Below are positions 1 to 64,000 of a stretch of 64,000 bases of DNA, piece by piece (within the stretch, counting starts at the first letter, position 1; each line of letters starts with the position of its first letter). The stretch covers positions 434,001-498,000 of the forward strand of contig CP076324.1 of assembly GCA_018771605.1 (NCBI GenBank). Reading direction: 5' to 3'. Origin of the DNA: Aquificota bacterium. Lineage in GTDB: Bacteria > Aquificota > Aquificia > Aquificales > Aquificaceae. A model generated the notes under the pieces. The model was given only the letters and a program-made list of their open reading frames with translations. It was not told the origin of the DNA and searched no databases. A program made the position numbers and the translations under genes.

Positions 1-39
1 ACTGCGTGGGGGGTATCAAGTTTAAGGAGGATAGAAAAG

Positions 40-405
40 GTGAGGACATTAAATCAAGAGAGGGGTCAGTTTGCCTTAAATGAAGTAAGCAAAATAAAAG
101 GTGAAGGGGGCAAAGCAAAGAAATACAAAAGCTATGCTAAAAAACTCCCTGCTTTTATAACCACTAATGGACTTATAGCCACTCTTGCCTTTTTGAAATC
201 AAAGAGTGATGCCAAAGATGTTTACGATTCTGTAGTTAGATGGTTGAAACAGCAAGAATATATAGAAAGTGAGGAAAATGGATTAGAAGAATTACTAAAA
301 GTAGATTATCACAAGCTTCGTTTGGCAACTATGGAGGCTTTGGCTTTTACCAGTTGGTTAAAAAGGATGGTAGATATTGAGATAGAAGGGGAGGAAAATG
401 GATAG
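40..405 (+). CDS. cmr5: Cmr5, small alpha-helical subunit of the type III-B Cmr complex
   Basis: Small helical subunit that, in studied Cmr complexes, lines the filament beside Cmr4 and contacts Cmr2 and Cmr6. The 121-residue length and the early stretch NEVSKIKGEGGKAKKYKSYA followed by LPAFITTNGLIATLAFLKSK are typical of Cmr5. The start is GTG at 40 with AAGGAGG at 24-30, a normal spacing. It overlaps cmr6 by 8 bp and opens the visible Cmr gene run; what lies upstream is outside the window. Recognised from sequence pattern and operon context; confidence is high because all other Cmr subunits follow. Confidence 0.93.
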   Translation: MRTLNQERGQFALNEVSKIKGEGGKAKKYKSYAKKLPAFITTNGLIATLAFLKSKSDAKDVYDSVVRWLKQQEYIESEENGLEELLKVDYHKLRLATMEALAFTSWLKRMVDIEIEGEENG

Positions 406-1312
406 GCGTGAGAGTGTTGATGAGAATTTAGCTCTACTTTTGGGCAAGAGGATTTTTGATTATTTGAAGGATGATTACCAAAGAAGTGGTAAGATTTCAA
501 GTTCTATGCTTAAAAACCTGTGGAATAACAAGCTTAAGTCATACTCTTATCCAAAAGAAATATCTGAAGTTATAAAAAGCCATGTAGATTCTATAGCAAA
601 ATCTTCGTCTTGCCATGTGGTCTTTGACAAAACTTTACAAACCGCTTCTCCACTTGTCTGCGGCCTTGGGGCAACTCATATATTTGAGACTTCTATAACA
701 TTACACCACATATGGGGAGTTCCTTACATTCCGGGTAGTAGTCTAAAGGGTGTGTGTAGGCAGGTGGTCTTTTGGAAGCTCGTTGAAGTAGGGAAGTTAT
801 CAAAGGACAATCTTAAAGATTCTCAAGAGAAATTTTATGGTGATTTAAACACCGATGACAAAGAAATTCTAAAATACCAGCTTTTGTTTGGAACGCAGGG
901 CTTTAAAGGGCTTTTGCTTTTCTTAGATGCCTATCCTGAAATACCAGAAGGAAGTATGGGAAAACTATTTAGACTTGACATTATGAATCCGCATTATAGC
1001 GAATACTATGGAGAGAAAAGAGATATTCCGGGAGATTGGGAAAATCCTGTGCCAGTGTTTTTCCTTACGGTAAAAGAAGGGGTGTCTTTTAGGTTTGTGG
1101 TTCTCTTTGACGAATGCAGGTGGGAGGTGATAAAAAAGAAAGGAATACCTGATAAAGAAGGAAAGAGAAGGCAATTAGCTGATGAGGAAATAAAAGGGGT
1201 TGAAGAGTATATGGAAAGTGAGAAGTTTTATGAGGATATTATAGGGCAAGCTCTGGAGTTCTATGGAGTTGGTTCAAAAACAAGGCTTGGCTATGGATTG
1301 TTTGAGAGGTAA
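398..1312 (+). CDS. cmr6: Cmr6, RAMP (Cas7-like) subunit of the Cmr complex
   Basis: RAMP-superfamily protein that caps the Cmr filament at the crRNA 3' side in known structures. At about residues 95-120 it has LGATHIFETSITLHHIWGVP followed by YIPGSSLKGVCR, the glycine-containing RAMP motif, and it ends with a second RAMP-like stretch (YGVGSKTRLGYGLFE). Its 304 residues fit the family. The start ATG lies inside the end of cmr5 with GGGGAGG just upstream, so the two are translationally coupled. No nuclease function is expected for this subunit. Confidence 0.93.
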   Translation: MDRRESVDENLALLLGKRIFDYLKDDYQRSGKISSSMLKNLWNNKLKSYSYPKEISEVIKSHVDSIAKSSSCHVVFDKTLQTASPLVCGLGATHIFETSITLHHIWGVPYIPGSSLKGVCRQVVFWKLVEVGKLSKDNLKDSQEKFYGDLNTDDKEILKYQLLFGTQGFKGLLLFLDAYPEIPEGSMGKLFRLDIMNPHYSEYYGEKRDIPGDWENPVPVFFLTVKEGVSFRFVVLFDECRWEVIKKKGIPDKEGKRRQLADEEIKGVEEYMESEKFYEDIIGQALEFYGVGSKTRLGYGLFER

Positions 1313-1317
1313 AGTCT

Positions 1318-2634
1318 ATGGAGTTTAGGGTAAATATGGACACTACGAAAATACTTGTGGCCATATGGGGTAATTTCTCTGCTTGGAAGGATGCAAACTA
1401 TAGGTATAAGAATAAAATCTATACTTCAAGCACTACTTTACCTTTATTGCTTGATACAATAAAACCAAACTATACTTACATAATCTTGGCTGACACTTTG
1501 ATGGATAAATACGATAACATTTTTACCTATCAAGAGGGTTTGGCAAGGATAAAGAACGAGGCAGGGGCTTTCATTAAAGAAAAAATAAGAAGCTATCCTA
1601 CTAAACTAAAGGAAGATAACATAAATATTTTGATTTTGCCGGCTGTGGGCACTTTTTCAAGGTCAAGGTTTGTGGGAAATCCTAATAATTTCTATGCCTT
1701 GGTTTATTTTGAACTTGCAAGGAATATTCTAAGGAATTTGGGGTCTAAACTGGCATTTATAAGCGAAAATAATAAGCCTTGTTTAGAACTTTACCTTGAT
1801 ATAACTCATGGCTTGAACTTTATGACCATGATGACCTACAGGGCAGTAAAGGATATTTTGCAGATAATTGCCTATTTTTGCAAGGTAAGGCTAATAGTTT
1901 TGAATAGTGATCCTTTGGTGGGTAGTGGAAATATTGACTTGAATATCAACGAGATTGAGAAAATAAACGTAATACCAGCTTTTAACTTTTATAGGTATAG
2001 TGATACTATGCTTCTTATTCCAAGTCCAAGCGGGCATGAAGGTGTAAACGCTCTTACAAAAAGGATGGATAGGCTTTATGCCTTTTGCAGTGCCTTTCTA
2101 CATGGCTTGCCTGTTTATATGTATTATTTTTATGAGAAGCCTAAGGAAGATGAGATAGAAAACATAGTTAAGCTGTTTTATGACCATATAGAGGTAAATG
2201 TCAATGGAACTTTTGAGGTTATTCAAGGGTTGAACTTTGGCGAAAGTTTTATATCACTTCTTCAGGGCTTTTTGCTGTCAAACCTTTTAATGGTTAATGC
2301 CAAGGATGATGGTGTGGTGAAAATGGATGATATAGAGAGAATAAAGGGTATCTTTAAACATTCAAGGACAATCCTACAAAGGCTTGAAAGGGAGCTTGGA
2401 AAAATAAAGAGGGTGCGGATAGGCTCCGAGTTTAAGGACTATGGATTTTATGCAGAGGCCAATTATTCTCCTAATGATAACTTTGATGGGAGAAACTTTT
2501 TTGCTCACTGTGGCTTTGTGCATAATCTAATTGAGTTGAAAAGGGAAGGAAATACCATATTTATTAAACCAAAGCAAAGATTTATAGAGGAAATACATGA
2601 GGCTCTTTTGGAGAGCCTACCATCTGGAGGGTAG
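1318..2634 (+). CDS. csx1: Csx1-family CARF-HEPN ribonuclease
   Basis: Accessory RNase of type III systems. The N-terminal CARF domain binds cyclic oligoadenylate made by Cas10/Cmr2, and the C-terminal HEPN domain then cuts RNA non-specifically. Visible signs: Asp161-Ile-Thr-His-Gly165 (the DxTHG motif of Csx1) and Arg392-x4-His397 (RNFFAH), the HEPN catalytic signature. Length 438 matches Csx1. It sits between cmr6 and cmr2, 5 bp after cmr6 and 2 bp before cmr2, so it is made with the complex that would activate it. Whether cA4 or cA6 is the ligand cannot be read from the sequence. Confidence 0.9.
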   Translation: MEFRVNMDTTKILVAIWGNFSAWKDANYRYKNKIYTSSTTLPLLLDTIKPNYTYIILADTLMDKYDNIFTYQEGLARIKNEAGAFIKEKIRSYPTKLKEDNINILILPAVGTFSRSRFVGNPNNFYALVYFELARNILRNLGSKLAFISENNKPCLELYLDITHGLNFMTMMTYRAVKDILQIIAYFCKVRLIVLNSDPLVGSGNIDLNINEIEKINVIPAFNFYRYSDTMLLIPSPSGHEGVNALTKRMDRLYAFCSAFLHGLPVYMYYFYEKPKEDEIENIVKLFYDHIEVNVNGTFEVIQGLNFGESFISLLQGFLLSNLLMVNAKDDGVVKMDDIERIKGIFKHSRTILQRLERELGKIKRVRIGSEFKDYGFYAEANYSPNDNFDGRNFFAHCGFVHNLIELKREGNTIFIKPKQRFIEEIHEALLESLPSGG

Positions 2635-2636
2635 CT

Positions 2637-5303
2637 ATGGCACAGGGTAATTATTCTGTGGATTATGTTTTGAAGTTAAAGGCATTGATGCATGATCCTA
2701 TACATAAGATATGGCTTTTTTCTGAGGAAAATAAAAGGAAAGTTGTTTTAGAACATGGGAGTGAAATAAGTAAAGATCTTAGACAGTTCCACGAGAAAGT
2801 AGCGGAAGATCTTTTTAGATTCCTTATAAGTGATAGTATAAAAGATAGTGAAGGGGAAATTGCATATGCAGATCATATAAGTTCTGCTCTGTCAAGGATA
2901 GTTGTAAAAGACGCACCTATGGTTAATTTTGAAGAGTCTCGTTTTATTGATCCTTTTACTGCGGAATCAAGCAAAACTGAAGCTCCTGAGGATCATAAAG
3001 AAGTAGTAGAAGTTTTTAAAAATCTTGGGAAGCTAAACTTTCCTGACCAGCAAGAAAGGGCAAAGTTTTTCTTTCTTTTCCTTTGGAGATTTTTGCCAGA
3101 TATCTTTCCTTGGATAAAAAAACATCCTGCAGACTCAAGGGCTCCTAACCATTCCATATACGACCACCTTGTGCAAAGCTCTTGTATTGCCACATGTCTT
3201 GACAAGGGAAATAAACCAGCCTTTTTGCTCTTTACCATTAGTCCTGTGCAATCCTTTATTGCCATAGCCAGAAAAACTTCCGACCTTTGGGCTGGGAGTT
3301 ATTTAATTTCTTATCTGATCTATAAGGCTATTGAAGTAATCATGGATGAGCTTGGACCAGACCATATTATCTTTCCTAATTTAAGAGGGCAACCATTGGT
3401 GGATTTATGGCTTTATGAAAAGCATTTTAAAGACTATGAAAATCACTTTAAAGATTTAAACATAAACAAAATCGGGGCTTTTGATTTTGAAAAGTGGAAA
3501 GATAGTCTTAAAACCGATAAGCTTCTTATTGCCAACTTTCCTAATAGATTCTTGGCTATAGTGCCTGATGGTAGGGCAAAAGATATAGCTAAGGAATGTC
3601 AAGAAGCGATAGGAAAGGCAATTGATGAGCTTTTGGAAAAAGTAGAAAGTTTAAATGATAATAAGGTAAAAGAGGAAGTTAAAAAAGTAAAGGATGTTAT
3701 AAAGGAACACATTACTAAATATCTAAAAATTTATTGGGTGGTTTTGCCTTTTTATGAAGGTAATGATCATAAAGATGTTAATTCCATTTTTGAGGATTAC
3801 AAAAATTTAGTGGGTGAAAATGATTTATACAATTTAGTTAAAACAGTTGTAGAAAATCTTCCTGATGGATACAAAAACGTCGGAAATGCCTATTCTCTCC
3901 TTGTAGATCTAACGGAGAGGTTTTTGGCAAGCAGGAAGGCAATAAGAGATTTTGAAGTGATTAAAATAGAGAAAGAAAAAATAGAGCGGTGCCATCTTTG
4001 TGGTAAGTATGAGGCGCTTGATATAGAATGGAGAAATATTGGTAGGAAATATGTAGGCGAAAGTGAAAGATTGTGTGGTATGTGCTTCTTTAAAAGGCTT
4101 TTGCCTGAGTTGATAGGAAATGAGTTTGGTCTTGAATTAAAATTTCCATCCACTTCTGAGATGGCAACGGTTAAGTATAAAGTAAAATTAGCAGAAGAAA
4201 AATTAGCGGAAGATTTGAAAAATGAAATCAAAAATTTCCTAACCAAAAATTTAAGAGAGCTAAACGGGCATAAACTAATAAAACCTACAGGTGTGCCAAG
4301 GTTAGAGTTAAAGAAAAATCCACTATACGACATTGATGGTCAATGGCTAATGGAATCATCTTACAGAAAAGAATACCTTAAAAAGGAATATGGGATAGAT
4401 ATTCCAGAGGAAGAGCTTGAGGAAATAAGGGAGTATTTAAAGAAAAAGGATATAAAGCCACCTACCTATTATGCCATTCTTTCTGTGGATGGTGATAATA
4501 TGGGTAAGTGGCTAAAGGGGGAGAAATTGCCAGCGGTGGAGGAGTTAATTCATGAAAAGGTGAGAGATGAATTATTTAAGCTCTATAAAAAATTTGAAGA
4601 ATTCTTTAAGAAAAGCCATCCCATGTCTCCATCTTTTCACAATTTATTTTCCAGAAGGTTATCGGAGTTTGCTTTAGAAAAGGTAAGGAAAATAGTAGAA
4701 GGAAAATATTATGGCAAGCTTATTTATGCTGGTGGGGATGATGTGTTAGCCTTTTTGCCAGTAGAGGATGCTTTGGATTGTGCTTATGATTTAAACGAGA
4801 CTTTTAAGGATTTACTTGGAGAAAAGGCAAGCGTGAGCGCAGGGATTGTTTTTGTCCATCATAAATATCCGCTATCTTTGGCTTTGAAAGAGGTAAGAGA
4901 TGCACAAAAGAGGGCAAAAAGGGATTATGGCCGTTCGGCAGTATGCATAAAACATATATCTGGTTCCGGTCAAATTAGAACCACCGGGTTTAGGTGGGAA
5001 GACAAGAATTTCTTTGATGAGATTGTTAAAAAATACTCTGATGAAGAGCTTTCTTCTAAGTTTGCTTATGACCTTATGGATGTGGTGAGGATGCTACAAG
5101 GAAGAGAGAATGAAGTTAAGGATGAAGTGCTTTCTGTCTTGGAGAGGGAAGTTAAGAGGTTGTATAGGCGTAAAATTTCTAAGAGTGATGATTTTGAAAA
5201 CAAGCTCTTGGAGACTATGAAAAAGTATAAAAATAACATACTTTGCTTTGCTGATATGCTGATAATTGCAAGGTTTGTAGCCAAGAAGGGGGCAGAAAGA
5301 TGA
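2637..5303 (+). CDS. cmr2: Cmr2/Cas10, large subunit with HD nuclease, zinc finger and GGDD cyclase
   Basis: Signature subunit of type III-B. The N-terminal HD motif is His19-Asp20 (MHDPIHK). A zinc finger is formed by Cys452, Cys455, Cys480 and Cys483. The polymerase/cyclase palm carries Gly699-Gly700-Asp701-Asp702 (YAGGDDVLAF), with a first palm motif SVDGDNMGKW near residue 617. With both HD and GGDD intact, the protein should cut target-associated ssDNA and synthesise cyclic oligoadenylate on target RNA binding (established for the family, inferred here). Length 888 is normal. The ATGA overlap with cmr1 indicates coupling. Confidence 0.95.
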   Translation: MAQGNYSVDYVLKLKALMHDPIHKIWLFSEENKRKVVLEHGSEISKDLRQFHEKVAEDLFRFLISDSIKDSEGEIAYADHISSALSRIVVKDAPMVNFEESRFIDPFTAESSKTEAPEDHKEVVEVFKNLGKLNFPDQQERAKFFFLFLWRFLPDIFPWIKKHPADSRAPNHSIYDHLVQSSCIATCLDKGNKPAFLLFTISPVQSFIAIARKTSDLWAGSYLISYLIYKAIEVIMDELGPDHIIFPNLRGQPLVDLWLYEKHFKDYENHFKDLNINKIGAFDFEKWKDSLKTDKLLIANFPNRFLAIVPDGRAKDIAKECQEAIGKAIDELLEKVESLNDNKVKEEVKKVKDVIKEHITKYLKIYWVVLPFYEGNDHKDVNSIFEDYKNLVGENDLYNLVKTVVENLPDGYKNVGNAYSLLVDLTERFLASRKAIRDFEVIKIEKEKIERCHLCGKYEALDIEWRNIGRKYVGESERLCGMCFFKRLLPELIGNEFGLELKFPSTSEMATVKYKVKLAEEKLAEDLKNEIKNFLTKNLRELNGHKLIKPTGVPRLELKKNPLYDIDGQWLMESSYRKEYLKKEYGIDIPEEELEEIREYLKKKDIKPPTYYAILSVDGDNMGKWLKGEKLPAVEELIHEKVRDELFKLYKKFEEFFKKSHPMSPSFHNLFSRRLSEFALEKVRKIVEGKYYGKLIYAGGDDVLAFLPVEDALDCAYDLNETFKDLLGEKASVSAGIVFVHHKYPLSLALKEVRDAQKRAKRDYGRSAVCIKHISGSGQIRTTGFRWEDKNFFDEIVKKYSDEELSSKFAYDLMDVVRMLQGRENEVKDEVLSVLEREVKRLYRRKISKSDDFENKLLETMKKYKNNILCFADMLIIARFVAKKGAER

Positions 5304-6526
5304 AGGAGATTAGACTTAGCTGTGAGGTGATTACTCCTTTGTTTATGGGCGGAGCTAATATGGAGCCTGAGATAAGGACGCAGTCTATAAATGGGGTTAT
5401 AAGGTGGTGGTTTAGGACTTTGGGAGGTAGTAAAGAAGAAGAAAAGAAACTTTTTGGATGGACTGGTGAAAAATCCAATAAAGGAATGGTAAAGTTTTGT
5501 ATAATTCGCAAGGATAATATTGACAGGTATTTGAAAACTTACGAGAAGCAATTTAACCAAGGGGGGTATGTATTGCAAACAGGATTAAACTATATTGCTT
5601 TTTCTTTGGATCAACGCTTTAAGAAGGAACATAATAAACCGAAAAGACAATACTTAGATGTAGGTTATAGCTTTGATCTAAAAATTATTCTATCATCCTT
5701 TTTGGAAAAAGATGAAATAAAAAAATTTTTGGGAGCGCTTTGGTGTGCTTTTTATTTGGGTAATTTTGGAAGTAGGGCAAGAAGAGGTTTTGGATCTATT
5801 ATGGTAAGGGAAATTTCTGGTGATTTTGACAATTTTATTTCCTTTGCTCCAAAAGGTGATATAAAAGGGTGGTTAAAGAGTAATTATGAAAAGATAAGAG
5901 GACTATTTGAAAAACCAAAAGAAAATAACGAAAAATCAAAGGAAAACAACATAGAGATTTATATATTTGAAAAACTGGATAAAAATATAATCAATGAGTG
6001 GATAAAAGAAGTTCAAAAGGGGCGTAATGGTAAATATTTAGCAAGAAATTATAATCCACAGGGAGTGAACCCAGCTTTTGGTAGATTAGTAGGGCTTTAT
6101 AATTGGCGTGACTTACTTGACCTTATGGGATTTACCTTGATGGCTTATAGAAGCTATTTAGATCCAGATTATACCAATGCCAAAGCTATAATACAGGGGC
6201 GACCAAATAATAACATAATAGAAAGGGCTATCTTTGGTCTTCCTTTGAATTTTCACTTTTCATCCATAAAGCAGGAAAATAATAGGGGAACAGTTTTTCC
6301 TGTAAAAGAAGGAGAAAAGCTTCGCCGAGCATCGCCTTTAATATATAAGGTGATTAAAAACGAAGAAAAGTTGGAGGGCTTAATCATTTTTGTAATGGAT
6401 AAGTTCTTGCCAGATGATGTTGATTTAGAACTAAATGGTGTAAAATTACAAAAGCCTGATTATACTCTTATTAAAGATTACCTACAAAGCTTGCAAGATA
6501 AAAAGATTATCGGGAGGCTTATCTGA
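5300..6526 (+). CDS. cmr1: Cmr1, RAMP subunit of the Cmr complex
   Basis: Cmr1 is a double-RAMP protein that sits at the crRNA 3' end of the filament in known complexes. The N-terminus is diagnostic: LSCEVITPLFMGGAN, then INGVIRWWFRTLGG at about residues 33-46. A glycine/arginine motif GNFGSRARRGFGS follows near residue 155. Length is 408. It overlaps the cmr2 stop by 4 bp and its TGA shares a base with the cmr3 ATG. No active-site residues are expected. Confidence 0.93.
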   Translation: MKEIRLSCEVITPLFMGGANMEPEIRTQSINGVIRWWFRTLGGSKEEEKKLFGWTGEKSNKGMVKFCIIRKDNIDRYLKTYEKQFNQGGYVLQTGLNYIAFSLDQRFKKEHNKPKRQYLDVGYSFDLKIILSSFLEKDEIKKFLGALWCAFYLGNFGSRARRGFGSIMVREISGDFDNFISFAPKGDIKGWLKSNYEKIRGLFEKPKENNEKSKENNIEIYIFEKLDKNIINEWIKEVQKGRNGKYLARNYNPQGVNPAFGRLVGLYNWRDLLDLMGFTLMAYRSYLDPDYTNAKAIIQGRPNNNIIERAIFGLPLNFHFSSIKQENNRGTVFPVKEGEKLRRASPLIYKVIKNEEKLEGLIIFVMDKFLPDDVDLELNGVKLQKPDYTLIKDYLQSLQDKKIIGRLI

Positions 6527-7569
6527 TGTTGAAATTCACTATTAAGCCTATTGATGTGGTGTTTTTTGGAAGTGGTAAGCCTTTTAACTTGGGGGGATTG
6601 GGAGAGAGTATATTTCCACCATTTCCAAACTCCTTTGCCAGTGCAATTTTTGCAAAGATTTATGAGGCGAAAGGGATAACTAACGGAGTATTTAAAGCTG
6701 TCTATGGTCCTTTCTTGGAAAAGGATGATAAATATTACTTTCCTGCGCCTTGTGATATAGTCAAGGAAAAGGGAGGCAGTAGGATAAAAGTTTATAAGCC
6801 AAGGGAGAGCTCTAATCTTATAAAAGTGGAAAATACAGACCTTGAAAATAAGATAAAGCTTATGCCTTGGATAAAGCCAGAGTGCCAAGAGGATTACGAA
6901 CCTTTTAATGGTTTTATAAGCCTTGAAGGGCTTAAAAAGTGGTATTATGGAGAGAAAATAAATGCTTCTGATTTGCTTTCTGAAGACAGGATTTTTTATA
7001 TAGAAGATAGAATTTCCATACGCATGGATGATAGCACTGGCACGGTAAAGGGAGAAGATGGGCTTTATAGGGTAAGGTTTATAAGGCTTGAAAAAGGATT
7101 TAGATTTGTCTTTTGGGTGGAACTAAACAACCAAACGCTTACGGAAGATGAAGCACTAAAAATTTTCAAACAACATCCAAAGGTCCTAAAGATCGGTGGA
7201 GAGGCAAGAACTGCCACTTATGAAGTGGAAAATCATAACTTTAAAGATTTATTTGAAGATTTTCATTCCAGTAATCAAGGCGAAAGCTGTAAAATCCTTT
7301 TCCTAACGCCGGGAGTTTTTGAGGAAGGAAAGCCAATACTTAACAATTTTGAAAATTTAGAATATGCTTGTATATCTGGATACACTCTTCTATCTATTAG
7401 GTCAAAGCATAATTACAAGAATAAAGTTATCCGTGCCATAAAGCCGGGAAGTGTGCTTATGATAAAGGCTAGGAATTTATCTACACCTATAGATTTTTAT
7501 AAGCCTACGGATGATTTTATAGGTTCAAACCTTGTTTTAGTTAAAAAGGGAGGTGTTAGTCATGTATAA
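6526..7569 (+). CDS. cmr3: Cmr3, Cas5-like RAMP that holds the crRNA 5' tag
   Basis: Cmr3 pairs with Cmr2 at the base of the complex and binds the 8-nt crRNA handle. The N-terminus (KPIDVVFFGSGKPFNLGG, then SIFPPFPNSFASAIFAKIYE) is the recognisable Cmr3 pattern. Length is 347. The gene starts at the last base of cmr1 and its last 8 bases lie within the cmr4 start region. The handle it should recognise, from the neighbouring array, is predicted to be ATGTAAAG (the last eight bases of the repeat). Confidence 0.92.
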   Translation: MLKFTIKPIDVVFFGSGKPFNLGGLGESIFPPFPNSFASAIFAKIYEAKGITNGVFKAVYGPFLEKDDKYYFPAPCDIVKEKGGSRIKVYKPRESSNLIKVENTDLENKIKLMPWIKPECQEDYEPFNGFISLEGLKKWYYGEKINASDLLSEDRIFYIEDRISIRMDDSTGTVKGEDGLYRVRFIRLEKGFRFVFWVELNNQTLTEDEALKIFKQHPKVLKIGGEARTATYEVENHNFKDLFEDFHSSNQGESCKILFLTPGVFEEGKPILNNFENLEYACISGYTLLSIRSKHNYKNKVIRAIKPGSVLMIKARNLSTPIDFYKPTDDFIGSNLVLVKKGGVSHV

Positions 7570-8542
7570 GGACCGTGCGCTTTTGACCTACTACACTTTA
7601 ACTCCTTTGCATATGGGTTCGGGTAGTAGTGTGCATTATGTGGATTTGCCTATCCAAAGGGAGAGGCATACTTCCTTTCCTATAATGGCTGGCAGTGGCA
7701 TAAAGGGTGTTTTTAGGAATTTGGCGGAAAGGAAATTGGATAAGGAAATAGTAGATAAGATATTCGGTCATGAGAAAGCAAGCGAAGAAGCTTCTATGAT
7801 TGCCTTTACAGATGCCAAAATTCTTTTATATCCTGTGCGTAGCTTAAAGGGGACTTTTGCTTGGATTACTTGTCCTTTGGTGCTAAAGAGGTTCAAGGAG
7901 GAGCTAGAAAGCTTGGGTGAAATAAAAAACACAAGCTGGGAAGTGCCAAACCTTGATCCTAATAAAGATAATAAAGCCTTGGTAAGTAATAACTCATCCT
8001 TAATAATTGATGATAAATCTATCGGACTTGAGGAGTTTGTGCTTGAGTGTGAAAAGAGTGAAAATGTGGATAAAATAGCTGAAGTTATAAAGAATTATCT
8101 ACCACAAACAAGCACGGTAAATGAGTTACCGTTATCTAAAAGGTTAGTGGTAGTTGATGATAATATCTTTACAGACTTTGTAAACTATGCAGTGGAGATT
8201 AGGACAAGGATTAGGATAGACCAAGGGACTGGAACGGTGGAAAGGGGTGCGCTCTTTACTGTAGAGTTTGTGCCATCGGAGGCAATTTTTTATAGCTTTG
8301 TGTTTTTTATAGAAAGAAAGGAGGGTGATAGCTCAGACGCAAGGACAAAGTTTGAAAAGCTTTTTAGCTCTGAGGATAAAGATAAAGCAAACAAAAATAA
8401 AGTTGAAAACAAAAAAGTAAAGGAGTTGGTGCTTCAATTTGGTGGAGATGAAACTATAGGGGCCGGTTTTACAAAGGTTAGATATAATGAACTTGTGTGT
8501 GAACGCGGAGAGCATAAAGCTACCACTGGGGGTATTCCTTAA
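7562..8542 (+). CDS. cmr4: Cmr4, Cas7-like backbone subunit and target-RNA endonuclease
   Basis: Cmr4 polymerises along the crRNA and cuts target RNA at 6-nt intervals. Counting from ATG 7562, Asp28 in HYVDLPIQRERHTS is at the position of the catalytic aspartate in this conserved block, followed by MAGSGIKGVFRNLAE. I chose ATG 7562 (326 aa) over an in-frame GTG at 7553 because GGAGGT at 7549-7554 is well spaced only for the ATG. It overlaps cmr3 by 8 bp. It is the last gene of the run; the CRISPR leader follows directly. Confidence 0.92.
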   Translation: MYKDRALLTYYTLTPLHMGSGSSVHYVDLPIQRERHTSFPIMAGSGIKGVFRNLAERKLDKEIVDKIFGHEKASEEASMIAFTDAKILLYPVRSLKGTFAWITCPLVLKRFKEELESLGEIKNTSWEVPNLDPNKDNKALVSNNSSLIIDDKSIGLEEFVLECEKSENVDKIAEVIKNYLPQTSTVNELPLSKRLVVVDDNIFTDFVNYAVEIRTRIRIDQGTGTVERGALFTVEFVPSEAIFYSFVFFIERKEGDSSDARTKFEKLFSSEDKDKANKNKVENKKVKELVLQFGGDETIGAGFTKVRYNELVCERGEHKATTGGIP

Positions 8543-8806
8543 AATTATTTGAAGCATACTTCCCGCGTGCAAAAACTCTTTGAGACAAAAACACAAAAAT
8601 ATACTTTATCATCTCTTAATCATCCGCGAACCTACCTTTTGGGTGCATAGCATTCTGGATAAGATGTATCAAGGCTTAGAAGCCTATTTGCGAAAAATTC
8701 TCAATGCACAACTGGAGGTTCGCTGCAAATTTACTTCACTTGAACCACTTGACAAAATTCTAAAATTGGTGTATTATCTATATTAGATTTAGGTGGTAGG
8801 TGTTGG
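8543..8806 (+). other. CRISPR leader
   Basis: A non-coding, A/T-rich stretch of 264 bp between the cmr4 stop and the first CRISPR repeat. It holds an inverted repeat GCGAACCT (8626-8633) / AGGTTCGC (8716-8723) and, near the array, a promoter described separately. The opposite array end carries the degenerate repeat, which is expected for the leader-distal side. A 68-codon ORF inside it has no recognisable features and is treated as chance. Confidence 0.75.
8749..8777 (+). promoter_or_regulatory. Promoter for the pre-crRNA
   Basis: A perfect -35 TTGACA at 8749-8754, a 17-bp spacer, and TATTAT at 8772-8777. Predicted transcription start is near 8784, about 23 nt before the first repeat. Direction agrees with the leader side and with the terminal-repeat decay at the far end. 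Confidence 0.75.
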
Positions 8807-9832
8807 GTTTTATCTGAACTATGTGGGATGTAAAGAGCATCCACACTGCTTTGTCATGATTGATTTTCAACTGGTTTTATCTGAACTATGTGGGATGTAA
8901 AGTTGTGAGAGTTCCTTCTTTCAGAGCCTGTCCAAGCATGGTTTTATCTGAACTATGTGGGATGTAAAGGAAAGGTATACAGGTATATTCATCTGAAAGG
9001 CTACAGTTTTATCTGAACTATGTGGGATGTAAAGGAGGTTATAAAGAAAGAGCTAAAGAGCTTAAAGCCTGTTTTATCTGAACTATGTGGGATGTAAAGA
9101 AGCCACACCGCTCTTTTGCTGTTGCGTGCCCTTAAGTTTTATCTGAACTATGTGGGATGTAAAGCAGAATATCATCATCAAAGTTGACGAGAACGGTCAG
9201 GGTTTTATCTGAACTATGTGGGATGTAAAGATAGAAGTTCTTTTCCTACTGGGCACCCACACAATGCTTGTTTTATCTGAACTATGTGGGATGTAAAGTA
9301 AGCTTTGAGTTTGTCTACGAGATCTTCAATCTCTCTGTTTTATCTGAACTATGTGGGATGTAAAGGGGACATACACGCTTACAAGCGCAGATGGTGTAAC
9401 ATGCGTTTTATCTGAACTATGTGGGATGTAAAGATGTTTGCTATCACCATATCCCACCGCCTCTTCAAATCGTTTTATCTGAACTATGTGGGATGTAAAG
9501 GGGTCATACATATATGTATAGCCAGTCACAGTTTCCCGTTTTATCTGAACTATGTGGGATGTAAAGTCCGACATGGCATATGTACTGATTATTGGTTTGT
9601 CTTGTTTTATCTGAACTATGTGGGATGTAAAGATAAACCTCTCATCCACAGCTTCACTTGGAAACTTTACAGGTTTTATCTGAACTATGTGGGATGTAAA
9701 GAAGCAACAACAAACTTTACTTAAACATGGACGTTGGAGTTTTATCTGAACTATGTGGGATGTAAAGTCTTTAAAAAACATGTCAAAAGTTATAATGGCT
9801 TTGGTTTTATCTGAACTATGTGGGCTGTAAAT
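8807..9832 (+). CRISPR. CRISPR array, 16 repeats of 29 bp and 15 spacers
   Basis: Repeats start at 8807, 8874, 8941, 9006, 9071, 9136, 9202, 9270, 9337, 9405, 9472, 9538, 9604, 9673, 9739 and 9804. Each is 29 bp, beginning GTTTTATCTGAACTATG and ending GGGATGTAAAG. The first fifteen are identical; the last has two changes (A to C at position 22, final G to T), marking the leader-distal end. Spacers are 36-40 bp. The repeat resembles the GTTTTAT...ATGTAAA(T/G) family known from some Clostridia, which supports plus-strand transcription and an ATGTAAAG 5' handle. Spacer targets cannot be identified here. Confidence 0.98.
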
Positions 9833-9833
9833 A

Positions 9834-10571
9834 TCAAAAGATCACAGCAGTTAGGAAGTAGTCTGAAATAAGAATAAGCATGGAAGAGGTCACCACGCTG
9901 TTGGTGGTTGCCCTTCCCACTCCTTCTGTGCCACCCTGCGTATAAAAGCCAAAATAACAGCTCACCGAAGAGATGATAAAGCCAAAAAAGACCGCCTTAT
10001 AAAGACCGCCTATAAAGTCATAGAGCTCCACAATATCCTTCATCTTCTCCCAAAAGAGATGCTCATTCACTCCAAAGAGCTTTACTGCCACAAACCAACC
10101 GCCAAAGATGCCAGACAGGTCCGCTATTACCGTAAGCATGGGAACGCCTACCACGCCAGCGAAGAGCCTTGGTGATACAAGGTAGCTCCTTGGATTTATG
10201 CCCATAACTTCAAGAGCGTCTATCTGCTCTGTTATTCTCATGGTGCCTATGTTGGCAGTCATAGCAGAGCCTACTCTTGCCACCACCATAAGAGAGGTCA
10301 AAACAGGCCCCAGCTCTCTACCCATGGAAAGGGCCACCACCGCACCTATTAAAAACTCCGCATTAAACCTATGAAAGGTGCTGTATGTTTGTAAGGCTAT
10401 AACGCCACCGGAGAAAAAGGAGGTGATCACCACCACAGGTATGGTCTCTGAAGCAAGGTAGGAGAGCTGTTTTATAAAGTGCCTTGCCTTTGGTGGGCTT
10501 TTGAATATATAAAAGAGCCCCCATAGGGTCAAAAGTGTGGCCTTTCCCACCTCCTCAAAAAGCTTTAACAT
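9834..10571 (-). CDS. mlaE: MlaE-family ABC transporter permease (phospholipid transport)
   Basis: Inner-membrane permease of the Mla/Mce-type lipid transporter. At 245 aa with several membrane segments it has the family core: SFFSGGVIALQTY, then LSMGRELGPVLTSLMVVARV and ANIGTMRITEQIDALEVMG. The start overlaps the aroC end by 17 bp. The ATPase (MlaF) and Mce-domain (MlaD) partners are not in the window, so they must be elsewhere. Its TGA stop (9834-9836) is 1 bp from the last CRISPR repeat, leaving no room for a terminator of its own. Confidence 0.9.
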   Translation of the reverse strand: MLKLFEEVGKATLLTLWGLFYIFKSPPKARHFIKQLSYLASETIPVVVITSFFSGGVIALQTYSTFHRFNAEFLIGAVVALSMGRELGPVLTSLMVVARVGSAMTANIGTMRITEQIDALEVMGINPRSYLVSPRLFAGVVGVPMLTVIADLSGIFGGWFVAVKLFGVNEHLFWEKMKDIVELYDFIGGLYKAVFFGFIISSVSCYFGFYTQGGTEGVGRATTNSVVTSSMLILISDYFLTAVIF

Positions 10572-11718
10572 GCTCCATATACCTCTTAAACCTCTCCTTT
10601 ACCTCTTCCATAAAATCACCGCCAAGCTTTTCAAGGAGAGCGTCCGCAAGCACTATGGCAAGCATGGCTTCACCAACCACAGAGGCTGCAGGAACTGCCA
10701 CCACATCGCTCCTCTCTTTGCCAGCTCTTACACCTTCCCTTGTGCTTATGTCCACGCTTCTCAAAGGCTTGGTAAGGGTTGGTATGGGCTTCATGGCACA
10801 CCTTACCACTATGGGCATGCCGTTGGTTATGCCACCCTCCGTTCCACCAAGGTTATTAGTATATCTAAAATACCCCTTTTCTTCGGACCAGCCTATTTCA
10901 TCATGCACCTCAGATCCAAACCTTCTGGCGCTCTCAAAGCCCAGGCCTATTTCCACACCCTTTATGGCCTGTATGCTCATCATGGCTTGGGCTATTTTGC
11001 CATCTATGCGCTTGTCCCACTGGATATGGCTTCCAAGGCCTGGTGGCACACCCACAGCAAAGACCTCAAAAACACCCCCAAGGCTTTCTCCCCTTTCCTT
11101 TGCCTCATCTATAAGCTTTGTAAATTCTTCATCCTTTGAAGGGTCTGGAAATCTTACTTGCGAATTTTCTGCCAATTCATGCCTTTTTAAAAGGTCTTCT
11201 TCTTTTATCTCTGGCTTTAAGGCCCCTATGCTTATCACATAGCTACCTATCCTTATGCCAAACTCCTCAAGAAATCTTTTGCATACAGCTCCCACAGCTA
11301 CCCTTGCAGCCGTTTCCCTTGCGGAGGCCCTCTCAAGTATGTTTCTAAGGTCCCTTTGGTTGTATTTTATTCCACCTGCAAGGTCCGCATGGCCTGGCCT
11401 TGGCCTGCTAAAAGGCACAACGTTTTCTGGCACCTCACCCTCATAGGCCATCTTATCGGACCAGTTTTCCCAATCTTTGTTCCATATAACCATAGAAATG
11501 GGGCTTCCCAGTGTTTTCCCAAATCGTAAGCCAGATAGGAACTCCACTCTGTCGCTTTCTATCTTCATCCTCCCCCCTCTTCCATAGCCTTTTTGCCTTC
11601 TTTGGAGCTCCCTGTTTATATACTCAGAGGAAAGCTCAAGGTTGGCAGGTATACCTTCTAAAATACAAAGGAGAGCCTTTCCATGAGACTCTCCGGCGGT
11701 CAAAAACCTTATTGGCAT
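10555..11718 (-). CDS. aroC: Chorismate synthase
   Basis: Converts 5-enolpyruvylshikimate-3-phosphate to chorismate with reduced FMN, the last shikimate-pathway step. The N-terminus IRFLTAGESHGKAL and the internal RPGHADLAGGIKYN, RASARETAARVAVG and GGTEGGITNGMPIV blocks are characteristic. Length 387 is normal. The start ATG shares one base with the rpmB stop (TAATG), giving the order rpmB-aroC-mlaE. An archaeal-type dehydroquinate synthase gene of the same pathway lies at 15527. Confidence 0.96.
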   Translation of the reverse strand: MPIRFLTAGESHGKALLCILEGIPANLELSSEYINRELQRRQKGYGRGGRMKIESDRVEFLSGLRFGKTLGSPISMVIWNKDWENWSDKMAYEGEVPENVVPFSRPRPGHADLAGGIKYNQRDLRNILERASARETAARVAVGAVCKRFLEEFGIRIGSYVISIGALKPEIKEEDLLKRHELAENSQVRFPDPSKDEEFTKLIDEAKERGESLGGVFEVFAVGVPPGLGSHIQWDKRIDGKIAQAMMSIQAIKGVEIGLGFESARRFGSEVHDEIGWSEEKGYFRYTNNLGGTEGGITNGMPIVVRCAMKPIPTLTKPLRSVDISTREGVRAGKERSDVVAVPAASVVGEAMLAIVLADALLEKLGGDFMEEVKERFKRYMEHVKAF

Positions 11719-11921
11719 TATTGTCTTATGCTTACTGCTTTTACTACCTTACCAGCCTTAAGGCACTTGGTACACACATAAACCCTTTTCACCCTTCCAT
11801 CTTCAAGCACTACCCTTACCCTTTGAAGGTTTGGTTTAAAGGTCCTTGTATTCCTTTCTGCGGAAAAGGTCACGCTCTTTCCAAACCTTGTTGTTTTTCC
11901 ACAAACATAACACTTTGCCAT
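11718..11921 (-). CDS. rpmB: Ribosomal protein bL28, zinc-binding form
   Basis: 67-residue large-subunit ribosomal protein. The sequence AKCYVCGKTTRFGKSVTFS at the start and VYVCTKCLKAGKV at the end gives CxxC...CxxC, so this is the zinc-binding (C+) type. A good ribosome binding site (AAAGGAGG on the minus strand) precedes it. It is the first gene of the rpmB-aroC-mlaE run. Confidence 0.96.
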   Translation of the reverse strand: MAKCYVCGKTTRFGKSVTFSAERNTRTFKPNLQRVRVVLEDGRVKRVYVCTKCLKAGKVVKAVSIRQ

Positions 11922-11977
11922 TTTAGACCTCCTTTTAAGAGTATAAAATTATACCACTTTGAGAAGCGCAAGATTCA

Positions 11978-12364
11978 CTATTCTATCACCTTCTTTAACA
12001 CAGCCTTTAAAGATAAAAGTGGATTAAGCAAACTCATAGAATACTCTTCCACTTCCTTCAGTATTTTCAATTTCTCCTCTTGAGTGGCCACCGATTCTAT
12101 TTCAAAGGCCTTTTGATGGAAATTGCAATGAAGCCTTTCTATGGTTTCCAAAAGGCTGGCAATCTCCAACGGATATTGGTCCTTGTTGGGCCATACCTCA
12201 GAATAGAGAAGCTTACCAAAGGCGCATTCGGTACATTCCTTGTGAGGAAAGGCCTTACCAACCCTTATACTCTTTTTTAACCTATCCACATAGTTTATGT
12301 GCTGGGCTATAATTAGCTCTATTCTCTCAAGTAGAGTTCTAAGCTCTTGAAGGCTATGGTCCAT
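11978..12364 (-). CDS. Stand-alone CZB (chemoreceptor zinc-binding) protein
   Basis: 128 aa, almost entirely one CZB-like helical bundle. The pattern is H22 (IIAQHINYVDRLKKSI), a middle motif HKECTECAFGKLLYSE and LHCNFHQKAFEIE, matching the His/Cys/His zinc ligands of CZB domains. CZB domains usually sit on chemoreceptors or diguanylate cyclases and sense zinc or oxidants such as HOCl; here no output domain is attached, so the partner is unknown. A clear paralogue is at 24284-24661. It is divergent from gatC. Confidence 0.8.
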   Translation of the reverse strand: MDHSLQELRTLLERIELIIAQHINYVDRLKKSIRVGKAFPHKECTECAFGKLLYSEVWPNKDQYPLEIASLLETIERLHCNFHQKAFEIESVATQEEKLKILKEVEEYSMSLLNPLLSLKAVLKKVIE

Positions 12365-12486
12365 GCTCCTTTTCTCCAGAGGTTTAAGTAATGCTTATAA
12401 TTATATAAGAAAAGCTTATAAAGCTTATAACCTGATGATACCCTTACCGCTGGAAAATGGTAGGGCTTTTGTTATATTTTATCCTT
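12365..12486. promoter_or_regulatory. Divergent intergenic region with three GCTTATAA copies and gatC -10 box
   Basis: 122 bp between the CZB gene (minus) and gatC (plus). GCTTATAA occurs three times between 12393 and 12430 around a TTATATAAG core, giving overlapping short palindromes that could be an operator or overlapping promoters. TATATT at 12473-12478 lies 8 nt before the gatC ATG, suggesting a leaderless gatC transcript. Binding factors are unknown. Confidence 0.4.
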
Positions 12487-12759
12487 ATGAAGGTAGAAAA
12501 AGTTGCACACCTGGCAAGGATAAGGTTAACAGAGGAAGAGAAGGAGCATTTTGAAAAGCAACTTCAAAGCATACTGTCCTTTGTGGAACAGCTCCAGGAG
12601 GTAAACACAGAAGGTATAGAACCTTACACGCCTTACTTTGAAGAGACACCCATGAGAGAGGACGAGGCTGTAAAAGATTTTGATCCACAGCTTGTACTAA
12701 GGCAGGCACCAGAGAGCGAGGGAGGATTTTTTGTAGTGCCAAGGGTAGTAGAATATTAA
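12487..12759 (+). CDS. gatC: Asp-tRNA(Asn)/Glu-tRNA(Gln) amidotransferase subunit C
   Basis: GatC stabilises the GatA-GatB amidotransferase that converts misacylated Glu-tRNA(Gln) or Asp-tRNA(Asn). VEKVAHLARIRLTEEEKEHF at the N-terminus, then FVEQLQEVNTEGIEPYTP and FFVVPRVVE at the end are diagnostic; 90 aa is normal. I used ATG 12487 rather than the upstream in-frame GTG because homology begins there. gatA and gatB are not in the window. recA follows after 12 bp. Confidence 0.93.
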   Translation: MKVEKVAHLARIRLTEEEKEHFEKQLQSILSFVEQLQEVNTEGIEPYTPYFEETPMREDEAVKDFDPQLVLRQAPESEGGFFVVPRVVEY

Positions 12760-12771
12760 AAGGAGATAGAC

Positions 12772-13794
12772 ATGGTAGAAGAGACACAAAAAGAAACTCT
12801 TGAAAAAAGAAAGGCTCTTGAAAACGCCCTTACCAGTATAGAAAAGCGTTTTGGTAAGGGTTCCATAATGCCCTTGAAAAATGCAGAAAAGGTCAAGGTG
12901 GATGTAATACCCACTGGTTCTCTTGCCCTTGATATAGCCACCGGTATAGGAGGTATTCCAAAGGGTAGGGTTATTGAAATATTTGGTCCGGAGTCTTCCG
13001 GGAAGACCACTTTGGCCCTTCACATAATAGCGGAAGCGCAAAGGAGGGGAGGTATTGCGGTCTTTATAGACGCAGAACACGCCTTGGACCCTAAATACGC
13101 CGAAAAGATAGGCGTGGATACGGAAAACCTTTACATATCACAGCCAGACTATGGAGAACAAGCCTTGGAGATAGCTGAAAGCCTTGTAGCAAGCAATGCG
13201 GTGGATGTGATAGTGATAGATTCGGTGGCTGCTCTGGTGCCAAAGGATGAGTTGGAAGGTGAGATAGGAGAGGCCCATGTGGGCAAACAGGCAAGGCTAA
13301 TGTCCCAAGCTTTAAGAAAACTCAAAGGTATGGCCCATAAGGCCAACACGGCCATAATCTTTATAAACCAGCTAAGAGAAAAGATTGGAGTTATGTTTGG
13401 AAACCCAGAGACCACACCGGGTGGAAGGGCCCTTAAGTTCTTTGCGGATATGAGGCTGGATGTGAGGCGCATAGGTGAGGTAAAGGACGGAGGAGAAAAA
13501 ACGGGCAACAGAGTAAGGGTTAAGGTGGTAAAGAACAAATTGGCTCCACCCTTCCAAGAGGCTGAGTTTGATGTGCTTTATGGAGAAGGCATATGCAAGC
13601 TCTGCGACCTTATAGATGTGGCCAGTGAGCTAAAGGTTATTAACAAAAGCGGTGCATGGTATAGCTATGGAGATATAAGGCTTGGACAGGGTAAAGAACA
13701 GGCAAAGAAGTTTTTAATGGAAAACCCAGAAATAGCTCAAGAGATAGAAAACAAAGTGAGAGAGGTAGCTGGCCTTGCTCCAGCTGATACTTAA
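12772..13794 (+). CDS. recA: RecA recombinase
   Basis: ATP-dependent strand-exchange protein for homologous recombination and SOS induction. Walker A GPESSGKT lies near residue 71; [14 protein letters not shown] is the Walker B region; the L2-region block [17 protein letters not shown] follows. Length 340 is standard and no intein is present. An AAGGAGAT ribosome binding site precedes the ATG. The last 20 bp overlap the start of pilT, so the two are coupled. Confidence 0.98.
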
Positions 13795-14872
13795 AAAGGC
13801 CATAGAGCTTGGAGCTTCTGACATACATCTAAAGACTGGAAGTCTGCCGGTAATAAGAGTAAAGAAGAAGCTAAGAAGACTTGAGGATTTTCCTGTCTTG
13901 GATGAAAAGATTATGGAGCTTATTGTTAGAGAGGTTCTTGAGAAAAATAGAAAGAAAATGGCCGAGTTTGAAGAGCTTGGAGAGGTGGATACTTCTTATT
14001 CCTTGCCCGGTGTAGCCCGTTTTCGTGTAAATGTATATAAACAGAGAACAAGCGTAGGCCTTGCCTTCCGTGTGATACCTTTCAATGTGCCAGCCTTTGA
14101 AAGCCTTAACCTTCCAGAGGTCATGAAGAGGATAATCCATGAATATACAAAGGGCCTTATACTGGTGACCGGTCCCACAGGCTCTGGCAAATCCACAACT
14201 CTGGCAGCTCTTATAGATATCATAAATGAAACAAGAGAAGACGTAATCATTACCATAGAGGATCCTATAGAGTACCTTTTTAGAGACAAAAAGTCCTTCA
14301 TAGTCCAACGTGAGGTAGGTATAGATACCTCATCCTTTGCAAGGGGCTTAAGAGCTGCTTTAAGGGAAGACCCAGACGTAATAATGGTAGGTGAGATAAG
14401 AGACCCAGAAACAGCACTTATAGCCCTTCAGGCGGCGGAAACTGGACACTTGGTTATGTCCACCCTTCATACCCTTGACGCAAAGGAGACCATAAACAGG
14501 CTCATAGGCATGTTTAACCTTGAGGTAAGAGAGCAGATTAGAATTCAACTGGCCGAAACCCTTGTAGCCATATTCTCCCAAAGATTACTTCCGAAGGCGG
14601 ATGGAACAGGCGTTATACCTGCCGTAGAGGTGCTTATAAACACAGCCTCCATAAAAGAGGCCATTGTAGACCCATCAAAGTTTGATGAGATACCCAACCT
14701 ACTTGAAAAGGGAAGACCTGTTTATGGAACTCAGCTTTTTGACCAACACTTGGAAGACCTTTATAGAAAGGGCCTAATAGACTACAACACAGCCCTTAGG
14801 TATGCCAGTAGGCCAACGGACTTGGAATTAAAGCTAAAAGGTGTAGCCTCTGGAGGAAGAGGGTTCTTCTGA
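13775..14872 (+). CDS. pilT: PilT-family type IV pilus retraction ATPase (copy 1)
   Basis: Hexameric ATPase powering pilus retraction. It has the PilT N-terminal block [19 protein letters not shown], Walker [10 protein letters not shown], Walker [17 protein letters not shown] and the His box [11 protein letters not shown]. Length is 365 from a TTG start at 13775 inside recA; no better start exists because homology begins at once ([15 protein letters not shown]). A second paralogue is at 44995-46086 beside pilC, so this copy, away from other pilus genes, may be a PilU-like accessory motor. Confidence 0.93.
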
Positions 14873-15519
14873 TGAAGATAGCAATAGATGGTCCTGCTGG
14901 AAGTGGTAAAAGCACGATAGCAAAAGAAGTTTCAAAGAGATTAAACCTTCCCTATCTTAATACCGGGCTAATATACAGGGCCTTTGCATATGTGTGCATG
15001 GTGGAAGGGCTAAAGGAGGGTGAGGTTTTTAAGGTCTTTGAGATGCTAGTTGAAGTTAGGTTGGATGTGGCAAGAACTGTGGTAGTGTATAAGGGAGAAG
15101 ATATAAGCCACAAGCTTGGCTCGGAAGATGTTGGTAAATGGGCATCCCAAATAGCAAGTTTGCCGGGCTTTAGAGAAAAGATAAACCAATTCTTTAGGTC
15201 TCTTGTGGGAAATGGACAAGTTGTGGCGGAAGGGAGAGATGCGGGAAGCCACATATTCCCTGAGGCAGACCTGAAGGTTTTCCTTACGGCCTCACCGGAA
15301 GAGAGGGCAAGAAGAAGGTATATACAACTAAAAGAGGAAGGGATAGAGGTTAGCTTTGAGGAGGTGCTAAAGGCCATAATAGAGAGGGATGAGAGGGACA
15401 AAAACAGGCCCCTTTACCCATTTAGGCCCGCCGAGGATGCCATAATAATAGATACAACAGGGCTAAGCCCGGAGGAGGTTGTGGAAAAGATTTTAAGCTT
15501 GGTGGAGGAGAAGGTATAA
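14872..15519 (+). CDS. cmk: Cytidylate kinase
   Basis: Phosphorylates CMP/dCMP with ATP. The N-terminus KIAIDGPAGSGKSTIAKEVS carries the P-loop; VVAEGRDAGSHIFPEADLKV and the ERDERDKNRPLYP motif are family hallmarks. Length 215 is usual. It shares one base with the pilT stop. Its stop codon overlaps a TATAAT sequence that may be the -10 of the next gene. Confidence 0.95.
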   Translation: MKIAIDGPAGSGKSTIAKEVSKRLNLPYLNTGLIYRAFAYVCMVEGLKEGEVFKVFEMLVEVRLDVARTVVVYKGEDISHKLGSEDVGKWASQIASLPGFREKINQFFRSLVGNGQVVAEGRDAGSHIFPEADLKVFLTASPEERARRRYIQLKEEGIEVSFEEVLKAIIERDERDKNRPLYPFRPAEDAIIIDTTGLSPEEVVEKILSLVEEKV

Positions 15520-15526
15520 TTTTCTT

Positions 15527-16525
15527 ATGAAAGACTTTTGGTATTGGGCTCAAAAGTATGATAAAAAGCTTATAACCACGGCCTTAGAATCTGGTGCAAA
15601 GGTCATATGGCTTTCTGACCCTTCAAAGGTTCAAGAGGTCAAATCCCTCGGCAGGGTAATGGTGGCTTCCAAAGATGGTGGAGACCTCATTGAGGGAAGG
15701 GATTTTGCCTATGTGCTGATAGAGGGCAAAGAGGATGAAGAGAGGGCGGCCAAGTTCCCACCACAGGTAAAGGTTATTGTAGAAACTACAGACTGGACCA
15801 TCATACCCCTTGAAAACCTAATAGCCCAAAGGGAAGAACTTTACGCAGTGGTAAAGAACGAAGAGGAGGCAAGGCTTGCCATAAAGGTGCTTGAAAAGGG
15901 TGTAAAGGGCATAGTGCTAAAGACGGAGGATATGAACACCATAAAGAGGGTTGGCAAGGTGCTGGAGGAAGAAGAGGAAAGGCTTCCCCTTGTGGTGGTA
16001 AAGATAACAAAGATTTTGCCTTTGGGCCTTGGAGACAGAGTTTGTGTAGATACTACTTCTCTGCTTAACCGTGGAGAGGGTATGCTTGTAGGGAATTCAT
16101 CCGGTGGTATGTTCCTTGTGCATGCCGAAACGGAAGAAAATCCTTATGTGGCCTCAAGGCCCTTCAGAGTTAATGCGGGCGCTGTGCATATGTACATAAG
16201 GGTGCCGGGAAACAGGACCAAATACTTGTGTGAACTATCTGCTGGAGACCCTGTAATGGTCTACGACTATAAGGGAAGGGGAAGGCTTGTGTATGTGGGA
16301 AGGGCAAAGGTGGAAAGAAGGCCCATGCTTTTGGTGGAAGGAAAGTATGAAAATAAAAAGGTAAGTGCCATACTACAGAACGCAGAGACCATAAGGCTAA
16401 CAAGGCCCGATGGAACCCCCATATCGGTGGCCGAATTAAAGGAAGGTGATGAGGTCTTGGGCTATATAGAGGAGACTGGAAGACACTTTGGCATGAAAGT
16501 AGAAGAGACCATAACAGAAAAGTGA
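15527..16525 (+). CDS. 3-Dehydroquinate synthase II (archaeal type)
   Basis: Makes 3-dehydroquinate from 2-amino-3,7-dideoxy-D-threo-hept-6-ulosonate by NAD-dependent oxidative deamination and cyclisation, replacing AroB (established for the MJ1249 family). Recognised by the N-terminus [20 protein letters not shown], the central [20 protein letters not shown] and [13 protein letters not shown], and [19 protein letters not shown]. Length 332 fits. The companion aldolase (MJ0400 type) is not in the window. TATAAT at 15515-15520, only 6 nt before the ATG, suggests an internal leaderless promoter. murE overlaps by 4 bp. Confidence 0.92.
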
Positions 16526-17919
16526 GGCTTGAAGAACTTTTAAAAGGATGTAAGGGCATTAGCGCCAATTCAAAGGAAGTATATCCAGGCTACCTTTTTG
16601 TAGCCATAAGAGGAACTCAGTCAGATGGTCATAGTTTTGTAAAAGAGGCCCTTGAAAGGGGCGCCATTGGAGTGCTTGTAGAAAAAGATGTGGGCGTAGA
16701 GGACCCACGCATAATAAGGGTGGAAAATACAAAAAAGGCCCTTGGGGAGCTTTCCAGCCTTTTCTACGGTGAGCCATCAAAGGCTCTCAAAGTCATAGGT
16801 ATAACGGGCACCAACGGGAAGACCACAAGCACACACATTGTAGAGTCCATACTAAACACGGCGGGCATAAAAACAGGCCTCATAGGCACCATATACTACA
16901 GGCTTGGAGAAAAAATATATGAATACGAAGGAAGGACAACGCCGGACCCAATAAAGTGGCACTCAACCCTGATGGAGATGAAAAAGGAAGGGGCAAAAGC
17001 TGTGGTCTGCGAGGTCTCTTCCCATGCCCTGGACCAAAAAAGGGTGTGGGGAACGGTTTTTCACACGGTGGCCTTTACAAACCTAAGCCAAGACCACCTT
17101 GACTACCACCAAACCATGGAAAACTACTTTTTGGCAAAGGCAATGCTCTTTACCGAGTATGAATACCAGCATGCCATCATAAACGCCGACGACCCTTGGG
17201 GCGGAAGGCTCGTAAGCATGGCAAAAAATGTAAAAACCTACGGGAAAGAAGGGGATTTAAAGATATTGGACTTTTCCACAGGCCTTGAAGGCTCAAGGCT
17301 GAAGGTTGAGTATGAAGGAAAGGAATACACCTTTTATTCCAACTTAAGGGGGGGCTTTCAAGCCTACAATCTCTCCCTTGGCATACTTTTGGGCTTTCTT
17401 TGGGACCTTTCTCCAGAGGTTATACAAGAAGGCATAAAAGAGGTGCATGTGCCAGGAAGGTTTGAAACCTATAAGGGCAAGGGTTTTATGGTGGTGGTAG
17501 ATTACGCCCACACGCCCGATGCGTTAGAAAAAGTGCTAAGAACGGCCAAGGCTTTGACAAAAAACAGGCTCATTGTTGTCTTTGGCGCGGGTGGAAACAG
17601 AGACAGAACAAAAAGGCCCCTTATGGGAAAGGTAGCAGAAATGCTGGCAGACCTTGTAATTCTCACTTCCGACAACCCAAGGTTTGAAGAGCCTATGACC
17701 ATCATAGAGGACATCTTGGCGGGTATAGAGGATAAGAGTAAGGTGCTTGTGGAAGAAGACAGAAGGAAAGCCATAGAGCTTGCCATAGGCTTGGCAAGGG
17801 AGGGTGATGTGGTTGTAGTGGCCGGAAAAGGACATGAAGACTATCAGGAGATAAAAGGTGTAAAATATCCTTTTAAAGATTCTCAAGTGGTCAAGGAGGC
17901 CCTCGGTGTGCGACTTTGA
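16522..17919 (+). CDS. murE: UDP-MurNAc-L-Ala-D-Glu: meso-diaminopimelate ligase
   Basis: Adds the third amino acid to the peptidoglycan stem peptide. The Mur ligase P-loop is GITGTNGKTTSTHI near residue 95, then TTPDP and SSHALDQKRV; the C-terminal TSDNPRFEEP carries the DNPR motif that selects meso-diaminopimelate over lysine. Length is 465. It starts with GTG in a GTGA overlap with the dehydroquinate synthase. meso-DAP peptidoglycan fits a Gram-negative-type wall. Confidence 0.96.
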   Translation: MRLEELLKGCKGISANSKEVYPGYLFVAIRGTQSDGHSFVKEALERGAIGVLVEKDVGVEDPRIIRVENTKKALGELSSLFYGEPSKALKVIGITGTNGKTTSTHIVESILNTAGIKTGLIGTIYYRLGEKIYEYEGRTTPDPIKWHSTLMEMKKEGAKAVVCEVSSHALDQKRVWGTVFHTVAFTNLSQDHLDYHQTMENYFLAKAMLFTEYEYQHAIINADDPWGGRLVSMAKNVKTYGKEGDLKILDFSTGLEGSRLKVEYEGKEYTFYSNLRGGFQAYNLSLGILLGFLWDLSPEVIQEGIKEVHVPGRFETYKGKGFMVVVDYAHTPDALEKVLRTAKALTKNRLIVVFGAGGNRDRTKRPLMGKVAEMLADLVILTSDNPRFEEPMTIIEDILAGIEDKSKVLVEEDRRKAIELAIGLAREGDVVVVAGKGHEDYQEIKGVKYPFKDSQVVKEALGVRL

Positions 17920-18166
17920 AAGTCTACATTACACGCTAAAGGATGAGCTTTTGAACCTTTATAAAGAGGCGGACACACCAAGGCCAAGGGTCAAGATAAC
18001 AAGCCTAAAAAGCGGTAAGCTCTGCGGCCTTGCCAACCTTGCCAAAATAATCCTTTACTTTGAAAGGGAAGGTTATGTTATGGTGTTGAATAAGGATGAT
18101 AGCCATACTGAGTGGGAGATACAGATAGAACCCGGCATACTTGACCTGCTTTTCGGGTATGGGTGA
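17906..18166 (+). CDS. Small protein of unknown function
   Basis: 86 aa, starting with GTG at 17906 inside the end of murE, with AGGAGG at 17894-17899. I do not recognise a family. It is soluble, with an acidic N-terminal helix region (HYTLKDELLNLYKEAD) and a stretch KITSLKSGKLCGLANLAKII followed by hydrophobic strands. It overlaps the next gene by 8 bp, so all three are probably cotranslated. It is credible as a gene because of the ribosome binding site and tight packing. Confidence 0.65.
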   Translation: MCDFESLHYTLKDELLNLYKEADTPRPRVKITSLKSGKLCGLANLAKIILYFEREGYVMVLNKDDSHTEWEIQIEPGILDLLFGYG

Positions 18167-18530
18167 GCTTGAACTAAAGAAGCTTGGGAAGGAGGAAGCT
18201 AAAAAAGTAGCACAGGCCATTGAGATTGCCTTAGAAAGCATTGAAGATAAAGCTAAGGATGTGGCCCTACAGAAAAAGCTGGAGCTAAAGGAAGAACTTA
18301 CAAAGGAGCTTATAACAAAGGCAGAGTTTTATGGTGAGATTGGCATTCTTAGACAGGAAATACAGAATGTAAGGCAAGAGGTGCAAAACGTGAAATTAGA
18401 GATTGAAAAAGAGATACTCAAGCTTGACAGGAAGTTTACCATTATGTTTTTAATGCTTCTTTTTACCATACTTTTGCTAAACAAGGATGCCTTAGAATTC
18501 TTAGCAAAGCTTTTTGGCCTTGTTAAGTGA
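18159..18530 (+). CDS. Coiled-coil protein with C-terminal membrane anchor
   Basis: 124 aa counted from ATG 18159, preferred to an upstream in-frame ATG at 18141 that would lie deeper in the preceding gene. Residues about 5-95 are charged heptad-like helix (KKLELKEELTKELITKAEF, then ILRQEIQNVRQEVQNVKLEI), followed by one membrane helix (FTIMFLMLLFTILLLN). This layout resembles DUF1640-type coiled-coil membrane proteins, but that is only a resemblance. A fragment nearly identical to its middle is found at 25435-25497. Confidence 0.7.
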   Translation: MGELELKKLGKEEAKKVAQAIEIALESIEDKAKDVALQKKLELKEELTKELITKAEFYGEIGILRQEIQNVRQEVQNVKLEIEKEILKLDRKFTIMFLMLLFTILLLNKDALEFLAKLFGLVK

Positions 18531-18554
18531 TAAAGGTGGGATAAAATTTTAACC

Positions 18555-19448
18555 ATGAAGCTTTTTATGATAGGGTTGGGGAGGATGGGGCTTGGTATGT
18601 CAAGGAGGCTATCCAAAAAGGGGCATGAGGTTTTTGGCTACGATGTGAGCGTGGAGGCAAGGGAGAGGGCAAAGGAATACATAAGGGTTCTTGAGGGGCT
18701 TGAAGAGCTAAAGGAACAAGGGGAGAAGGTCCTCTGGCTTATGGTTCCTCATGGAGTTGTGGATGAAGCCATAAATAGCCTTAGGCCTTATTTGAAGGAA
18801 GGGGACATACTCGTAGACGGTGGGAACAGCCACTATAGAGACTCTCAGAGGAGGGCAAAGGAGTTAAAAGAAATAGGCGTTTATTTTCTTGATGTGGGTG
18901 TGAGCGGGGGAGTGTATGGAGAGGAGCTTGGCTACTGTCTTATGGTAGGGGGTGAAAGGGTAGCCTTTGAAAGGGTTGAGTCTCTTTTGAAGGATCTATC
19001 CTTTGAAGGCAGAGGCTATGCCTACCTTGGCCAATCTGGGGCTGGACACTTTGCCAAAATGGTTCATAACGGCATTGAGTATGCCTTTATGCAGGCCATA
19101 GGAGAGGGCTTTGAGCTTTTAAAGGAGAGTGGTTTTAACTACGATTTAAAAGAAGTGGCACGTATATACAACACGGGCAGTGTGATACGCAGCTGGCTTA
19201 TGGAGCTAACTCAGAAGGTCTTTGAGGACTTTGGAGACCTTGAGGCCTTGGAAGCCTATGTGGAAGACACGGGAGAGGGCCGTTGGACGGTGGAAGAGGC
19301 CATCAAAAGGGCTGTGCCAATGCCTACCATAGCGGAAGCCCTCTTTGCTCGCTTTAGGTCAAGGCAGAAAAACTCCTTTAGAGACAGGCTTTTGGCAGGC
19401 TTAAGATATGAGTTCGGAAGGCATCAAGTAAAGAAAAAGCATGAATAA
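18555..19448 (+). CDS. gnd: 6-Phosphogluconate dehydrogenase, short decarboxylating form
   Basis: Oxidises 6-phosphogluconate to ribulose 5-phosphate and CO2. The Rossmann start is MIGLGRMGLGMSRRL; DGGNSHYRDSQRR and GHFAKMVHNGIEYAFMQAIG are substrate-binding and catalytic blocks. Length 297 marks the short (GndA/YqeC-like) class, often NAD-linked. The TAAAAT box at 18542-18547, 7 nt before the ATG, suggests leaderless expression. It overlaps zwf by 8 bp, pairing the two oxidative pentose-phosphate dehydrogenases. Confidence 0.94.
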   Translation: MKLFMIGLGRMGLGMSRRLSKKGHEVFGYDVSVEARERAKEYIRVLEGLEELKEQGEKVLWLMVPHGVVDEAINSLRPYLKEGDILVDGGNSHYRDSQRRAKELKEIGVYFLDVGVSGGVYGEELGYCLMVGGERVAFERVESLLKDLSFEGRGYAYLGQSGAGHFAKMVHNGIEYAFMQAIGEGFELLKESGFNYDLKEVARIYNTGSVIRSWLMELTQKVFEDFGDLEALEAYVEDTGEGRWTVEEAIKRAVPMPTIAEALFARFRSRQKNSFRDRLLAGLRYEFGRHQVKKKHE

Positions 19449-20775
19449 AAGCTTTTCCCTTTTTATACTAGGTGGTACGGGAGATCTGGCAAAAAAGAAG
19501 CTTTTCCCATCCCTTTCAAGACTATATTCTAAGGGCTATCTTAATGGCCTTTATAAGGTCTATTCCTTGGCAAGGAGCAAAAGGGAAGACTGGGAGAAGA
19601 TAGTTTGCCAGCTTGACAGAGGCCTGGGAAAGCTTTGCAACTTTATACCCTTTGACGCAAAGGATTGGAACTCCTACCTTGAGCTTGGAAAGGTCATAAG
19701 CGAACTAAAAGGTCAAGAGCTTATATTCTTTTTATCACTTAGCCCTTACCTATTTGAGGACACTGTTAGGAACTTGGGAAGGCTTTTGAGGGATTTTACA
19801 AATCCAAGGAAAATAGTTGTAGAAAAGCCCTTTGGCTTTGACCTAAAATCTGCCCAAAGGCTAAACGACCTTCTTTACAGATACTTCATAGAGGATGAGA
19901 TATACCGTATAGACCACTTCTTGGGAAAGGATACCATACAAAACATCTTTTCTCTTAGGTTCTCCAACACCATCTTTGAAGGTATATGGAACAAAAACTT
20001 TATAGACCATGTGCAGATAGTGGCCCTTGAAAAGGTGGGCGTGGAAGGAAGGGGAGAGTTTTATGATAAGGTAGGTGCCATAAGGGACATGCTACAAAAC
20101 CATATGCTCCAAATGCTTGCCTTTACGGCCATGGAACCACCTGCCCTAATGGAAGAGAGGTTCATAAGGGATGAGAAGGTAAAGGTCCTAAAGAACACAA
20201 GGATAGAACGCCTCCTTAGGGGAAGGTATGAGGGCTACACTTTGGAGGTGGGCAACGAAAACTCAAAGACGGAGACCTTTGTGTGCGCCAAGGTGCTTGT
20301 GGAAAACTTCAGATGGCAAGGGGTTCCCTTTTACCTTATGACGGGAAAGGCCCTAAAGGAAAAGCTAACTCAGATAGTTATAGTCTTCAAGGAAATACCT
20401 CAGGGCCTCACCAGGCTTTTGGACTGCAAGCCTCAGCAAAACAAGATCATCTTTCAAATGGCTCCAGAGAGCAAGCTAACAATAGCCTTTGACCTTAGGC
20501 CGCCTACGGGAAAGCTTCTGTCTTGCCCTGTGGAAAGCCTTATGGAGTATAAGTTTCCCACCGAGTTTGAGGAAGCCTACGAGGTGCTTTTACTTGATAT
20601 AGTAGAGGGTGATAGGTCCCTCTTTATAAGAGGTGATGAGGTAGAGGCCCTATGGGAGATAGTCCAGCCATACCTTGACCAAGAAGATGATCCCTTTATC
20701 TATCCCAAAGGTGTAATGGTGCCTCAGCCTGCGGTAGAGTTTATAAAGGAGGAAGGTAAAGAATGGTTTTTATAG
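19441..20775 (+). CDS. zwf: Glucose-6-phosphate 1-dehydrogenase
   Basis: Oxidises glucose 6-phosphate to 6-phosphogluconolactone. The sequence has GGTGDLAKKKLFPSLSRLY (nucleotide binding), VVEKPFGFD, and the active-site block IYRIDHFLGKDTIQNI. Length 444 is slightly short but complete. It begins within gnd. No lactonase gene is visible next to it; at high temperature spontaneous hydrolysis could suffice (inference). Confidence 0.95.
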   Translation: MNKSFSLFILGGTGDLAKKKLFPSLSRLYSKGYLNGLYKVYSLARSKREDWEKIVCQLDRGLGKLCNFIPFDAKDWNSYLELGKVISELKGQELIFFLSLSPYLFEDTVRNLGRLLRDFTNPRKIVVEKPFGFDLKSAQRLNDLLYRYFIEDEIYRIDHFLGKDTIQNIFSLRFSNTIFEGIWNKNFIDHVQIVALEKVGVEGRGEFYDKVGAIRDMLQNHMLQMLAFTAMEPPALMEERFIRDEKVKVLKNTRIERLLRGRYEGYTLEVGNENSKTETFVCAKVLVENFRWQGVPFYLMTGKALKEKLTQIVIVFKEIPQGLTRLLDCKPQQNKIIFQMAPESKLTIAFDLRPPTGKLLSCPVESLMEYKFPTEFEEAYEVLLLDIVEGDRSLFIRGDEVEALWEIVQPYLDQEDDPFIYPKGVMVPQPAVEFIKEEGKEWFL

Positions 20776-20888
20776 GCATATAAGCTAAGTTTATAAATTC
20801 TATAAGTTTGGCTTATAAAGGCATAACAAAGTTGAAAGTTAAATTAGCAAGAAAGGGACATAATTTAATAATCACAGGAGGTTTGACT
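20776..20888. promoter_or_regulatory. Upstream region of soeA with TTATAA-rich inverted repeat
   Basis: 113 bp without a gene. TATAAGC (20779-20785) and GCTTATA (20811-20817) form a 7-bp inverted repeat, and two further TATAA-containing copies lie between. A CATAAT -10-like box near 20861 and CAGGAGGT (20876-20883) place the soeA start at ATG 20889. The inverted repeat resembles the GCTTATAA cluster before gatC, so a shared operator is possible but unproven. Confidence 0.35.
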
Positions 20889-23732
20889 ATGGAAATAGGT
20901 GGTAGCTTTTACGATAGGAAGGCCTATAGTACCTGTTATATGTGCGCCTGTAGATGTGGAATAGAAGTCTATGTAAGAAACAACAAGGTAGCCTACATAA
21001 AAGGAAACGATGCACACCCAACCAACAAAGGAGTCCTATGCGCCAAAGGTTCCTCCGGAATAATGAAAGAGTATAGCCCTGCCAGGTTAAGAAAGCCACT
21101 CTTGAGAGTTGGGCCAAGAGGCTCTGGGCAGTTTAAGGAGATAGAATGGGAGGAAGCCCTTCAGATAGCCACCCAGTGGATTGAAGAGGCTCGCAAAAAG
21201 GGGCCTTACAAAATAGCCTTTTTCACTGGCAGAGACCAGATGCAGCAGATAAACAGCTGGTTTGCATCCCAGCTTGGTACGGTTAACTGGGCAGCACACG
21301 GTGGTTTTTGCTCTGTTAACATTGCAGCAGCGGGCCTCTATTCTATCGGTGGTTCCTTCTGGGAGTTTGGAGAAGCGGATTTTGAAAACACCAAGTATTT
21401 TATGCTTATAGGTGTGGCCGAAGACCACTCTTCCAATCCCTTCAAGCTTGGCATTCAAGAGATGAAAAGAAAGGGTGGAAAGTTTGTGGTGGTAAACCCC
21501 GTAAGGTGGGGTTATGGAGCTGTAGCGGACGAGTGGGTACCCATAAAACCGGGCACAGATGGCGCCTTCTTTATGGGTATAATGCATGCGCTTTTCAAAT
21601 ACAACCTGGTAAACTGGGATTTTCTAAGAGAATATACCAACGCATCTTGGCTTGTAATTCAGGCTCCCGGCACTCCAAAGGATGGACTCTTTTATAGGAA
21701 CCAAGAAGGCAAGCCCATGGTCTTTGACAAAAAGTCCCAGTCCTTTAAGCCTGCAGACAGGGTAGTGCCAGAGGACTTAGACCCTGCCTTTATAGGTGAA
21801 TTTACCACGCCAGAGGGCTACAGAGTAAGACCAGCCTTTGACATCTTTGCAGAGAGGCTTGTAAAAGACTATAGCCCAGAAAAAGTAGAGAAGATAACGG
21901 GCATACCCGCCAAGGATATAGAAAGGATAGCCAAGGAGATGGGCACCATAGCCCTATACCACCCCATAGAGCTTCCCATAGAGTGGGTGGACGTTTGGGG
22001 AAGAAAACACAAAAAGGTTATAGGAAGGCCCGTATCCTTCCATGTTATGAGAGGAGTGGCATCCCACACCAACGGCTTTCAGACGGCCAGGGCTATCTTC
22101 CTCCTTATGATGATGCTGGGAGTGGTGGATGTGCCAGGAGGCTTTTTAAACAAGCCACCCTATCCCAAGCACATTGAGGACCTACCAAAGCCTTATAAGA
22201 TCACAAGGCCCGATGAGATAAAGTATGGAGAGGTTTACCCAGGCCCACACCTTGGATACCCACAAAGCCCAGATGACCTTTTGGTGGACGAGAAGGGCAA
22301 CCCAGTTAGAATAGACCATGCTTATAGCTGGTGGTTCCCACTTACAGCCCACGGCTGTATTCAAAACGTTATCCCTGCTGCATATGAAAGAAATCCTTAC
22401 GGTATAGAAGTCTTGATGATATACATGGCAAACATGGCTTGGAACTCTTCCCAAAATATTCCTTACATTATAGAAGCCTTAACCGCCACAGACCCAGCTG
22501 GCAACTACATAATTCCAAAAATAATAACCATAGACGCCTTTTACAGCGAGCAAGTGGCTTATTCCGACTTGGTTCTTCCAGATGCCACATACCTTGAGCA
22601 ATGGTTTGCCCTTTCTTTGCTTGACAGGCCACCCTCTGCAGTGGATGGTCCTGTGGATGCCTTGAGACATCCTATCATAAACCCGCAAGAAAACGGCTAC
22701 GACGTGAGAGGTTGGGGAGATGTAATGGTAGAGCTTGGCTCAAGGCTTAAGCTTCCCGGCTTTGTAAACCCAGATGGTTCAAGGAAGTATAAGGACTTTA
22801 AGGACTTTCTTATAAACTGGCAGATAAGGCCGGGAGTGGGAGCCTTGGCAGGATGGCGTGGCAAAAACGGAGACAAGCACTTTGTAGGAGAACCAAACCC
22901 CAACCAGCTTGAAATGTACATAAAGAATAAGGGCTTTTTCTACTACAAGCTCCCGGAAAACATGAGATACTACAGGCATGCCAACAAAGACTACCAAGAA
23001 TGGGCAGTGAGCGTAGGCTTTATGAAAAAAGTGGCGCCCATAATCTTTAACTTCTACCTTGAGACCTTACAGACCTTTAGGCTTGCCGGCCAAGGCCTGT
23101 GGGAGGGTAAAAATCAACCACACAACGACCCTATATTGAGGGAAAGGCTTATAAAGTACTTTGACCCTCTACCCTTCTGGTATCCACCCTTTGAGGAAGA
23201 GGTTTCCGGAAAGGACTACCCCCTTTATGCCTTTACTCAAAGGCCCCAATGGATGTATCACTCTTGGGACTCACAAAACGCATGGCTAAGACAAATATCT
23301 TCAAGGAACTACCTTTACATGAACCCAAAAACGGCGGAAAAGCTTGGCATAAAGCACCTAGACTGGGTTTGGGTAGAGTCAAGGATAGGAAAGGTAAAAT
23401 GCCAGGTCTTTTTGACAGAAACCACAGAACCCAACTCCGTATGGACCTGGAACGCCATAGGCAAGATGAAAGGCACTTGGGGTCTAAAGCCACAAGCAGA
23501 AGAAGGACACGAAGGATTTCTGCTAAACCATGTAATACCCCACTCAATAAAGATAGGAGGGAGGGAAATCTTTTATGGAGACCCCATTACAGGACACTTT
23601 GCCTGGTTTGACACTAAGGTGAAGGTTTATAAAGCTCAAGACCAAACGCCAGAAACCGCACCCCAGTTTGAGGTAAAACCTCTACCTTATATAGAAGAAA
23701 GGTGGGTGCCCGTCCTGAGGTATAAGCCGTGA
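20889..23732 (+). CDS. soeA: Molybdopterin oxidoreductase, SoeA-like sulfite dehydrogenase catalytic subunit
   Basis: Large Mo-bis-MGD enzyme of the DMSO-reductase/CISM family, 947 aa. Near the start CYMCACRCGIEV and GVLCAKG give the CxxCxxxC...C ligands of a [4Fe-4S] cluster. HGGFCSVNIAAAGLYSIGGS places a cysteine where Mo is ligated. No Tat signal is present, as in the cytoplasmic SoeA that oxidises sulfite to sulfate. ATG 20889 has an ideal ribosome binding site; the upstream TTG at 20808 has none. The Fe-S partner is at 24664, after two inserted genes. Assignment to Soe rather than a polysulfide/thiosulfate reductase is likely, not certain. Confidence 0.8.
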   Translation: MEIGGSFYDRKAYSTCYMCACRCGIEVYVRNNKVAYIKGNDAHPTNKGVLCAKGSSGIMKEYSPARLRKPLLRVGPRGSGQFKEIEWEEALQIATQWIEEARKKGPYKIAFFTGRDQMQQINSWFASQLGTVNWAAHGGFCSVNIAAAGLYSIGGSFWEFGEADFENTKYFMLIGVAEDHSSNPFKLGIQEMKRKGGKFVVVNPVRWGYGAVADEWVPIKPGTDGAFFMGIMHALFKYNLVNWDFLREYTNASWLVIQAPGTPKDGLFYRNQEGKPMVFDKKSQSFKPADRVVPEDLDPAFIGEFTTPEGYRVRPAFDIFAERLVKDYSPEKVEKITGIPAKDIERIAKEMGTIALYHPIELPIEWVDVWGRKHKKVIGRPVSFHVMRGVASHTNGFQTARAIFLLMMMLGVVDVPGGFLNKPPYPKHIEDLPKPYKITRPDEIKYGEVYPGPHLGYPQSPDDLLVDEKGNPVRIDHAYSWWFPLTAHGCIQNVIPAAYERNPYGIEVLMIYMANMAWNSSQNIPYIIEALTATDPAGNYIIPKIITIDAFYSEQVAYSDLVLPDATYLEQWFALSLLDRPPSAVDGPVDALRHPIINPQENGYDVRGWGDVMVELGSRLKLPGFVNPDGSRKYKDFKDFLINWQIRPGVGALAGWRGKNGDKHFVGEPNPNQLEMYIKNKGFFYYKLPENMRYYRHANKDYQEWAVSVGFMKKVAPIIFNFYLETLQTFRLAGQGLWEGKNQPHNDPILRERLIKYFDPLPFWYPPFEEEVSGKDYPLYAFTQRPQWMYHSWDSQNAWLRQISSRNYLYMNPKTAEKLGIKHLDWVWVESRIGKVKCQVFLTETTEPNSVWTWNAIGKMKGTWGLKPQAEEGHEGFLLNHVIPHSIKIGGREIFYGDPITGHFAWFDTKVKVYKAQDQTPETAPQFEVKPLPYIEERWVPVLRYKP

Positions 23733-24280
23733 AGGTAGTAGAAAAGAAAAGATACACCATTGAGGACTACGAGCGCTTGCCAGAAGGAAGTCCATACCAA
23801 CTGATAGAAGGAGAACTTGTCATGAGCCCAGCGCCAGGTTATGAGCATCAAGAAACAGAGAAGAGATTTTTTATCAAGCTATACGAGCTTGTGGAAAAGA
23901 CAAAAAAAGGCAAAGTTTTTATAGCTCCTTTTGATGTCTACCTTGACCAAGAGAACGCCTATCAGCCTGATATAGTGGTGTTGCTTGAAGGTTCAAAAGC
24001 AAAGATAAGCCAAAAAGGTATAGAAGGAGCACCTGACATTGTTGTGGAAATACTCTCACCTTCAACAGCCTATTATGACCTGACGGAGAAAAAAGAAGTT
24101 TATGAGCGCTCAGGCGTTAAAGAATACTGGATTGTAGACCCAAAAAGAAAGACCTTTGAGGTTTACGCCAACTCCCAAGAAGGCTTTAAGCTCATATCCA
24201 AAGCAAAAGAAAAGGGCTCTGTAAAGTCTGAACTTCTGGGTATAGATTTAGACCTGAAAGAAGTATTTGGTGAGGTGTAA
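23729..24280 (+). CDS. Uma2-family (DUF820) PD-(D/E)XK nuclease-fold protein
   Basis: 183 aa. The family core is clear: YERLPEGSPYQLIEGELVMSP, YQPDIVVLLEG, then PDIVVEILSPSTAYYDLTEK and GVKEYWIVDPK, which supplies the D...ExL...K residues of the nuclease fold. Members are common in cyanobacteria and Aquificales, but their biological role is unknown. The start GTG overlaps the soeA stop by 4 bp, so it is cotranslated with the oxidoreductase, an unexpected position between soeA and soeB. Confidence 0.85.
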   Translation: MKVVEKKRYTIEDYERLPEGSPYQLIEGELVMSPAPGYEHQETEKRFFIKLYELVEKTKKGKVFIAPFDVYLDQENAYQPDIVVLLEGSKAKISQKGIEGAPDIVVEILSPSTAYYDLTEKKEVYERSGVKEYWIVDPKRKTFEVYANSQEGFKLISKAKEKGSVKSELLGIDLDLKEVFGEV

Positions 24281-24283
24281 GCG

Positions 24284-24661
24284 ATGCCTTTGACTAAGCT
24301 TTCTGAGTTGGTAAAGGATGCGGACATTTACATATCTCAGCACGCTCTTTACATAAACAAGCTGGAAAGAGCTATAAAGGAAGGCAAACCCTTTGAGCAC
24401 AAGGACTGCCATAGCTGTAATTTTGGCAAAAGGTGGGATGAGTTGGTAGCTCCAGTAAAGGGGGAACTTCCAGAAGATGTAATGGCTGTATTGGAAGAGA
24501 TAGAGAGTATTCACTGTGAATTTCATGAGATTAGCATGCAAATAGATTTAGAAAACAGGAAGGAAACTGATGCGGAAAACCTTAAGAGAATGAAAGAATT
24601 GTCAACTAAACTTTTTCAAAAACTTTTATCTCTAAAACAGCTAATTAATAAGGAGGCTTAG
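24284..24661 (+). CDS. Stand-alone CZB zinc-binding protein (paralogue)
   Basis: 125 aa, the same layout as the protein at 11978-12364: His20 in YISQHALYINKLERAI, HKDCHSCNFGKRWDEL and IHCEFHEISMQ. These are the expected zinc ligands of CZB. It lies 3 bp after the Uma2 gene and 2 bp before soeB, so it is part of the sulfite dehydrogenase transcript. A role as a zinc or redox sensor or as an assembly factor for the enzyme is inference only. Confidence 0.8.
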   Translation: MPLTKLSELVKDADIYISQHALYINKLERAIKEGKPFEHKDCHSCNFGKRWDELVAPVKGELPEDVMAVLEEIESIHCEFHEISMQIDLENRKETDAENLKRMKELSTKLFQKLLSLKQLINKEA

Positions 24662-24663
24662 GC

Positions 24664-25362
24664 ATGGCACAGTTTGCACTTGTAATAGACCTAAACACAT
24701 GCGTTGGCTGTCATGCCTGCGCTACCAACTGTAAGGAGTGGAACACTCAAGCTGCCTTTGGTCCCCTTTCCGACTTTGACCCTTACGGAAGGGAGCCACA
24801 GGGCGTTTGGTATAACAGGATAATGACTTATGAAATGGGTGAATTTCCAAACACTCAAGTCTTTCACCTTCCCAAATCCTGCCTTCACTGCCAAGATGCT
24901 CCCTGCGTGCCTGTATGCCCCACTGGAGCCAGCTACAAAAGGGAACAGGATGGCATTGTTTTGGTAAACTATGATGATTGTATAGGCTGTAAGCTATGCT
25001 CTTGGTCCTGCCCCTACGGCTGTAGGGAGTTTGATGAGGCCGACAAGGTGATGAAAAAATGCACCCTTTGCATAGATAGGATTTACGATGAATCTCTGCC
25101 CCCAGAACACAGAAAGCCTGCTTGCGTGCTAACATGTCCAGCAAGGGCAAGGTTCTTTGGAGATATAGAAGACCCCAACAGTGAAGTATATAAGGTCATA
25201 AAAGAGAGGAACGGCTTTGTCCTCTTCCCAGACATGGGCACAAACCCCGGAAACCACTACTTGCCAAGGACAGAAACAAAGATACACGTGGATGAACACC
25301 TTCTAAAGCACGACAACCCGCTCTTTTTGGAGGTTTTAAGAAGACATCACGTGGGTACATAA
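24664..25362 (+). CDS. soeB: Ferredoxin-like electron-transfer subunit, SoeB-like
   Basis: 232-aa protein with four [4Fe-4S] binding motifs: CVGCHACATNCKEW, CLHCQDAPCVPVCPTGAS, CIGCKLCSWSCPYGC and CTLCIDRI with CVLTCPARARFFGD. This is the DmsB/PsrB/SoeB pattern; the GPLSDFDPYGREPQGVWYNR insert and the C-terminal NHYLPR favour SoeB. It passes electrons from SoeA to a membrane partner. AAGGAGG precedes the ATG. No NrfD/DmsC-type membrane subunit follows; the next 440 bp are non-coding, so a SoeC must be encoded elsewhere or be absent. Confidence 0.85.
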   Translation: MAQFALVIDLNTCVGCHACATNCKEWNTQAAFGPLSDFDPYGREPQGVWYNRIMTYEMGEFPNTQVFHLPKSCLHCQDAPCVPVCPTGASYKREQDGIVLVNYDDCIGCKLCSWSCPYGCREFDEADKVMKKCTLCIDRIYDESLPPEHRKPACVLTCPARARFFGDIEDPNSEVYKVIKERNGFVLFPDMGTNPGNHYLPRTETKIHVDEHLLKHDNPLFLEVLRRHHVGT

Positions 25363-25392
25363 GCTTCATAAGTTATAAAGGCCTCCGGCGGA

Positions 25393-25497
25393 ATGCTGGG
25401 GCCTCTTGCTATCACCAAAAGACTTGCCTATAATGATGTAGCCTTGCAGAAAAAGCTGGAGTTAAAAGAAGAGCTAAGGAAAGAACTTATAAAGTAG
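25393..25497 (+). pseudogene. Remnant of a coiled-coil protein gene
   Basis: A 34-codon frame whose last 20 residues (DVALQKKLELKEELRKELIK) match the middle of the coiled-coil protein at 18159-18530 (DVALQKKLELKEELTKELIT). Here a TAG follows, and both the N-terminal helix and the C-terminal membrane segment are missing. The first 14 codons do not match. Best explained as a decayed copy; translation of a 34-aa peptide cannot be excluded. Confidence 0.6.
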
Positions 25498-25566
25498 TTG
25501 TAAATATTTGAAGCAAAAGCTAAGTGGGCTATCCTTAGTTAGTGTGCCTAATTTTACATCCTTGGC

Positions 25567-25789
25567 AAAAAATAAATGAGACAATACGCCGGGTGAGAAA
25601 TTCGCCCTTTGTAGGGGCAGGTTTTAAACCTGCCAGATTATAAAACATTGGGCGGGTCAAAGACCAGTAGGTTTTTTATTAGTAGTTGCACAGATGCCGT
25701 GCTTCTAAATTTCTTGTCTCATTTATTTTTTTTAACAAAAAGGTATAATGGCATCACCTTTGCCTAATTAATTTCTCACCCAACGTATT
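25567..25789. repeat. Two interleaved inverted repeats with a central palindrome (MITE/REP-like)
   Basis: Pair A is an exact 18-bp inverted repeat: 25567-25584 and 25714-25731. Pair B is an 18/20 inverted repeat: 25583-25602 and 25770-25789. The order A-B-A'-B' is interleaved. Between them, 25616-25634 is a near-perfect palindrome (GGCAGGTTTTAAACCTGCC). Together they fill most of the gap before leuS. It is probably a mosaic of small mobile repeats; a structured 5' RNA is the alternative. Confidence 0.6.
25744..25749 (+). promoter_or_regulatory. Candidate -10 box for leuS
   Basis: A consensus TATAAT lies 54-77 bp before the two possible leuS start codons, between the right arms of the inverted repeats. 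No good -35 stands at 17 bp. If used, the promoter was probably supplied or moved by the repeat element. Confidence 0.4.
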
Positions 25790-25820
25790 ACTTGGTGTTT
25801 TAATGGTTATAATAAAACTC

Positions 25821-27632
25821 ATGGAATACAAGCCTCAAGATATAGAAGCCAAGTGGCAAAGGACTTGGGAAGAGCAAGGGCTTTTCAAAGCAAAGGAAGA
25901 GGGAAAAAAGATTTATGTTCTTGAGATGTTCCCTTATCCATCTGGCCGTATTCATATGGGCCACGTGAGGAACTACACCATAGGCGATGCCATAGCCAGG
26001 TTTTTGAGGTTTAAGGGCTATTCAGTTTTGCATCCCATGGGCTGGGATGCCTTTGGCCTTCCGGCAGAAAACGCAGCCATAAAACATGGAGTGCATCCTG
26101 CAGACTGGACCTACGAAAACATAGCCTATATGAAAAGACAGCTAAAAAGCCTTGGCTTTTCCTACGATTGGGACAGGGAGATAGCCACATGCGACCCAGA
26201 ATACTACAAGTGGAACCAGTGGATCTTTTTAAAGTTCCTTGAGCATGGCCTTGCCTACAGGAAGTCTGCGGAGGTAAATTGGTGCCCAAACGATGAGACG
26301 GTGCTTGCCAACGAGCAGGTAATAGATGGAAGATGCTGGAGGTGTGGAACTCCCATAGTAAGAAAGGAAGTGCCCTCTTGGTATTTAAAGATTACCGCCT
26401 ACGCGGAAAGACTTTTGGAGGACCTAAAGGAGCTGGAAGGTAAGTGGCCCGAAAGGGTAATAGCCCAGCAGAAAAACTGGATAGGAAGGTCGGAAGGTGC
26501 CCTTCTTAAGTTCTTTGTGGAAGACACAGCCATAGAGGTCTTTACCACAAGGCCAGATACAGTCTTTGGTGCCACCTTTGTGGTCCTGGCCCCAGAACAT
26601 CCTTTGACCCTAAAACTGGCAAAAAGCCCAGAGGTGAAGGCTTTTGTAGAAAGGATGAAGCAAAAGTCCACAAGGGAGAGAGGGATAGAGGAGGAGAAGG
26701 AAGGAGTCTTTTTAGGCGTTTATGCGGTAAACCCAGCCACTGGAGAGAAGATACCCGTATGGACGGCCAACTACGTGCTTTATGAGTATGGTACCGGCGC
26801 CATTATGTGCGTGCCAGCCCATGACCAGAGGGACTACGAGTTTGCCATAAAGTATGGCCTTCCCATAAAACAGGTTATAAAGCCCTACCAGGGAGAGGCA
26901 CCAAAGGACAGGGCCTATGAGGACCCGGGCATTCTAATAAACTCAGCCCAGTTTAGCGGTATGGACTCCACAGAGGCAAAAAAAGCTATTACCCAGTGGC
27001 TAAAGGATAAGGGCTTAGGCGATTTTAAGATAACCTACAGGCTAAGGGACTGGAACATATCAAGGCAAAGATATTGGGGCACACCCATTCCAGTGGTCTA
27101 CTGCGACCACTGCGGCATTGTGCCGGTGCCAGAGGGCCAGCTTCCTGTGATGCTCCCCTATAAGGTGGAGATAACGGGCCATGGAAACCCATTGGAAAAG
27201 GTGCCCGACTTTGTCCATACCACATGCCCCAAGTGTGGAAGGCCTGCAAAAAGAGAAACGGATACCATGGACACCTTCTTTGACTCCAGCTGGTACTTTT
27301 TGAGGTTCTGCGACCCAAAAAACGCACAAAGACCCTTTGACCCAGAAAGGGTGGAGTTTTGGATGCCCGTGGACCTCTACATAGGCGGTATAGAGCATGC
27401 GGTCCTGCACCTTCTTTATGCACGCTTTTTCCAAAAGTTCCTCTACGACCTTGGACTTGTAAAGGACAAGGAGCCTTTCCTAAGGCTTATAACCCAAGGC
27501 ATGGTCCTCAAAAGATGGGTAAGCATAGAAAGGTTTTTAAAATACTTAGAAGAAAAATACGGCGTGGAAAACCTTGAGGAAAGAGAACTGGAGGAGCTTG
27601 TGGAGCTTATAAAAAGGGATATGAAAGGGTAG
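25821..27632 (+). CDS. leuS: Leucyl-tRNA synthetase alpha subunit (split enzyme)
   Basis: Charges tRNA(Leu) with leucine. Residues near 40-55 hold the HIGH-type motif ([15 protein letters not shown]); the CP1 editing domain includes [14 protein letters not shown]; zinc-type cysteines and [16 protein letters not shown] follow. The protein ends about 600 residues in, after [10 protein letters not shown], before any KMSKS motif. In Aquifex the enzyme is naturally split into alpha and beta polypeptides, with KMSKS and anticodon-binding parts in beta, so this is the alpha subunit and not a broken gene. ATG 25821 fits the family start; ATG 25803 is in frame. Neither has a clear ribosome binding site. 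Confidence 0.93.
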
Positions 27633-27637
27633 AAAAG

Positions 27638-27651
27638 GGCCCGGGAGGGCC
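27638..27651 (+). terminator. Short GC hairpin after leuS
   Basis: GGCCC, loop GGGA, GGGCC directly after the leuS stop and followed by GGGGTTTAAAA. The stem is short and the T-run weak, so it is only a candidate terminator between converging leuS and the lipoprotein gene. Confidence 0.35.
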
Positions 27652-27672
27652 GGGGTTTAAAAATAGAAAGTG

Positions 27673-28734
27673 CTAAAGCCCAATTATAATTACGCTAACG
27701 CTTACCTTACTTTGATTATTTGCGTTGTTGGCATCTTGGCCTATTATTTCCACGGTGTACCCAGTGAGTAGTAATTGAAGTCCGCTTGGCTGAATGGTAG
27801 CTGTGGTAGACTGTCCACAATTTAAGGTAGTCTGAACAAAGCTAACAGTTATATCTGACGTAAGAAGACCTATAGGATCTTTTACTTGGTAGCTTAGATT
27901 AACAGGATTATTAAAGCCCTGGCTACACTGTAAGCTTACAGTGACATTGGCAGGAGTATAAATTCCTAAAACTTTAAGCAACGTTACAGATGTAGGGTTA
28001 GCCATTAAATTAAAGCTACCACTACTGGTGGAAGTATTAAAGCTTGCGGAGCATGTTTTTGAGGAAGTCATATTTACTGTGCATTGTGAGTCCGTACCAC
28101 AATATAGACAATCTCCTGCCCATCCTGCAAAGGTAGAACCACTATCTGGTGTGGCTATAAGAACCACAGATGTATTTGTGTTAAACTGTGCAGAGCAAGT
28201 GTTTCCACAATTTATTCCGGGAGGATTGCTAACAACAGCACCAGAGCCGGTGCCTGCTTTAATAACGGTAAGTGTGGCTGTTTGACTTCCACCACCAGAA
28301 CCTCCGCCGCTGCCAGAAGCCTGTACATTCAAATTAAAAGAAACCCTATGAGTTATATTACCAGAAGTAGCTTTAAGAGTTGCTTGATAAAAACCAGGTT
28401 GGGTGTTAGGGTCTGCAAAAATCGTGATCACATACAGATATACTCCACCCAACAACTTACTTGGGTCTGGTAGAAAAATTTTACTTGTAATTAAGACTAC
28501 ACCAGGAGGAACACCATCCAGGCTAAGATTGACTTCTCCAGAAAAGCCAAACAAAGGCTCTGCCTGTAAGCTTAAATAAGCTTGACTCCCTCTAACTATG
28601 GTTATATCCTTTTGTAGCAGTGCAATTTTAAAATCTGGGCTTGGAGAGCCTCCACCACCGCAGGAACTCAAAAAGGCTCCCAAGACTAAGATAAAGAGAG
28701 CTATGAAGAGCCTAAGACTAAAAGCCTTTCTCAT
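27673..28734 (-). CDS. Surface lipoprotein with an InlB B-repeat-like domain
   Basis: 353 aa. The signal peptide ends in a lipobox (LSSC, Cys25) followed by a GGGG spacer, so the protein should be lipid-anchored. A first beta-rich domain runs to about residue 140, then a linker GSGGGSGGGS, then a repeat domain (LTVIKAGTGSGAVVSNPPG ... FAGWAGDC ... CSASFN) of the divergent InlB B-repeat type with six cysteines, and a C-terminal beta domain. Family members are extracellular; the function is unknown. GGGAGGT precedes the ATG. Upstream lies a 19-bp inverted repeat that may make expression switchable. Confidence 0.75.
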   Translation of the reverse strand: MRKAFSLRLFIALFILVLGAFLSSCGGGGSPSPDFKIALLQKDITIVRGSQAYLSLQAEPLFGFSGEVNLSLDGVPPGVVLITSKIFLPDPSKLLGGVYLYVITIFADPNTQPGFYQATLKATSGNITHRVSFNLNVQASGSGGGSGGGSQTATLTVIKAGTGSGAVVSNPPGINCGNTCSAQFNTNTSVVLIATPDSGSTFAGWAGDCLYCGTDSQCTVNMTSSKTCSASFNTSTSSGSFNLMANPTSVTLLKVLGIYTPANVTVSLQCSQGFNNPVNLSYQVKDPIGLLTSDITVSFVQTTLNCGQSTTATIQPSGLQLLLTGYTVEIIGQDANNANNQSKVSVSVIIIGL

Positions 28735-28755
28735 GGTTCTACCTCCCGCAGTTAA

Positions 28756-29023
28756 TTTAATTGCCTTTATATTAGCAACTGGTTTTGGCGCACAAGTCCC
28801 AGGGTGACTATTTACAACAGCCTGAATAGAGTATGATTTTCCGTGGACCTTCTGAATACCAATAAGGCTTCTTTTAAAAGCGGATCCACGGAACGATACA
28901 TGAGATCTTGTACGATTTTTAGAATGTATGCTTTTACATGTTTTAGGAGTGTAGTTTGATTGAAATCATATTACATGCCTATTGACAATTTATTAAAAAT
29001 GTATTAATATAAAGGCAATTAAA
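28756..29023. repeat. 268-bp element with 19-bp perfect terminal inverted repeats; candidate invertible promoter
   Basis: TTTAATTGCCTTTATATTA (28756-28774) is exactly reverse-complemented at 29005-29023. The 230 bp between hold no gene, an inner 9-bp inverted repeat TTCCGTGGA/TCCACGGAA (28839-28847, 28885-28893), and a TTGACA at 28982-28987. The arms carry TAATAT as an outward-facing -10 box. It lies directly upstream of the lipoprotein ribosome binding site. No recombinase is visible nearby. A small non-autonomous transposon is the main alternative. Confidence 0.65.
28982..29010 (+). promoter_or_regulatory. Strong rightward promoter inside the inverted-repeat element
   Basis: TTGACA (28982-28987), 17-bp spacer, TAATAT (29005-29010, inside the right repeat arm). 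It points away from the lipoprotein gene into the 3' end of the minus-strand membrane-protein gene, with no plus-strand gene downstream. Inversion of the segment would place the same promoter in front of the lipoprotein gene. Confidence 0.6.
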
Positions 29024-29033
29024 CATACATCCT

Positions 29034-30011
29034 TTACACAATCATAGCAGGGTATTCTTCCTTCCTCAGAGAAAATACCAACACATAAAGGCTTAAAAAT
29101 ATGGCTGTGAGCTGGAAGGCCCAGAAGCTAAGGAGTTTAAGGTAGGCAAAGTAGTGGCTAAATAAGATTAAAAGACTTGATAGATTGTCCAAAAAGGAAA
29201 AAAGAAAGACAGAAAAACCTAAAGTTATAGCCCTTTTCTTTTTAAAGCCTGCAAAGGGTAAAAGGTGAGCAAGGATAAGGGAAAAAAGGGCCATAGTCAA
29301 AAGGTGCGGATAAAAAACCTTAAAAACACCTTGAAAGGTCTTTGGTTTTATAAAAAGGGAAGGATTTCCAAGGTAGTAATCCTTTATGCCCTCTATACCA
29401 AAGCCCATCTTGGAAAAGAAGTTTAAAAAGTTGGAAAGGAGAAAGAGAAGAAAAAATAGGGAAAATAAAAAGGTAAAATACCTTAAGGCCTTGGTTTTTG
29501 GTGGCCTGGCATCTTTAAGGATAAGACAGTAGAGGTTGTAAAGGATTACAAAAAGTAAAAGCAATTGATAAACTATAAAGCTAAAAAGCTTTAACCACAA
29601 AAGAATTGGCCATTCAAGGAAGAATATAAGAAGGTCTGCACCTATGTAAAAAAGGGCAAAAAGGTTGGAAGAGAGAATTATAAAAAGCTTGAAGTTTTGA
29701 TTTTGTCCAAAGAGGTTAAAGATGGAAAGGAGTGTGAGTAGCATAAGGCCGTGTAAGAAGAGGTTTATGTGTATATCCTCTGATATCTGGGCTATGGATA
29801 TCTTCTGAGGAAACTCTAGGTCCATAAAGTAATACTTAAAGAGGCTCTCATAGGAAAAGCCATACTTGCCATAAAAGCTTATCCAAGAGGCAATCCAAAA
29901 AAGAAGGGAAAAAATCAAAAAGGCAAGCACCGCATAGTAGAGGGCTTTGTTCCTCTTTATATCGGCGGAGATAAAGAACCTCACCTTTGGCCTCCGAAAA
30001 GCACCTGCCAC
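29034..30011 (-). CDS. Eight-helix membrane protein with internal duplication, flavin-module partner
   Basis: 325 aa, about eight hydrophobic helices. Two halves look alike: FSYESLFKYYFMDLEFPQK with HINLFLHGLMLLTLLSIF, and FGIEGIKDYYLGNPSLFIKP with YPHLLTMALFSLILAHLLPF. Each half therefore has a short extracytoplasmic YY...P...K segment and a His-bearing helix, suggesting possible heme or quinone contact (inference). I do not recognise a named family. It overlaps the FMN-binding protein gene by 31 bp and ends a porin-FMN-membrane gene run, so it may exchange electrons with the flavoprotein. Confidence 0.65.
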   Translation of the reverse strand: MAGAFRRPKVRFFISADIKRNKALYYAVLAFLIFSLLFWIASWISFYGKYGFSYESLFKYYFMDLEFPQKISIAQISEDIHINLFLHGLMLLTLLSIFNLFGQNQNFKLFIILSSNLFALFYIGADLLIFFLEWPILLWLKLFSFIVYQLLLLFVILYNLYCLILKDARPPKTKALRYFTFLFSLFFLLFLLSNFLNFFSKMGFGIEGIKDYYLGNPSLFIKPKTFQGVFKVFYPHLLTMALFSLILAHLLPFAGFKKKRAITLGFSVFLFSFLDNLSSLLILFSHYFAYLKLLSFWAFQLTAIFLSLYVLVFSLRKEEYPAMIV

Positions 30012-30535
30012 ATGGCTAAAACCTTCCTCGTGTTATCCGTTATGGCCCGTGCGGTAAGGGTGGCTCCTGTCATGTTGGGAATGTCCCTTTTTAGCCTTAT
30101 GGGGTCCTTGTTTAGCTGCTTTCCTGCAAAGAGCTTGAGCCACCTTTCTTCTGGCATATACTCAAGAGGCTCATTAAAGGCCAAAACCTCTATCACATCA
30201 ATCTTTCCCTCTGGTGTGATGGTGTATAGGACCACCTCAGGATGGGTCCTTACTATATGTGTATCCACATAGGCGTAGGCTATTAAAGTTCCTCCTCTTT
30301 TGACTATATACCAAGATACAAGCCTTGTGTTTAACTTTACTCCAGATAGCTTTTCTATGGCAGATTGCTGTTCTGGTGTGAGGATTATGTTCTTTACTTC
30401 CACTTGGCTGTTTGGATATATCTCCCTAAGGGCCTTCTCGGGCCTATTAAAATCTCTTGCCGATATATCCGTTCCAAAAGAGAACAGAAAAACAAAAAAA
30501 CTCAAAAAGAGGCACCACCTACACACTCTCATCAT
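29981..30535 (-). CDS. Extracytoplasmic FMN-binding domain protein
   Basis: 184 aa. An N-terminal signal sequence (CLFLSFFVFLFSFG) is followed by an FMN-binding domain whose C-terminal motif NMTGATLTARAITD matches the site where ApbE/Ftp attaches FMN to a threonine. The usual residue three before the Thr-Gly-Ala-Thr is Asp; here the context is DIPNMTGAT, slightly unusual. Such proteins carry electrons outside the cytoplasmic membrane. apbE is not in the window. Coupled to the downstream membrane protein. Confidence 0.82.
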   Translation of the reverse strand: MMRVCRWCLFLSFFVFLFSFGTDISARDFNRPEKALREIYPNSQVEVKNIILTPEQQSAIEKLSGVKLNTRLVSWYIVKRGGTLIAYAYVDTHIVRTHPEVVLYTITPEGKIDVIEVLAFNEPLEYMPEERWLKLFAGKQLNKDPIRLKRDIPNMTGATLTARAITDNTRKVLAMWQVLFGGQR

Positions 30536-30565
30536 ATTTTACTCCAAAAACAGAACATGTCATAT

Positions 30566-30623
30566 CTACTAAAAATATTACTTAGTAGTTTTCTTACATA
30601 AGGCCCTCCCGCAGAGAGAGGGC
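30566..30623 (-). terminator. Two hairpins between the porin and FMN-protein genes
   Basis: Reading the minus strand after the porin stop: a stem GCCCTC/GAGGGC (30603-30608 with 30618-30623, loop 9), then CTACTAA/TTAGTAG (30566-30588). The first has only a weak T-rich tail, so it may attenuate rather than end transcription; the second could be an operator or RNA processing site. Confidence 0.35.
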
Positions 30624-30643
30624 ACCAACAGAAGAAAGAGCCT

Positions 30644-32023
30644 TCAGAACATAAAGCCAAGCGTAAGCCTGTACTCATTCTCATCCTTTTTTGGAGAGCT
30701 GTAGTTGAGCCTTGCATAATCCGCTTTTATGGCAACCAAGGGATGAGGTTTGTAGGAAAGACCCACGTTGTACACCCTTAGCTTGTGTCCGTCGGGCTTT
30801 GAGTAGCCAGCAGGCACTTTACTGTGGGTGTCAAAGTCTTCATATATACCAAAAAGGTAAAGTTCTTGATTTTCTGGACCAAAGAGTCTAAATAGGTCAT
30901 AGGCTACCTGTACATAAAAGCCCTTTTGTTCTTCTGGTACTATGTTATTTCCACCAATTGAACCCCCAAAAAGGTCCTGTGACATTTTTAAAGCATCATC
31001 CACTTTTACCAAAGCCCCCACAAGCCTTACATCCCACCCTGCATACTGCCACCATAGGTGTGGAGAAAGTATGGCAACAGAACCTACCTTTGTACCCCTT
31101 CTTAGATTAAGCTTTGAATCACTACCCCCCTTTGATTGAACATCCGCAAGGACAAAGGAACCACCCAAAATAACGTTGTACGGTAGCTTTAAATCTACTC
31201 TACCTGTAAAGCCAAGCCTATCCGCCACAGCCCTTGCACCCCTTTGCCTAACAGTTTTAAGAGGTTCCTTTGCATCATAATCTCCGCCACCCTTCAACAT
31301 AAGGCCATTAATTAGATAGAACCTATAGTTTGCTGGACCTACCTGCCCATATACTCCAAGGCCCATCTCCTCCCATGTGGACATCATAATGCGCCTTTCA
31401 AAATAAGGTCTGTCTGCACTAGGAAATGTGGGTGGCTCATGAACTTCGTTTATAATACCCACTGGCATAAGCAAAAGGCCGCCCCTTACACCAAACTCTG
31501 GCCTAAATTGATAATCTAAATAGGCAAGTTCAGCCTTAAAGTATCCTCCTCCCGTACCTTGAGAACCAGAAGTAGAAGCATGTTCCAATTCAAGCTCTGA
31601 GTTGAACTTTAACTTTTCATCAAAGGCATAGCCCAGATAGATTATAAGCCTTTGCATATCCGCTATATTTTTTGCACCACCTCGTGCATTCACATCGTTA
31701 TGCAAAAAAGTAAGCTCACCATAACCACCTATGGATACACCCCTTGGGGTAAAGTGCACCTTGGAGGCTGCAGGACCGAATCCATAATAGGATTTTATTT
31801 CAAGCTGTGGCATAGCAATCTCAAGCCTTAGTTTCCTTATCTCCTCCTTTATTGCTTCCGCTTCTCGTTTTGTTTCCTCTGCTTTCTTCTGCTCTTCCTT
31901 TAGCTTTTGCACTTCTTGCTGGAGCATTCTTATCTGATCTTCCAGCTGCTTAATTCGGTCTTCCGCTGGTTGGGCAAAAACGGCGCTAGAAAAAAGGGCA
32001 GTAGCTAAGAGAAACTTCTTCAT
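30644..32023 (-). CDS. Outer-membrane porin with N-terminal coiled coil
   Basis: 459 aa. A signal peptide (MKKFLLATALFSSAVFAQ) is followed by a coiled coil at about residues 20-68 (RIKQLEDQIRMLQQEVQKL and onward), then a beta-barrel with alternating strands and a terminal phenylalanine (LTLGFMF), the outer-membrane insertion signature. The coiled-coil-plus-porin design is common in deep-branching Gram-negative bacteria, where it may span or hold the peptidoglycan. Substrate unknown. It has its own promoter and leads the FMN-protein and membrane-protein genes. Confidence 0.8.
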   Translation of the reverse strand: MKKFLLATALFSSAVFAQPAEDRIKQLEDQIRMLQQEVQKLKEEQKKAEETKREAEAIKEEIRKLRLEIAMPQLEIKSYYGFGPAASKVHFTPRGVSIGGYGELTFLHNDVNARGGAKNIADMQRLIIYLGYAFDEKLKFNSELELEHASTSGSQGTGGGYFKAELAYLDYQFRPEFGVRGGLLLMPVGIINEVHEPPTFPSADRPYFERRIMMSTWEEMGLGVYGQVGPANYRFYLINGLMLKGGGDYDAKEPLKTVRQRGARAVADRLGFTGRVDLKLPYNVILGGSFVLADVQSKGGSDSKLNLRRGTKVGSVAILSPHLWWQYAGWDVRLVGALVKVDDALKMSQDLFGGSIGGNNIVPEEQKGFYVQVAYDLFRLFGPENQELYLFGIYEDFDTHSKVPAGYSKPDGHKLRVYNVGLSYKPHPLVAIKADYARLNYSSPKKDENEYRLTLGFMF

Positions 32024-32064
32024 GCTCTACCTCCTTATACAAAAATTGAGATTTGATAGCATAA

Positions 32065-32093
32065 AGTTTAAATAAATTGAAATCCACTGTCAA
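32065..32093 (-). promoter_or_regulatory. Porin promoter
   Basis: On the minus strand TTGACA (32093-32088), 17-bp spacer, TAAACT (32070-32065), giving a 5' leader of about 35 nt with AAGGAGGT in front of the porin ATG. One of the few conventional leadered promoters in the window. Confidence 0.7.
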
Positions 32094-32109
32094 TATGATT
32101 AGCCTCATA

Positions 32110-32394
32110 TTATCTCTTTGCCTCCACAAGTCTTTTTATTTCTTTCTCCAAAGAACAAACACCGTGAGAGTGGCAAAAGATGCACCTTTCTTTGGCATAG
32201 CTTTTGGCAAGCTTTACCATGTTGTGGCCCACAATTCCTGTAAAGATTATTATCCAATCAGCACAAGCTAGAACGTTGTCAATGTTTTGCTGCGTTTCTT
32301 GATTGATAAACCTTATGTCTAAGCCATAGCGTTTGGAAAGCTCTTTTATCCTACCTTTCATCCTATCATGCCCACCAAGGACTAATAGCTTCAT
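32110..32394 (-). CDS. DUF2325 family protein
   Basis: 94 aa. The start LLVLGGHDRMKGRIKELSKR and the later ADWIIIFTGIVGHNMVKLAK followed by CIFCHSHGVCSLEKEIKRL match the small DUF2325 family, a Rossmann-like fold of unknown function often encoded near redox or nitrogen-metabolism genes. TTAGGAGGG lies 8 nt before the ATG. It is downstream of nothing obvious and precedes the porin promoter, so probably a single-gene unit. Confidence 0.75.
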   Translation of the reverse strand: MKLLVLGGHDRMKGRIKELSKRYGLDIRFINQETQQNIDNVLACADWIIIFTGIVGHNMVKLAKSYAKERCIFCHSHGVCSLEKEIKRLVEAKR

Positions 32395-32438
32395 AGCACG
32401 CCCTCCTAATTGATATTGAGTATAAATTTTATCAAAGG

Positions 32439-32467
32439 ATGAGAAGGCATAAAATGATTTTTCTCAT
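32439..32467. repeat. Hairpin upstream of the DUF2325 gene
   Basis: ATGAGAA (32439-32445) and TTCTCAT (32461-32467) form a 7-bp perfect stem with a 15-nt loop, 45 bp upstream of the DUF2325 start. It could be an operator or a terminator from plus-strand reading; nothing decides between them. Confidence 0.3.
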
Positions 32468-32527
32468 GCTTTACTTAAAAGATTTTTAGTATGTTTGTCT
32501 ACCAGGTCTAGCTATTATGTAAAGGAA

Positions 32528-32661
32528 ATGATTAAAAAACAGTAACACACGTTGTATGCAAAGCAGGTACACCATTCATAACAGGACAAGCCCAGCAAGA
32601 TAAAAATGCGGATACACTAAAAGGTGGTAAAAAATTGCTACAGTTTTTAAAAGATATGTGA
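32528..32661 (+). pseudogene. Small open frame broken at an A-run
   Basis: ATG 32528 with AAAGGA upstream reads ATT AAA AAA CAG TAA and stops after five codons. One extra A in the six-A run (32534-32539) would open a frame of 44 residues continuing VTHVVCKAGTPFITGQAQQ and ending LQFLKDM before TGA at 32659. The composition looks like a real short protein but I do not recognise it. It may be a recent frameshift, transcriptional slippage, or a sequencing error. The rest of 32395-32683 shows nothing else apart from the hairpin. Confidence 0.4.
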
Positions 32662-32683
32662 AGCAAAAGCTGGGTTATGCAGT

Positions 32684-33169
32684 TTAAATCAAAAGGCAGG
32701 CGAAGGGTAAAAGGCTATTCTTTACCTTTTCTGCATAATCCTTTAACTTTATCTTGCTAATTGGATGCACAATGTCTGGATTTAGTTCCAACAGTGGAAA
32801 GAGGAAAAAGTCCCTTTCTGTAAGGTATATATGTGGGATATGTAAAAAGCTTAACATGATTATGTGGTTCTCATAGAGTAGTATGTCAAGGTCTATCTCC
32901 CTTGGTCCCCATCTCTCCCTTGGTTTTCTTCCTGCCTTTTCTTCAATTTCTTTTAGAACCTCTAAAAGTCCTATGGGTTCAAGATCTGTATAAAATTCCA
33001 AAACACCGTTTAAAAACTCCGGCTGGTCTATCTTCCCCCATGGCTGGCTTATGTATAGGGTGGATACCTTCTTGATTGAACCATATTCTTTTAAAAACTC
33101 AAAGGCTTTTAATATATACTCAAGCCTATCCCCCCAATTGCTGCCAAAGGCTATATAACATACAGGCAT
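32684..33169 (-). CDS. folK: 2-Amino-4-hydroxy-6-hydroxymethyldihydropteridine pyrophosphokinase
   Basis: Transfers pyrophosphate to the pterin in folate synthesis. YIAFGSNWGDRLEYILKA at the start, then SQPWGKIDQPEFLNGV and the ATP/Mg site RWGPREIDLDILLYEN are diagnostic. Length 161 fits. It follows fabG by 9 bp on the same strand. The C-terminus (SLLPFACLLI) is somewhat extended and hydrophobic, which looks unimportant. Confidence 0.94.
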   Translation of the reverse strand: MPVCYIAFGSNWGDRLEYILKAFEFLKEYGSIKKVSTLYISQPWGKIDQPEFLNGVLEFYTDLEPIGLLEVLKEIEEKAGRKPRERWGPREIDLDILLYENHIIMLSFLHIPHIYLTERDFFLFPLLELNPDIVHPISKIKLKDYAEKVKNSLLPFACLLI

Positions 33170-33178
33170 AAGAAAAGG

Positions 33179-33928
33179 TTAATACATTCCACCGTTTACG
33201 TGTATAATCTCTCCAGTTATATAGCTGGCATAGTCCGAGCAAAGGAAAAGCACAGCGCCAGCCACATCCTCGGGCTTTCCAAACCTTCCCAAAGGTATGC
33301 TTTTAAGATAGTTCTGTTTTAGTTCATCGCTTAGCACCGCCGTCATATCCGTTTCTATAAAACCCGGTGCTATGGCGTTTACCGTTATGTTTCTGCTTGC
33401 CAGTTCTTTGGCAAGGCTTTTGGTAAAGCCAATAAGAGCTGACTTGGTAGAAGAATAGTTTACTTGACCCACATTGCCAGTAAAGCCTACCACGGAGGAT
33501 ATGTTTATTATCCTGCCCCAACGGTTTTTTAGCATGGCCTTTATTGCCAAAGAAGTTATCAAAAAGGTGCCTGTCAGATTTACCCTTATTACCTCTTCCC
33601 AGTCTTCAAGGGACATCCTCAAGAAGAGCTTATCCCTTGTTATGCCTGCGTTATTTATGAGTATATCCACACCACCCCAAACCTCTTCTATCTTTGTGTA
33701 GGCCTCTCTTATAGATTCTTCCTTCCCCATATCCATGGCCACTCCGAGGGCTTCCACACCAAAGCTATCAGATAGGCCTTTTGCCACATCCTCCGCTTTT
33801 GAGCTGTCTCTTCCTGTTATAACCACCTTGGCACCAGCCTTGGCAAGAAATTCGGCTATGGCTTTACCTATACCACGTGTAGAACCAGTAATTAAGGCCC
33901 TTTTGCCCGACAAGTCTATGCAAAGCAT
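33179..33928 (-). CDS. fabG: 3-Oxoacyl-ACP reductase
   Basis: NADPH-dependent reductase of the fatty-acid elongation cycle. SDR hallmarks: TGSTRGIGKAIAEFL (cofactor site), NNAGITRD, the active-site serine in ISSVVGF and YSSTKSALIGFTKSLA (Tyr-x3-Lys). GFIETDMT and ITGEIIHVNGGMY at the end are typical of FabG. Length is 249. Divergent from nadD with 19 bp between start codons and overlapping -10 boxes. Confidence 0.95.
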   Translation of the reverse strand: MLCIDLSGKRALITGSTRGIGKAIAEFLAKAGAKVVITGRDSSKAEDVAKGLSDSFGVEALGVAMDMGKEESIREAYTKIEEVWGGVDILINNAGITRDKLFLRMSLEDWEEVIRVNLTGTFLITSLAIKAMLKNRWGRIINISSVVGFTGNVGQVNYSSTKSALIGFTKSLAKELASRNITVNAIAPGFIETDMTAVLSDELKQNYLKSIPLGRFGKPEDVAGAVLFLCSDYASYITGEIIHVNGGMY

Positions 33929-33947
33929 GGTAAGATTTTAACATAGC
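33929..33947. promoter_or_regulatory. Shared 19-bp divergent promoter, fabG/nadD
   Basis: Only 19 bp separate the two ATGs. The fabG -10 TAAAAT reads on the minus strand at 33940-33935, 6 nt before its ATG. The nadD -10 TAAGAT is at 33931-33936, 11 nt before its ATG. The boxes overlap, -35 regions must lie inside the opposite gene, and both mRNAs would be leaderless or nearly so. Confidence 0.6.
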
Positions 33948-34544
33948 ATGAGGCTTTTCTTCGGTGGAAGCTTTGACCCTGTGCATGTGGGCCATTTACT
34001 TGTAGCAAGGGATGTAAAAGAGGCTTTGGGCTTTGAAAAGGTTATATTTTTACCAGCCTTTCAGGCACCCTTAAAAGAACCTCACCTTGCAAGCCCACAG
34101 GATAGATTAACCATGTTAAAGCTTGCTATCAAAGGCCTTGAGGATTTTGAAGTTAGCACCATGGAAATAAAAAGAGGTGGTATTTCTTATACGGTGGATA
34201 CAGCAGAAGAAATATACAAAAACTTTGGAGAAAGGCCCTTTTTCTTGGTGGGTGCGGATAGCTTTCTAAGCCTACATCTTTGGAAAGAACCTATCAAACT
34301 TCTTTCTTTGGCTCGTTTTGTGGTGGTAGATAGGGATGGAAAGGGAAAAAAGGTAAAGGATTATGTAAAGGAAAACTTTTCAAGTTTAAAGGAAGGGACG
34401 GATTTTTTCCTTTTGTCTATTAGGAGAATAGATGTGTCTTCAACGGAGATAAGGGAAAGGGTAAAGGAGGGCAAAAGTATAAAATGGATGGTTCCCCAAG
34501 AGGTAGAAGACTACATCCTTGAAAAGGGTCTATATAAAGCCTAA
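33948..34544 (+). CDS. nadD: Nicotinate-nucleotide adenylyltransferase
   Basis: Adenylates nicotinate mononucleotide in NAD synthesis. FFGGSFDPVHVGHLLVARDV carries the GxFxPxHxGH motif; FFLVGADSFLSLHLWKE and the late ISSTEIR-type block (VSSTEIRERVKEG) complete the family pattern. Length 198 is usual. Its stop overlaps that of the converging SulP gene. Confidence 0.95.
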   Translation: MRLFFGGSFDPVHVGHLLVARDVKEALGFEKVIFLPAFQAPLKEPHLASPQDRLTMLKLAIKGLEDFEVSTMEIKRGGISYTVDTAEEIYKNFGERPFFLVGADSFLSLHLWKEPIKLLSLARFVVVDRDGKGKKVKDYVKENFSSLKEGTDFFLLSIRRIDVSSTEIRERVKEGKSIKWMVPQEVEDYILEKGLYKA

Positions 34545-36319
34545 GCTATCTTCTCCAAGGGCTTAAAATCTGCCTCTTTCACACTCCAGCACTCCTTAAA
34601 TATGGCGTAGGGGCATTTTCTCCTACAGTATTCATGGTCAAGCTTTTTAAAGAGTTCTACGATAGATTGACCCTTAGAATCAAAGATGTTATCCGGGTCT
34701 ATATGCTTGTCTATATCCAACCTTTCCAGCAATGGATATATGGTGCATCCTATATTGGCAAGGGCTGGCTCTATGCCCATGGCCTTGATCCTGTCAAGAA
34801 GCCTTATAAGAACAAGACTTCCGGAAGCATCCATATAGTTAACCGCCTCAAGGTCAAGCAAGACAAACCTTAAGGTCTTTTTGCGTTCTTCTACCTTTTC
34901 AAGTATATATTCATACACATACTCCGCATTGCCAAAGTAGAGGGACATGTTGGGTCTTATGTAGAGTATTTGGGGACATTCTGGTAATTTCTCCCTTTCC
35001 GCATTTACAAAGGTGGAAGAGTTAGGATTCCTTGTAAGTATTACTATCCTTGGATACATAGTTTTATATACAAAGCTGCCGAAAGCTATTAAAGTACCAA
35101 GGGTTATGGCTACCCAAAGGTCCATAAAGAAGACGGTTATAAAGGTAATACCCGCCACTATGCCGTCCGTTGGGTTTATCCTATATAGCCTTATTATCTC
35201 CTGTGGTCTTATGAGGTTTATTACGGCCGATAACACTATGGCCGATAGGGTGGCCTTGGGAAGATAGTAAAAGAGGGGTGCAAGGAAGAGCAAAGTAAGG
35301 CCTATCACAAGGCCGGTTATCACGCTGGCTATGGGTGTTTTGGCTCCAAGCTGATAGTTCAAGGCGGACCTTGAGAAAGAACCCCCCACAGGAAAGCCTT
35401 TAAAAAGACCGGCCACTATGTTGGCAAGCCCTTGGCCTATAAGCTCTTGGTTTGGGTCCCATCTGTCTCCAGCTTTTATGGCAAGCTGTTTGGCAATGGC
35501 TACTGCCTCCATAAGTCCAAAGGCTGAAATGATAATGGCACCTACCCATAGTTGAGATATGCTTCTATAATCTGCAGAAGGAATTTCCAAAGAGGGAAGG
35601 CCGCTTGGCACTTCACCAACCAAAGAAACGCCAAAATTTTGAAGGTTAAAGAAGTATGAGATCAAGGATGTGGCTATCACCGCCAACAAAGCACCGGGAA
35701 CCAAAGGACTTATCTTTCTTGAAAGCCATATTATTACATAAGCTAAAACACCTATGATAAATGTATATGGGTTCGTTTGAGATAGTTTGCTAATTATATC
35801 TGAGACAACTTCGTATATGTGGGTGCTTTGAGTGATCTTAAAGCCCAAAAGGTGGCCAAACTGGCTTAAAGCTATCACAAGAGCGCCTGCACTTGTAAAT
35901 CCAACTATAACGCTGGTAGATATAAGTTCCACCACAAAGGCAAGTTTGAGAAGGCCTACTACAAGCCTTATAAAGCCCACCATAAGTGCCAACACACCTG
36001 CAAGAGCTATCCATTTATCACTTCCAGGCTCTGCAAGCCCATACAGGGCAGAGCTAGTAAGTAGTGCAGTCATTGCAACGGGGCCTGTGGCCAAAAACCT
36101 GGAACTTCCAAAAAGAGCTGCCACTATAACAGGCAAAAAGGAGGCATAAAGGCCATGTATGGGGGGCATGCCAGCAAGTAAGGCATAGGCCATAGACTGA
36201 GGCACAAGCACTGCAGCAACTGTAAGACCGGCTATAAGGTCCCTAACAAACTTATCCTTATCGTAGGATTTTAACCATGGTAAAAAGGGTGCAAGGTCAA
36301 GGGTGATGTTTACTTTCAT
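34541..36319 (-). CDS. SulP-family anion permease with STAS domain
   Basis: 592 aa. The transmembrane core has GLTVAAVLVPQSMAYALLAG, PPIHGLYASFLPVIVAALFG and GGSFSRSALNYQLGAKTP, the SLC26/SulP signatures. A cytoplasmic STAS domain occupies about residues 430-545. A C-terminal tail beyond STAS carries CRRKCPYAIFKEC (C-x3-C-x7-C), which I have not met as a standard SulP feature and which could bind metal or a cluster. Substrate may be sulfate or bicarbonate; sequence alone does not decide. It overlaps the upstream PIN-like gene by 4 bp. Confidence 0.88.
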   Translation of the reverse strand: MKVNITLDLAPFLPWLKSYDKDKFVRDLIAGLTVAAVLVPQSMAYALLAGMPPIHGLYASFLPVIVAALFGSSRFLATGPVAMTALLTSSALYGLAEPGSDKWIALAGVLALMVGFIRLVVGLLKLAFVVELISTSVIVGFTSAGALVIALSQFGHLLGFKITQSTHIYEVVSDIISKLSQTNPYTFIIGVLAYVIIWLSRKISPLVPGALLAVIATSLISYFFNLQNFGVSLVGEVPSGLPSLEIPSADYRSISQLWVGAIIISAFGLMEAVAIAKQLAIKAGDRWDPNQELIGQGLANIVAGLFKGFPVGGSFSRSALNYQLGAKTPIASVITGLVIGLTLLFLAPLFYYLPKATLSAIVLSAVINLIRPQEIIRLYRINPTDGIVAGITFITVFFMDLWVAITLGTLIAFGSFVYKTMYPRIVILTRNPNSSTFVNAEREKLPECPQILYIRPNMSLYFGNAEYVYEYILEKVEERKKTLRFVLLDLEAVNYMDASGSLVLIRLLDRIKAMGIEPALANIGCTIYPLLERLDIDKHIDPDNIFDSKGQSIVELFKKLDHEYCRRKCPYAIFKECWSVKEADFKPLEKIA

Positions 36320-36660
36320 AGCTCCAACCTCTTCACTTTGAATTTTTCGTATTGCACTTGCTTCAAAGCCTGCAAGAGGTCCATGCCTTGTGAGTAAAAG
36401 TCCAAGGCCCTTTCAAAGTCCGATTTTCCCTCCACTTTAAAAAGCTTGTCTTCCAAAAGCGTTCTCAAGCTTTTTACTATCCTCTCCCTATCTATGCCAA
36501 AGCTGTATTCAAAAAGGTAGGCAAGTTCCAAAAGTGTGTATACAGACAAAAAAACCTTGCCCTTTTTCCTTTCCACTTCCCTAAGGTACCTCTCCAGCTT
36601 TTCTGCTCTTTCTCCTTTAGTCAAAAAATCTATAAGGTCCTGCGTGTCTATGGCATCCAT
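36316..36660 (-). CDS. PIN-like domain protein, probably degenerate
   Basis: 114 aa. The order AIDTQDLIDFL, then VFLSVYTLLELAYLFEYSFG and GMDLLQALKQVQYE resembles VapC-type PIN nucleases, with candidate acidic residues Asp5, Glu near 47 and an Asp near 94. The last PIN strand with the fourth acidic residue is missing; the protein ends KFKVKRLEL. No antitoxin gene lies beside it; the neighbours are proA and the SulP gene, both overlapping it. An inactive or minimal PIN protein is the likeliest reading. Confidence 0.55.
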   Translation of the reverse strand: MDAIDTQDLIDFLTKGERAEKLERYLREVERKKGKVFLSVYTLLELAYLFEYSFGIDRERIVKSLRTLLEDKLFKVEGKSDFERALDFYSQGMDLLQALKQVQYEKFKVKRLEL

Positions 36661-37961
36661 TGGGGTGGAACCCCCACATTATCCCTTACCTGGCCGTTGC
36701 CAAAGATGATAAACTTCTGGATGGTCAATTCTTCAAGGGCCATGGGACCCCTTGCATGTATCTTATCGGTAGAAATACCCATCTCAGCTCCAAGGCCAAA
36801 CTCATTACCGTCTGTAAAGCGCGTTGAAGCATTTACATAAACCGCCGCCGAATCCACCTCCTTTATAAACCTCATGGCCTTTGTGTAGTTTTCTGTGATT
36901 ATGGCATCGGAGTGCTTTGACCCATACTTTTCTATAAACTCTATAGCCTCATCAAGGCTTCCCACCGTTTTTACAGCAAGGATGAGATCCAAAAACTCCT
37001 CGTAGTAGTCCTCTTCTGTGGCAGGAACTGCCTTTATATGAGACAGCTCTGGCCTAGATTTTATAACCTGTAAGCTCTCTTCATCGCACCTTAGTTCCAC
37101 ACCAGCCCTTCCAAGAATGTCCGCCATCTTGGGCCAAAAGGTATTAAGAAGGCTCCTATGAATTACTAAGTTTTCCACCGCGTTACAGACAGAAGGCCTT
37201 TGTACCTTAGCGTTATAAACTATGTGATAGGCCTTTGTAAGGTCCGCCTCCTCATCCACATATATATTGCAAACCCCTTTATAGTGCTTTATAACGGGCA
37301 CCCTTGCATTCTCCGCCACAGCCCTTATTAGGCTTTCTCCACCTCTTGGAATAGCCACATCCACTTTACCTTCCATCTTAAGTATGTCCCAAACTATCTC
37401 CCTCTCTGGCCTGTCTATAAACTGTACCGCCTCTTCTGGAAAGCCCGTTTCTCTACAAGCCCTGTGTATGATTTCCACAAGGGCCCTGTTTGAGTTTATG
37501 GCTTCCTTGCCACCCCTCAAAAGCACCGCATTGGAGGATTTCATACACAGGGAAGCCGCCTCTATGGTTACGTTAGGCCTTGCCTCATAGATTATGAAGA
37601 TGAGGCCAAGGGGAACTCTCATCCTTCCCACTTGAAGGCCGTTGGGAAGGGTCCACATGCGCGTGATCTCACCCACCGGGTCGGGCAAAGATGCCACATC
37701 CTTTAGCACCTTTATCATACCATCTATGCGCTTATCATTGAGAAGGAGCCTGTCTATGAGGGCTGAGGATAAGCCTTGGGATTTACCATATTCTATGTCT
37801 TTTGCATTTTCTTCCTTTATAAAGTCTCTATTGGCATCTAAAAGTTCGGCAGCTTTAAGGAGTGTTTTGTTCTTTATCTCCGTATTCAAAGATATAAGTT
37901 TTCTAAGCGTTGACCTTGCACGTTCTACCTTTTCTTCCGCATAGCTCTTGAGGTCCACCAT
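36648..37961 (-). CDS. proA: Gamma-glutamyl phosphate reductase
   Basis: Second step of proline synthesis, reducing gamma-glutamyl phosphate to glutamate semialdehyde with NADPH. VPLGLIFIIYEARPNVTIEA, LLRGGKEAINSN and the active-site cysteine in RPSVCNAVENLVIH are diagnostic, as is NEFGLGAEMGIST near the end. Length is 437. proB is not adjacent. A TAAAAT box (minus strand, 37978-37973) lies 11 nt before the ATG. Confidence 0.95.
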   Translation of the reverse strand: MVDLKSYAEEKVERARSTLRKLISLNTEIKNKTLLKAAELLDANRDFIKEENAKDIEYGKSQGLSSALIDRLLLNDKRIDGMIKVLKDVASLPDPVGEITRMWTLPNGLQVGRMRVPLGLIFIIYEARPNVTIEAASLCMKSSNAVLLRGGKEAINSNRALVEIIHRACRETGFPEEAVQFIDRPEREIVWDILKMEGKVDVAIPRGGESLIRAVAENARVPVIKHYKGVCNIYVDEEADLTKAYHIVYNAKVQRPSVCNAVENLVIHRSLLNTFWPKMADILGRAGVELRCDEESLQVIKSRPELSHIKAVPATEEDYYEEFLDLILAVKTVGSLDEAIEFIEKYGSKHSDAIITENYTKAMRFIKEVDSAAVYVNASTRFTDGNEFGLGAEMGISTDKIHARGPMALEELTIQKFIIFGNGQVRDNVGVPPQWMP

Positions 37962-37975
37962 AGTAAGGTAATATT

Positions 37976-39253
37976 TTATAACAACTTCTCATAAAGGCTT
38001 TTAAGGTCTCTAAGACTTTCTTCAAAGCTTACCTTTTCTCCTACCTTCTGCACAAAAAACTTGTTTATCTCTTCTTTATGTCTTATTACCTTATCCACCA
38101 TAGGATTGCTTCCTGGAGTGTAAAGCCCAAGGTTTACCATATCCTCCATAGACTCATAAACACTAAAAAGCTCTCTCAAGTACATGGCCATTTTCATATG
38201 TTCTTGGCTTACTATCTGTGGCATGAGCCTGCTAAGGCTTCTTATGGGGTCTATGGCTGGGAAAATCCCTGCGTTGGCCCTTTTCCGGGAAAGGATGATA
38301 TGGCCGTCAAGCACGGCCATAAGGGAATCTGCCACAGGGTCCAAACTAATATCATCACCTTCCACAAGCACGCTGAATATGCCGGTTATGCTACCATTGC
38401 CAAAGTTTCCACAGCTCTCTACCACTTTGGAAAGAAGGTAAAAAACCGACGGCGTGTATGCCTTCATGGTTGGTGGCTCGCCCGCAGATAGGCCTACCTC
38501 CCTCTGAGCCATAGCAAGCCTGGTGATAGAATCCATAACAAGGAGTACATCCATACCTTTTTCGGCCAAATACTTGGCGTGGACCAAGGCGCTTATGGCA
38601 CCTTTTACCTTTAGAATGGGCGTCTGGTCTGAGGTGGTGGCTATCACTATGCTTTTCCTTCTTCCCTCCTCTCCAAGCACATCCTCTAAAAACTCCTTTA
38701 CCTCCCTTCCCCTTTCACCTATAAGGGCAAGCACCACCGCATCCGCTTTGCTGTTCCTTACAATCATGCCCAAAAGGGTGCTTTTGCCCACACCAGCACC
38801 AGCAAATATGCCCACCTTTTGACCCTTACCAAGCGTAAAGAGGCCGTTAATAGGTCTTATACCACAATCAAAAACATCTTTTATTCTTTCCCTTTGTAGT
38901 GGATTTATATCTTCTAAAAGTATGGGCCTTTTTTCTCCCTTTAGCTCTGCACCACTAAGTAAACTCCTACCAAAGGGGTCAATAACCTCACCCAGTAGGC
39001 CTATCCCACATACCGTAGATACATGTTCCTTTTTTATCCATACCCTATCGCCAGCTCTTACTCCCCATATATGGCTAAAGGGCATAATAATGCATCGGTC
39101 TTCATTAAATCCTATAATTTCGCCTTCTATAGGATAGTTCCTCTGATTGTAGATTATCACATGGTCTCCAATGGCGCCATCTGTGTTATAAGCTTCAAGA
39201 TAAACTCCACTTGCCTTGTAAACCTTATGATAGACCCTGAAGACCCCTCTCAT
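37976..39253 (-). CDS. fliI: Flagellum-specific ATPase
   Basis: ATPase of the flagellar type III export apparatus, related to F1-beta. Walker A GAGVGKSTLLGMI, Walker B DVLLVMDSITRLAMAQREVG and the catalytic IGERGREVKEFLED block are clear; GEPPTMKAYTPSVF is FliI/SctN specific. Length 425. It overlaps fliH by 29 bp in the order fliG-fliH-fliI, the usual export-ATPase grouping, which favours FliI over a virulence homologue. Confidence 0.93.
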   Translation of the reverse strand: MRGVFRVYHKVYKASGVYLEAYNTDGAIGDHVIIYNQRNYPIEGEIIGFNEDRCIIMPFSHIWGVRAGDRVWIKKEHVSTVCGIGLLGEVIDPFGRSLLSGAELKGEKRPILLEDINPLQRERIKDVFDCGIRPINGLFTLGKGQKVGIFAGAGVGKSTLLGMIVRNSKADAVVLALIGERGREVKEFLEDVLGEEGRRKSIVIATTSDQTPILKVKGAISALVHAKYLAEKGMDVLLVMDSITRLAMAQREVGLSAGEPPTMKAYTPSVFYLLSKVVESCGNFGNGSITGIFSVLVEGDDISLDPVADSLMAVLDGHIILSRKRANAGIFPAIDPIRSLSRLMPQIVSQEHMKMAMYLRELFSVYESMEDMVNLGLYTPGSNPMVDKVIRHKEEINKFFVQKVGEKVSFEESLRDLKSLYEKLL

Positions 39254-39917
39254 CCCTCATATCCTCTATAATATCTTGCAATAAATCCTCATACCTTCTT
39301 TCTATCCACAACTTTTGAGTCTCTATTATAAATTCCCCTTCATTAAGCTCTTCTCTTACCATTGGATTTATAGAAAAGAAGCCTTCGGCTCTTTCTTTTA
39401 ACTTTTCCAAATAAGGGTTTATTCTTTGAAAATCCGTAGGATTGAGGTAAAGGTTTATCTGTCCTTTTAAATCTATTCCCGATTCAAACACTTTTGACAA
39501 AGCACGCATAAGGGCTTCCTCCTTTGGCAAAATATCGGTAAGTAAAAGCCTTTTTAATATAGCAATTATAAAACCAATCAACTCGTTTGTTATTTTGCCC
39601 TTTTCTTCTGCAAAAGCTTCAATCATATTCTTGGAAAGGTTTTCTATTAATATTTCTAACTTTTCCCTCTCTTCCAGCTTTTTAAGAAGATCGTTTTTAT
39701 CATTGATAAGCTTCCTGTTGTCTTCTTCCAAATTTTTTATTATTGCATTTAACCCATCTATTTCACTTATAAGCTTATCTAGTTCACTCTTATAGTTGAA
39801 TTCAAGCTCTTCACATGGATTTGTTTCTTCATTAACATTCTTTTTAATATTTTTATTCTCTTCCACTGGATCCATGTAATGTGGATGATACAGAATTTTA
39901 AATTCCTCATTAGACAT
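39225..39917 (-). CDS. fliH: Flagellar assembly protein FliH
   Basis: Regulates FliI and forms the stator-like stalk of the export ATPase. A long central coiled coil (KLISEIDGLNAIIKNLEEDN onward) is followed by a C-terminal domain like the F1 delta subunit (INLYLNPTDFQRINPYLEKL, GEFIIETQKLWIERRYEDLL). I chose ATG 39917 (230 aa) with GGTGGAG 6 nt upstream over the in-frame GTG at 39929. It starts inside the end of fliG. Confidence 0.85.
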   Translation of the reverse strand: MSNEEFKILYHPHYMDPVEENKNIKKNVNEETNPCEELEFNYKSELDKLISEIDGLNAIIKNLEEDNRKLINDKNDLLKKLEEREKLEILIENLSKNMIEAFAEEKGKITNELIGFIIAILKRLLLTDILPKEEALMRALSKVFESGIDLKGQINLYLNPTDFQRINPYLEKLKERAEGFFSINPMVREELNEGEFIIETQKLWIERRYEDLLQDIIEDMRDERGLQGLS

Positions 39918-40914
39918 AGGCTTCTCCACCAGATATGTCTATTACTCCTTGATCTGCCAAGCTCTTTATAACCTTTACCACCTGCTTTTGTGCCTTTTCT
40001 ACCTCCGAGGCCCTTACTGGACCAAGGGCTTCCATATCCTCCCTCATAATATCCGCAGCTTTCTTTGACATGTTTGAGAAGAACTTTTCCCTTATATCTT
40101 CTGGTGCGCCCTTGAGAGCGATTGTGAGCGTGCTTTTATCAACAGCCTTCAATATTTCCACTATGGCCCTGTTATCCAGCTTCCTTATGTCTTCAAAGGT
40201 AAACATCTTTTCTTTTATCTTTTCCGACAGATAAGGGTCTTCTTCATCAAGCTTAGAAAGTATCTTATTGGTTGTATCCTTATCCAGTATATTTAAAAGT
40301 TCTGCTGCAAGGCTTATTCCCTCCATCTTTTGCATTATACCGCTCACACCCATACTCCTTATCTCTTCAGCCAAAACCTCTATAAGTTCTCCAAAGAACT
40401 CTGGGGATATGTTCTCAAGAGTTGCAAGCCTTTTTACCACTTCTACAGATAGGCTATCTGGTAGCTGTTTTAATATCTCTGCAGACTTGGCAGGGCTAAG
40501 TTGAGAAAGTACCACTGCTATGGTTTGAGGATGTTCATTTCTTAGAATACTTGCCAATACTTTACTGTCTACTTTTTCAAGCTCTTGAAAGCTCTTTATA
40601 AGGTTTGAACTGCTAAGAAATTCATATATTTTGGCAAACTTATCCGGGGGTAGAACCTTTCTGGCAAATTCAAGAAGCTTATCCATATCCGGGCTTAGGA
40701 AGGTGGTTGCCTTGTATTCCTCTATGAACTCCTTTGCTATCTCCTCTATATCTTTGAGTGTTATACCTTCAAGGCTTGTGGCATGCATTATTATCTCTTG
40801 TATCTCATCATCGGAAAGCTCTTTCATAATTTCCACAGCCACCTGTGGTGGCATGGCCATAAGAAGTATGGCTGCCTTTTGAGCTTTTGTAAGCTTACTC
40901 CTAACCTCTGGCAT
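39910..40914 (-). CDS. fliG: Flagellar motor switch protein FliG
   Basis: Rotor protein of the flagellar C-ring that engages the MotA stator. LTKAQKAAILLMAMPPQVAV, then LRNEHPQTIAVVLSQLSPAK, and the torque-helix region MFTFEDIRKLDNRAIVEILK are characteristic. The start is ATG 40914 (334 aa): MPEVRSKLTKAQKAA is the family start, and an upstream TTG at 40944 would run into the divergent gene. fliF and other switch genes are not in the window. Confidence 0.94.
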   Translation of the reverse strand: MPEVRSKLTKAQKAAILLMAMPPQVAVEIMKELSDDEIQEIIMHATSLEGITLKDIEEIAKEFIEEYKATTFLSPDMDKLLEFARKVLPPDKFAKIYEFLSSSNLIKSFQELEKVDSKVLASILRNEHPQTIAVVLSQLSPAKSAEILKQLPDSLSVEVVKRLATLENISPEFFGELIEVLAEEIRSMGVSGIMQKMEGISLAAELLNILDKDTTNKILSKLDEEDPYLSEKIKEKMFTFEDIRKLDNRAIVEILKAVDKSTLTIALKGAPEDIREKFFSNMSKKAADIMREDMEALGPVRASEVEKAQKQVVKVIKSLADQGVIDISGGEAYV

Positions 40915-40934
40915 GGATATAAAATTATAAACTT
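40915..40934. promoter_or_regulatory. Shared 20-bp divergent promoter, fliG/deacetylase
   Basis: The fliG -10 TATAAT reads on the minus strand at 40929-40924, 9 nt before its ATG. On the plus strand TAAAAT at 40920-40925 is 9 nt before the GTG at 40935. The boxes overlap in the palindrome-like ATATAAAATTATAA, as in the fabG/nadD pair. Confidence 0.55.
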
Positions 40935-41621
40935 GTGAGTACAAAAATTCTAACTTACCACAACGTAGGAAAACCTCCTAAGGGAGCAAAGTTAAAAACA
41001 CTTTTTGTTGGTAGAGAACAGTTAAAAAGACAGGTAAAGCTTCTTAAGTTTATGGGCTTTAACTTTCTCAGCTTAGGGGACCTATTATTAAACAAGAATA
41101 CTAAAAAAGGAGTTTTGCTTACCTTTGACGATGCCTATCTGGATTTTTGGGAGAATGCCCTTCCTACCTTTATGGAGCTAAAGGTCAGATGTGTGATCTT
41201 TGTGCCTGTGGCTCTTGTGGGAAGCTACAATCAGTGGGACCATGAACGCATAAGAGTCAAAAAGCCTATAATGAACTGGGGACAGATAAAAGAGCTTCAT
41301 AGCCTTGGCTTTGAGATAGGCTCTCATAGTCTTACACATCCTTATCTTTCAAAGATAGACCCCCAAAAGGCATGGGAGGAGATATACACTTCAAAAGTTA
41401 TTCTTGAAGACAAGCTTGGAACAGAGATAAGGGCCTTCTGTTATCCCTACGGAGACTACAACCAACGAATAAAGGACATGGTCCAAAGGGCTGGCTACAG
41501 CATAGCCTTTACCACAAGGCATGGCAGCTTTGAAGAAAGTGAAAACTTTTTTGAGGTAAGGCGTATAACCATATTTGGTAATGACTTTCTTCCAAAGTTT
41601 TTGTATAAGGTTCTACTATGA
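40935..41621 (+). CDS. Polysaccharide deacetylase (NodB fold)
   Basis: 228 aa. VLLTFDDAYLDFWENALP has the catalytic Asp-Asp pair, GFEIGSHSLTHPYLS the metal-binding H-x3-H, and RAFCYPYGDYNQRIKDMV the usual RxPYG-like block. It should remove acetyl groups from a cell-surface sugar polymer. The start is GTG at 40935. Coupled by a 4-bp overlap to a glycosyltransferase, so the pair probably makes or modifies an envelope polysaccharide. Confidence 0.85.
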   Translation: MSTKILTYHNVGKPPKGAKLKTLFVGREQLKRQVKLLKFMGFNFLSLGDLLLNKNTKKGVLLTFDDAYLDFWENALPTFMELKVRCVIFVPVALVGSYNQWDHERIRVKKPIMNWGQIKELHSLGFEIGSHSLTHPYLSKIDPQKAWEEIYTSKVILEDKLGTEIRAFCYPYGDYNQRIKDMVQRAGYSIAFTTRHGSFEESENFFEVRRITIFGNDFLPKFLYKVLL

Positions 41622-42661
41622 AGATAGCATGGCTAAACGGCAATCCAAACCCCAACTTTGGCGGCACAGAGCTTCACACCATACAGATGGTAAAGGAGCT
41701 TTCAAAGGAAGGCATTGATGTGGTGCTTATCTGTGCAAAAGGCTCTTACGTGGACAAACACACAGAGGGCATAAAAAAATACCACCTTTCTTTTCCAAAC
41801 AGCCTTGCTCTCCTTAGCACCATAAGGCTTGCCAAGTTGCTAATAAAGGAAAAGCCAAAGCTTATTATAGCCAACAACGGAAAAGAGTATGTGAATGCCC
41901 TCTTGGCGGGCAAAGTAGCTGGAATAAAGGTAATCTTTTTCAGACACATGGAAAGGATGAAGGAGTGGATGGTTAGGAGGTTTGTCTTTCCTTATGTGGA
42001 TAGGTTTTTTGCGGTAAGCGAGCGTGTGAAAGAAAACTTGATAAGAGAAGGCGTAAGGCCAGAAAGGATAAAAGTAATCTATAACCTTATAGAAGAGGCA
42101 CGTTTTAGCTACGCAGAAAAGGAAGAAGGCAAGATAAACTTTCTCTTTGTGGGCAAAGTGGATAGGGGAAAGGGTATTTTTGACTTCCTTGAAGCCTTTT
42201 ATAAGTTGTCTTTGGAAAGAAAAGACATAGAAGCTTACGTGGTGGGCGATGGGAAGGCCATGGGTGAGGTCAAAAGCTTTGTAGAAAAATATGGCCTCAA
42301 AGACAAAGCCCATCTTATAGGCTACACACCAAGGGTGGAGGACTACTATAAGATGGCCCATGTTTGTGTAATACCTTCAAGGAACACAGAGGCCATGACA
42401 AGGGTGGTTATAGAAGCCCTGGCTTGTGGATGTGCCTTGGTAGTCTCGGATGTGGGAGGTATTAAGGAAGCTGTAGAAGAGGATAAAAACGGCTATGTCT
42501 TTAAGGTAGGTGATGTGGAAGACCTCAAAGAAAAGATGAAGAAGGCCGCAGAGAGGTGGAAGGAATTTTCCATACATTCATACAACTTGTACAAAAGAAA
42601 ATTTTCAAGGGACGTGGTTTTAAAAAACTTTATAAAAGAGCTTGAAGAGCTTACACATTGA
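41618..42661 (+). CDS. Family 4 glycosyltransferase
   Basis: 347 aa, GT-B fold. FGGTELHTIQMVKELSKEG is the N-terminal acceptor-side motif; NFLFVGKVDRGKGIFDFLEA and VIPSRNTEAMTRVVIEALAC with GGIKEAVEEDKNGYVF form the nucleotide-sugar-binding C-terminal domain with its conserved glutamates. Sugar specificity cannot be told. Its last 11 bp overlap the converging ychF stop. Confidence 0.88.
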   Translation: MKIAWLNGNPNPNFGGTELHTIQMVKELSKEGIDVVLICAKGSYVDKHTEGIKKYHLSFPNSLALLSTIRLAKLLIKEKPKLIIANNGKEYVNALLAGKVAGIKVIFFRHMERMKEWMVRRFVFPYVDRFFAVSERVKENLIREGVRPERIKVIYNLIEEARFSYAEKEEGKINFLFVGKVDRGKGIFDFLEAFYKLSLERKDIEAYVVGDGKAMGEVKSFVEKYGLKDKAHLIGYTPRVEDYYKMAHVCVIPSRNTEAMTRVVIEALACGCALVVSDVGGIKEAVEEDKNGYVFKVGDVEDLKEKMKKAAERWKEFSIHSYNLYKRKFSRDVVLKNFIKELEELTH

Positions 42662-43754
42662 AGCGGAAATACACAATATCTCCATCCTTTATCTCATAGT
42701 CCTTTCCTTCAAGCCTTACCAAGCCAAGCTCCTTTGCCTTGCTAAGGGACCCAACCTTTATGTAATCCTCATAGTTTATCACCTCTGCAGCTATAAAGCC
42801 TCTTTCAAAGTCAGAGTGTATTTTGCCTGCGGCCTGTGGAGCCTTTGTGCCTTTCTTTACCGTCCAAGCCCTTGTCTCTTTCTCTCCAGCGGTGAAAAAG
42901 GTGATAAGGTCCAAAAGCTTGTATGCTTCTCTTATTAGCCTGTTTAGCCCCGGTTCTTCAAGACCATAGGATTTTAAAAGCTCCTCCTTTTCTTCTGGTT
43001 CAAGGCCTATAAGTTCTTCTTCCAGCTTGGCGCATATTAGCACGGCGGGAGACCCCTCTTCCTTGGCATACTCAAAGACCCTCTTGCTAAACTCATTCCC
43101 TTCTGGCAAATCCTTCTCGCTCACGTTTGCCACATACATCAAGGGTTTGGCCGTAAGCAGGAAAAGGTTCCTTTTTGCATAGTCCAAGACCTCTGGATCC
43201 AAGTTCTTTGCATGCCTCCTTATAGGCTCCATCTTTTCAAGTATGGACCTTATTGACTCAAGCATATTTAGCTCTTCCTTTGCCTTCTTGTCTCCAATCC
43301 TTGCCATCTTCTCCACCTTCTCCATCCTTTTTTCTACTGTTTCTAAGTCCTTGGCTATTAGCTCAAGGTCTATTATCTGGGCATCTCTTATAGGGTCTAC
43401 CGAACCTTCCACATGCACCACCTCTGGGTTTTCAAAGCACCTTAGCACCATGGCTATGGCGTCCACTTCCCTTATGTGAGCCAAAAACTGGTTTCCAAGG
43501 CCTTCACCCTTGCTGGCGTTGCGCACAAGACCTGCAATATCCACAAACTCTATAAAGGTAGGCACCACCCTTTTTGACCTTTCAAGCCTTGCTATCTCAT
43601 AGAGCCTTTTGTCTGGCACCTCCACAGTGCCTACGTTTGGCTCTATGGTGCAAAAGGGGTAGTTGGCTGCGGCAGCCTTTGCCGCCTGTATTAGGGCATT
43701 AAAAAGGGTAGACTTTCCTACGTTTGGTAGTCCTACAATCCCTACGCTAAGCAT
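42651..43754 (-). CDS. ychF: YchF/OLA1 family P-loop NTPase
   Basis: Ribosome-associated ATPase/GTPase linked to translation and oxidative stress. VGIVGLPNVGKSTLFNAL is the P-loop; TIEPNVGTVEVPD, FVDIAGLVRNASKGEGLGN and the TGS domain with TFFTAGEKETRAWTVKKG and KIHSDFERGFIAAEV are diagnostic. Length is 367. Its candidate -10 (TAAAAT, minus strand 43769-43764) lies within the end of pilC. Confidence 0.96.
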   Translation of the reverse strand: MLSVGIVGLPNVGKSTLFNALIQAAKAAAANYPFCTIEPNVGTVEVPDKRLYEIARLERSKRVVPTFIEFVDIAGLVRNASKGEGLGNQFLAHIREVDAIAMVLRCFENPEVVHVEGSVDPIRDAQIIDLELIAKDLETVEKRMEKVEKMARIGDKKAKEELNMLESIRSILEKMEPIRRHAKNLDPEVLDYAKRNLFLLTAKPLMYVANVSEKDLPEGNEFSKRVFEYAKEEGSPAVLICAKLEEELIGLEPEEKEELLKSYGLEEPGLNRLIREAYKLLDLITFFTAGEKETRAWTVKKGTKAPQAAGKIHSDFERGFIAAEVINYEDYIKVGSLSKAKELGLVRLEGKDYEIKDGDIVYFRFNV

Positions 43755-43758
43755 AAGT

Positions 43759-44991
43759 TTAAGATTTTATCAGTTCTCCCATCTTAAAGATGGGCAAATA
43801 TAAGGCTATGAGTATTAAACCTACCACTCCACCTATAAACACAATAAGCATAGGCTCTATAAGCTTTATCATACCTTCCACGGCCTTGTCAAACTCGTCT
43901 TCGTAAAATCTGGCTATTGTGTCAAGCATCTCATCAAGTTTACCCGTGTCTTCACCAACTCTAACCATAGCTATGATAAGCTTTGGAAACATGCCTGTTT
44001 TTTCAAGAGCCTTGTGCATTGGAGCTCCTTCAATAACATCCTTTTTGGCAGCCTCCAAAGCTTCTCTTATCCTTACATTACCAGCAACTTGACCAGCTAT
44101 CTCAAAAGCTCTTTCAAGAACAACACCACTGGAAAAGAGGGTTGCCATGGTCCTTGCAAACCTGGCCATGGTGCTTTTTACAACCAAATCCCCCATCTTG
44201 GGAGCCCTTAGCATAAAAGAATGGACTGCCCTTCTAAATTGATAACTCTTTTTCATAAGAAATCTAAAAAGGAAGGAAAACCCTATAAGAAAAGCCAAAA
44301 TTGGCAATAAACTTGATCTTAAAGCGTTGGAAGCTGCTATTAGCATCTGTGTAGGTAGTGGCAGCTCACCACCTAGGGAGTTATATATCTCCGCAAAGGT
44401 AGGCACAAGAAAGTACAAAATACCCGTAACTATGACTGTGGCTATTATCACCACAAAGGTAGGATAAAAGGCTGCGCTTTTTATCTTGTTTTTTATAGAA
44501 GCCATCTTTTCATAGTAATCAGCTGCTCTTATAAGGGCAATGTCAAGATTACCAGTCTCCTCACCCACCTTAACAAGGTTTACTATGAATTCTGTGAACA
44601 CAGAAGGAAACTCTGCCATAGAATTGGATATGGGTTTTCCTTCACTAACCATTATTGCCACCTTCTTGCTTGCTTCAGCAAGCCTCTTATTTGGCAGCTG
44701 TTCTGACAGTATGTTTAAAGCATCTATAAGGTTGAGTCCAGCATTTATCATCGTTCCCAATTGTCTACAAAATATGGAAAGATCTCTGTCGCTAACCCTT
44801 GATCCAAAAGGCAGGGAGAGCTTAAAAGCACTTTTTTCCCCTTCTTTTTCTTCCTCAAGACTTGTTACCTGTATTATGTTTAGGCCCTTTTGTTGTAAAT
44901 CTGTTATTAAGGCCTCTTGGCTTGGATAATCCACCTCACTTTCCACAAAAGAGCCCATCTCATCAAAGGCTTTATACCTATACCTTGGCAT
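43759..44991 (-). CDS. pilC: Type IV pilus inner-membrane platform protein PilC
   Basis: 410 aa with two T2SF domains (for example FCRQLGTMINAGLNLIDALN and the second FARTMATLFSSGVVLERAFE) and hydrophobic helices near the middle and at the C-terminus. It is the membrane platform on which the PilB and PilT motors act. pilT copy 2 is 3 bp upstream on the same strand, so this is the main pilus locus in the window; pilB and pilin genes are elsewhere. Confidence 0.92.
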   Translation of the reverse strand: MPRYRYKAFDEMGSFVESEVDYPSQEALITDLQQKGLNIIQVTSLEEEKEGEKSAFKLSLPFGSRVSDRDLSIFCRQLGTMINAGLNLIDALNILSEQLPNKRLAEASKKVAIMVSEGKPISNSMAEFPSVFTEFIVNLVKVGEETGNLDIALIRAADYYEKMASIKNKIKSAAFYPTFVVIIATVIVTGILYFLVPTFAEIYNSLGGELPLPTQMLIAASNALRSSLLPILAFLIGFSFLFRFLMKKSYQFRRAVHSFMLRAPKMGDLVVKSTMARFARTMATLFSSGVVLERAFEIAGQVAGNVRIREALEAAKKDVIEGAPMHKALEKTGMFPKLIIAMVRVGEDTGKLDEMLDTIARFYEDEFDKAVEGMIKLIEPMLIVFIGGVVGLILIALYLPIFKMGELIKS

Positions 44992-44994
44992 TTT

Positions 44995-46086
44995 TTAGCC
45001 TCCCCTTTTGATCATATTCTCAAGCTCTTTTATATCTGGTGAATACTTATAAGCATCTTCCAAAGTAATAAGACCAGATCTATAAAGTGAATATAGAGAC
45101 TGGTTCATCGTTTGCATACCCGTTTGCGCCTGTCCGCTTTGCATAATAGCGTATATTTGCTGAAGCTTATTCTCTCTTATAAGATTTCTTATAGCAGTGT
45201 TGGGTATCATAAGTTCATAAGCAAGAACCCTTCCACCACCTATCTTTGGAATGAGCCTTTGGGATATAACACCTTGAAGGACAAAAGAAAGCTGGACTAT
45301 AACCTGTGCTTGTTGTTGTGGCGGGAAAACATCCACTATCCTTGTTATGGTGGATATAGTCGTGTTGGTATGAAGCGTTCCAAAAACTAAGTGACCTGTT
45401 TCTGCTGCCCTCAAAGCTATCTCAATGGTTTCCAAGTCCCTCATCTCTCCAACCAGTATGACGTCCGGGTCTTCCCTAAGGGCAGCCCTTAAGGCATCTG
45501 CAAAGCTATGCACATCTTCCCCAATCTCCCTCTGGTTAACTATGCTCTTTTTGTGATGAAAGACATACTCTATGGGGTCTTCTATGGTTATTATGTGGTG
45601 TGGGAAGTTTTGGTTTATGTAATCTATAAGAGAAGCAAGCGTTGTACTTTTACCAGAACCCGTTGGACCTGTAACCAGAACAAGGCCCATACTTTTATGG
45701 CAAAGCTCTAAAACTTTTTCCGTAAGGCCCAACTCTTTCACACTCATTATCTTGTTTGGCAGTCTTCTAAAGGCAGCCGCTACAGAACCCCTTTGCATAA
45801 AAACGTTCGCCCTAAACCTGCCTATATCCTTTACACCAAAGGAAAAGTCTACTTGACCCTTTTCCTCAAGGGTTTTTCTGTGTTTTTCAGACATCACAGA
45901 ATAAGCAATTCGTTGGGTCATCTCTGGAGTCAATATGGGATATTCCATAAGCGGAGTTATCTTACCATCAATACGCAATGCTGGCCTTGCACCGGCCGTT
46001 ATGTGAATATCAGAAGCATTAGCCCTAAGGGCCTTTTGAAGTATATCTATAAGCCTTATTTCAGTAGTGGCATTAGCCGGTGTCAT
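44995..46086 (-). CDS. pilT: PilT-family type IV pilus retraction ATPase (copy 2)
   Basis: 363 aa. ANASDIHITAGARPALRIDG at the N-terminus, Walker [17 protein letters not shown], Walker B DPDVILVGEMRDLETIE and His box TGHLVFGTLHTNT are all present. AIRNLIRENKLQQIYAIMQS near the end contains the AIRNLIRE motif conserved in PilT, supporting the true retraction motor; copy 1 at 13775 has a diverged version ([20 protein letters not shown]). Neighbour pilC fits. Confidence 0.95.
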   Translation of the reverse strand: MTPANATTEIRLIDILQKALRANASDIHITAGARPALRIDGKITPLMEYPILTPEMTQRIAYSVMSEKHRKTLEEKGQVDFSFGVKDIGRFRANVFMQRGSVAAAFRRLPNKIMSVKELGLTEKVLELCHKSMGLVLVTGPTGSGKSTTLASLIDYINQNFPHHIITIEDPIEYVFHHKKSIVNQREIGEDVHSFADALRAALREDPDVILVGEMRDLETIEIALRAAETGHLVFGTLHTNTTISTITRIVDVFPPQQQAQVIVQLSFVLQGVISQRLIPKIGGGRVLAYELMIPNTAIRNLIRENKLQQIYAIMQSGQAQTGMQTMNQSLYSLYRSGLITLEDAYKYSPDIKELENMIKRGG

Positions 46087-46119
46087 ATCACCCTCCTCAG
46101 TTATCTTTAATTATAAATT

Positions 46120-46635
46120 TCACTTCTTTTTAGGTAGCAGTGAAAAAACAAGGAAATTGCCCTCTTTTTTAACAGGAGACTCAAGCTGACCCACATCGGA
46201 TAACTCTTCTATTATCCTATTCACCAGTTTATCGCCCAGCTCGGGATGGAGGTGTTCTCTTCCTCTAAAGCGTATCCTGACTCTGACCTTGTCCCCATCC
46301 ATAAGAAACTCTCTCATATGTTTAAGCTTCACCTTAAGGTCGTGTTCGTCAATCCTTAGGGAGAGCATCATATCTTTCACTTCAATAGCATGTTCCCTTT
46401 GCTTTTTCTTTGCCTCCTTTTCCTTCTTTTTTAGCTCATACAAGAACTTTCCATAATCCAGTATTTTGCACACAGGCGGGTTTGCGTTGGGGGCTATCTC
46501 TACTAAGTCCAGCCCCTTCTCACTGGCTATCCTTAAGGCTTCTTGCAAAGGAACTATGCCTATCTGCTTGCCATTCTCGTCTATAAGCCTTACCTCTTTT
46601 GCTCTTATCTGCCTGTTTACCCTATACTCCTGCAA
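46120..46635 (-). CDS. infC: Translation initiation factor IF-3
   Basis: Binds the 30S subunit and checks the start codon. YRVNRQIRAKEVRLIDENGK, NANPPVCKILDYGKFLYELK and the C-terminal KVRVRIRFRGREHLH are diagnostic. The start is judged to be TTG at 46635 (171 aa): AGGAGG (46646-46641, minus strand) stands 5 nt upstream, whereas the in-frame GTG at 46641 would abut it. A non-AUG start is what allows IF-3 to regulate itself in other bacteria (AUU in E. coli). It overlaps the upstream DUF4149-like gene. Confidence 0.93.
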   Translation of the reverse strand: MQEYRVNRQIRAKEVRLIDENGKQIGIVPLQEALRIASEKGLDLVEIAPNANPPVCKILDYGKFLYELKKKEKEAKKKQREHAIEVKDMMLSLRIDEHDLKVKLKHMREFLMDGDKVRVRIRFRGREHLHPELGDKLVNRIIEELSDVGQLESPVKKEGNFLVFSLLPKKK

Positions 46636-47047
46636 AGGCACCTCCTTTTAGTTTTTTGAAAAGTAAATAAAAGGAAAAAAGAAAATTTATAAAAAGTAAA
46701 AGAGTAGAAAGCATAGAAACCCTTCTAAAAACCACCCTTTTGGGGTCCCTGTAGTCAATAAGGTCTATATTTCCAAGCTCTTTTTTGTATTTTTTCAGCC
46801 AGTATGATACTCCCACGTTCAAGCCAAGACCCAGCATGAGAAGTAGTGTATATATTCTCTCATCTCCTAAAATAAGATAAAACATAAGCAACAAAAAAGC
46901 AACCTTATAAAACCTCCATAGTATTATTCCATAGAATCTGCCAGCAAGGTTTTTGTTCTCCTTAACCCTAAGTAGGGAAGGGGCAACTATAAAAACTATG
47001 GAAAAAAGAAGGCCTACATAGAGAGAAAGCAGAATCTCAGGACGCAT
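46622..47047 (-). CDS. Small four-helix membrane protein, DUF4149-like
   Basis: 141 aa with four hydrophobic helices (LLSLYVGLLFSIVFIVAPSL, VAFLLLMFYLIL, YTLLLMLGLGLNVGVSYWL, LLLFINFLFSFYLLF). The first block and the GRFYGIILWRFYKVAF segment resemble DUF4149/TMEM205-type proteins of unknown function. The end overlaps the infC ribosome binding site and start, suggesting translational coupling. Confidence 0.65.
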   Translation of the reverse strand: MRPEILLSLYVGLLFSIVFIVAPSLLRVKENKNLAGRFYGIILWRFYKVAFLLLMFYLILGDERIYTLLLMLGLGLNVGVSYWLKKYKKELGNIDLIDYRDPKRVVFRRVSMLSTLLLFINFLFSFYLLFKKLKGGAFAGV

Positions 47048-47137
47048 AGTGTAAGTTCTTGTAAACCCCTACCAGCCCAATTTCTAAGTTAAAAACTTCA
47101 ATCCTCATAATCCTATCTTTAATTATACTATTATTCT

Positions 47138-50100
47138 GTGAAAGCTTGGATAGAAAAAATAAGTCTACAGGGGTTCAAGTCCTATGGAAAGGATAGGGTA
47201 GAAATACCACTGGGACAAGGCTTTATAGGCATTGTGGGACCAAATGGGTCGGGTAAATCCAACATAGGAGATGCCATATCCTTTGCCCTTGGCATAGCCA
47301 CGGCCAAAACCTTGAGGGCAAAAAACCTTTCATACCTTATCTACAACAGAAACTCTGATAGGGCCGACTATGCCTACGTGGAGGTACATTTTAAAAACTA
47401 CGGCCTTTTCCCATTGCAAGAGGAAGATATAGTCATATCAAGGAAGGTTTATCAAGATGGAAGGACAGTTTTTCGCATAAACGGTGCGGTAGTGAGGGAA
47501 AGGGACCTTATGGACTTTTTGTCAAAGGCTGGCATATACGAAAACGCCTACAATGTGGTGCTTCAGGGGGATATTGTAAGGTTTTTGAAGATGACGCCCG
47601 TGGAAAGGAGGAAGCTTATTGAAGAGATTGCAGGCATTGAAGAGTATGAGGAAAAAAAGCAAAAGGCTCTAGCAGACCTTGGGGAAGTAGAGCTAAAGAT
47701 AAGGGAGCTAAGGCTTTTGATGGATGAGATGGAAGTACATATGGAAAAGCTAAAGGAGGAACTAAAAAGGTTAAGGCTTTACAAGGAGCTGGAGGAAGCA
47801 AAGCGAAGCTTAGAAATAAAGCTTAATTTAAAAACTGCTTACGAATTTAAAAGGTCCATTGATAACATAAAGGCTCAAATTGAATCAAAGGAAGAAGAAC
47901 TAAAGGAGTTAAGGCAAAGGATAACAGGCTATGAAGAGAGGCTAAAGACTCTTGAAGAAGGATTAAAAAAGCTAAATGAGGACCTTTTCCCCTTTAGGGA
48001 AAGGGTGGGAAGGATTTCACAATCAATGGAAAACATAGATCATAACGTTCAAGCTCACAGAAAAAGATTGGAAGACCTTGAAAAGGAAATATACTCCACA
48101 CAGGAACAGATAAAGTTTTTGGAAGCTCAAAAAGAACTTCTTTTAAAAGACGAAGAAGACCTTAAAAAGGTAATAGAACAAGAGGAAGTAGAGCTAATAT
48201 CTTTGGAAGAATCTGCCAATTTGCTATGGAGAAGTATAAAAGAAAAGGAAGATAAATTAAAAGTGTCCCTTGAAGAAATGGAAAAAACTGAGGAAAAGCT
48301 AAAGGAGTTAAGTTCTATTTTGGAAAAAAATAAAAAAGAGCTATCCACATTGGAGCTAAGGATAAGAGAGATTGATATAAAAAAGGAAAGGATAAGGGAG
48401 GATATGGAAAGGCTAAAAGAGGAGGAAGAAAAGCTCAAAGCGGATATGGCAGAGGCCATAATGAAAAGGGAAAACTATCAAAAGATGTTAAAAGAAGAAG
48501 AAAAATCACTAAAACACAAAAAGGAAGAGTATCAAAAGGTAGAAGAAAGGTTAAGAAAGATAAGACAAGAAAGGGAAGAGGTGCTAAAAGAGATGTCTAT
48601 GATAAGGGGGAGGCTTCAAAGCCTACCACCAGAGGACCTTCCCTTTGAAGATATAAAAGGAGTATATGGGAGGGTGGCAAGCCTTGTAAGGATAAAAGAC
48701 TTGGAATACTTAAAGGCTGTGGAAACAGCGGGGGGTGGAAGGCTATCCTATGTGGTGGTTGAAAACGAAGATGTGGCAAAGGAGTGTATAAACAGGTTAA
48801 AGGAGTTAAGGTGGGGAAGGTTGAACTTTATACCTTTGAATAGGATAAGGGATACAAAAATACCACCCTATCCACCAAGAATGAAGGGTGTTATAGACTT
48901 TGTGGTAAACCTGCTTGACTACGACCCAAGGTTTGAAAAGGCTGTAAAGTTTGTCTTTGGAGACACCCTTTTAGTGGATAGCTTTGAAACTGCCAAGGCC
49001 TTAGGTGTAGGCACCTATAGGATGGTGACCCTTGAGGGGGAACTTTTTGAAAAAAGCGGTGTGATAAGCGGTGGCCATGGCGAGGAAAAGGGTGAACTGG
49101 GTAGGGGTTTTTACCTTGAAGAGTTGGAAAGGCTAAACCAAATACATGAAAAGCTAAGGGTAGAGGAAGAAAGAGAAGAAAAGCTTTTAAAGGCTTTGAG
49201 GGACGAGCTTGTGGAAAAGGAAGGAGTAATGGCCATACTCCGAAGGAGGCTTGAAGAGATAGAAGAAAAAGACAAGTCAAGCTTTGAAAGGATAAGGGCC
49301 ATAGAAGAAAAGCTTAAAAAGGCGGAGGATTACATAAGCACCTTAGAAGAGGAAAGAGAAAAGGCAAAAGAAAGGATAAAAGAGCTAAGGGAGGAAACCC
49401 AATACTTGGAAGAGAAGATGGAAAACCTAAGCCTAAAAAGACAGTCCTTTTTGGTCCACTACAAAGAATCTGGGGTGGAGGACCTAAGGGTGCAGTATGA
49501 AAAGCTTCGCCAAAAGATGGAAAAACTAAAAGAATCCATACATGGTAAACAGATAAAACTTAAAGAGGTGGAGCTTGAAAAGGAAAATATACAAAAGGAA
49601 ATAGGTAGAAAGCTTGCCTTTATAGACAGCGCCCAAAAGGAGATGGAAGACCTAAAGGCACAGATTGAAAGCTTACTACAAAAAAGGGAAGACCTTGAAA
49701 AGGAGCTACAAAACATAAACCTACAGGCCTATGAACTATACAGGCAAAAGGATAGACTGGAAGAAGAACAAAGAAGTGTTCAGTCGGAGCTTGGAAAGCT
49801 AAAATTCCACGAGGAAAACCTTAAAGAGGAGCTTCACAGGCTAAGCATAGAAAGGACAAGAATGGAAGAGAGGTATGCAGAAAACATTGAAAGATTAAAG
49901 GAGCTTGGCTATGAAGGGGAGGTGATGGAGGTAAAGGAGGGAATGAACAGGCTAAAAGAGGAGTTGTCCAAAGTTTTAAGAGAATTATCTTCTTTGGGCA
50001 GTGTAAATTTCAAAGCAGAGGAAGAATATAAGGAATACGAAGAGAGGTACAAAGACTACCAAGAAAGGTACAAAAGGTTAAAGGAAGAAAAGGAATCTAT

Positions 50101-50602
50101 AAAGGAACTAATAGAAGAAGTAGAAAGTAAAAAGCTAAAAGCCTTTATGGAAACCTTTCAGGCCATAAACAAGAACTTAAAGAATATCTTCTCTCAGCTA
50201 TCTCCAGGTGGTAAGGCATACATGCTTCTTGAAAAAGAAGAAGACCCTTTTTCTGGTGGCGTTAGTCTTGTGGTAAAGCCAAGGGGTAAGGAGGTGCAAT
50301 ACCTTGAGGCCATTTCTGGTGGAGAAAAGACGCTTGCAGCACTCTCTCTTATATTTGCCATACAAGACTACAGACCTTCACCTTTTTATTACTTTGATGA
50401 GGTAGATGCCCACCTTGATGAGGCCAACGCCAGAAGGGTGGGAGAGCTTATAAAAGAAAGGTCAAAAAAGGCCCAGTTTATCGTGGTAACACTTAGAGAA
50501 GTTTTGGCAAGCTTTGCGGATAAGGTTATAGGTGTAAGTGGAAGGGGAGGGCTCTCCAAGGTCTTTGCCTTAGAAAACCCTTCAATTGCGTTTACTGATT
50601 AA
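47138..50602 (+). CDS. smc: SMC chromosome condensation ATPase
   Basis: 1154 aa. The head has [20 protein letters not shown] and Walker [16 protein letters not shown]; two long coiled coils flank a hinge near residues 500-660 ([38 protein letters not shown]); the C-terminal head has [18 protein letters not shown] and Walker [18 protein letters not shown]. It organises the chromosome with ScpA/ScpB, which are not here. Start GTG at 47138, with TATACT at 47124-47129 8 nt before it. The stop overlaps the converging clpC stop by 11 bp. Confidence 0.97.
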
Positions 50603-53027
50603 ATATGGCTTCCAGCTTCTCCCTTTTCTTCACAGGCTTTAGATAAGGCTTGTCATCCTTTACCCTTATCTCTACAAGCTCTACATCCGCAAGGCTACCT
50701 TTTAGTAGCTCTTCTGCCAAGAGGTCTTCCACATGGTGTTGCAATGCCCTCTTTAAGCTTCTTGCTCCATACTCGGGCTTGTACTCCTTTTCAATTATCC
50801 AATCCACAAAGCTCTTGTGAAGTTTAACTTTTACGTTCCATTCTTTGAGGCTTTCATTGATTTGGTTAAGCTGCAAGTCCAGTATTTTAACCACATCTTC
50901 CTTCTCAAGAGGTCTATAGACTATGATCTCATCAAGCCTGTTGAGAAACTCTGGGCTAAAGGTCCTTTTTACCTGGTCCATAACGTTTTTCTTCATCTGT
51001 TCGTAATCTATCATGCCAAACTTCTTCTCAAAGCCCATCTGACTGCCATGGGTTATGAGCCTTGCTCCAAGGTTGGAGGTCATGATGATTATGGTGTTGG
51101 AGAAGTCCACCGTTCTGCCCATGGCGTCTGTAAGCCTTCCATCGTCAAAGATCTGTAGGAAGATGTTAAACACATCGGGGTGAGCCTTTTCTATCTCGTC
51201 AAAGAGTAGCACAGAGTAAGGTCTTCTACGCACCTTTTCTGTTAGCTGACCGCCTTCCTCATAGCCCACATAGCCTGGAGGGGCACCAACAAGCCTTGAT
51301 ACGGTGTGCTTTTCCATATATTCGGACATATCAAACCTTATAAGGGCATCTTCCGAACCAAAAAGGTACTCTGCCAAAGCCTTTGCCGTTTCTGTCTTTC
51401 CTACACCGGTAGGACCAAGGAAGAGGAAAACTCCTATTGGTCTGTGTCTACCTTTGAGCCCAACCCTTGACCTTCTTATGGCTCTGGCTATGGACCTTAT
51501 AGCATCCTCTTGACCTACTACCCTCTTGTGAAGCTCTTCTTCTATATGGAGGAGCTTTTCCATATCGCTTTCGTGTATCCTCTTTACCGGTATACCAGTC
51601 CATCTTGCCACCACCTCTGCCACATCCTCTTCTGTAACCTTTGGCCTGTTGGCGGACATCTCCTGCTTCCATTTTGCCTTTAGGTTTTCAAGCTTTGCCC
51701 TTAGCCTTAGCTCCTCATCCCTTAACCTTGCTGCCTTCTCATAGTCTTGCTCGTTGGCTGCCTCTTCCTTCTTTTCCTCTATTTCTTTTATCTTTTCCTC
51801 AAGCTCCTTTAGCTCTGGAGGTAGTTGGTAAGCCCTAAGCTTTACCAATGAGCCGGCCTCGTCTATCACGTCTATGGCCTTGTCTGGTAGATTTCTCTCC
51901 GTTATATACCTTTCGGAGAGGATTACGGCCTTCTCTATGGCCTCTGGTGTGTATTCTACGTTGTGGAACTCTTCAAACTTAGCCTTTAGTCCGTAGAGTA
52001 TCCTTATGGTGTCCTCTTGAGAAGGCTGTTCTACTATTATGGGTTGGAACCTTCTCTCAAGGGCGCCATCCTTCTCTATGTACTTCCTGTATTCATCAAG
52101 GGTGGTGGCACCTATCACCTGTATTTCACCCCTTGCCAATGCTGGCTTTAGCATATTGCTTGCGTCAATGGAGCCTTCCGCAGAGCCAGCACCTACAAGA
52201 GTGTGTATTTCATCTATGAAGAGTATTACGTTGGGAGCCTTCTCAAGCTCTTTGAGAATGTTTTTGAGCCTTTCTTCAAACTGTCCCCTATACTTGGTAC
52301 CTGCCACAAGGGCTGCAAGGTCAAGAGCTACCACCCTTTTATTCAGAAGCGGGTCTGGCACCTGCCTGTTGGCTATCCTTTGGGCCAAGCCTTCCACTAT
52401 GGCCGTTTTGCCCACGCCTGGGTCTCCCAAAAGCACTGGGTTGTTCTTCCTGCGCCTTACAAGTATCTGTATAACCCTCTCTATTTCCTTGTCCCTTCCT
52501 ATTACAGGGTCAAGCTTCCCTTCCCTTGCCATCTGGGTCAGGTCTCTGGAGAACCTATCAAGGTTGGGCGTTGGTGCATACTTTGTGGTCTCTTGCGGTG
52601 GAAGCTCACCCAGTATTTGTAGCACTTCCCTTCTTACAGAATATTCATCAAGGCCAAAGCCCCTTAGTATCCTTCCACCAAGGCCAGTCTTTTCCCTTAC
52701 CACACCTATGAGAAGATGTTCCGGTCCTACAAACTGATGGTGGAGTATGCGGGCCTCTTCTACGGCAAACTCCAGCACCCTTTTGGCATCTGGAGCAAAG
52801 AGTATCTCACCCGAGTGGCTTCCACGGGTTATCTGTCCCATTATGGCTTTGCGCACCTTTTCTGGAGTGAGTCCAAAGCGGGAAAGTATTAGGGAGGGTA
52901 GGTCATCCTCCCTTATCAAGGATAGCAATATATGCTCACTGCCAAGATAAGTATGCCCAAGCTCTATAGCTTCCTCCCTTGCTTGGAGGATAATTTGCCT
53001 TGCCTTCTCAGTAAACTTCTCAAACAT
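50592..53027 (-). CDS. clpC: ClpC-type AAA+ chaperone/unfoldase
   Basis: 811 aa. The N-terminal double Clp repeat ([20 protein letters not shown], then [20 protein letters not shown]), first AAA module [16 protein letters not shown], a UVR-type middle segment ([20 protein letters not shown]), second AAA module [20 protein letters not shown]. This layout, with a short middle domain, is ClpC rather than ClpB. It feeds proteins to ClpP, whose gene is not here. A GAGAGGT ribosome binding site precedes the ATG. Divergent from dnaX. Confidence 0.95.
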
Positions 53028-53101
53028 CTCTCACACCTCTCTTATTAGATAAAGATAACAAAGCTATAAACTTTTGCAATAAGGATTATACTATTTAAAT
53101 C

Positions 53102-54580
53102 ATGTATATCCCCTTTGCCAGAAAGTATAGGCCAAGGACCTTTTCTGAGGTGGTAGGGCAAGAGGTGCCAGTCCGAGTTCTCAAAAACGCCATAAGACTG
53201 GGAAAACTCTCGCATGCCTATCTTTTTGCTGGTCCAAGGGGGACGGGGAAGACCACCATAGCCAGAATACTTACAAAGGCCGTAAACTGTCTTCAACCAA
53301 AGGAGGGAGAGCCTTGCGGAGTTTGTGAAAACTGTGTGGCCATAGACAAAGGCTCCTTCCCAGACCTTATAGAGATAGACGCAGCCTCCAACAGGGGCAT
53401 AGATGATATTAGGTCCATAAGGGACGCGGTCTCTTATGCACCCATAAAGGGCAAATACAAGGTCTATATACTTGACGAAGCCCATATGCTCACAAAGGAG
53501 GCCTTTAACGCCCTTTTGAAGACCTTGGAAGAGCCACCACCCAGAACCATCTTTATCCTTTGCACCACCGAATACGAAAAGATCATACCCACCATCCTTT
53601 CAAGATGCCAAAGGCTCATCTTCTCCAAGCTAAGAGAAGACCAGATTGTGGAAAACCTAAAGAGGATATGCCAAAAGGAAGGCCTTGAGTGTGAAGAAAA
53701 GGCCCTATACATGTTGGCAAAGCTAAGCGACGGTGGAATGAGGGATGCGGTATCTCTTTTGGACCAGGTTAGCACCTACGGTGAGGGAAAGGTAAAGGTG
53801 GAGCTGGTGGAGGAGTTTTTGGGTATAGTCTCCCAGGAGAGGGTAAGGGAGTTTCTCCTTTTACTTTTGGATTCTAAGGTGGATGAGGCCCTTGACTTTG
53901 TGAGGGACCTTAGCCAAAAGGGCTTTAACCTTGTGAGGTTCTGCGACCTTCTGGAGGAGGAAATAAGGTCCCTTCTACTTTATAGGAGCCTAAAGGACCC
54001 AGAAAAGGTAATGAGAGTGGAAGACTTTCACAAAAGCCTTCAGACTGTGCCGCTCAATGCCCTACTATACCTTGAAAAGGTGGTAAACACCATAAGGATA
54101 GATGCAAGAAGTAGGGACATCCTTAGAGCCTTTGAGCTTGCCATCATAAAGACACAGATAATAAAGGACATTTTGCCCATAAGCCAGCTATTAAAGTATG
54201 GATTGCAGGTAAAGGTGGAGGAAAAGCCAGAGGATAAAGCGGAGGAAGAAAAAAAGACGCAAGAGGACCCAAAGATAAACCCTCTTGAGGCCTTTGAAGG
54301 TAAGGTGGATAGCCTTACCTTTGAGATATTAAAGAGGTCAAGGTATGAGATAAAGGAAGACAGGGTGGTCTTCTATGTGGAGGAGGGAAGTCTTACTCAA
54401 GAGGATATAAACAAACTAAAGGCCATAAATCCAAAGACGGATTTTGTGATAGAGAAAATAGAAAAGGAGAATGCCTCATTGCCACCCTTTGCAGAAAAGA
54501 TAAAGGATATGTTTGGTGCAAAGATAATAAGCCATGAGCAAAGAGATAAGGGCAAGGGTGCTTCTGGTAAGGGTTCCTAA
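53102..54580 (+). CDS. dnaX: DNA polymerase III clamp-loader subunit tau (DnaX)
   Basis: 492 aa. FARKYRPRTFSEVVGQE, P-loop AGPRGTGKTTIARIL, a zinc module (CLQPKEGEPCGVCENC), and VYILDEAHMLTKEAFNALLK with the SRC-type sensor (TILSRCQRLIF) are all clear. The first 370 residues are the clamp loader; the C-terminal part links to the polymerase. TATACT at 53087-53092 is 9 nt before the ATG. At codons 383-385 an A AAA AAG heptamer with a hairpin may yield a shorter gamma form (see the separate entry). The end overlaps the next gene by 47 bp. Confidence 0.96.
   Translation: MYIPFARKYRPRTFSEVVGQEVPVRVLKNAIRLGKLSHAYLFAGPRGTGKTTIARILTKAVNCLQPKEGEPCGVCENCVAIDKGSFPDLIEIDAASNRGIDDIRSIRDAVSYAPIKGKYKVYILDEAHMLTKEAFNALLKTLEEPPPRTIFILCTTEYEKIIPTILSRCQRLIFSKLREDQIVENLKRICQKEGLECEEKALYMLAKLSDGGMRDAVSLLDQVSTYGEGKVKVELVEEFLGIVSQERVREFLLLLLDSKVDEALDFVRDLSQKGFNLVRFCDLLEEEIRSLLLYRSLKDPEKVMRVEDFHKSLQTVPLNALLYLEKVVNTIRIDARSRDILRAFELAIIKTQIIKDILPISQLLKYGLQVKVEEKPEDKAEEEKKTQEDPKINPLEAFEGKVDSLTFEILKRSRYEIKEDRVVFYVEEGSLTQEDINKLKAINPKTDFVIEKIEKENASLPPFAEKIKDMFGAKIISHEQRDKGKGASGKGS
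54241..54288 (+). promoter_or_regulatory. dnaX: Predicted -1 frameshift signal in dnaX (tau/gamma)
   Basis: GGAGG at 54241-54245, slippery A AAA AAG at 54250-54256 in the zero frame (gaA AAA AAG), then a 7-bp hairpin CAAGAGG (54260-54266)/CCTCTTG (54281-54287) with a 14-nt loop. The -1 frame stops at TGA 54286-54288, ten codons after the slip, giving a product of about 395 residues against 492. The heptamer is the one used in E. coli dnaX. Function is inferred. Confidence 0.65.
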
Positions 54581-54782
54581 GAGGTATATAGGCCTTTTTA
54601 CAGCCCTAATGGACGGTGCAGGAAGGAAGGCCATAGTGAGGACAAAGGAGAAAAGCTCCGATGAGGTCTACCTTATTGCCACGCCAGACACCTTTGAAGA
54701 CCTATACCCCATCCTTGAAAATATAAAAAGGCACATTCCACTTGAGATAGTGGGAGAGGTAAGCCATATAGATGTGGGATAA
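54534..54782 (+). CDS. Small DUF4911-like protein
   Basis: 82 aa. RARVLLVRVPKRYIGLFTAL, then GRKAIVRTKEKSSDEVYLIA and ILENIKRHIPLEIVGEV resemble the DUF4911 family, short alpha/beta proteins of unknown function. It starts inside the last 47 bp of dnaX and overlaps the next gene by 11 bp, so it is part of the dnaX transcript. No catalytic residues are evident. Confidence 0.65.
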   Translation: MSKEIRARVLLVRVPKRYIGLFTALMDGAGRKAIVRTKEKSSDEVYLIATPDTFEDLYPILENIKRHIPLEIVGEVSHIDVG

Positions 54783-55905
54783 AAAGAGGGCCTACAGGTT
54801 CATCTTCCTTATGGGCCTTGTGAGCCTTCTTTCCGATTTTACCTACGAAGGTGCCAAGGGCATAATAGGGCCTTACCTTGCCTACCTTGGAGCCAGCGCC
54901 TTTGCGGTAAGCCTAATATCTGGAGCTTCCGAGCTTATAGGCTATTGGATAAGGCTTTTCTCCGGTGTGCTTTCCGATAGGCTAAGGAGCTATTGGGCTT
55001 TAACCATGCTGGGCTACGCCCTTAACCTTTTCTCTGTGCCTTTGCTTGGCTTGGTAAAAAGCTGGCAACTTGCTGGCCTCTTGGTCTTCTTTGAGAGGTT
55101 TGGGAAGGGCATAAGGACGCCCTCAAGGGATGTGCTTCTTTCAAAGGCTACTTCTTTGGTGGGGCATGGTAAGGGCTTTGGCCTCCATGAGTTTCTTGAC
55201 CAGATTGGTGCCGTGCTTGGGCCTTTGTTTGTGGCCTTGGTGCTTCTTTTGGGCCTTGGCTATAGGTCCGCCTTTCTCTTCCTCCTTATCCCTGCCATCC
55301 TTGCCATACTTTTGCTATTTTTTGCAAAAAGGATATACTCGGACAAGATAAACCTTGAAAAGTCTTCCTATGAGCCTGCCAAGTTTTCCAAAGCCTTTTA
55401 TCTTTACCTTTTGTCCTCCTGCCTTATCTCCCTTTCCTTTTTACCCTTTCCCTTAATAGGCTTTCATCTTTACCAGCATGCCTTTGACGGATGGAAGGTC
55501 TCCCTCCTTTTTGCCCTTGCCATGGCCTTAGACGCTCTTTCTGCCCTCTTTTTTGGTGTGCTATATGACAAAAGGGGCTTTTTGGCGCTTGCAGTTGGCC
55601 TCTCCTTTGGACTCTTTTCTCCCATTCTTCTTTTCCTCTTTGATAAGGTGCTTTTCGCCATAGCCCTTTGGGGCATAAGCCTTGGAGTGCAAGAGTCTAT
55701 CATGAGGTCTGCCGTTGCCAAGCTTTCCTCTGAGGCAAGCAGAGGGAGGGCCTACGGCATCTTTCACTTCTTTATAGGCCTTTCGGCCTTCCTTGGTGGC
55801 GCCCTAATGGGCCTCCTCTATGAGCTTTCACCAATGGCCCTTGTCATATACTCCCTATCTTTGCATATTTTAGCCCTATTTATCCTTTTGAAGATAAGGC
55901 CATGA
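54772..55905 (+). CDS. Major facilitator superfamily transporter
   Basis: 377 aa with about twelve hydrophobic helices. FLMGLVSLLSDFTYEGAKGI leads helix 1; GVLSDRLRSYWALTMLGYAL contains the MFS loop 2-3 motif (GxxxDRxxR-like); FFERFGKGIRTPSRDVLLSK is a family block seen in MFS proteins of this type. Substrate unknown. Coupled to its neighbours on both sides (11-bp and 4-bp overlaps). Confidence 0.85.
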   Translation: MWDKKRAYRFIFLMGLVSLLSDFTYEGAKGIIGPYLAYLGASAFAVSLISGASELIGYWIRLFSGVLSDRLRSYWALTMLGYALNLFSVPLLGLVKSWQLAGLLVFFERFGKGIRTPSRDVLLSKATSLVGHGKGFGLHEFLDQIGAVLGPLFVALVLLLGLGYRSAFLFLLIPAILAILLLFFAKRIYSDKINLEKSSYEPAKFSKAFYLYLLSSCLISLSFLPFPLIGFHLYQHAFDGWKVSLLFALAMALDALSALFFGVLYDKRGFLALAVGLSFGLFSPILLFLFDKVLFAIALWGISLGVQESIMRSAVAKLSSEASRGRAYGIFHFFIGLSAFLGGALMGLLYELSPMALVIYSLSLHILALFILLKIRP

Positions 55906-56549
55906 GGAAAGAAGATTTAAAGGTGGTGCTTGAAATAATGAAGGATGAGTATGAAAAGTGGCATGCGCCCATTGTAAAGCTCATCGCCCAAAAGAGGAAG
56001 GACCCATTGAGCGCCCTGCTCTGCGCCCTGCTTTCCACAAGGACAAGGGATGAGACTACAGCAGAGGTCTGTAAGAGATTTTTAGAGAGGGTAAAAAGCC
56101 CGCAGGACCTTTTAGAAATGGACCTCAAAGAGCTTGAAAGGCTCATATACCCCGTGGGCTTTTATCGGAATAAGGCAAGGCAGTTAAAGGAGCTTGCAAG
56201 ACAGCTTATAGAAGACTTTGGTGGAAGGGTGCCAGACGCTTTGGAGGAGCTTTTGAAGCTAAAGGGTGTGGGCAGGAAGGTGGCAAACATAGTGCTTTCT
56301 GAAGGCTTTGGAAAACCAGCCATTGCAGTGGATACCCATGTGCACCGAATAAGCAACCTATGGGGCCTTGTGAAGACAAAGACTCCAGAGGAAACAGAAA
56401 AAGCTCTTATGGAAATCCTACCAGTGGAATATTGGCGAGATTTTAACCGATTGGTGGTGGCCCTTGGCCAAACCATATGCAAGCCAGTAAAGCCAAAATG
56501 TGGTGAATGTCCTGTGAGAAGCTGGTGCGATTATGGCTTAAAATTTTAA
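55902..56549 (+). CDS. nth: Endonuclease III (DNA glycosylase/AP lyase)
   Basis: Removes oxidised pyrimidines. LLKLKGVGRKVANIVLSEGF is the helix-hairpin-helix with the catalytic Lys, AVDTHVHRISNLWGL carries the catalytic Asp, and C-x6-C-x2-C-x5-C (CKPVKPKCGECPVRSWC) binds a [4Fe-4S] cluster. Length 215 is typical. ATGA-type overlap with the MFS gene. Confidence 0.96.
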   Translation: MRKEDLKVVLEIMKDEYEKWHAPIVKLIAQKRKDPLSALLCALLSTRTRDETTAEVCKRFLERVKSPQDLLEMDLKELERLIYPVGFYRNKARQLKELARQLIEDFGGRVPDALEELLKLKGVGRKVANIVLSEGFGKPAIAVDTHVHRISNLWGLVKTKTPEETEKALMEILPVEYWRDFNRLVVALGQTICKPVKPKCGECPVRSWCDYGLKF

Positions 56550-56553
56550 GCCC

Positions 56554-57150
56554 ATGGAAAGGGAGATATCCGAGCTTATTGAGATAGGAAGAGAGCTTCA
56601 TTCAAGGGGCTGGCTACCCGCCAGTGGTGGAAACCTATCCGCAAGGCTTGAAGATGGACTTATCCTAATTACCGCCTCTGGAAGCCACAAGGGACACCTC
56701 ACAAGGGAGGACTTTGTGTTTGTGGACCTTGAGGGAAACTTGGTAAAAGGCTCAAAAAGGCCTTCGGCGGAAACACTTTTGCACACCTTGGTTTATAAAC
56801 TCTTTCCTTCCGCCATGTGTGTTTTGCACGTGCATTCCATAAACTCTACGCTCATATCAAGGCTTTCTAAAGGGGATATAAGGCTGGAAAACTACGAGCT
56901 TTTGAAGGCCTTTGAAGGTATAAAAACCCATCAAACGAGCCTAATGGTGCCAGTCTTTGAAAACTCCCAAGACATGAAAGGCCTATTCGAGATGATAAGG
57001 GAGAGGTTGGAAAAGGAAGAAAAGGTTTATGGTTTTCTTTTGAAATCTCATGGCCTTTACACATGGGGCAAAAGCATAAGGGAAGCCTACATAAGGCTTG
57101 AAGCCTTTGAGTTTTTGTTTGAGTGTGAGTTAAAAATGCTGTTAAAATAG
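56554..57150 (+). CDS. mtnB: Methylthioribulose-1-phosphate dehydratase
   Basis: Zinc-dependent class II aldolase-fold enzyme of methionine salvage. LHSRGWLPASGGNLSARLED and ITASGSHKG are substrate-site blocks; CVLHVHSINSTLISRL supplies the H-x-H zinc ligands and LKSHGLYTWGKSIREAYIRL a further His. The GNLSAR/ASGSHKG pattern is MtnB rather than fuculose-phosphate aldolase. mtnD lies 2.6 kb downstream. TAAAAT at 56539-56544, overlapping the nth stop region, may start a leaderless transcript. Confidence 0.9.
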   Translation: MEREISELIEIGRELHSRGWLPASGGNLSARLEDGLILITASGSHKGHLTREDFVFVDLEGNLVKGSKRPSAETLLHTLVYKLFPSAMCVLHVHSINSTLISRLSKGDIRLENYELLKAFEGIKTHQTSLMVPVFENSQDMKGLFEMIRERLEKEEKVYGFLLKSHGLYTWGKSIREAYIRLEAFEFLFECELKMLLK

Positions 57151-57270
57151 AATACAAACTTAGGGAGGGTGGCACGCGCAGGCTTGCGACCCTTTATAGC
57201 CTTTGCTGTTGTAAAAAAGTGAGGATAGGGTGTGATATACATAAGGAAAATCATAAAGAGGAGGTGAGAG
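57151..57270. other. 120-bp intergenic with a GC-rich hairpin
   Basis: Downstream of mtnB, GGGT (57167-57170) and ACCC (57189-57192) enclose CGCA/TGCG (57177-57180, 57185-57188), a bulged hairpin followed by TTTATAGC; a possible terminator. Then AGAGGAGGTGAG sits just before the next ATG at 57271. Confidence 0.35.
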
Positions 57271-58377
57271 ATGAAGGGGTTTATTGTTTCATTGGGTAGA
57301 AGGATAATTGATGCATATGCCTTTGGAGGAGTCCTTATTGGCTCACTCTTTGCTGGTGGCGGTCTTATAGTCTTAATTCTTTCCCTTCTATCTGGTGGTG
57401 AAAAAAGGGCTGAGTTAGCTTTCAACTCTTTGGGTTCTATAATTATAGGGCTTTTGATATTAGTCTTTATAGTGCTCTCCACTCTCTTTGTTTATCTTCT
57501 GTTTGATATAAGGGACCACTTGGCGGATATAAAGGATAAGCTTGAAAAGTATGAAAAGGAAAAAAAGGGAGGTTCAGCCATGAAAAAGTTTTTACTCTCT
57601 GGCATGCTTTCCTTTGCCATAGTGGGGTTTGTTTTTTCTCAAAGCGTGGGTAAGCTGGAGGCCGAGTGTAAAAAGGGAGATGCGGAGAGTTGCTACCAGC
57701 TTGGCCTTGCCTACACAACTGCAAAAGGTGTGGAGCTTAACTATGATAAGGCAAGGGACCTGTTCCAAAAAGCCTGCCAAAAGAACCACGCCTTGGCTTG
57801 TTATAGACTTGGTGTTATGTATGCTACGAAAGAAGGTATACAGCAAGATTACTCAAAAGCAAGGGAACTTTATGAAAAATCCTGCCAGCTTGGAGAGGGG
57901 CTTGGATGCTTTGGGTTGGGTGAGTTATACTTCTACGGCAATGGTGTGCTAAAGGACTACACAAAGGCTATGGAATTATTTCAAAAGGCTTGCGATATGG
58001 GAGAGGGAAGAGGGTGTGAGTATCTTGGCCGGATGTATGAGAGGGGCTTGGGTGTGATGGAAGACGAGGAAAAGGCAAGGCAAGCATACAGAAGGGCTAT
58101 GGAGATATACCAAGACATATGCAATAAGGGAGATAGTAGAGGATGCAACAACCTTGGAATGATGTATGGAGATGGCTTGGGTGTTAAAAAGGATTATAAA
58201 AAGGCTATAAGCCTGTATGAAAGATCTTGCAAGATGGGAAATGCTACTGCCTGCTATAACGCTGGATATATGTATAAAGAGGGCATTGGCATTCCAAAAA
58301 ACTTAAAGAAAGCTTCCGAATACTTTAAAAGGGCTTGTGATATGGGGGATCAGGAGGCTTGTAATATGAGATTTTAG
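57271..58377 (+). CDS. Two-helix membrane segment fused in frame to an exported Sel1/Hcp-like repeat protein
   Basis: 368 aa if read through. Residues 1-103 hold two membrane helices (AFGGVLIGSLFAGGGLIVLI; SIIIGLLILVFIVLSTLFVY) and a charged tail. Residue 104 is a Met followed by a full signal peptide (KKFLLSGMLSFAIVGFVFSQ) and then seven Sel1-like repeats, each with a Cys pair eight residues apart (CKKGDAESC, CQKNHALAC, CQLGEGLGC, CDMGEGRGC, CNKGDSRGC, CKMGNATAC, CDMGDQEAC), as in Helicobacter Hcp proteins. The repeats mediate protein contacts, with disulfides outside the cytoplasm. Likely two products: a separate or fused membrane part and a secreted 265-aa protein. Confidence 0.8.
   Translation: MKGFIVSLGRRIIDAYAFGGVLIGSLFAGGGLIVLILSLLSGGEKRAELAFNSLGSIIIGLLILVFIVLSTLFVYLLFDIRDHLADIKDKLEKYEKEKKGGSAMKKFLLSGMLSFAIVGFVFSQSVGKLEAECKKGDAESCYQLGLAYTTAKGVELNYDKARDLFQKACQKNHALACYRLGVMYATKEGIQQDYSKARELYEKSCQLGEGLGCFGLGELYFYGNGVLKDYTKAMELFQKACDMGEGRGCEYLGRMYERGLGVMEDEEKARQAYRRAMEIYQDICNKGDSRGCNNLGMMYGDGLGVKKDYKKAISLYERSCKMGNATACYNAGYMYKEGIGIPKNLKKASEYFKRACDMGDQEACNMRF
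57568..57582 (+). promoter_or_regulatory. Internal ribosome binding site and start codon
   Basis: GGGAGG directly after a seven-A run, then ATG at 57580 with 6 nt between: a strong internal initiation site in the reading frame of the upstream segment. The signal peptide that follows shows this is a true start. The preceding A AAA AAG (57561-57567) is again a slippery heptamer in the zero frame. Confidence 0.7.
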
Positions 58378-58391
58378 TAGGAGGTGTGGCT

Positions 58392-58631
58392 ATGAGGGTG
58401 TTTGGAGCTTTTGCCTTGTTTGGTCTTTTGTTTTTGGGTGGGGTCTCCTATGCCAAGGACCCATTTCCGCCAAAGCCACCAAAGGTGCCGGGCCAAATTA
58501 GGTGTAATACCAGATGTATTAACGATATGTGCTGGCGCACCTATGATGATGGAAGGAGGGTAAAGTTTAGAGCCAGGCCAAAGTGGGACCCATTCCAACA
58601 GCAATGGGTCTTTGACCCAGGACCTTGTTAA
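58392..58631 (+). CDS. Small secreted cysteine-containing protein
   Basis: 79 aa from ATG 58392, placed 7 nt after AGGAGG; an in-frame GTG at 58386 is too close. A signal peptide (FGAFALFGLLFLGGVSYA) is followed by a proline-rich start (KDPFPPKPPKVPG) and a compact domain with four cysteines (IRCNTRCINDMCWRTY ... DPGPC). No family recognised. It follows the Hcp-like gene by 14 bp and is probably exported with it; a partner role is a guess. Confidence 0.65.
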   Translation: MRVFGAFALFGLLFLGGVSYAKDPFPPKPPKVPGQIRCNTRCINDMCWRTYDDGRRVKFRARPKWDPFQQQWVFDPGPC

Positions 58632-58636
58632 TGGCT

Positions 58637-59161
58637 TTATAAATTTTGCTTTGTTCTTTGCCTTTCCTGTTCTTTTTCCTGCTGGGTTTGTTCCTCAACC
58701 TTTTTGATAAAATTCCTGTTAGCATACAAGAGGGTCATATTAAAAAAGTTATCTTTCAAAAGGATCTCCGTGTTTCCATCCACAAACTTGGCCCATGTGT
58801 CTCCCACAAAGGGTATGCGGGAACCCACCAGTTTATATTTCTCTCTTAATAGCTTATAGTAATAGTTAAATTCTGGAATATCTCGCCCAGAGCCACTTTT
58901 TGGAAAGGTCATCACCACAGCCATGAGCTTGCCATCCTTATCAAAGATGAGCCTGCAGGACTGTAGGTATTTCATATCCACCTGTTTGGGGTCCACATCG
59001 TACATATCGCCCAGAGTGTATTTGTTTATGCCGGCATGCCTTAGCTTATACCTTGCCTTGGCATCTTGAACGGTAGCCTTTCCTATCTCAAGGCCTAAGG
59101 GTGCTGGGTCGGCCCAAGCGTAGAGGGCAAAGGTCAATAAGACAAGTAAAAGCTTCCTCAT
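58637..59161 (-). CDS. Secreted protein of unknown function
   Basis: 174 aa. A signal peptide (RKLLLVLLTFALYAWA) precedes GLEIGKATVQDAKARYKLRH, a pattern like periplasmic proteins that begin with a short DUF4124- or SmpA-type repeat, then a beta-rich body with RLIFDKDGKLMAVVMTFPKS and a C-terminal charged tail (EEQTQQEKEQERQRTKQ). No firm family. AGGTAGG lies before the ATG. It converges on the small secreted protein gene with 5 bp between. Confidence 0.6.
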   Translation of the reverse strand: MRKLLLVLLTFALYAWADPAPLGLEIGKATVQDAKARYKLRHAGINKYTLGDMYDVDPKQVDMKYLQSCRLIFDKDGKLMAVVMTFPKSGSGRDIPEFNYYYKLLREKYKLVGSRIPFVGDTWAKFVDGNTEILLKDNFFNMTLLYANRNFIKKVEEQTQQEKEQERQRTKQNL

Positions 59162-59203
59162 CCTACCTCCCTAAGCTTTTTAATGATTATACTATAACCT
59201 GCC

Positions 59204-59776
59204 ATGGCTCAAAAGGATAAAGAAAGGTGGGAAGAAAGATATAAAAAGGGTTGGAGGTCAAGCCTGCATAAGACCCTTCTTGATTTTTATCACTTGGCTA
59301 AGGTTGGGAGAGCTTTGGAGCTTGCCTGTGGAACTGGGGAGAATGCCCTTTTTCTGGCAAGTAAGGGCTTTTTGGTTGATGCCATAGACATATCCTGCAC
59401 GGCCATAGAGATGGCAAAGCAAGAGGCTGAGGCAAGGGGGCTAAAGGTAAATTTTATCTGTGCAGATTTGGATGATTATGAGCTTTTGGAGAATACCTAC
59501 GACCTTGTAGTAAACTTCTATTACCTGAACCGAAGCTTGTGTCCCAAAATAATCAAGGCTTTAAAAACAGGTGGTTTGCTTATCTTTGAGACATACAACT
59601 ACAAACATCTTTGCGTAAGGGAAGATTTTAACCCTGAGTATTTACTGAAAGAGGGTGAGCTTTTGGAGCTTTTCAAAGGGCTTGAGGTTATATACTACAG
59701 GGAGGAGTTTAATATATCCACCCTTGTGGGAAGAAAGGTTTATAATACCTTACATGAGCCTGATTGTGGTTTTTGA
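59204..59776 (+). CDS. Class I SAM-dependent methyltransferase
   Basis: 190 aa. The AdoMet motif is ALELACGTGENALFLASKGF, followed by VDAIDISCTAIEMAKQEA, ICADLDDYELL and DLVVNFYYLNRSLCPKI. The overall shape resembles TehB/tellurite-resistance-type methyltransferases; the substrate is unknown. TATACT at 59188-59193 is 10 nt before the ATG. It overlaps mtnD by 23 bp, so a link to sulfur salvage is possible but unproven. Confidence 0.8.
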   Translation: MAQKDKERWEERYKKGWRSSLHKTLLDFYHLAKVGRALELACGTGENALFLASKGFLVDAIDISCTAIEMAKQEAEARGLKVNFICADLDDYELLENTYDLVVNFYYLNRSLCPKIIKALKTGGLLIFETYNYKHLCVREDFNPEYLLKEGELLELFKGLEVIYYREEFNISTLVGRKVYNTLHEPDCGF

Positions 59777-60311
59777 TGAAAGTGGCAAGGCCTTAGAGGT
59801 GATTAAGGATTATAACAGCATAAAAGAGAGGCTTGCTTCCATAGGTGTGCGCTTTGAAAGGTGGGAAACAGACAGGGAGCTTCCTTGGTCTGCCACGCAG
59901 GAAGAGGTCCTACAGGCTTACAAGGAAGAGGTGGAGAGGATTGTAAAGGAGTTTGACTTTAAATCCATAGATGTGGTAAGCCTTACTCCAGACCATCCCA
60001 AGAGGGAAGAGCTTAGAAATATGTTCCTTTCCGAGCATACCCATTCGGACTTTGAGGTGAGGTTCTTTGTGGACGGCAGCGGCACCTTTTACCTACATCC
60101 CGATGATAAGGTTTATGTGGTTTTGTGTGAGAAGGGAGATTTTATAAGTGTGCCAGCCAACACAAAGCATTGGTTTGATATGGGCACAAGACCCTTCTTT
60201 AAGGCCATTAGGTTCTTTTCCATTCCAGAGGGCTGGGTGGCCCAGTTTACAGGATCGGACATCTCCAAAAGGATACCAAGCCACGATGAGATAGTAGAGC
60301 AGTATCTATGA
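59754..60311 (+). CDS. mtnD: Acireductone dioxygenase
   Basis: Oxidises acireductone to 2-keto-4-methylthiobutyrate and formate (Fe form) in methionine salvage. In a cupin fold, SEHTHSDFEVRFFVDGSGTF gives the H-x-H-x3-5-E metal ligands and ANTKHWFDMG the second His. ATG 59754 (185 aa) fits the family; an upstream in-frame start at 59655 would be buried in the methyltransferase gene. Together with mtnB it marks the pathway; mtnA and mtnC are not here. Confidence 0.9.
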   Translation: MSLIVVFDESGKALEVIKDYNSIKERLASIGVRFERWETDRELPWSATQEEVLQAYKEEVERIVKEFDFKSIDVVSLTPDHPKREELRNMFLSEHTHSDFEVRFFVDGSGTFYLHPDDKVYVVLCEKGDFISVPANTKHWFDMGTRPFFKAIRFFSIPEGWVAQFTGSDISKRIPSHDEIVEQYL

Positions 60312-60901
60312 AGCCGGAGCTTCCAAGGCTTTATGCCATCACCGATAGCAAAAGGTATGCAGACTTCCTTGAAAGGCTTGAAAAGGTCCTAAAAAAGGGC
60401 ATAAGGATGGTGCAACTAAGAGAAAAGCAGATTTCTGGCCTTAAATATTACATGCTTGCCCTTAAAGTTAGGGAGATGACAAAGGATTATGGGGCCTTGC
60501 TTTTCATAAACGATAGGGTGGATATAGCTTTGGCTGTGGGTGCCGATGGTGTGCATCTTCCGGAGAAGGGCTTTCCACCAAGCGTGGTAAAGAGGATGGC
60601 TCCGGGGCTTTTGGTGGGATACTCTGCCCATAGCTTGGAGGATGCCCTTTACGCCCAAAGGGAAGGTGCAGACTTTATAACCCTTAGCCCTATCTTTAAA
60701 ACTCAGAGCCATCCGGAGAGGGAGCCCATAGGCCTTACGGTGCTAAAGGAGGTATCTCAGCGCCTTTCTATACCAGTTTATGCCCTTGGAGGTATAACAT
60801 GGGACAGAATAAAGCTTTGTTATAAGAATGGAGCCTATGGGATAGCTGGCATAGGCCTATTTTTTGAACATGTTGATAGTGATTGGGGGAGCAACGGGTA
60901 G
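60308..60901 (+). CDS. thiE: Thiamine phosphate synthase
   Basis: Joins HMP pyrophosphate and thiazole phosphate. RLYAITDSKRYADF, GIRMVQLREKQISG, LLFINDRVDIALAVGADGVH and PVYALGGITWDRI with AYGIAGIGLFFE follow the ThiE/TenI barrel order. The phosphate- and Mg-binding residues appear intact (REK, NDR), favouring ThiE over the TenI isomerase. Length is 197. Four-base overlap with mtnD, 32-bp overlap with miaA; no thiamine riboswitch is seen. Confidence 0.85.
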   Translation: MKPELPRLYAITDSKRYADFLERLEKVLKKGIRMVQLREKQISGLKYYMLALKVREMTKDYGALLFINDRVDIALAVGADGVHLPEKGFPPSVVKRMAPGLLVGYSAHSLEDALYAQREGADFITLSPIFKTQSHPEREPIGLTVLKEVSQRLSIPVYALGGITWDRIKLCYKNGAYGIAGIGLFFEHVDSDWGSNG

Positions 60902-61793
60902 CGGGAAGTCGGAGGTCTGCTGTCTTTTGGCAAAAAGGGTGGGGGGAGAGGTCATAAGCGCAGACTCCATGTGTGTCTATAGGGGCATGGATATAGGCAC
61001 GGCAAAGCCCTTGGATTGTATGAGGGAGGTAAGGCACCACCTTGTTGATATTGTGGACCCTGGGGAGGTCTTTGATGCAAAGCTCTTTGAAGAGCTTTCT
61101 TTAAAGGCCATAAGGGAAATAGAAGAGAGAAAAGCCTTGCCCATTGTGTGCGGTGGGACCTATCTGTACATTCAGGCCCTTTTGTATGGCATGGCGGAGA
61201 CTCCTCTTCCCGACTGGAAGCTAAGGGAGAGGCTATACCACATAGCCCAAAGGAAGGGAAGCCCTTACCTTTATCAGAAGCTTTTGGCCATTGACCCTTT
61301 GTATGCCAAAAAGGTCTCTCCCAACGATACAAGGAGGATAGTGAGGGCTTTGGAGGTCTTTATAAACTCCGGAAGGCCCTTCTCATCCTTTCACAAATGG
61401 GATAGGCCAAGGTTTGATTATATGGGCTTTTATCTTAGCTGGAGCTGGGAGGCCTTGAGTAAAAGGATAGAAGAAAGGGCCTATAGAATGTTGGAGGCTG
61501 GGCTTTTAAAGGAGATAGAAGGTCTTTTAAAGAAGGGCTTTGAGAGTTTTTTGACATCGCCGCAGGCCATAGGCTACAAGGAGTTTATACCTTACTTTAA
61601 AGGTGAAAAAAGCCTTGAGGAGTGCCTTGAGGAGATGATAAAGAACACAAAGGAGTATGCCAAGAGGCAGATAAGATGGTTCAGAAGGCAGGGCTGGATA
61701 GAAATATCCATGGAAAGGCTTGGAAAGGAGGGAGCGGTGGAGGAGATCCTTTCACACCTCCGTTCCACCCAGAACCATGGACCTTATCCTTAA
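60870..61793 (+). CDS. miaA: tRNA dimethylallyltransferase
   Basis: Adds dimethylallyl to A37 of tRNAs that read UNN codons. IVIGGATGSGKSEVCCLLA is the P-loop; GEVISADSMCVYRGMDIGTA and HHLVDIVDPGEVFDAKLF are diagnostic, as are SPNDTRRIVRALEVF and YAKRQIRWFR. I start at ATG 60870 (307 aa); a TTG two codons earlier is possible. It begins inside thiE and its end overlaps the converging tldD by 42 bp. Confidence 0.95.
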   Translation: MLIVIGGATGSGKSEVCCLLAKRVGGEVISADSMCVYRGMDIGTAKPLDCMREVRHHLVDIVDPGEVFDAKLFEELSLKAIREIEERKALPIVCGGTYLYIQALLYGMAETPLPDWKLRERLYHIAQRKGSPYLYQKLLAIDPLYAKKVSPNDTRRIVRALEVFINSGRPFSSFHKWDRPRFDYMGFYLSWSWEALSKRIEERAYRMLEAGLLKEIEGLLKKGFESFLTSPQAIGYKEFIPYFKGEKSLEECLEEMIKNTKEYAKRQIRWFRRQGWIEISMERLGKEGAVEEILSHLRSTQNHGPYP

Positions 61794-63134
61794 GGTAGGC
61801 TGGGCATCGCTTACCGGCACACCCTGCCCATCCTTTCCGCATGTGCCTATACTCCAGCCAAGGTCTGAGCCAACGGCATCCACATCCATAAGGGCCTTTG
61901 GCCCGTTGCCTATGAGGGTGGCAGACCTTATGGGATAGGTGATCTTTCCGTTCTCTATCATATAGCCTTCTATGATCTCAAAGACAAAGTCTCCCGTCAC
62001 CGTATTTACCTCACCACCGCCCATCTTCAAAACAAGCACTCCCTTCTTTGTATCCCCTATTATGTCCTCCGGGTTGTCCTTACCGGGAGCTATAAAGGTG
62101 TTGGTCATCCTAACTATTGGCACATGGGCATAGCTCTGCCTCCTGCCGTTTCCGGTAGATTCTTTGCCCTCCCTCATGGCCGTCAGCCTATCGTACATAT
62201 AGCCCACAAGATAGCCGTTCTCAATAAGCACAGTCCTTTGGGCCGGCACACCCTCATCGTCTACGGTAAAGGAACCAAGGTGGTTTTCAAGGGTGGCATC
62301 GTCCAAAACGGTTATAAGCTCGCTGGCAACCTTTTGCCCAATTTTCCCCCTGTAGACAGATAGCCCCTTTTGCACAAGGTCTGCCTCAAAGCCATGGCCT
62401 ACGGCCTCATGTATCATAGTGCCACCCGCTTGACCAGCCAAAACCACGGTAAAGTTGCCCGCAGGAGCAGGCTTGGCGCTTAGCATCAAAATAGCTCTCT
62501 CTGTGGCCTTTTTTGCCACATCTTCAGGCTTTATCCTTTCAAAGATTTCAAAGCCACCCTTAATTCCTATTGATTCATAGCCCCTTTGCATTATGCCATC
62601 TTGGCTTGCCACCACGTCCGTGAAAAAGACCACCCTCTTTTGAAGGTCCTCGGCCATCTCACCAAGGCTGTTGATGATAAGTATGTCCCTTGTCCTGTCT
62701 GTTAGGACCACCATCACCTGTTTTACCTTGTCCCCATAGCTTCTGGCCGTCTCGTTTGCCCTAAGGAGGAACTCTGCCCTGTAGTCTATTCCCTTTTCAT
62801 CCGGGTCTATCTTTAAATCTGTCCATCCGCGAATGCGCCTTTGGCCCACCTTAACAGGCCCATGACCTTGCCCTCTTGCCAATGTGCGCACTATCTCCAT
62901 AAGGTTTTCAAAGGTAGGCTCGGTGGTATATCCGTAGTAGGTTTTACCATCTTTTATTAGCCTTATGCCCACGCCTTCATCTATGCCCCACTGGACCTTG
63001 TCTATCTTGTTGTCCTCAAGCTGTATCCTACAGGCGCGAACCCTCTCATAAAAGATCTCTCCATACTCCCCACCTTGGGATAAAAGGTTTGAAAGAAGAT
63101 AGCCAGCCTTCTCCTTTAACATTTCCTTTACCAT
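61752..63134 (-). CDS. tldD: TldD metalloprotease
   Basis: 460 aa. GGTMIHEAVGHGFEADLVQK has the HExxxH zinc motif of the TldD half of TldD/TldE, which degrades or matures small peptides (CcdA, microcin B17 in E. coli). EDNKIDKVQWGIDEGVGIRL at the front and the GGGEVNTVTGDFVFEIIEGY block are family features. The partner tldE/pmbA is not in the window. GGAGGTT precedes the ATG; divergent from efp. Confidence 0.94.
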   Translation of the reverse strand: MVKEMLKEKAGYLLSNLLSQGGEYGEIFYERVRACRIQLEDNKIDKVQWGIDEGVGIRLIKDGKTYYGYTTEPTFENLMEIVRTLARGQGHGPVKVGQRRIRGWTDLKIDPDEKGIDYRAEFLLRANETARSYGDKVKQVMVVLTDRTRDILIINSLGEMAEDLQKRVVFFTDVVASQDGIMQRGYESIGIKGGFEIFERIKPEDVAKKATERAILMLSAKPAPAGNFTVVLAGQAGGTMIHEAVGHGFEADLVQKGLSVYRGKIGQKVASELITVLDDATLENHLGSFTVDDEGVPAQRTVLIENGYLVGYMYDRLTAMREGKESTGNGRRQSYAHVPIVRMTNTFIAPGKDNPEDIIGDTKKGVLVLKMGGGEVNTVTGDFVFEIIEGYMIENGKITYPIRSATLIGNGPKALMDVDAVGSDLGWSIGTCGKDGQGVPVSDAQPTLRIRSMVLGGTEV

Positions 63135-63180
63135 TTTGAACCTCCAAAGATTCTTTAAATATATGCTAAAATCTTATACC

Positions 63181-63756
63181 ATGGGTGTGAAGATAGATAT
63201 AAACAGCATACAGAGGGATATGTTTATTGAACACAATGGGGTTCCCCACAGGGTTTTGGACTACGAGCATGTTAAGCCGGGAAAGGGTCAAGCCTTTGTA
63301 AGGGTAAAGGCAAAGAATATGCAGACGGGAAACGTGATTGAGATTACCTACAAGTCCTCCGACGCCATTGAACTGGCGGGCTTTGAGCAGGTTTTTGCAG
63401 AGTATTCTTACAACGATGGAGATTATTATTACTTTGTGAGCCAAACCACCTATGAAATGATACCAGTTTCCTCAGAGAACATAAAAGAGGAAACCAAGTT
63501 TTTAAAAGAGGGTATGACGGTAGTGGTCTTTCTCTACAAGGGTCAGCCCATAGGCATAGAACTTCCAAAACAGGTGGAGCTTGCCGTGGTGGAAACAGAG
63601 CCAGCCTTTAAGGGAGATACGGCCGCAGGCGGTTCAAAGCCTGCCAAGCTTGAAACGGGCGCGGTAATACAAGTGCCTTTCTTTGTAAAGGAAGGGGACA
63701 TAGTAAAGGTGGATACGCGCACGGGCGCCTACATAGAAGTGGTAAAGAGAGCCTAA
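63181..63756 (+). CDS. efp: Elongation factor P
   Basis: Rescues ribosomes stalled on polyproline. INSIQRDMFIEHNGVPHRVL, HVKPGKGQAFVRVKAKNM (with the loop-tip basic residue) and the C-terminal VIQVPFFVKEGDIVKVDTRT GAYI region identify it. Start ATG 63181 (191 aa): the upstream in-frame codons at 63136 and 63163 have no family match, and TAAAAT at 63167-63172, 8 nt before the ATG, suggests a leaderless transcript. It overlaps accB by one base. Confidence 0.96.
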   Translation: MGVKIDINSIQRDMFIEHNGVPHRVLDYEHVKPGKGQAFVRVKAKNMQTGNVIEITYKSSDAIELAGFEQVFAEYSYNDGDYYYFVSQTTYEMIPVSSENIKEETKFLKEGMTVVVFLYKGQPIGIELPKQVELAVVETEPAFKGDTAAGGSKPAKLETGAVIQVPFFVKEGDIVKVDTRTGAYIEVVKRA

Positions 63757-64000
63757 TGGATAAGGAGTTTATAAAGGAAGTTATAAACTTAGTAAAGGGA
63801 AGCGATATAAAGCAGATAACCATAGAGGCCGAGGGCTTTAAGCTCTTTATAGAGACCCATCAGAAGGAAATATCTCAAAGGATAGAAGCCCCCGTGCAGG
63901 TGCGATATCAGGAGATAATGCCCCCATCGGAGGAAGTGCCAAAGGAAAATCTCCACGTTATAAAAAGCCCATTGGTAGGCACCTTTTACAGGTCGCCCTC
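63756..64000 (+). CDS. accB: Biotin carboxyl carrier protein of acetyl-CoA carboxylase (5' part)
   Basis: Only the first 81 codons are in the window. KEFIKEVINLVKGSDIKQIT then IEAEGFKLFIETH is the AccB N-terminal domain, followed by a proline-rich linker and IKSPLVGTFYRSP, the start of the biotinyl domain. The biotinylated lysine lies beyond the window edge. The efp-accB arrangement, with a TAATG overlap, is common in bacteria; accC would be expected next. Confidence 0.92.
   Translation, partial: MDKEFIKEVINLVKGSDIKQITIEAEGFKLFIETHQKEISQRIEAPVQVRYQEIMPPSEEVPKENLHVIKSPLVGTFYRSP

Follow-up and report, generated by a model that had tools for sequence, protein, structure and literature searches.

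The lipoprotein locus

The window, i.e. the whole stretch of DNA analyzed, comprises 64,000 nt (C1:434001-498000) of the one-contig, 1,722,082-bp genome of an Aquificota bacterium. Within it, a lipoprotein gene and a gene-free segment stand between leuS-alpha (25803-27632) and a membrane gene (29034-30011). The split leuS agrees with a placement of the genome in the Aquificales. Almost every relative of the genus with a match has these flanking genes convergent, their ends within ~20 bp of each other; one relative, L054, has other genes downstream. Relative to this gene order, the lipoprotein gene and the segment are an insertion. The features of the locus, in window coordinates, are as follows.

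27633-29033 (approximate): insertion of ~1.4 kb, from leuS-alpha to the membrane gene, delimited by the gene order of relatives
27673-28734, minus strand: gene for an accessory lipoprotein of 353 aa, with the lipobox LSSCGG and an InlB-like repeat domain (PF18998); presumed target
28756-28774, minus strand: left arm of a perfect 19-bp inverted repeat, the core shared by both sites described below (arms compared)
28775-29004, no strand: 230-bp segment between the arms, gene-free in six-frame translation, which would be inverted
28839-28849 and 28882-28893, no strand: inner imperfect inverted repeat, TTCCGTGGA-CC and GGATCCACGGAA, read from the sequence and paired in the predicted fold
29005-29023, plus strand: right arm of the perfect 19-bp inverted repeat (arms compared)

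No full-length orthologue of the lipoprotein was found in 40 relatives, with which mainly the InlB-like repeat domain is common, and so orthologues could not be called as witnesses of the other orientation. Nor do these 40 relatives contain anything resembling the segment. Upstream lies an operon on the strand of the lipoprotein gene, its last gene ending ~10 bp short of the segment, and read-through from this operon may transcribe the lipoprotein gene.

A single-copy inverted repeat

An earlier note on this DNA had reported a perfect 19-bp inverted repeat enclosing 230 bp without genes. The arms are indeed complementary at 19 of 19 positions, and no protein-length frame crosses the spacer. 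Repeats were ranked, and other sites scored with the PWM discussed below, on sampled stretches totalling 438 kb; copy counts and the dif model cover the whole genome. In the 438 kb, this is the longest perfect inverted repeat with arms 20-1500 bp apart, and 10 Markov-shuffled sets of the same sequence yielded at most 17 bp. The runners-up, at 18 bp, all come from a separate, multi-copy family of MITE-like elements. Members of that family are ~165 bp long with 18-bp terminal inverted repeats (AAAATAAATGAGACAA...). One lies in the window at 25567-25731, upstream of leuS-alpha, another at L082 3504-3668, and some 20 longer copies, together with fragments, elsewhere in the genome.

Could the segment be what remains of a transposon, either a MITE or an insertion sequence in decay, with the arms as its terminal inverted repeats and a promoter directed outward from one end? 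A gene-free element of 268 bp with 19-bp terminal repeats has that form, and the genome harbors the abundant MITE-like family just described. No target-site duplication flanks the arms, but one of TTAA or TA could hide inside the palindromic ends. The earlier note had held that many scattered copies of the element with target-site duplications would make it a plain MITE. A search with the 300 bp around the segment finds one copy in the 1.72-Mb genome, which disposes of the MITE on copy number, and single copy together with absence from the 40 relatives means that the repeat represents no MITE family. Allowing three mismatches, the arm matches four places: the two arms themselves, the chromosomal dif and one weak, 3-mismatch site. 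Thus no other element in the genome shares these ends. Exact-arm scans of the species genomes returned 11 scattered contigs, each with a single match and none with a second arm, and of viral contigs one match, again a single arm. We regard a transposon relic as quite unlikely.

As a single strand, the segment folds better than shuffled sequence (z = -4.2). Together with the upstream operon ending so close by on the same strand, this could point to a regulatory repeat that undergoes no recombination, the arms being paired operators or an RNA hairpin between operon and lipoprotein gene. The fold consists mostly of the 19-bp arms themselves, however, and neither operator nor hairpin predicts what is described next, a likeness to dif that extends over the centre and both half-sites; we consider this explanation very unlikely. 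The inner imperfect repeat is off-centre within the segment, and possibly an accessory-factor site.

The arms as dif-like sites

When the order was searched with the arm, one related sequence kept recurring, TAATATAATGGCAATTATA, which precedes an HTH gene and a gene for a tyrosine recombinase. On extension it proves to be a palindrome of 11-6-11 layout, TGTTAATATAA-TGGCAA-TTATATTAACA, as dif sites are. The motif of the family is the 28-bp palindrome TGTTAAYATAA-N6-TTATRTTAACA, and its half-site pattern (three mismatches or fewer) occurs about once per genome across the family, including genera in which no xer gene adjoins it. At all same-genus loci examined, dif adjoins an HTH-xer operon; in other genera it is still present, but elsewhere. 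The motif at C1:1099436 accordingly has the marks of a dif: a 28-bp, 11-6-11 palindrome, present about once per chromosome and Xer-associated. The GC skew of 19 sampled stretches was too noisy to place the replication terminus. The sites in this genome are as follows.

28750-28777, minus strand: left dif-like Xer site, TGCTAATATAA-AGGCAA-TTAAATTAACT (dif pattern, model and PWM), with inner half-site 28767-28777, centre 28761-28766 and outer half-site 28750-28760
29002-29029, plus strand: right dif-like Xer site, TATTAATATAA-AGGCAA-TTAAACATACA (dif model and PWM; core identical to the left), with inner half-site 29002-29012, centre 29013-29018 and outer half-site 29019-29029
C1:1099436-1099463: dif of this genome, with no mismatch to the half-site pattern

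Exactly two places in this genome match the half-site pattern with three mismatches or fewer, namely dif and the left arm (C1:462750-462777; three mismatches in 22). A dif model was then built from 29 dif sites, from which the arms were left out and in which this genome's own dif sequence (shared with G008) was included. Run over the whole genome, it has only three matches at E ≤ 10. The best, at 33.5 bits, is dif; the left arm follows with 18.9 bits (E = 0.004) and the right arm with 10.6 (E = 1.8). With a gapless PWM, the left site scores 26.8 bits and the right 16.2, against 7.6 for the best other site in the 438 kb and peaks of 2.8-15.7 bits on 20 shuffles. The left arm is the strongest match in 64 family genomes outside sites that resemble each genome's dif. 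True dif sites of the genus share two of its deviations from the consensus (AGCTAATATAA in G010 and TTAAATTAACA in G011).

The right site is not significant alone (E = 1.8), and its outer half-site agrees with dif at 7 of 11 positions; its candidacy as an Xer site comes from being the perfect inverted partner of the left arm, not from its own score. Inner half-sites are better conserved (10/11 each) than outer ones (9/11 left, 7/11 right). The two sites are inverted relative to each other, with an identical 6-bp centre, AGGCAA, and their likeness to dif runs well past the edges of the repeat (e.g. TTAAC in the left flank), something that a transposon end would leave unexplained. A fortuitous repeat and a fortuitous resemblance to dif are scarcely credible together: the region is A+T-rich and shuffled sequence does produce inverted repeats, but 19 bp exceeds them all, the left-arm score is expected by chance some 0.001-0.01 times per genome, and the two coincide at one place. 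From their sequence, the arms are very probably dif-like Xer sites.

Other dif-like sites came to light in the lineage. An exact dif consensus stands at 8092-8119 of phage contig L202 (IMGVR_UViG_3300021973_000005), whose genes include those for terminase and portal; this suggests that a virus of the lineage exploits Xer, or else integration at dif. Another species of the genus, G004, has a second dif-like site (L188 2340-2367) on a 7-kb contig (contig 38) with a DNA methyltransferase gene, and no partner was found on that contig. G015 has a weak second site.

The candidate recombinase

The earlier note had seen no recombinase gene in the window. Outside it, the genome has two genes of the resolvase family and one of the phage-integrase family. 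The former two are transposases of the IS607 type, with scores above the NCBIfam cut-off, which removes them as candidates for a dedicated serine invertase. One (L065 1321-3357) has a tnpB-like gene beside it; the other (L066 1453-2088) does not. The sole phage-integrase-family gene, 287 aa (~C1:1097845-1098708), encodes a tyrosine recombinase. Among solved structures its best relative is 4a8e, which is archaeal and XerA-like, and the alignment with it retains R, K, HxxR, H and Y. Since it scores below the NCBIfam cut-offs for XerC, XerD, XerA and XerS, we call it no more than ‘Xer-type’.

The gene sits behind a 210-aa HTH gene whose start is ~80 bp from dif. This single locus of dif, HTH gene and lone Xer-type gene (C1:1097845-1099463; L067 and L190) recurs throughout the genus (L169-L187), and is possibly an undescribed single-recombinase Xer arrangement. 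The 6-bp dif centre is asymmetric, and among species of the genus it faces either direction with respect to the HTH-xer operon (L176-L187 and L131-L136). In this genome the dif centre is TAGCAA, two positions different from the AGGCAA of the arms; the spacer rule would then predict that each arm recombines with the other in preference to dif. It may count against inversion by Xer that a bacterial Xer may need FtsK or another partner; Pyrococcus XerA recombines dif in vitro without partner proteins (PMC2958812).

The promoter-like sequences

Two promoter-like sequences share their -10 hexamers with the arms.

28982-29010, plus strand: TTGACA-17-TAATAT (10/12 match), which points away from the lipoprotein gene as sequenced and would face it after inversion
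28769-28797, minus strand: ACTTGT-17-TAATAT, a poor promoter-like sequence that faces the lipoprotein gene now (read from the sequence)

Their spacings are as first described: by the right arm, TTGACA (28982-28987) stands exactly 17 bp from TAATAT (29005-29010) on the plus strand, and by the left arm, on the minus strand, ACTTGT stands at 17 bp or TTGTGC at 15 bp. On the side that now faces the gene, the best -35 match at 16-18 bp is 1/6. In a flipped sequence built in silico, TTGACA-17-TAATAT comes to stand ahead of GGGAGG and the ATG of the lipoprotein gene, as had been predicted. Two terms of the earlier note went too far. ‘Near-consensus’ does not fit a promoter whose TAATAT agrees with TATAAT at four of six positions and which therefore totals 10/12; and ‘OFF’ is too strong for a state in which read-through may occur and the gene already has a weak promoter-like site pointing at it. 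The region shows no enrichment for promoter-like sites (8 against an expected 5.7), and the -10-like TAATAT may merely reflect the composition of an Xer site. The chance of a 6/6 TTGACA lying 16-18 bp from either arm is ~0.003.

An Xer-dependent invertible promoter?

We propose that the segment is an Xer-dependent invertible promoter element bounded by two ectopic, inverted dif-like sites. The genome's single Xer-type recombinase would pair these sites and invert the DNA between them. As TAATAT lies within each Xer-like site, it would stay put, and inversion would exchange only the hexamer 17 bp upstream of it (ACTTGT now, TTGACA after). One orientation would thus make a good promoter for the accessory lipoprotein gene and the other a poor one, the sequenced orientation being presumably the low state. 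After inversion in silico, the gene-side site scores 26.4 bits and the far site 16.5; with the strong site still by the gene and the weak one still at the far end, the reaction should be reversible.

The 19/19 repeat lies within two dif-like sites, so that inverted recombination sites flank the segment as in known invertible promoters. On paper, the element works as one of these, though it is the only one of its sort known in the genome and the family. The earlier proposal of a promoter switch, which neither linked the repeat to dif nor named a recombinase, has gained a candidate recombinase and firm ground in that the arms are inverted dif-like sites with the same 6-bp centre, the genome's only ones besides dif; the switching itself we infer. 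We put the whole reading, in which recombination, promoter activity and phase-variable expression are all deduced from sequence, at about even odds (~0.5). Of its parts, inversion of the segment by Xer seems rather probable, judging by the sites; that inversion would also switch the lipoprotein gene is, at best, an even prospect. Tentatively, and a little short of even, we suggest that an Aquificales thermophile has co-opted the housekeeping chromosome-dimer Xer/dif system as a phase-variation invertase, through ectopic, inverted dif-like sites with an internal -10 and a -35 that is swapped, to switch an acquired surface lipoprotein.

The most serious rival, a minority possibility in our estimation, is that the paired sites are the debris of an Xer-exploiting mobile element (an IMEX or a dif module) with which the insert arrived. 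The sites would then be relics, inversion might occur to no regulatory purpose, and the promoter would be coincidental. The lipoprotein gene and the segment do form a recent, genome-specific insertion, and the exact dif of the phage contig and the dif-like site of the methyltransferase contig indicate that mobile elements of the lineage probably use Xer. Against this stand the arrangement of the sites (inverted, 222 bp apart, directly before a gene and identical at the centre) and the TTGACA at exact spacing. Moreover, a simple integration event leaves direct repeats at the dif locus itself, whereas this pair is inverted and lies 637 kb from it; no plasmid or phage donor was found to match the insert.

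If the invertible-promoter reading is true, then the segregation recombinase that most bacteria carry is able to operate a gene switch at any place where a pair of inverted dif-like sites arises, and promoter inversion extends to free-living thermophiles. Invertible promoters have mostly been studied in host-associated bacteria with dedicated invertases. Our searches of the open-access literature turned up nothing on inversion-based phase variation in this order, and Aquificales are not named in the main text of the dif surveys and the Xer review consulted. A search rule also follows: genomes can be scanned for a lineage's own dif motif occurring as inverted pairs away from its usual locus.

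Comparison with known systems

Dedicated invertases operate the familiar switches: Mpi and Tsr in Bacteroides, FimB and FimE at fimS of E. coli, and RecV at the flagellar switch of Clostridioides difficile. Like these, the present element has short inverted repeats around a gene-free, putative promoter segment before a surface gene. It differs in that the candidate recombinase is an Xer of the chromosome-dimer type rather than a dedicated invertase, and in that its presumed -10 is internal to the Xer-like site, which would leave the -35 side alone to be swapped.

Closer in enzyme are Mycoplasma agalactiae and Ureaplasma parvum, in which inversion by the Xer-family recombinases Xer1 (vpma) and XerC (mba), respectively, switches surface lipoproteins (PMC2268961, PMC3599477). 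A Xer-family tyrosine recombinase (here a candidate) and a surface lipoprotein as target (here a presumed one) are common to all three. The inversion sites in those organisms are not dif, however, and the putative dif of U. parvum is bound by another recombinase, CodV (PMC2268961, PMC3599477); here the sites resemble the organism's own dif.

With XerH/difH, XerS/difSL and archaeal XerA/dif (PMC5357621, PMC2731167, PMC2958812), this genome shares a single Xer gene and, within the genus, an adjoining dif, and the closest solved relative of its Xer is the archaeal, XerA-like 4a8e. Unlike them, it has a canonical 28-bp site whose centre is 6 bp long, its dif and xer are separated by an HTH gene, and its chromosome carries two additional dif-like sites away from that locus.

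Closest in the form of the sites are the pdif modules of Acinetobacter Rep_3 plasmids, where inversion between inversely oriented sites with identical spacers has been shown experimentally, and where the host Xer acts (PMC13141974, PMC9947245). The present pair has the same inverted 11-6-11 form and identical 6-bp spacers, with a poor right outer half-site (7/11). In contrast to those plasmid-borne, gene-carrying modules, in which C and D alternate, it is chromosomal, isolated and gene-free, in a genome with a single Xer-type recombinase, and has a promoter-like sequence at its edge.
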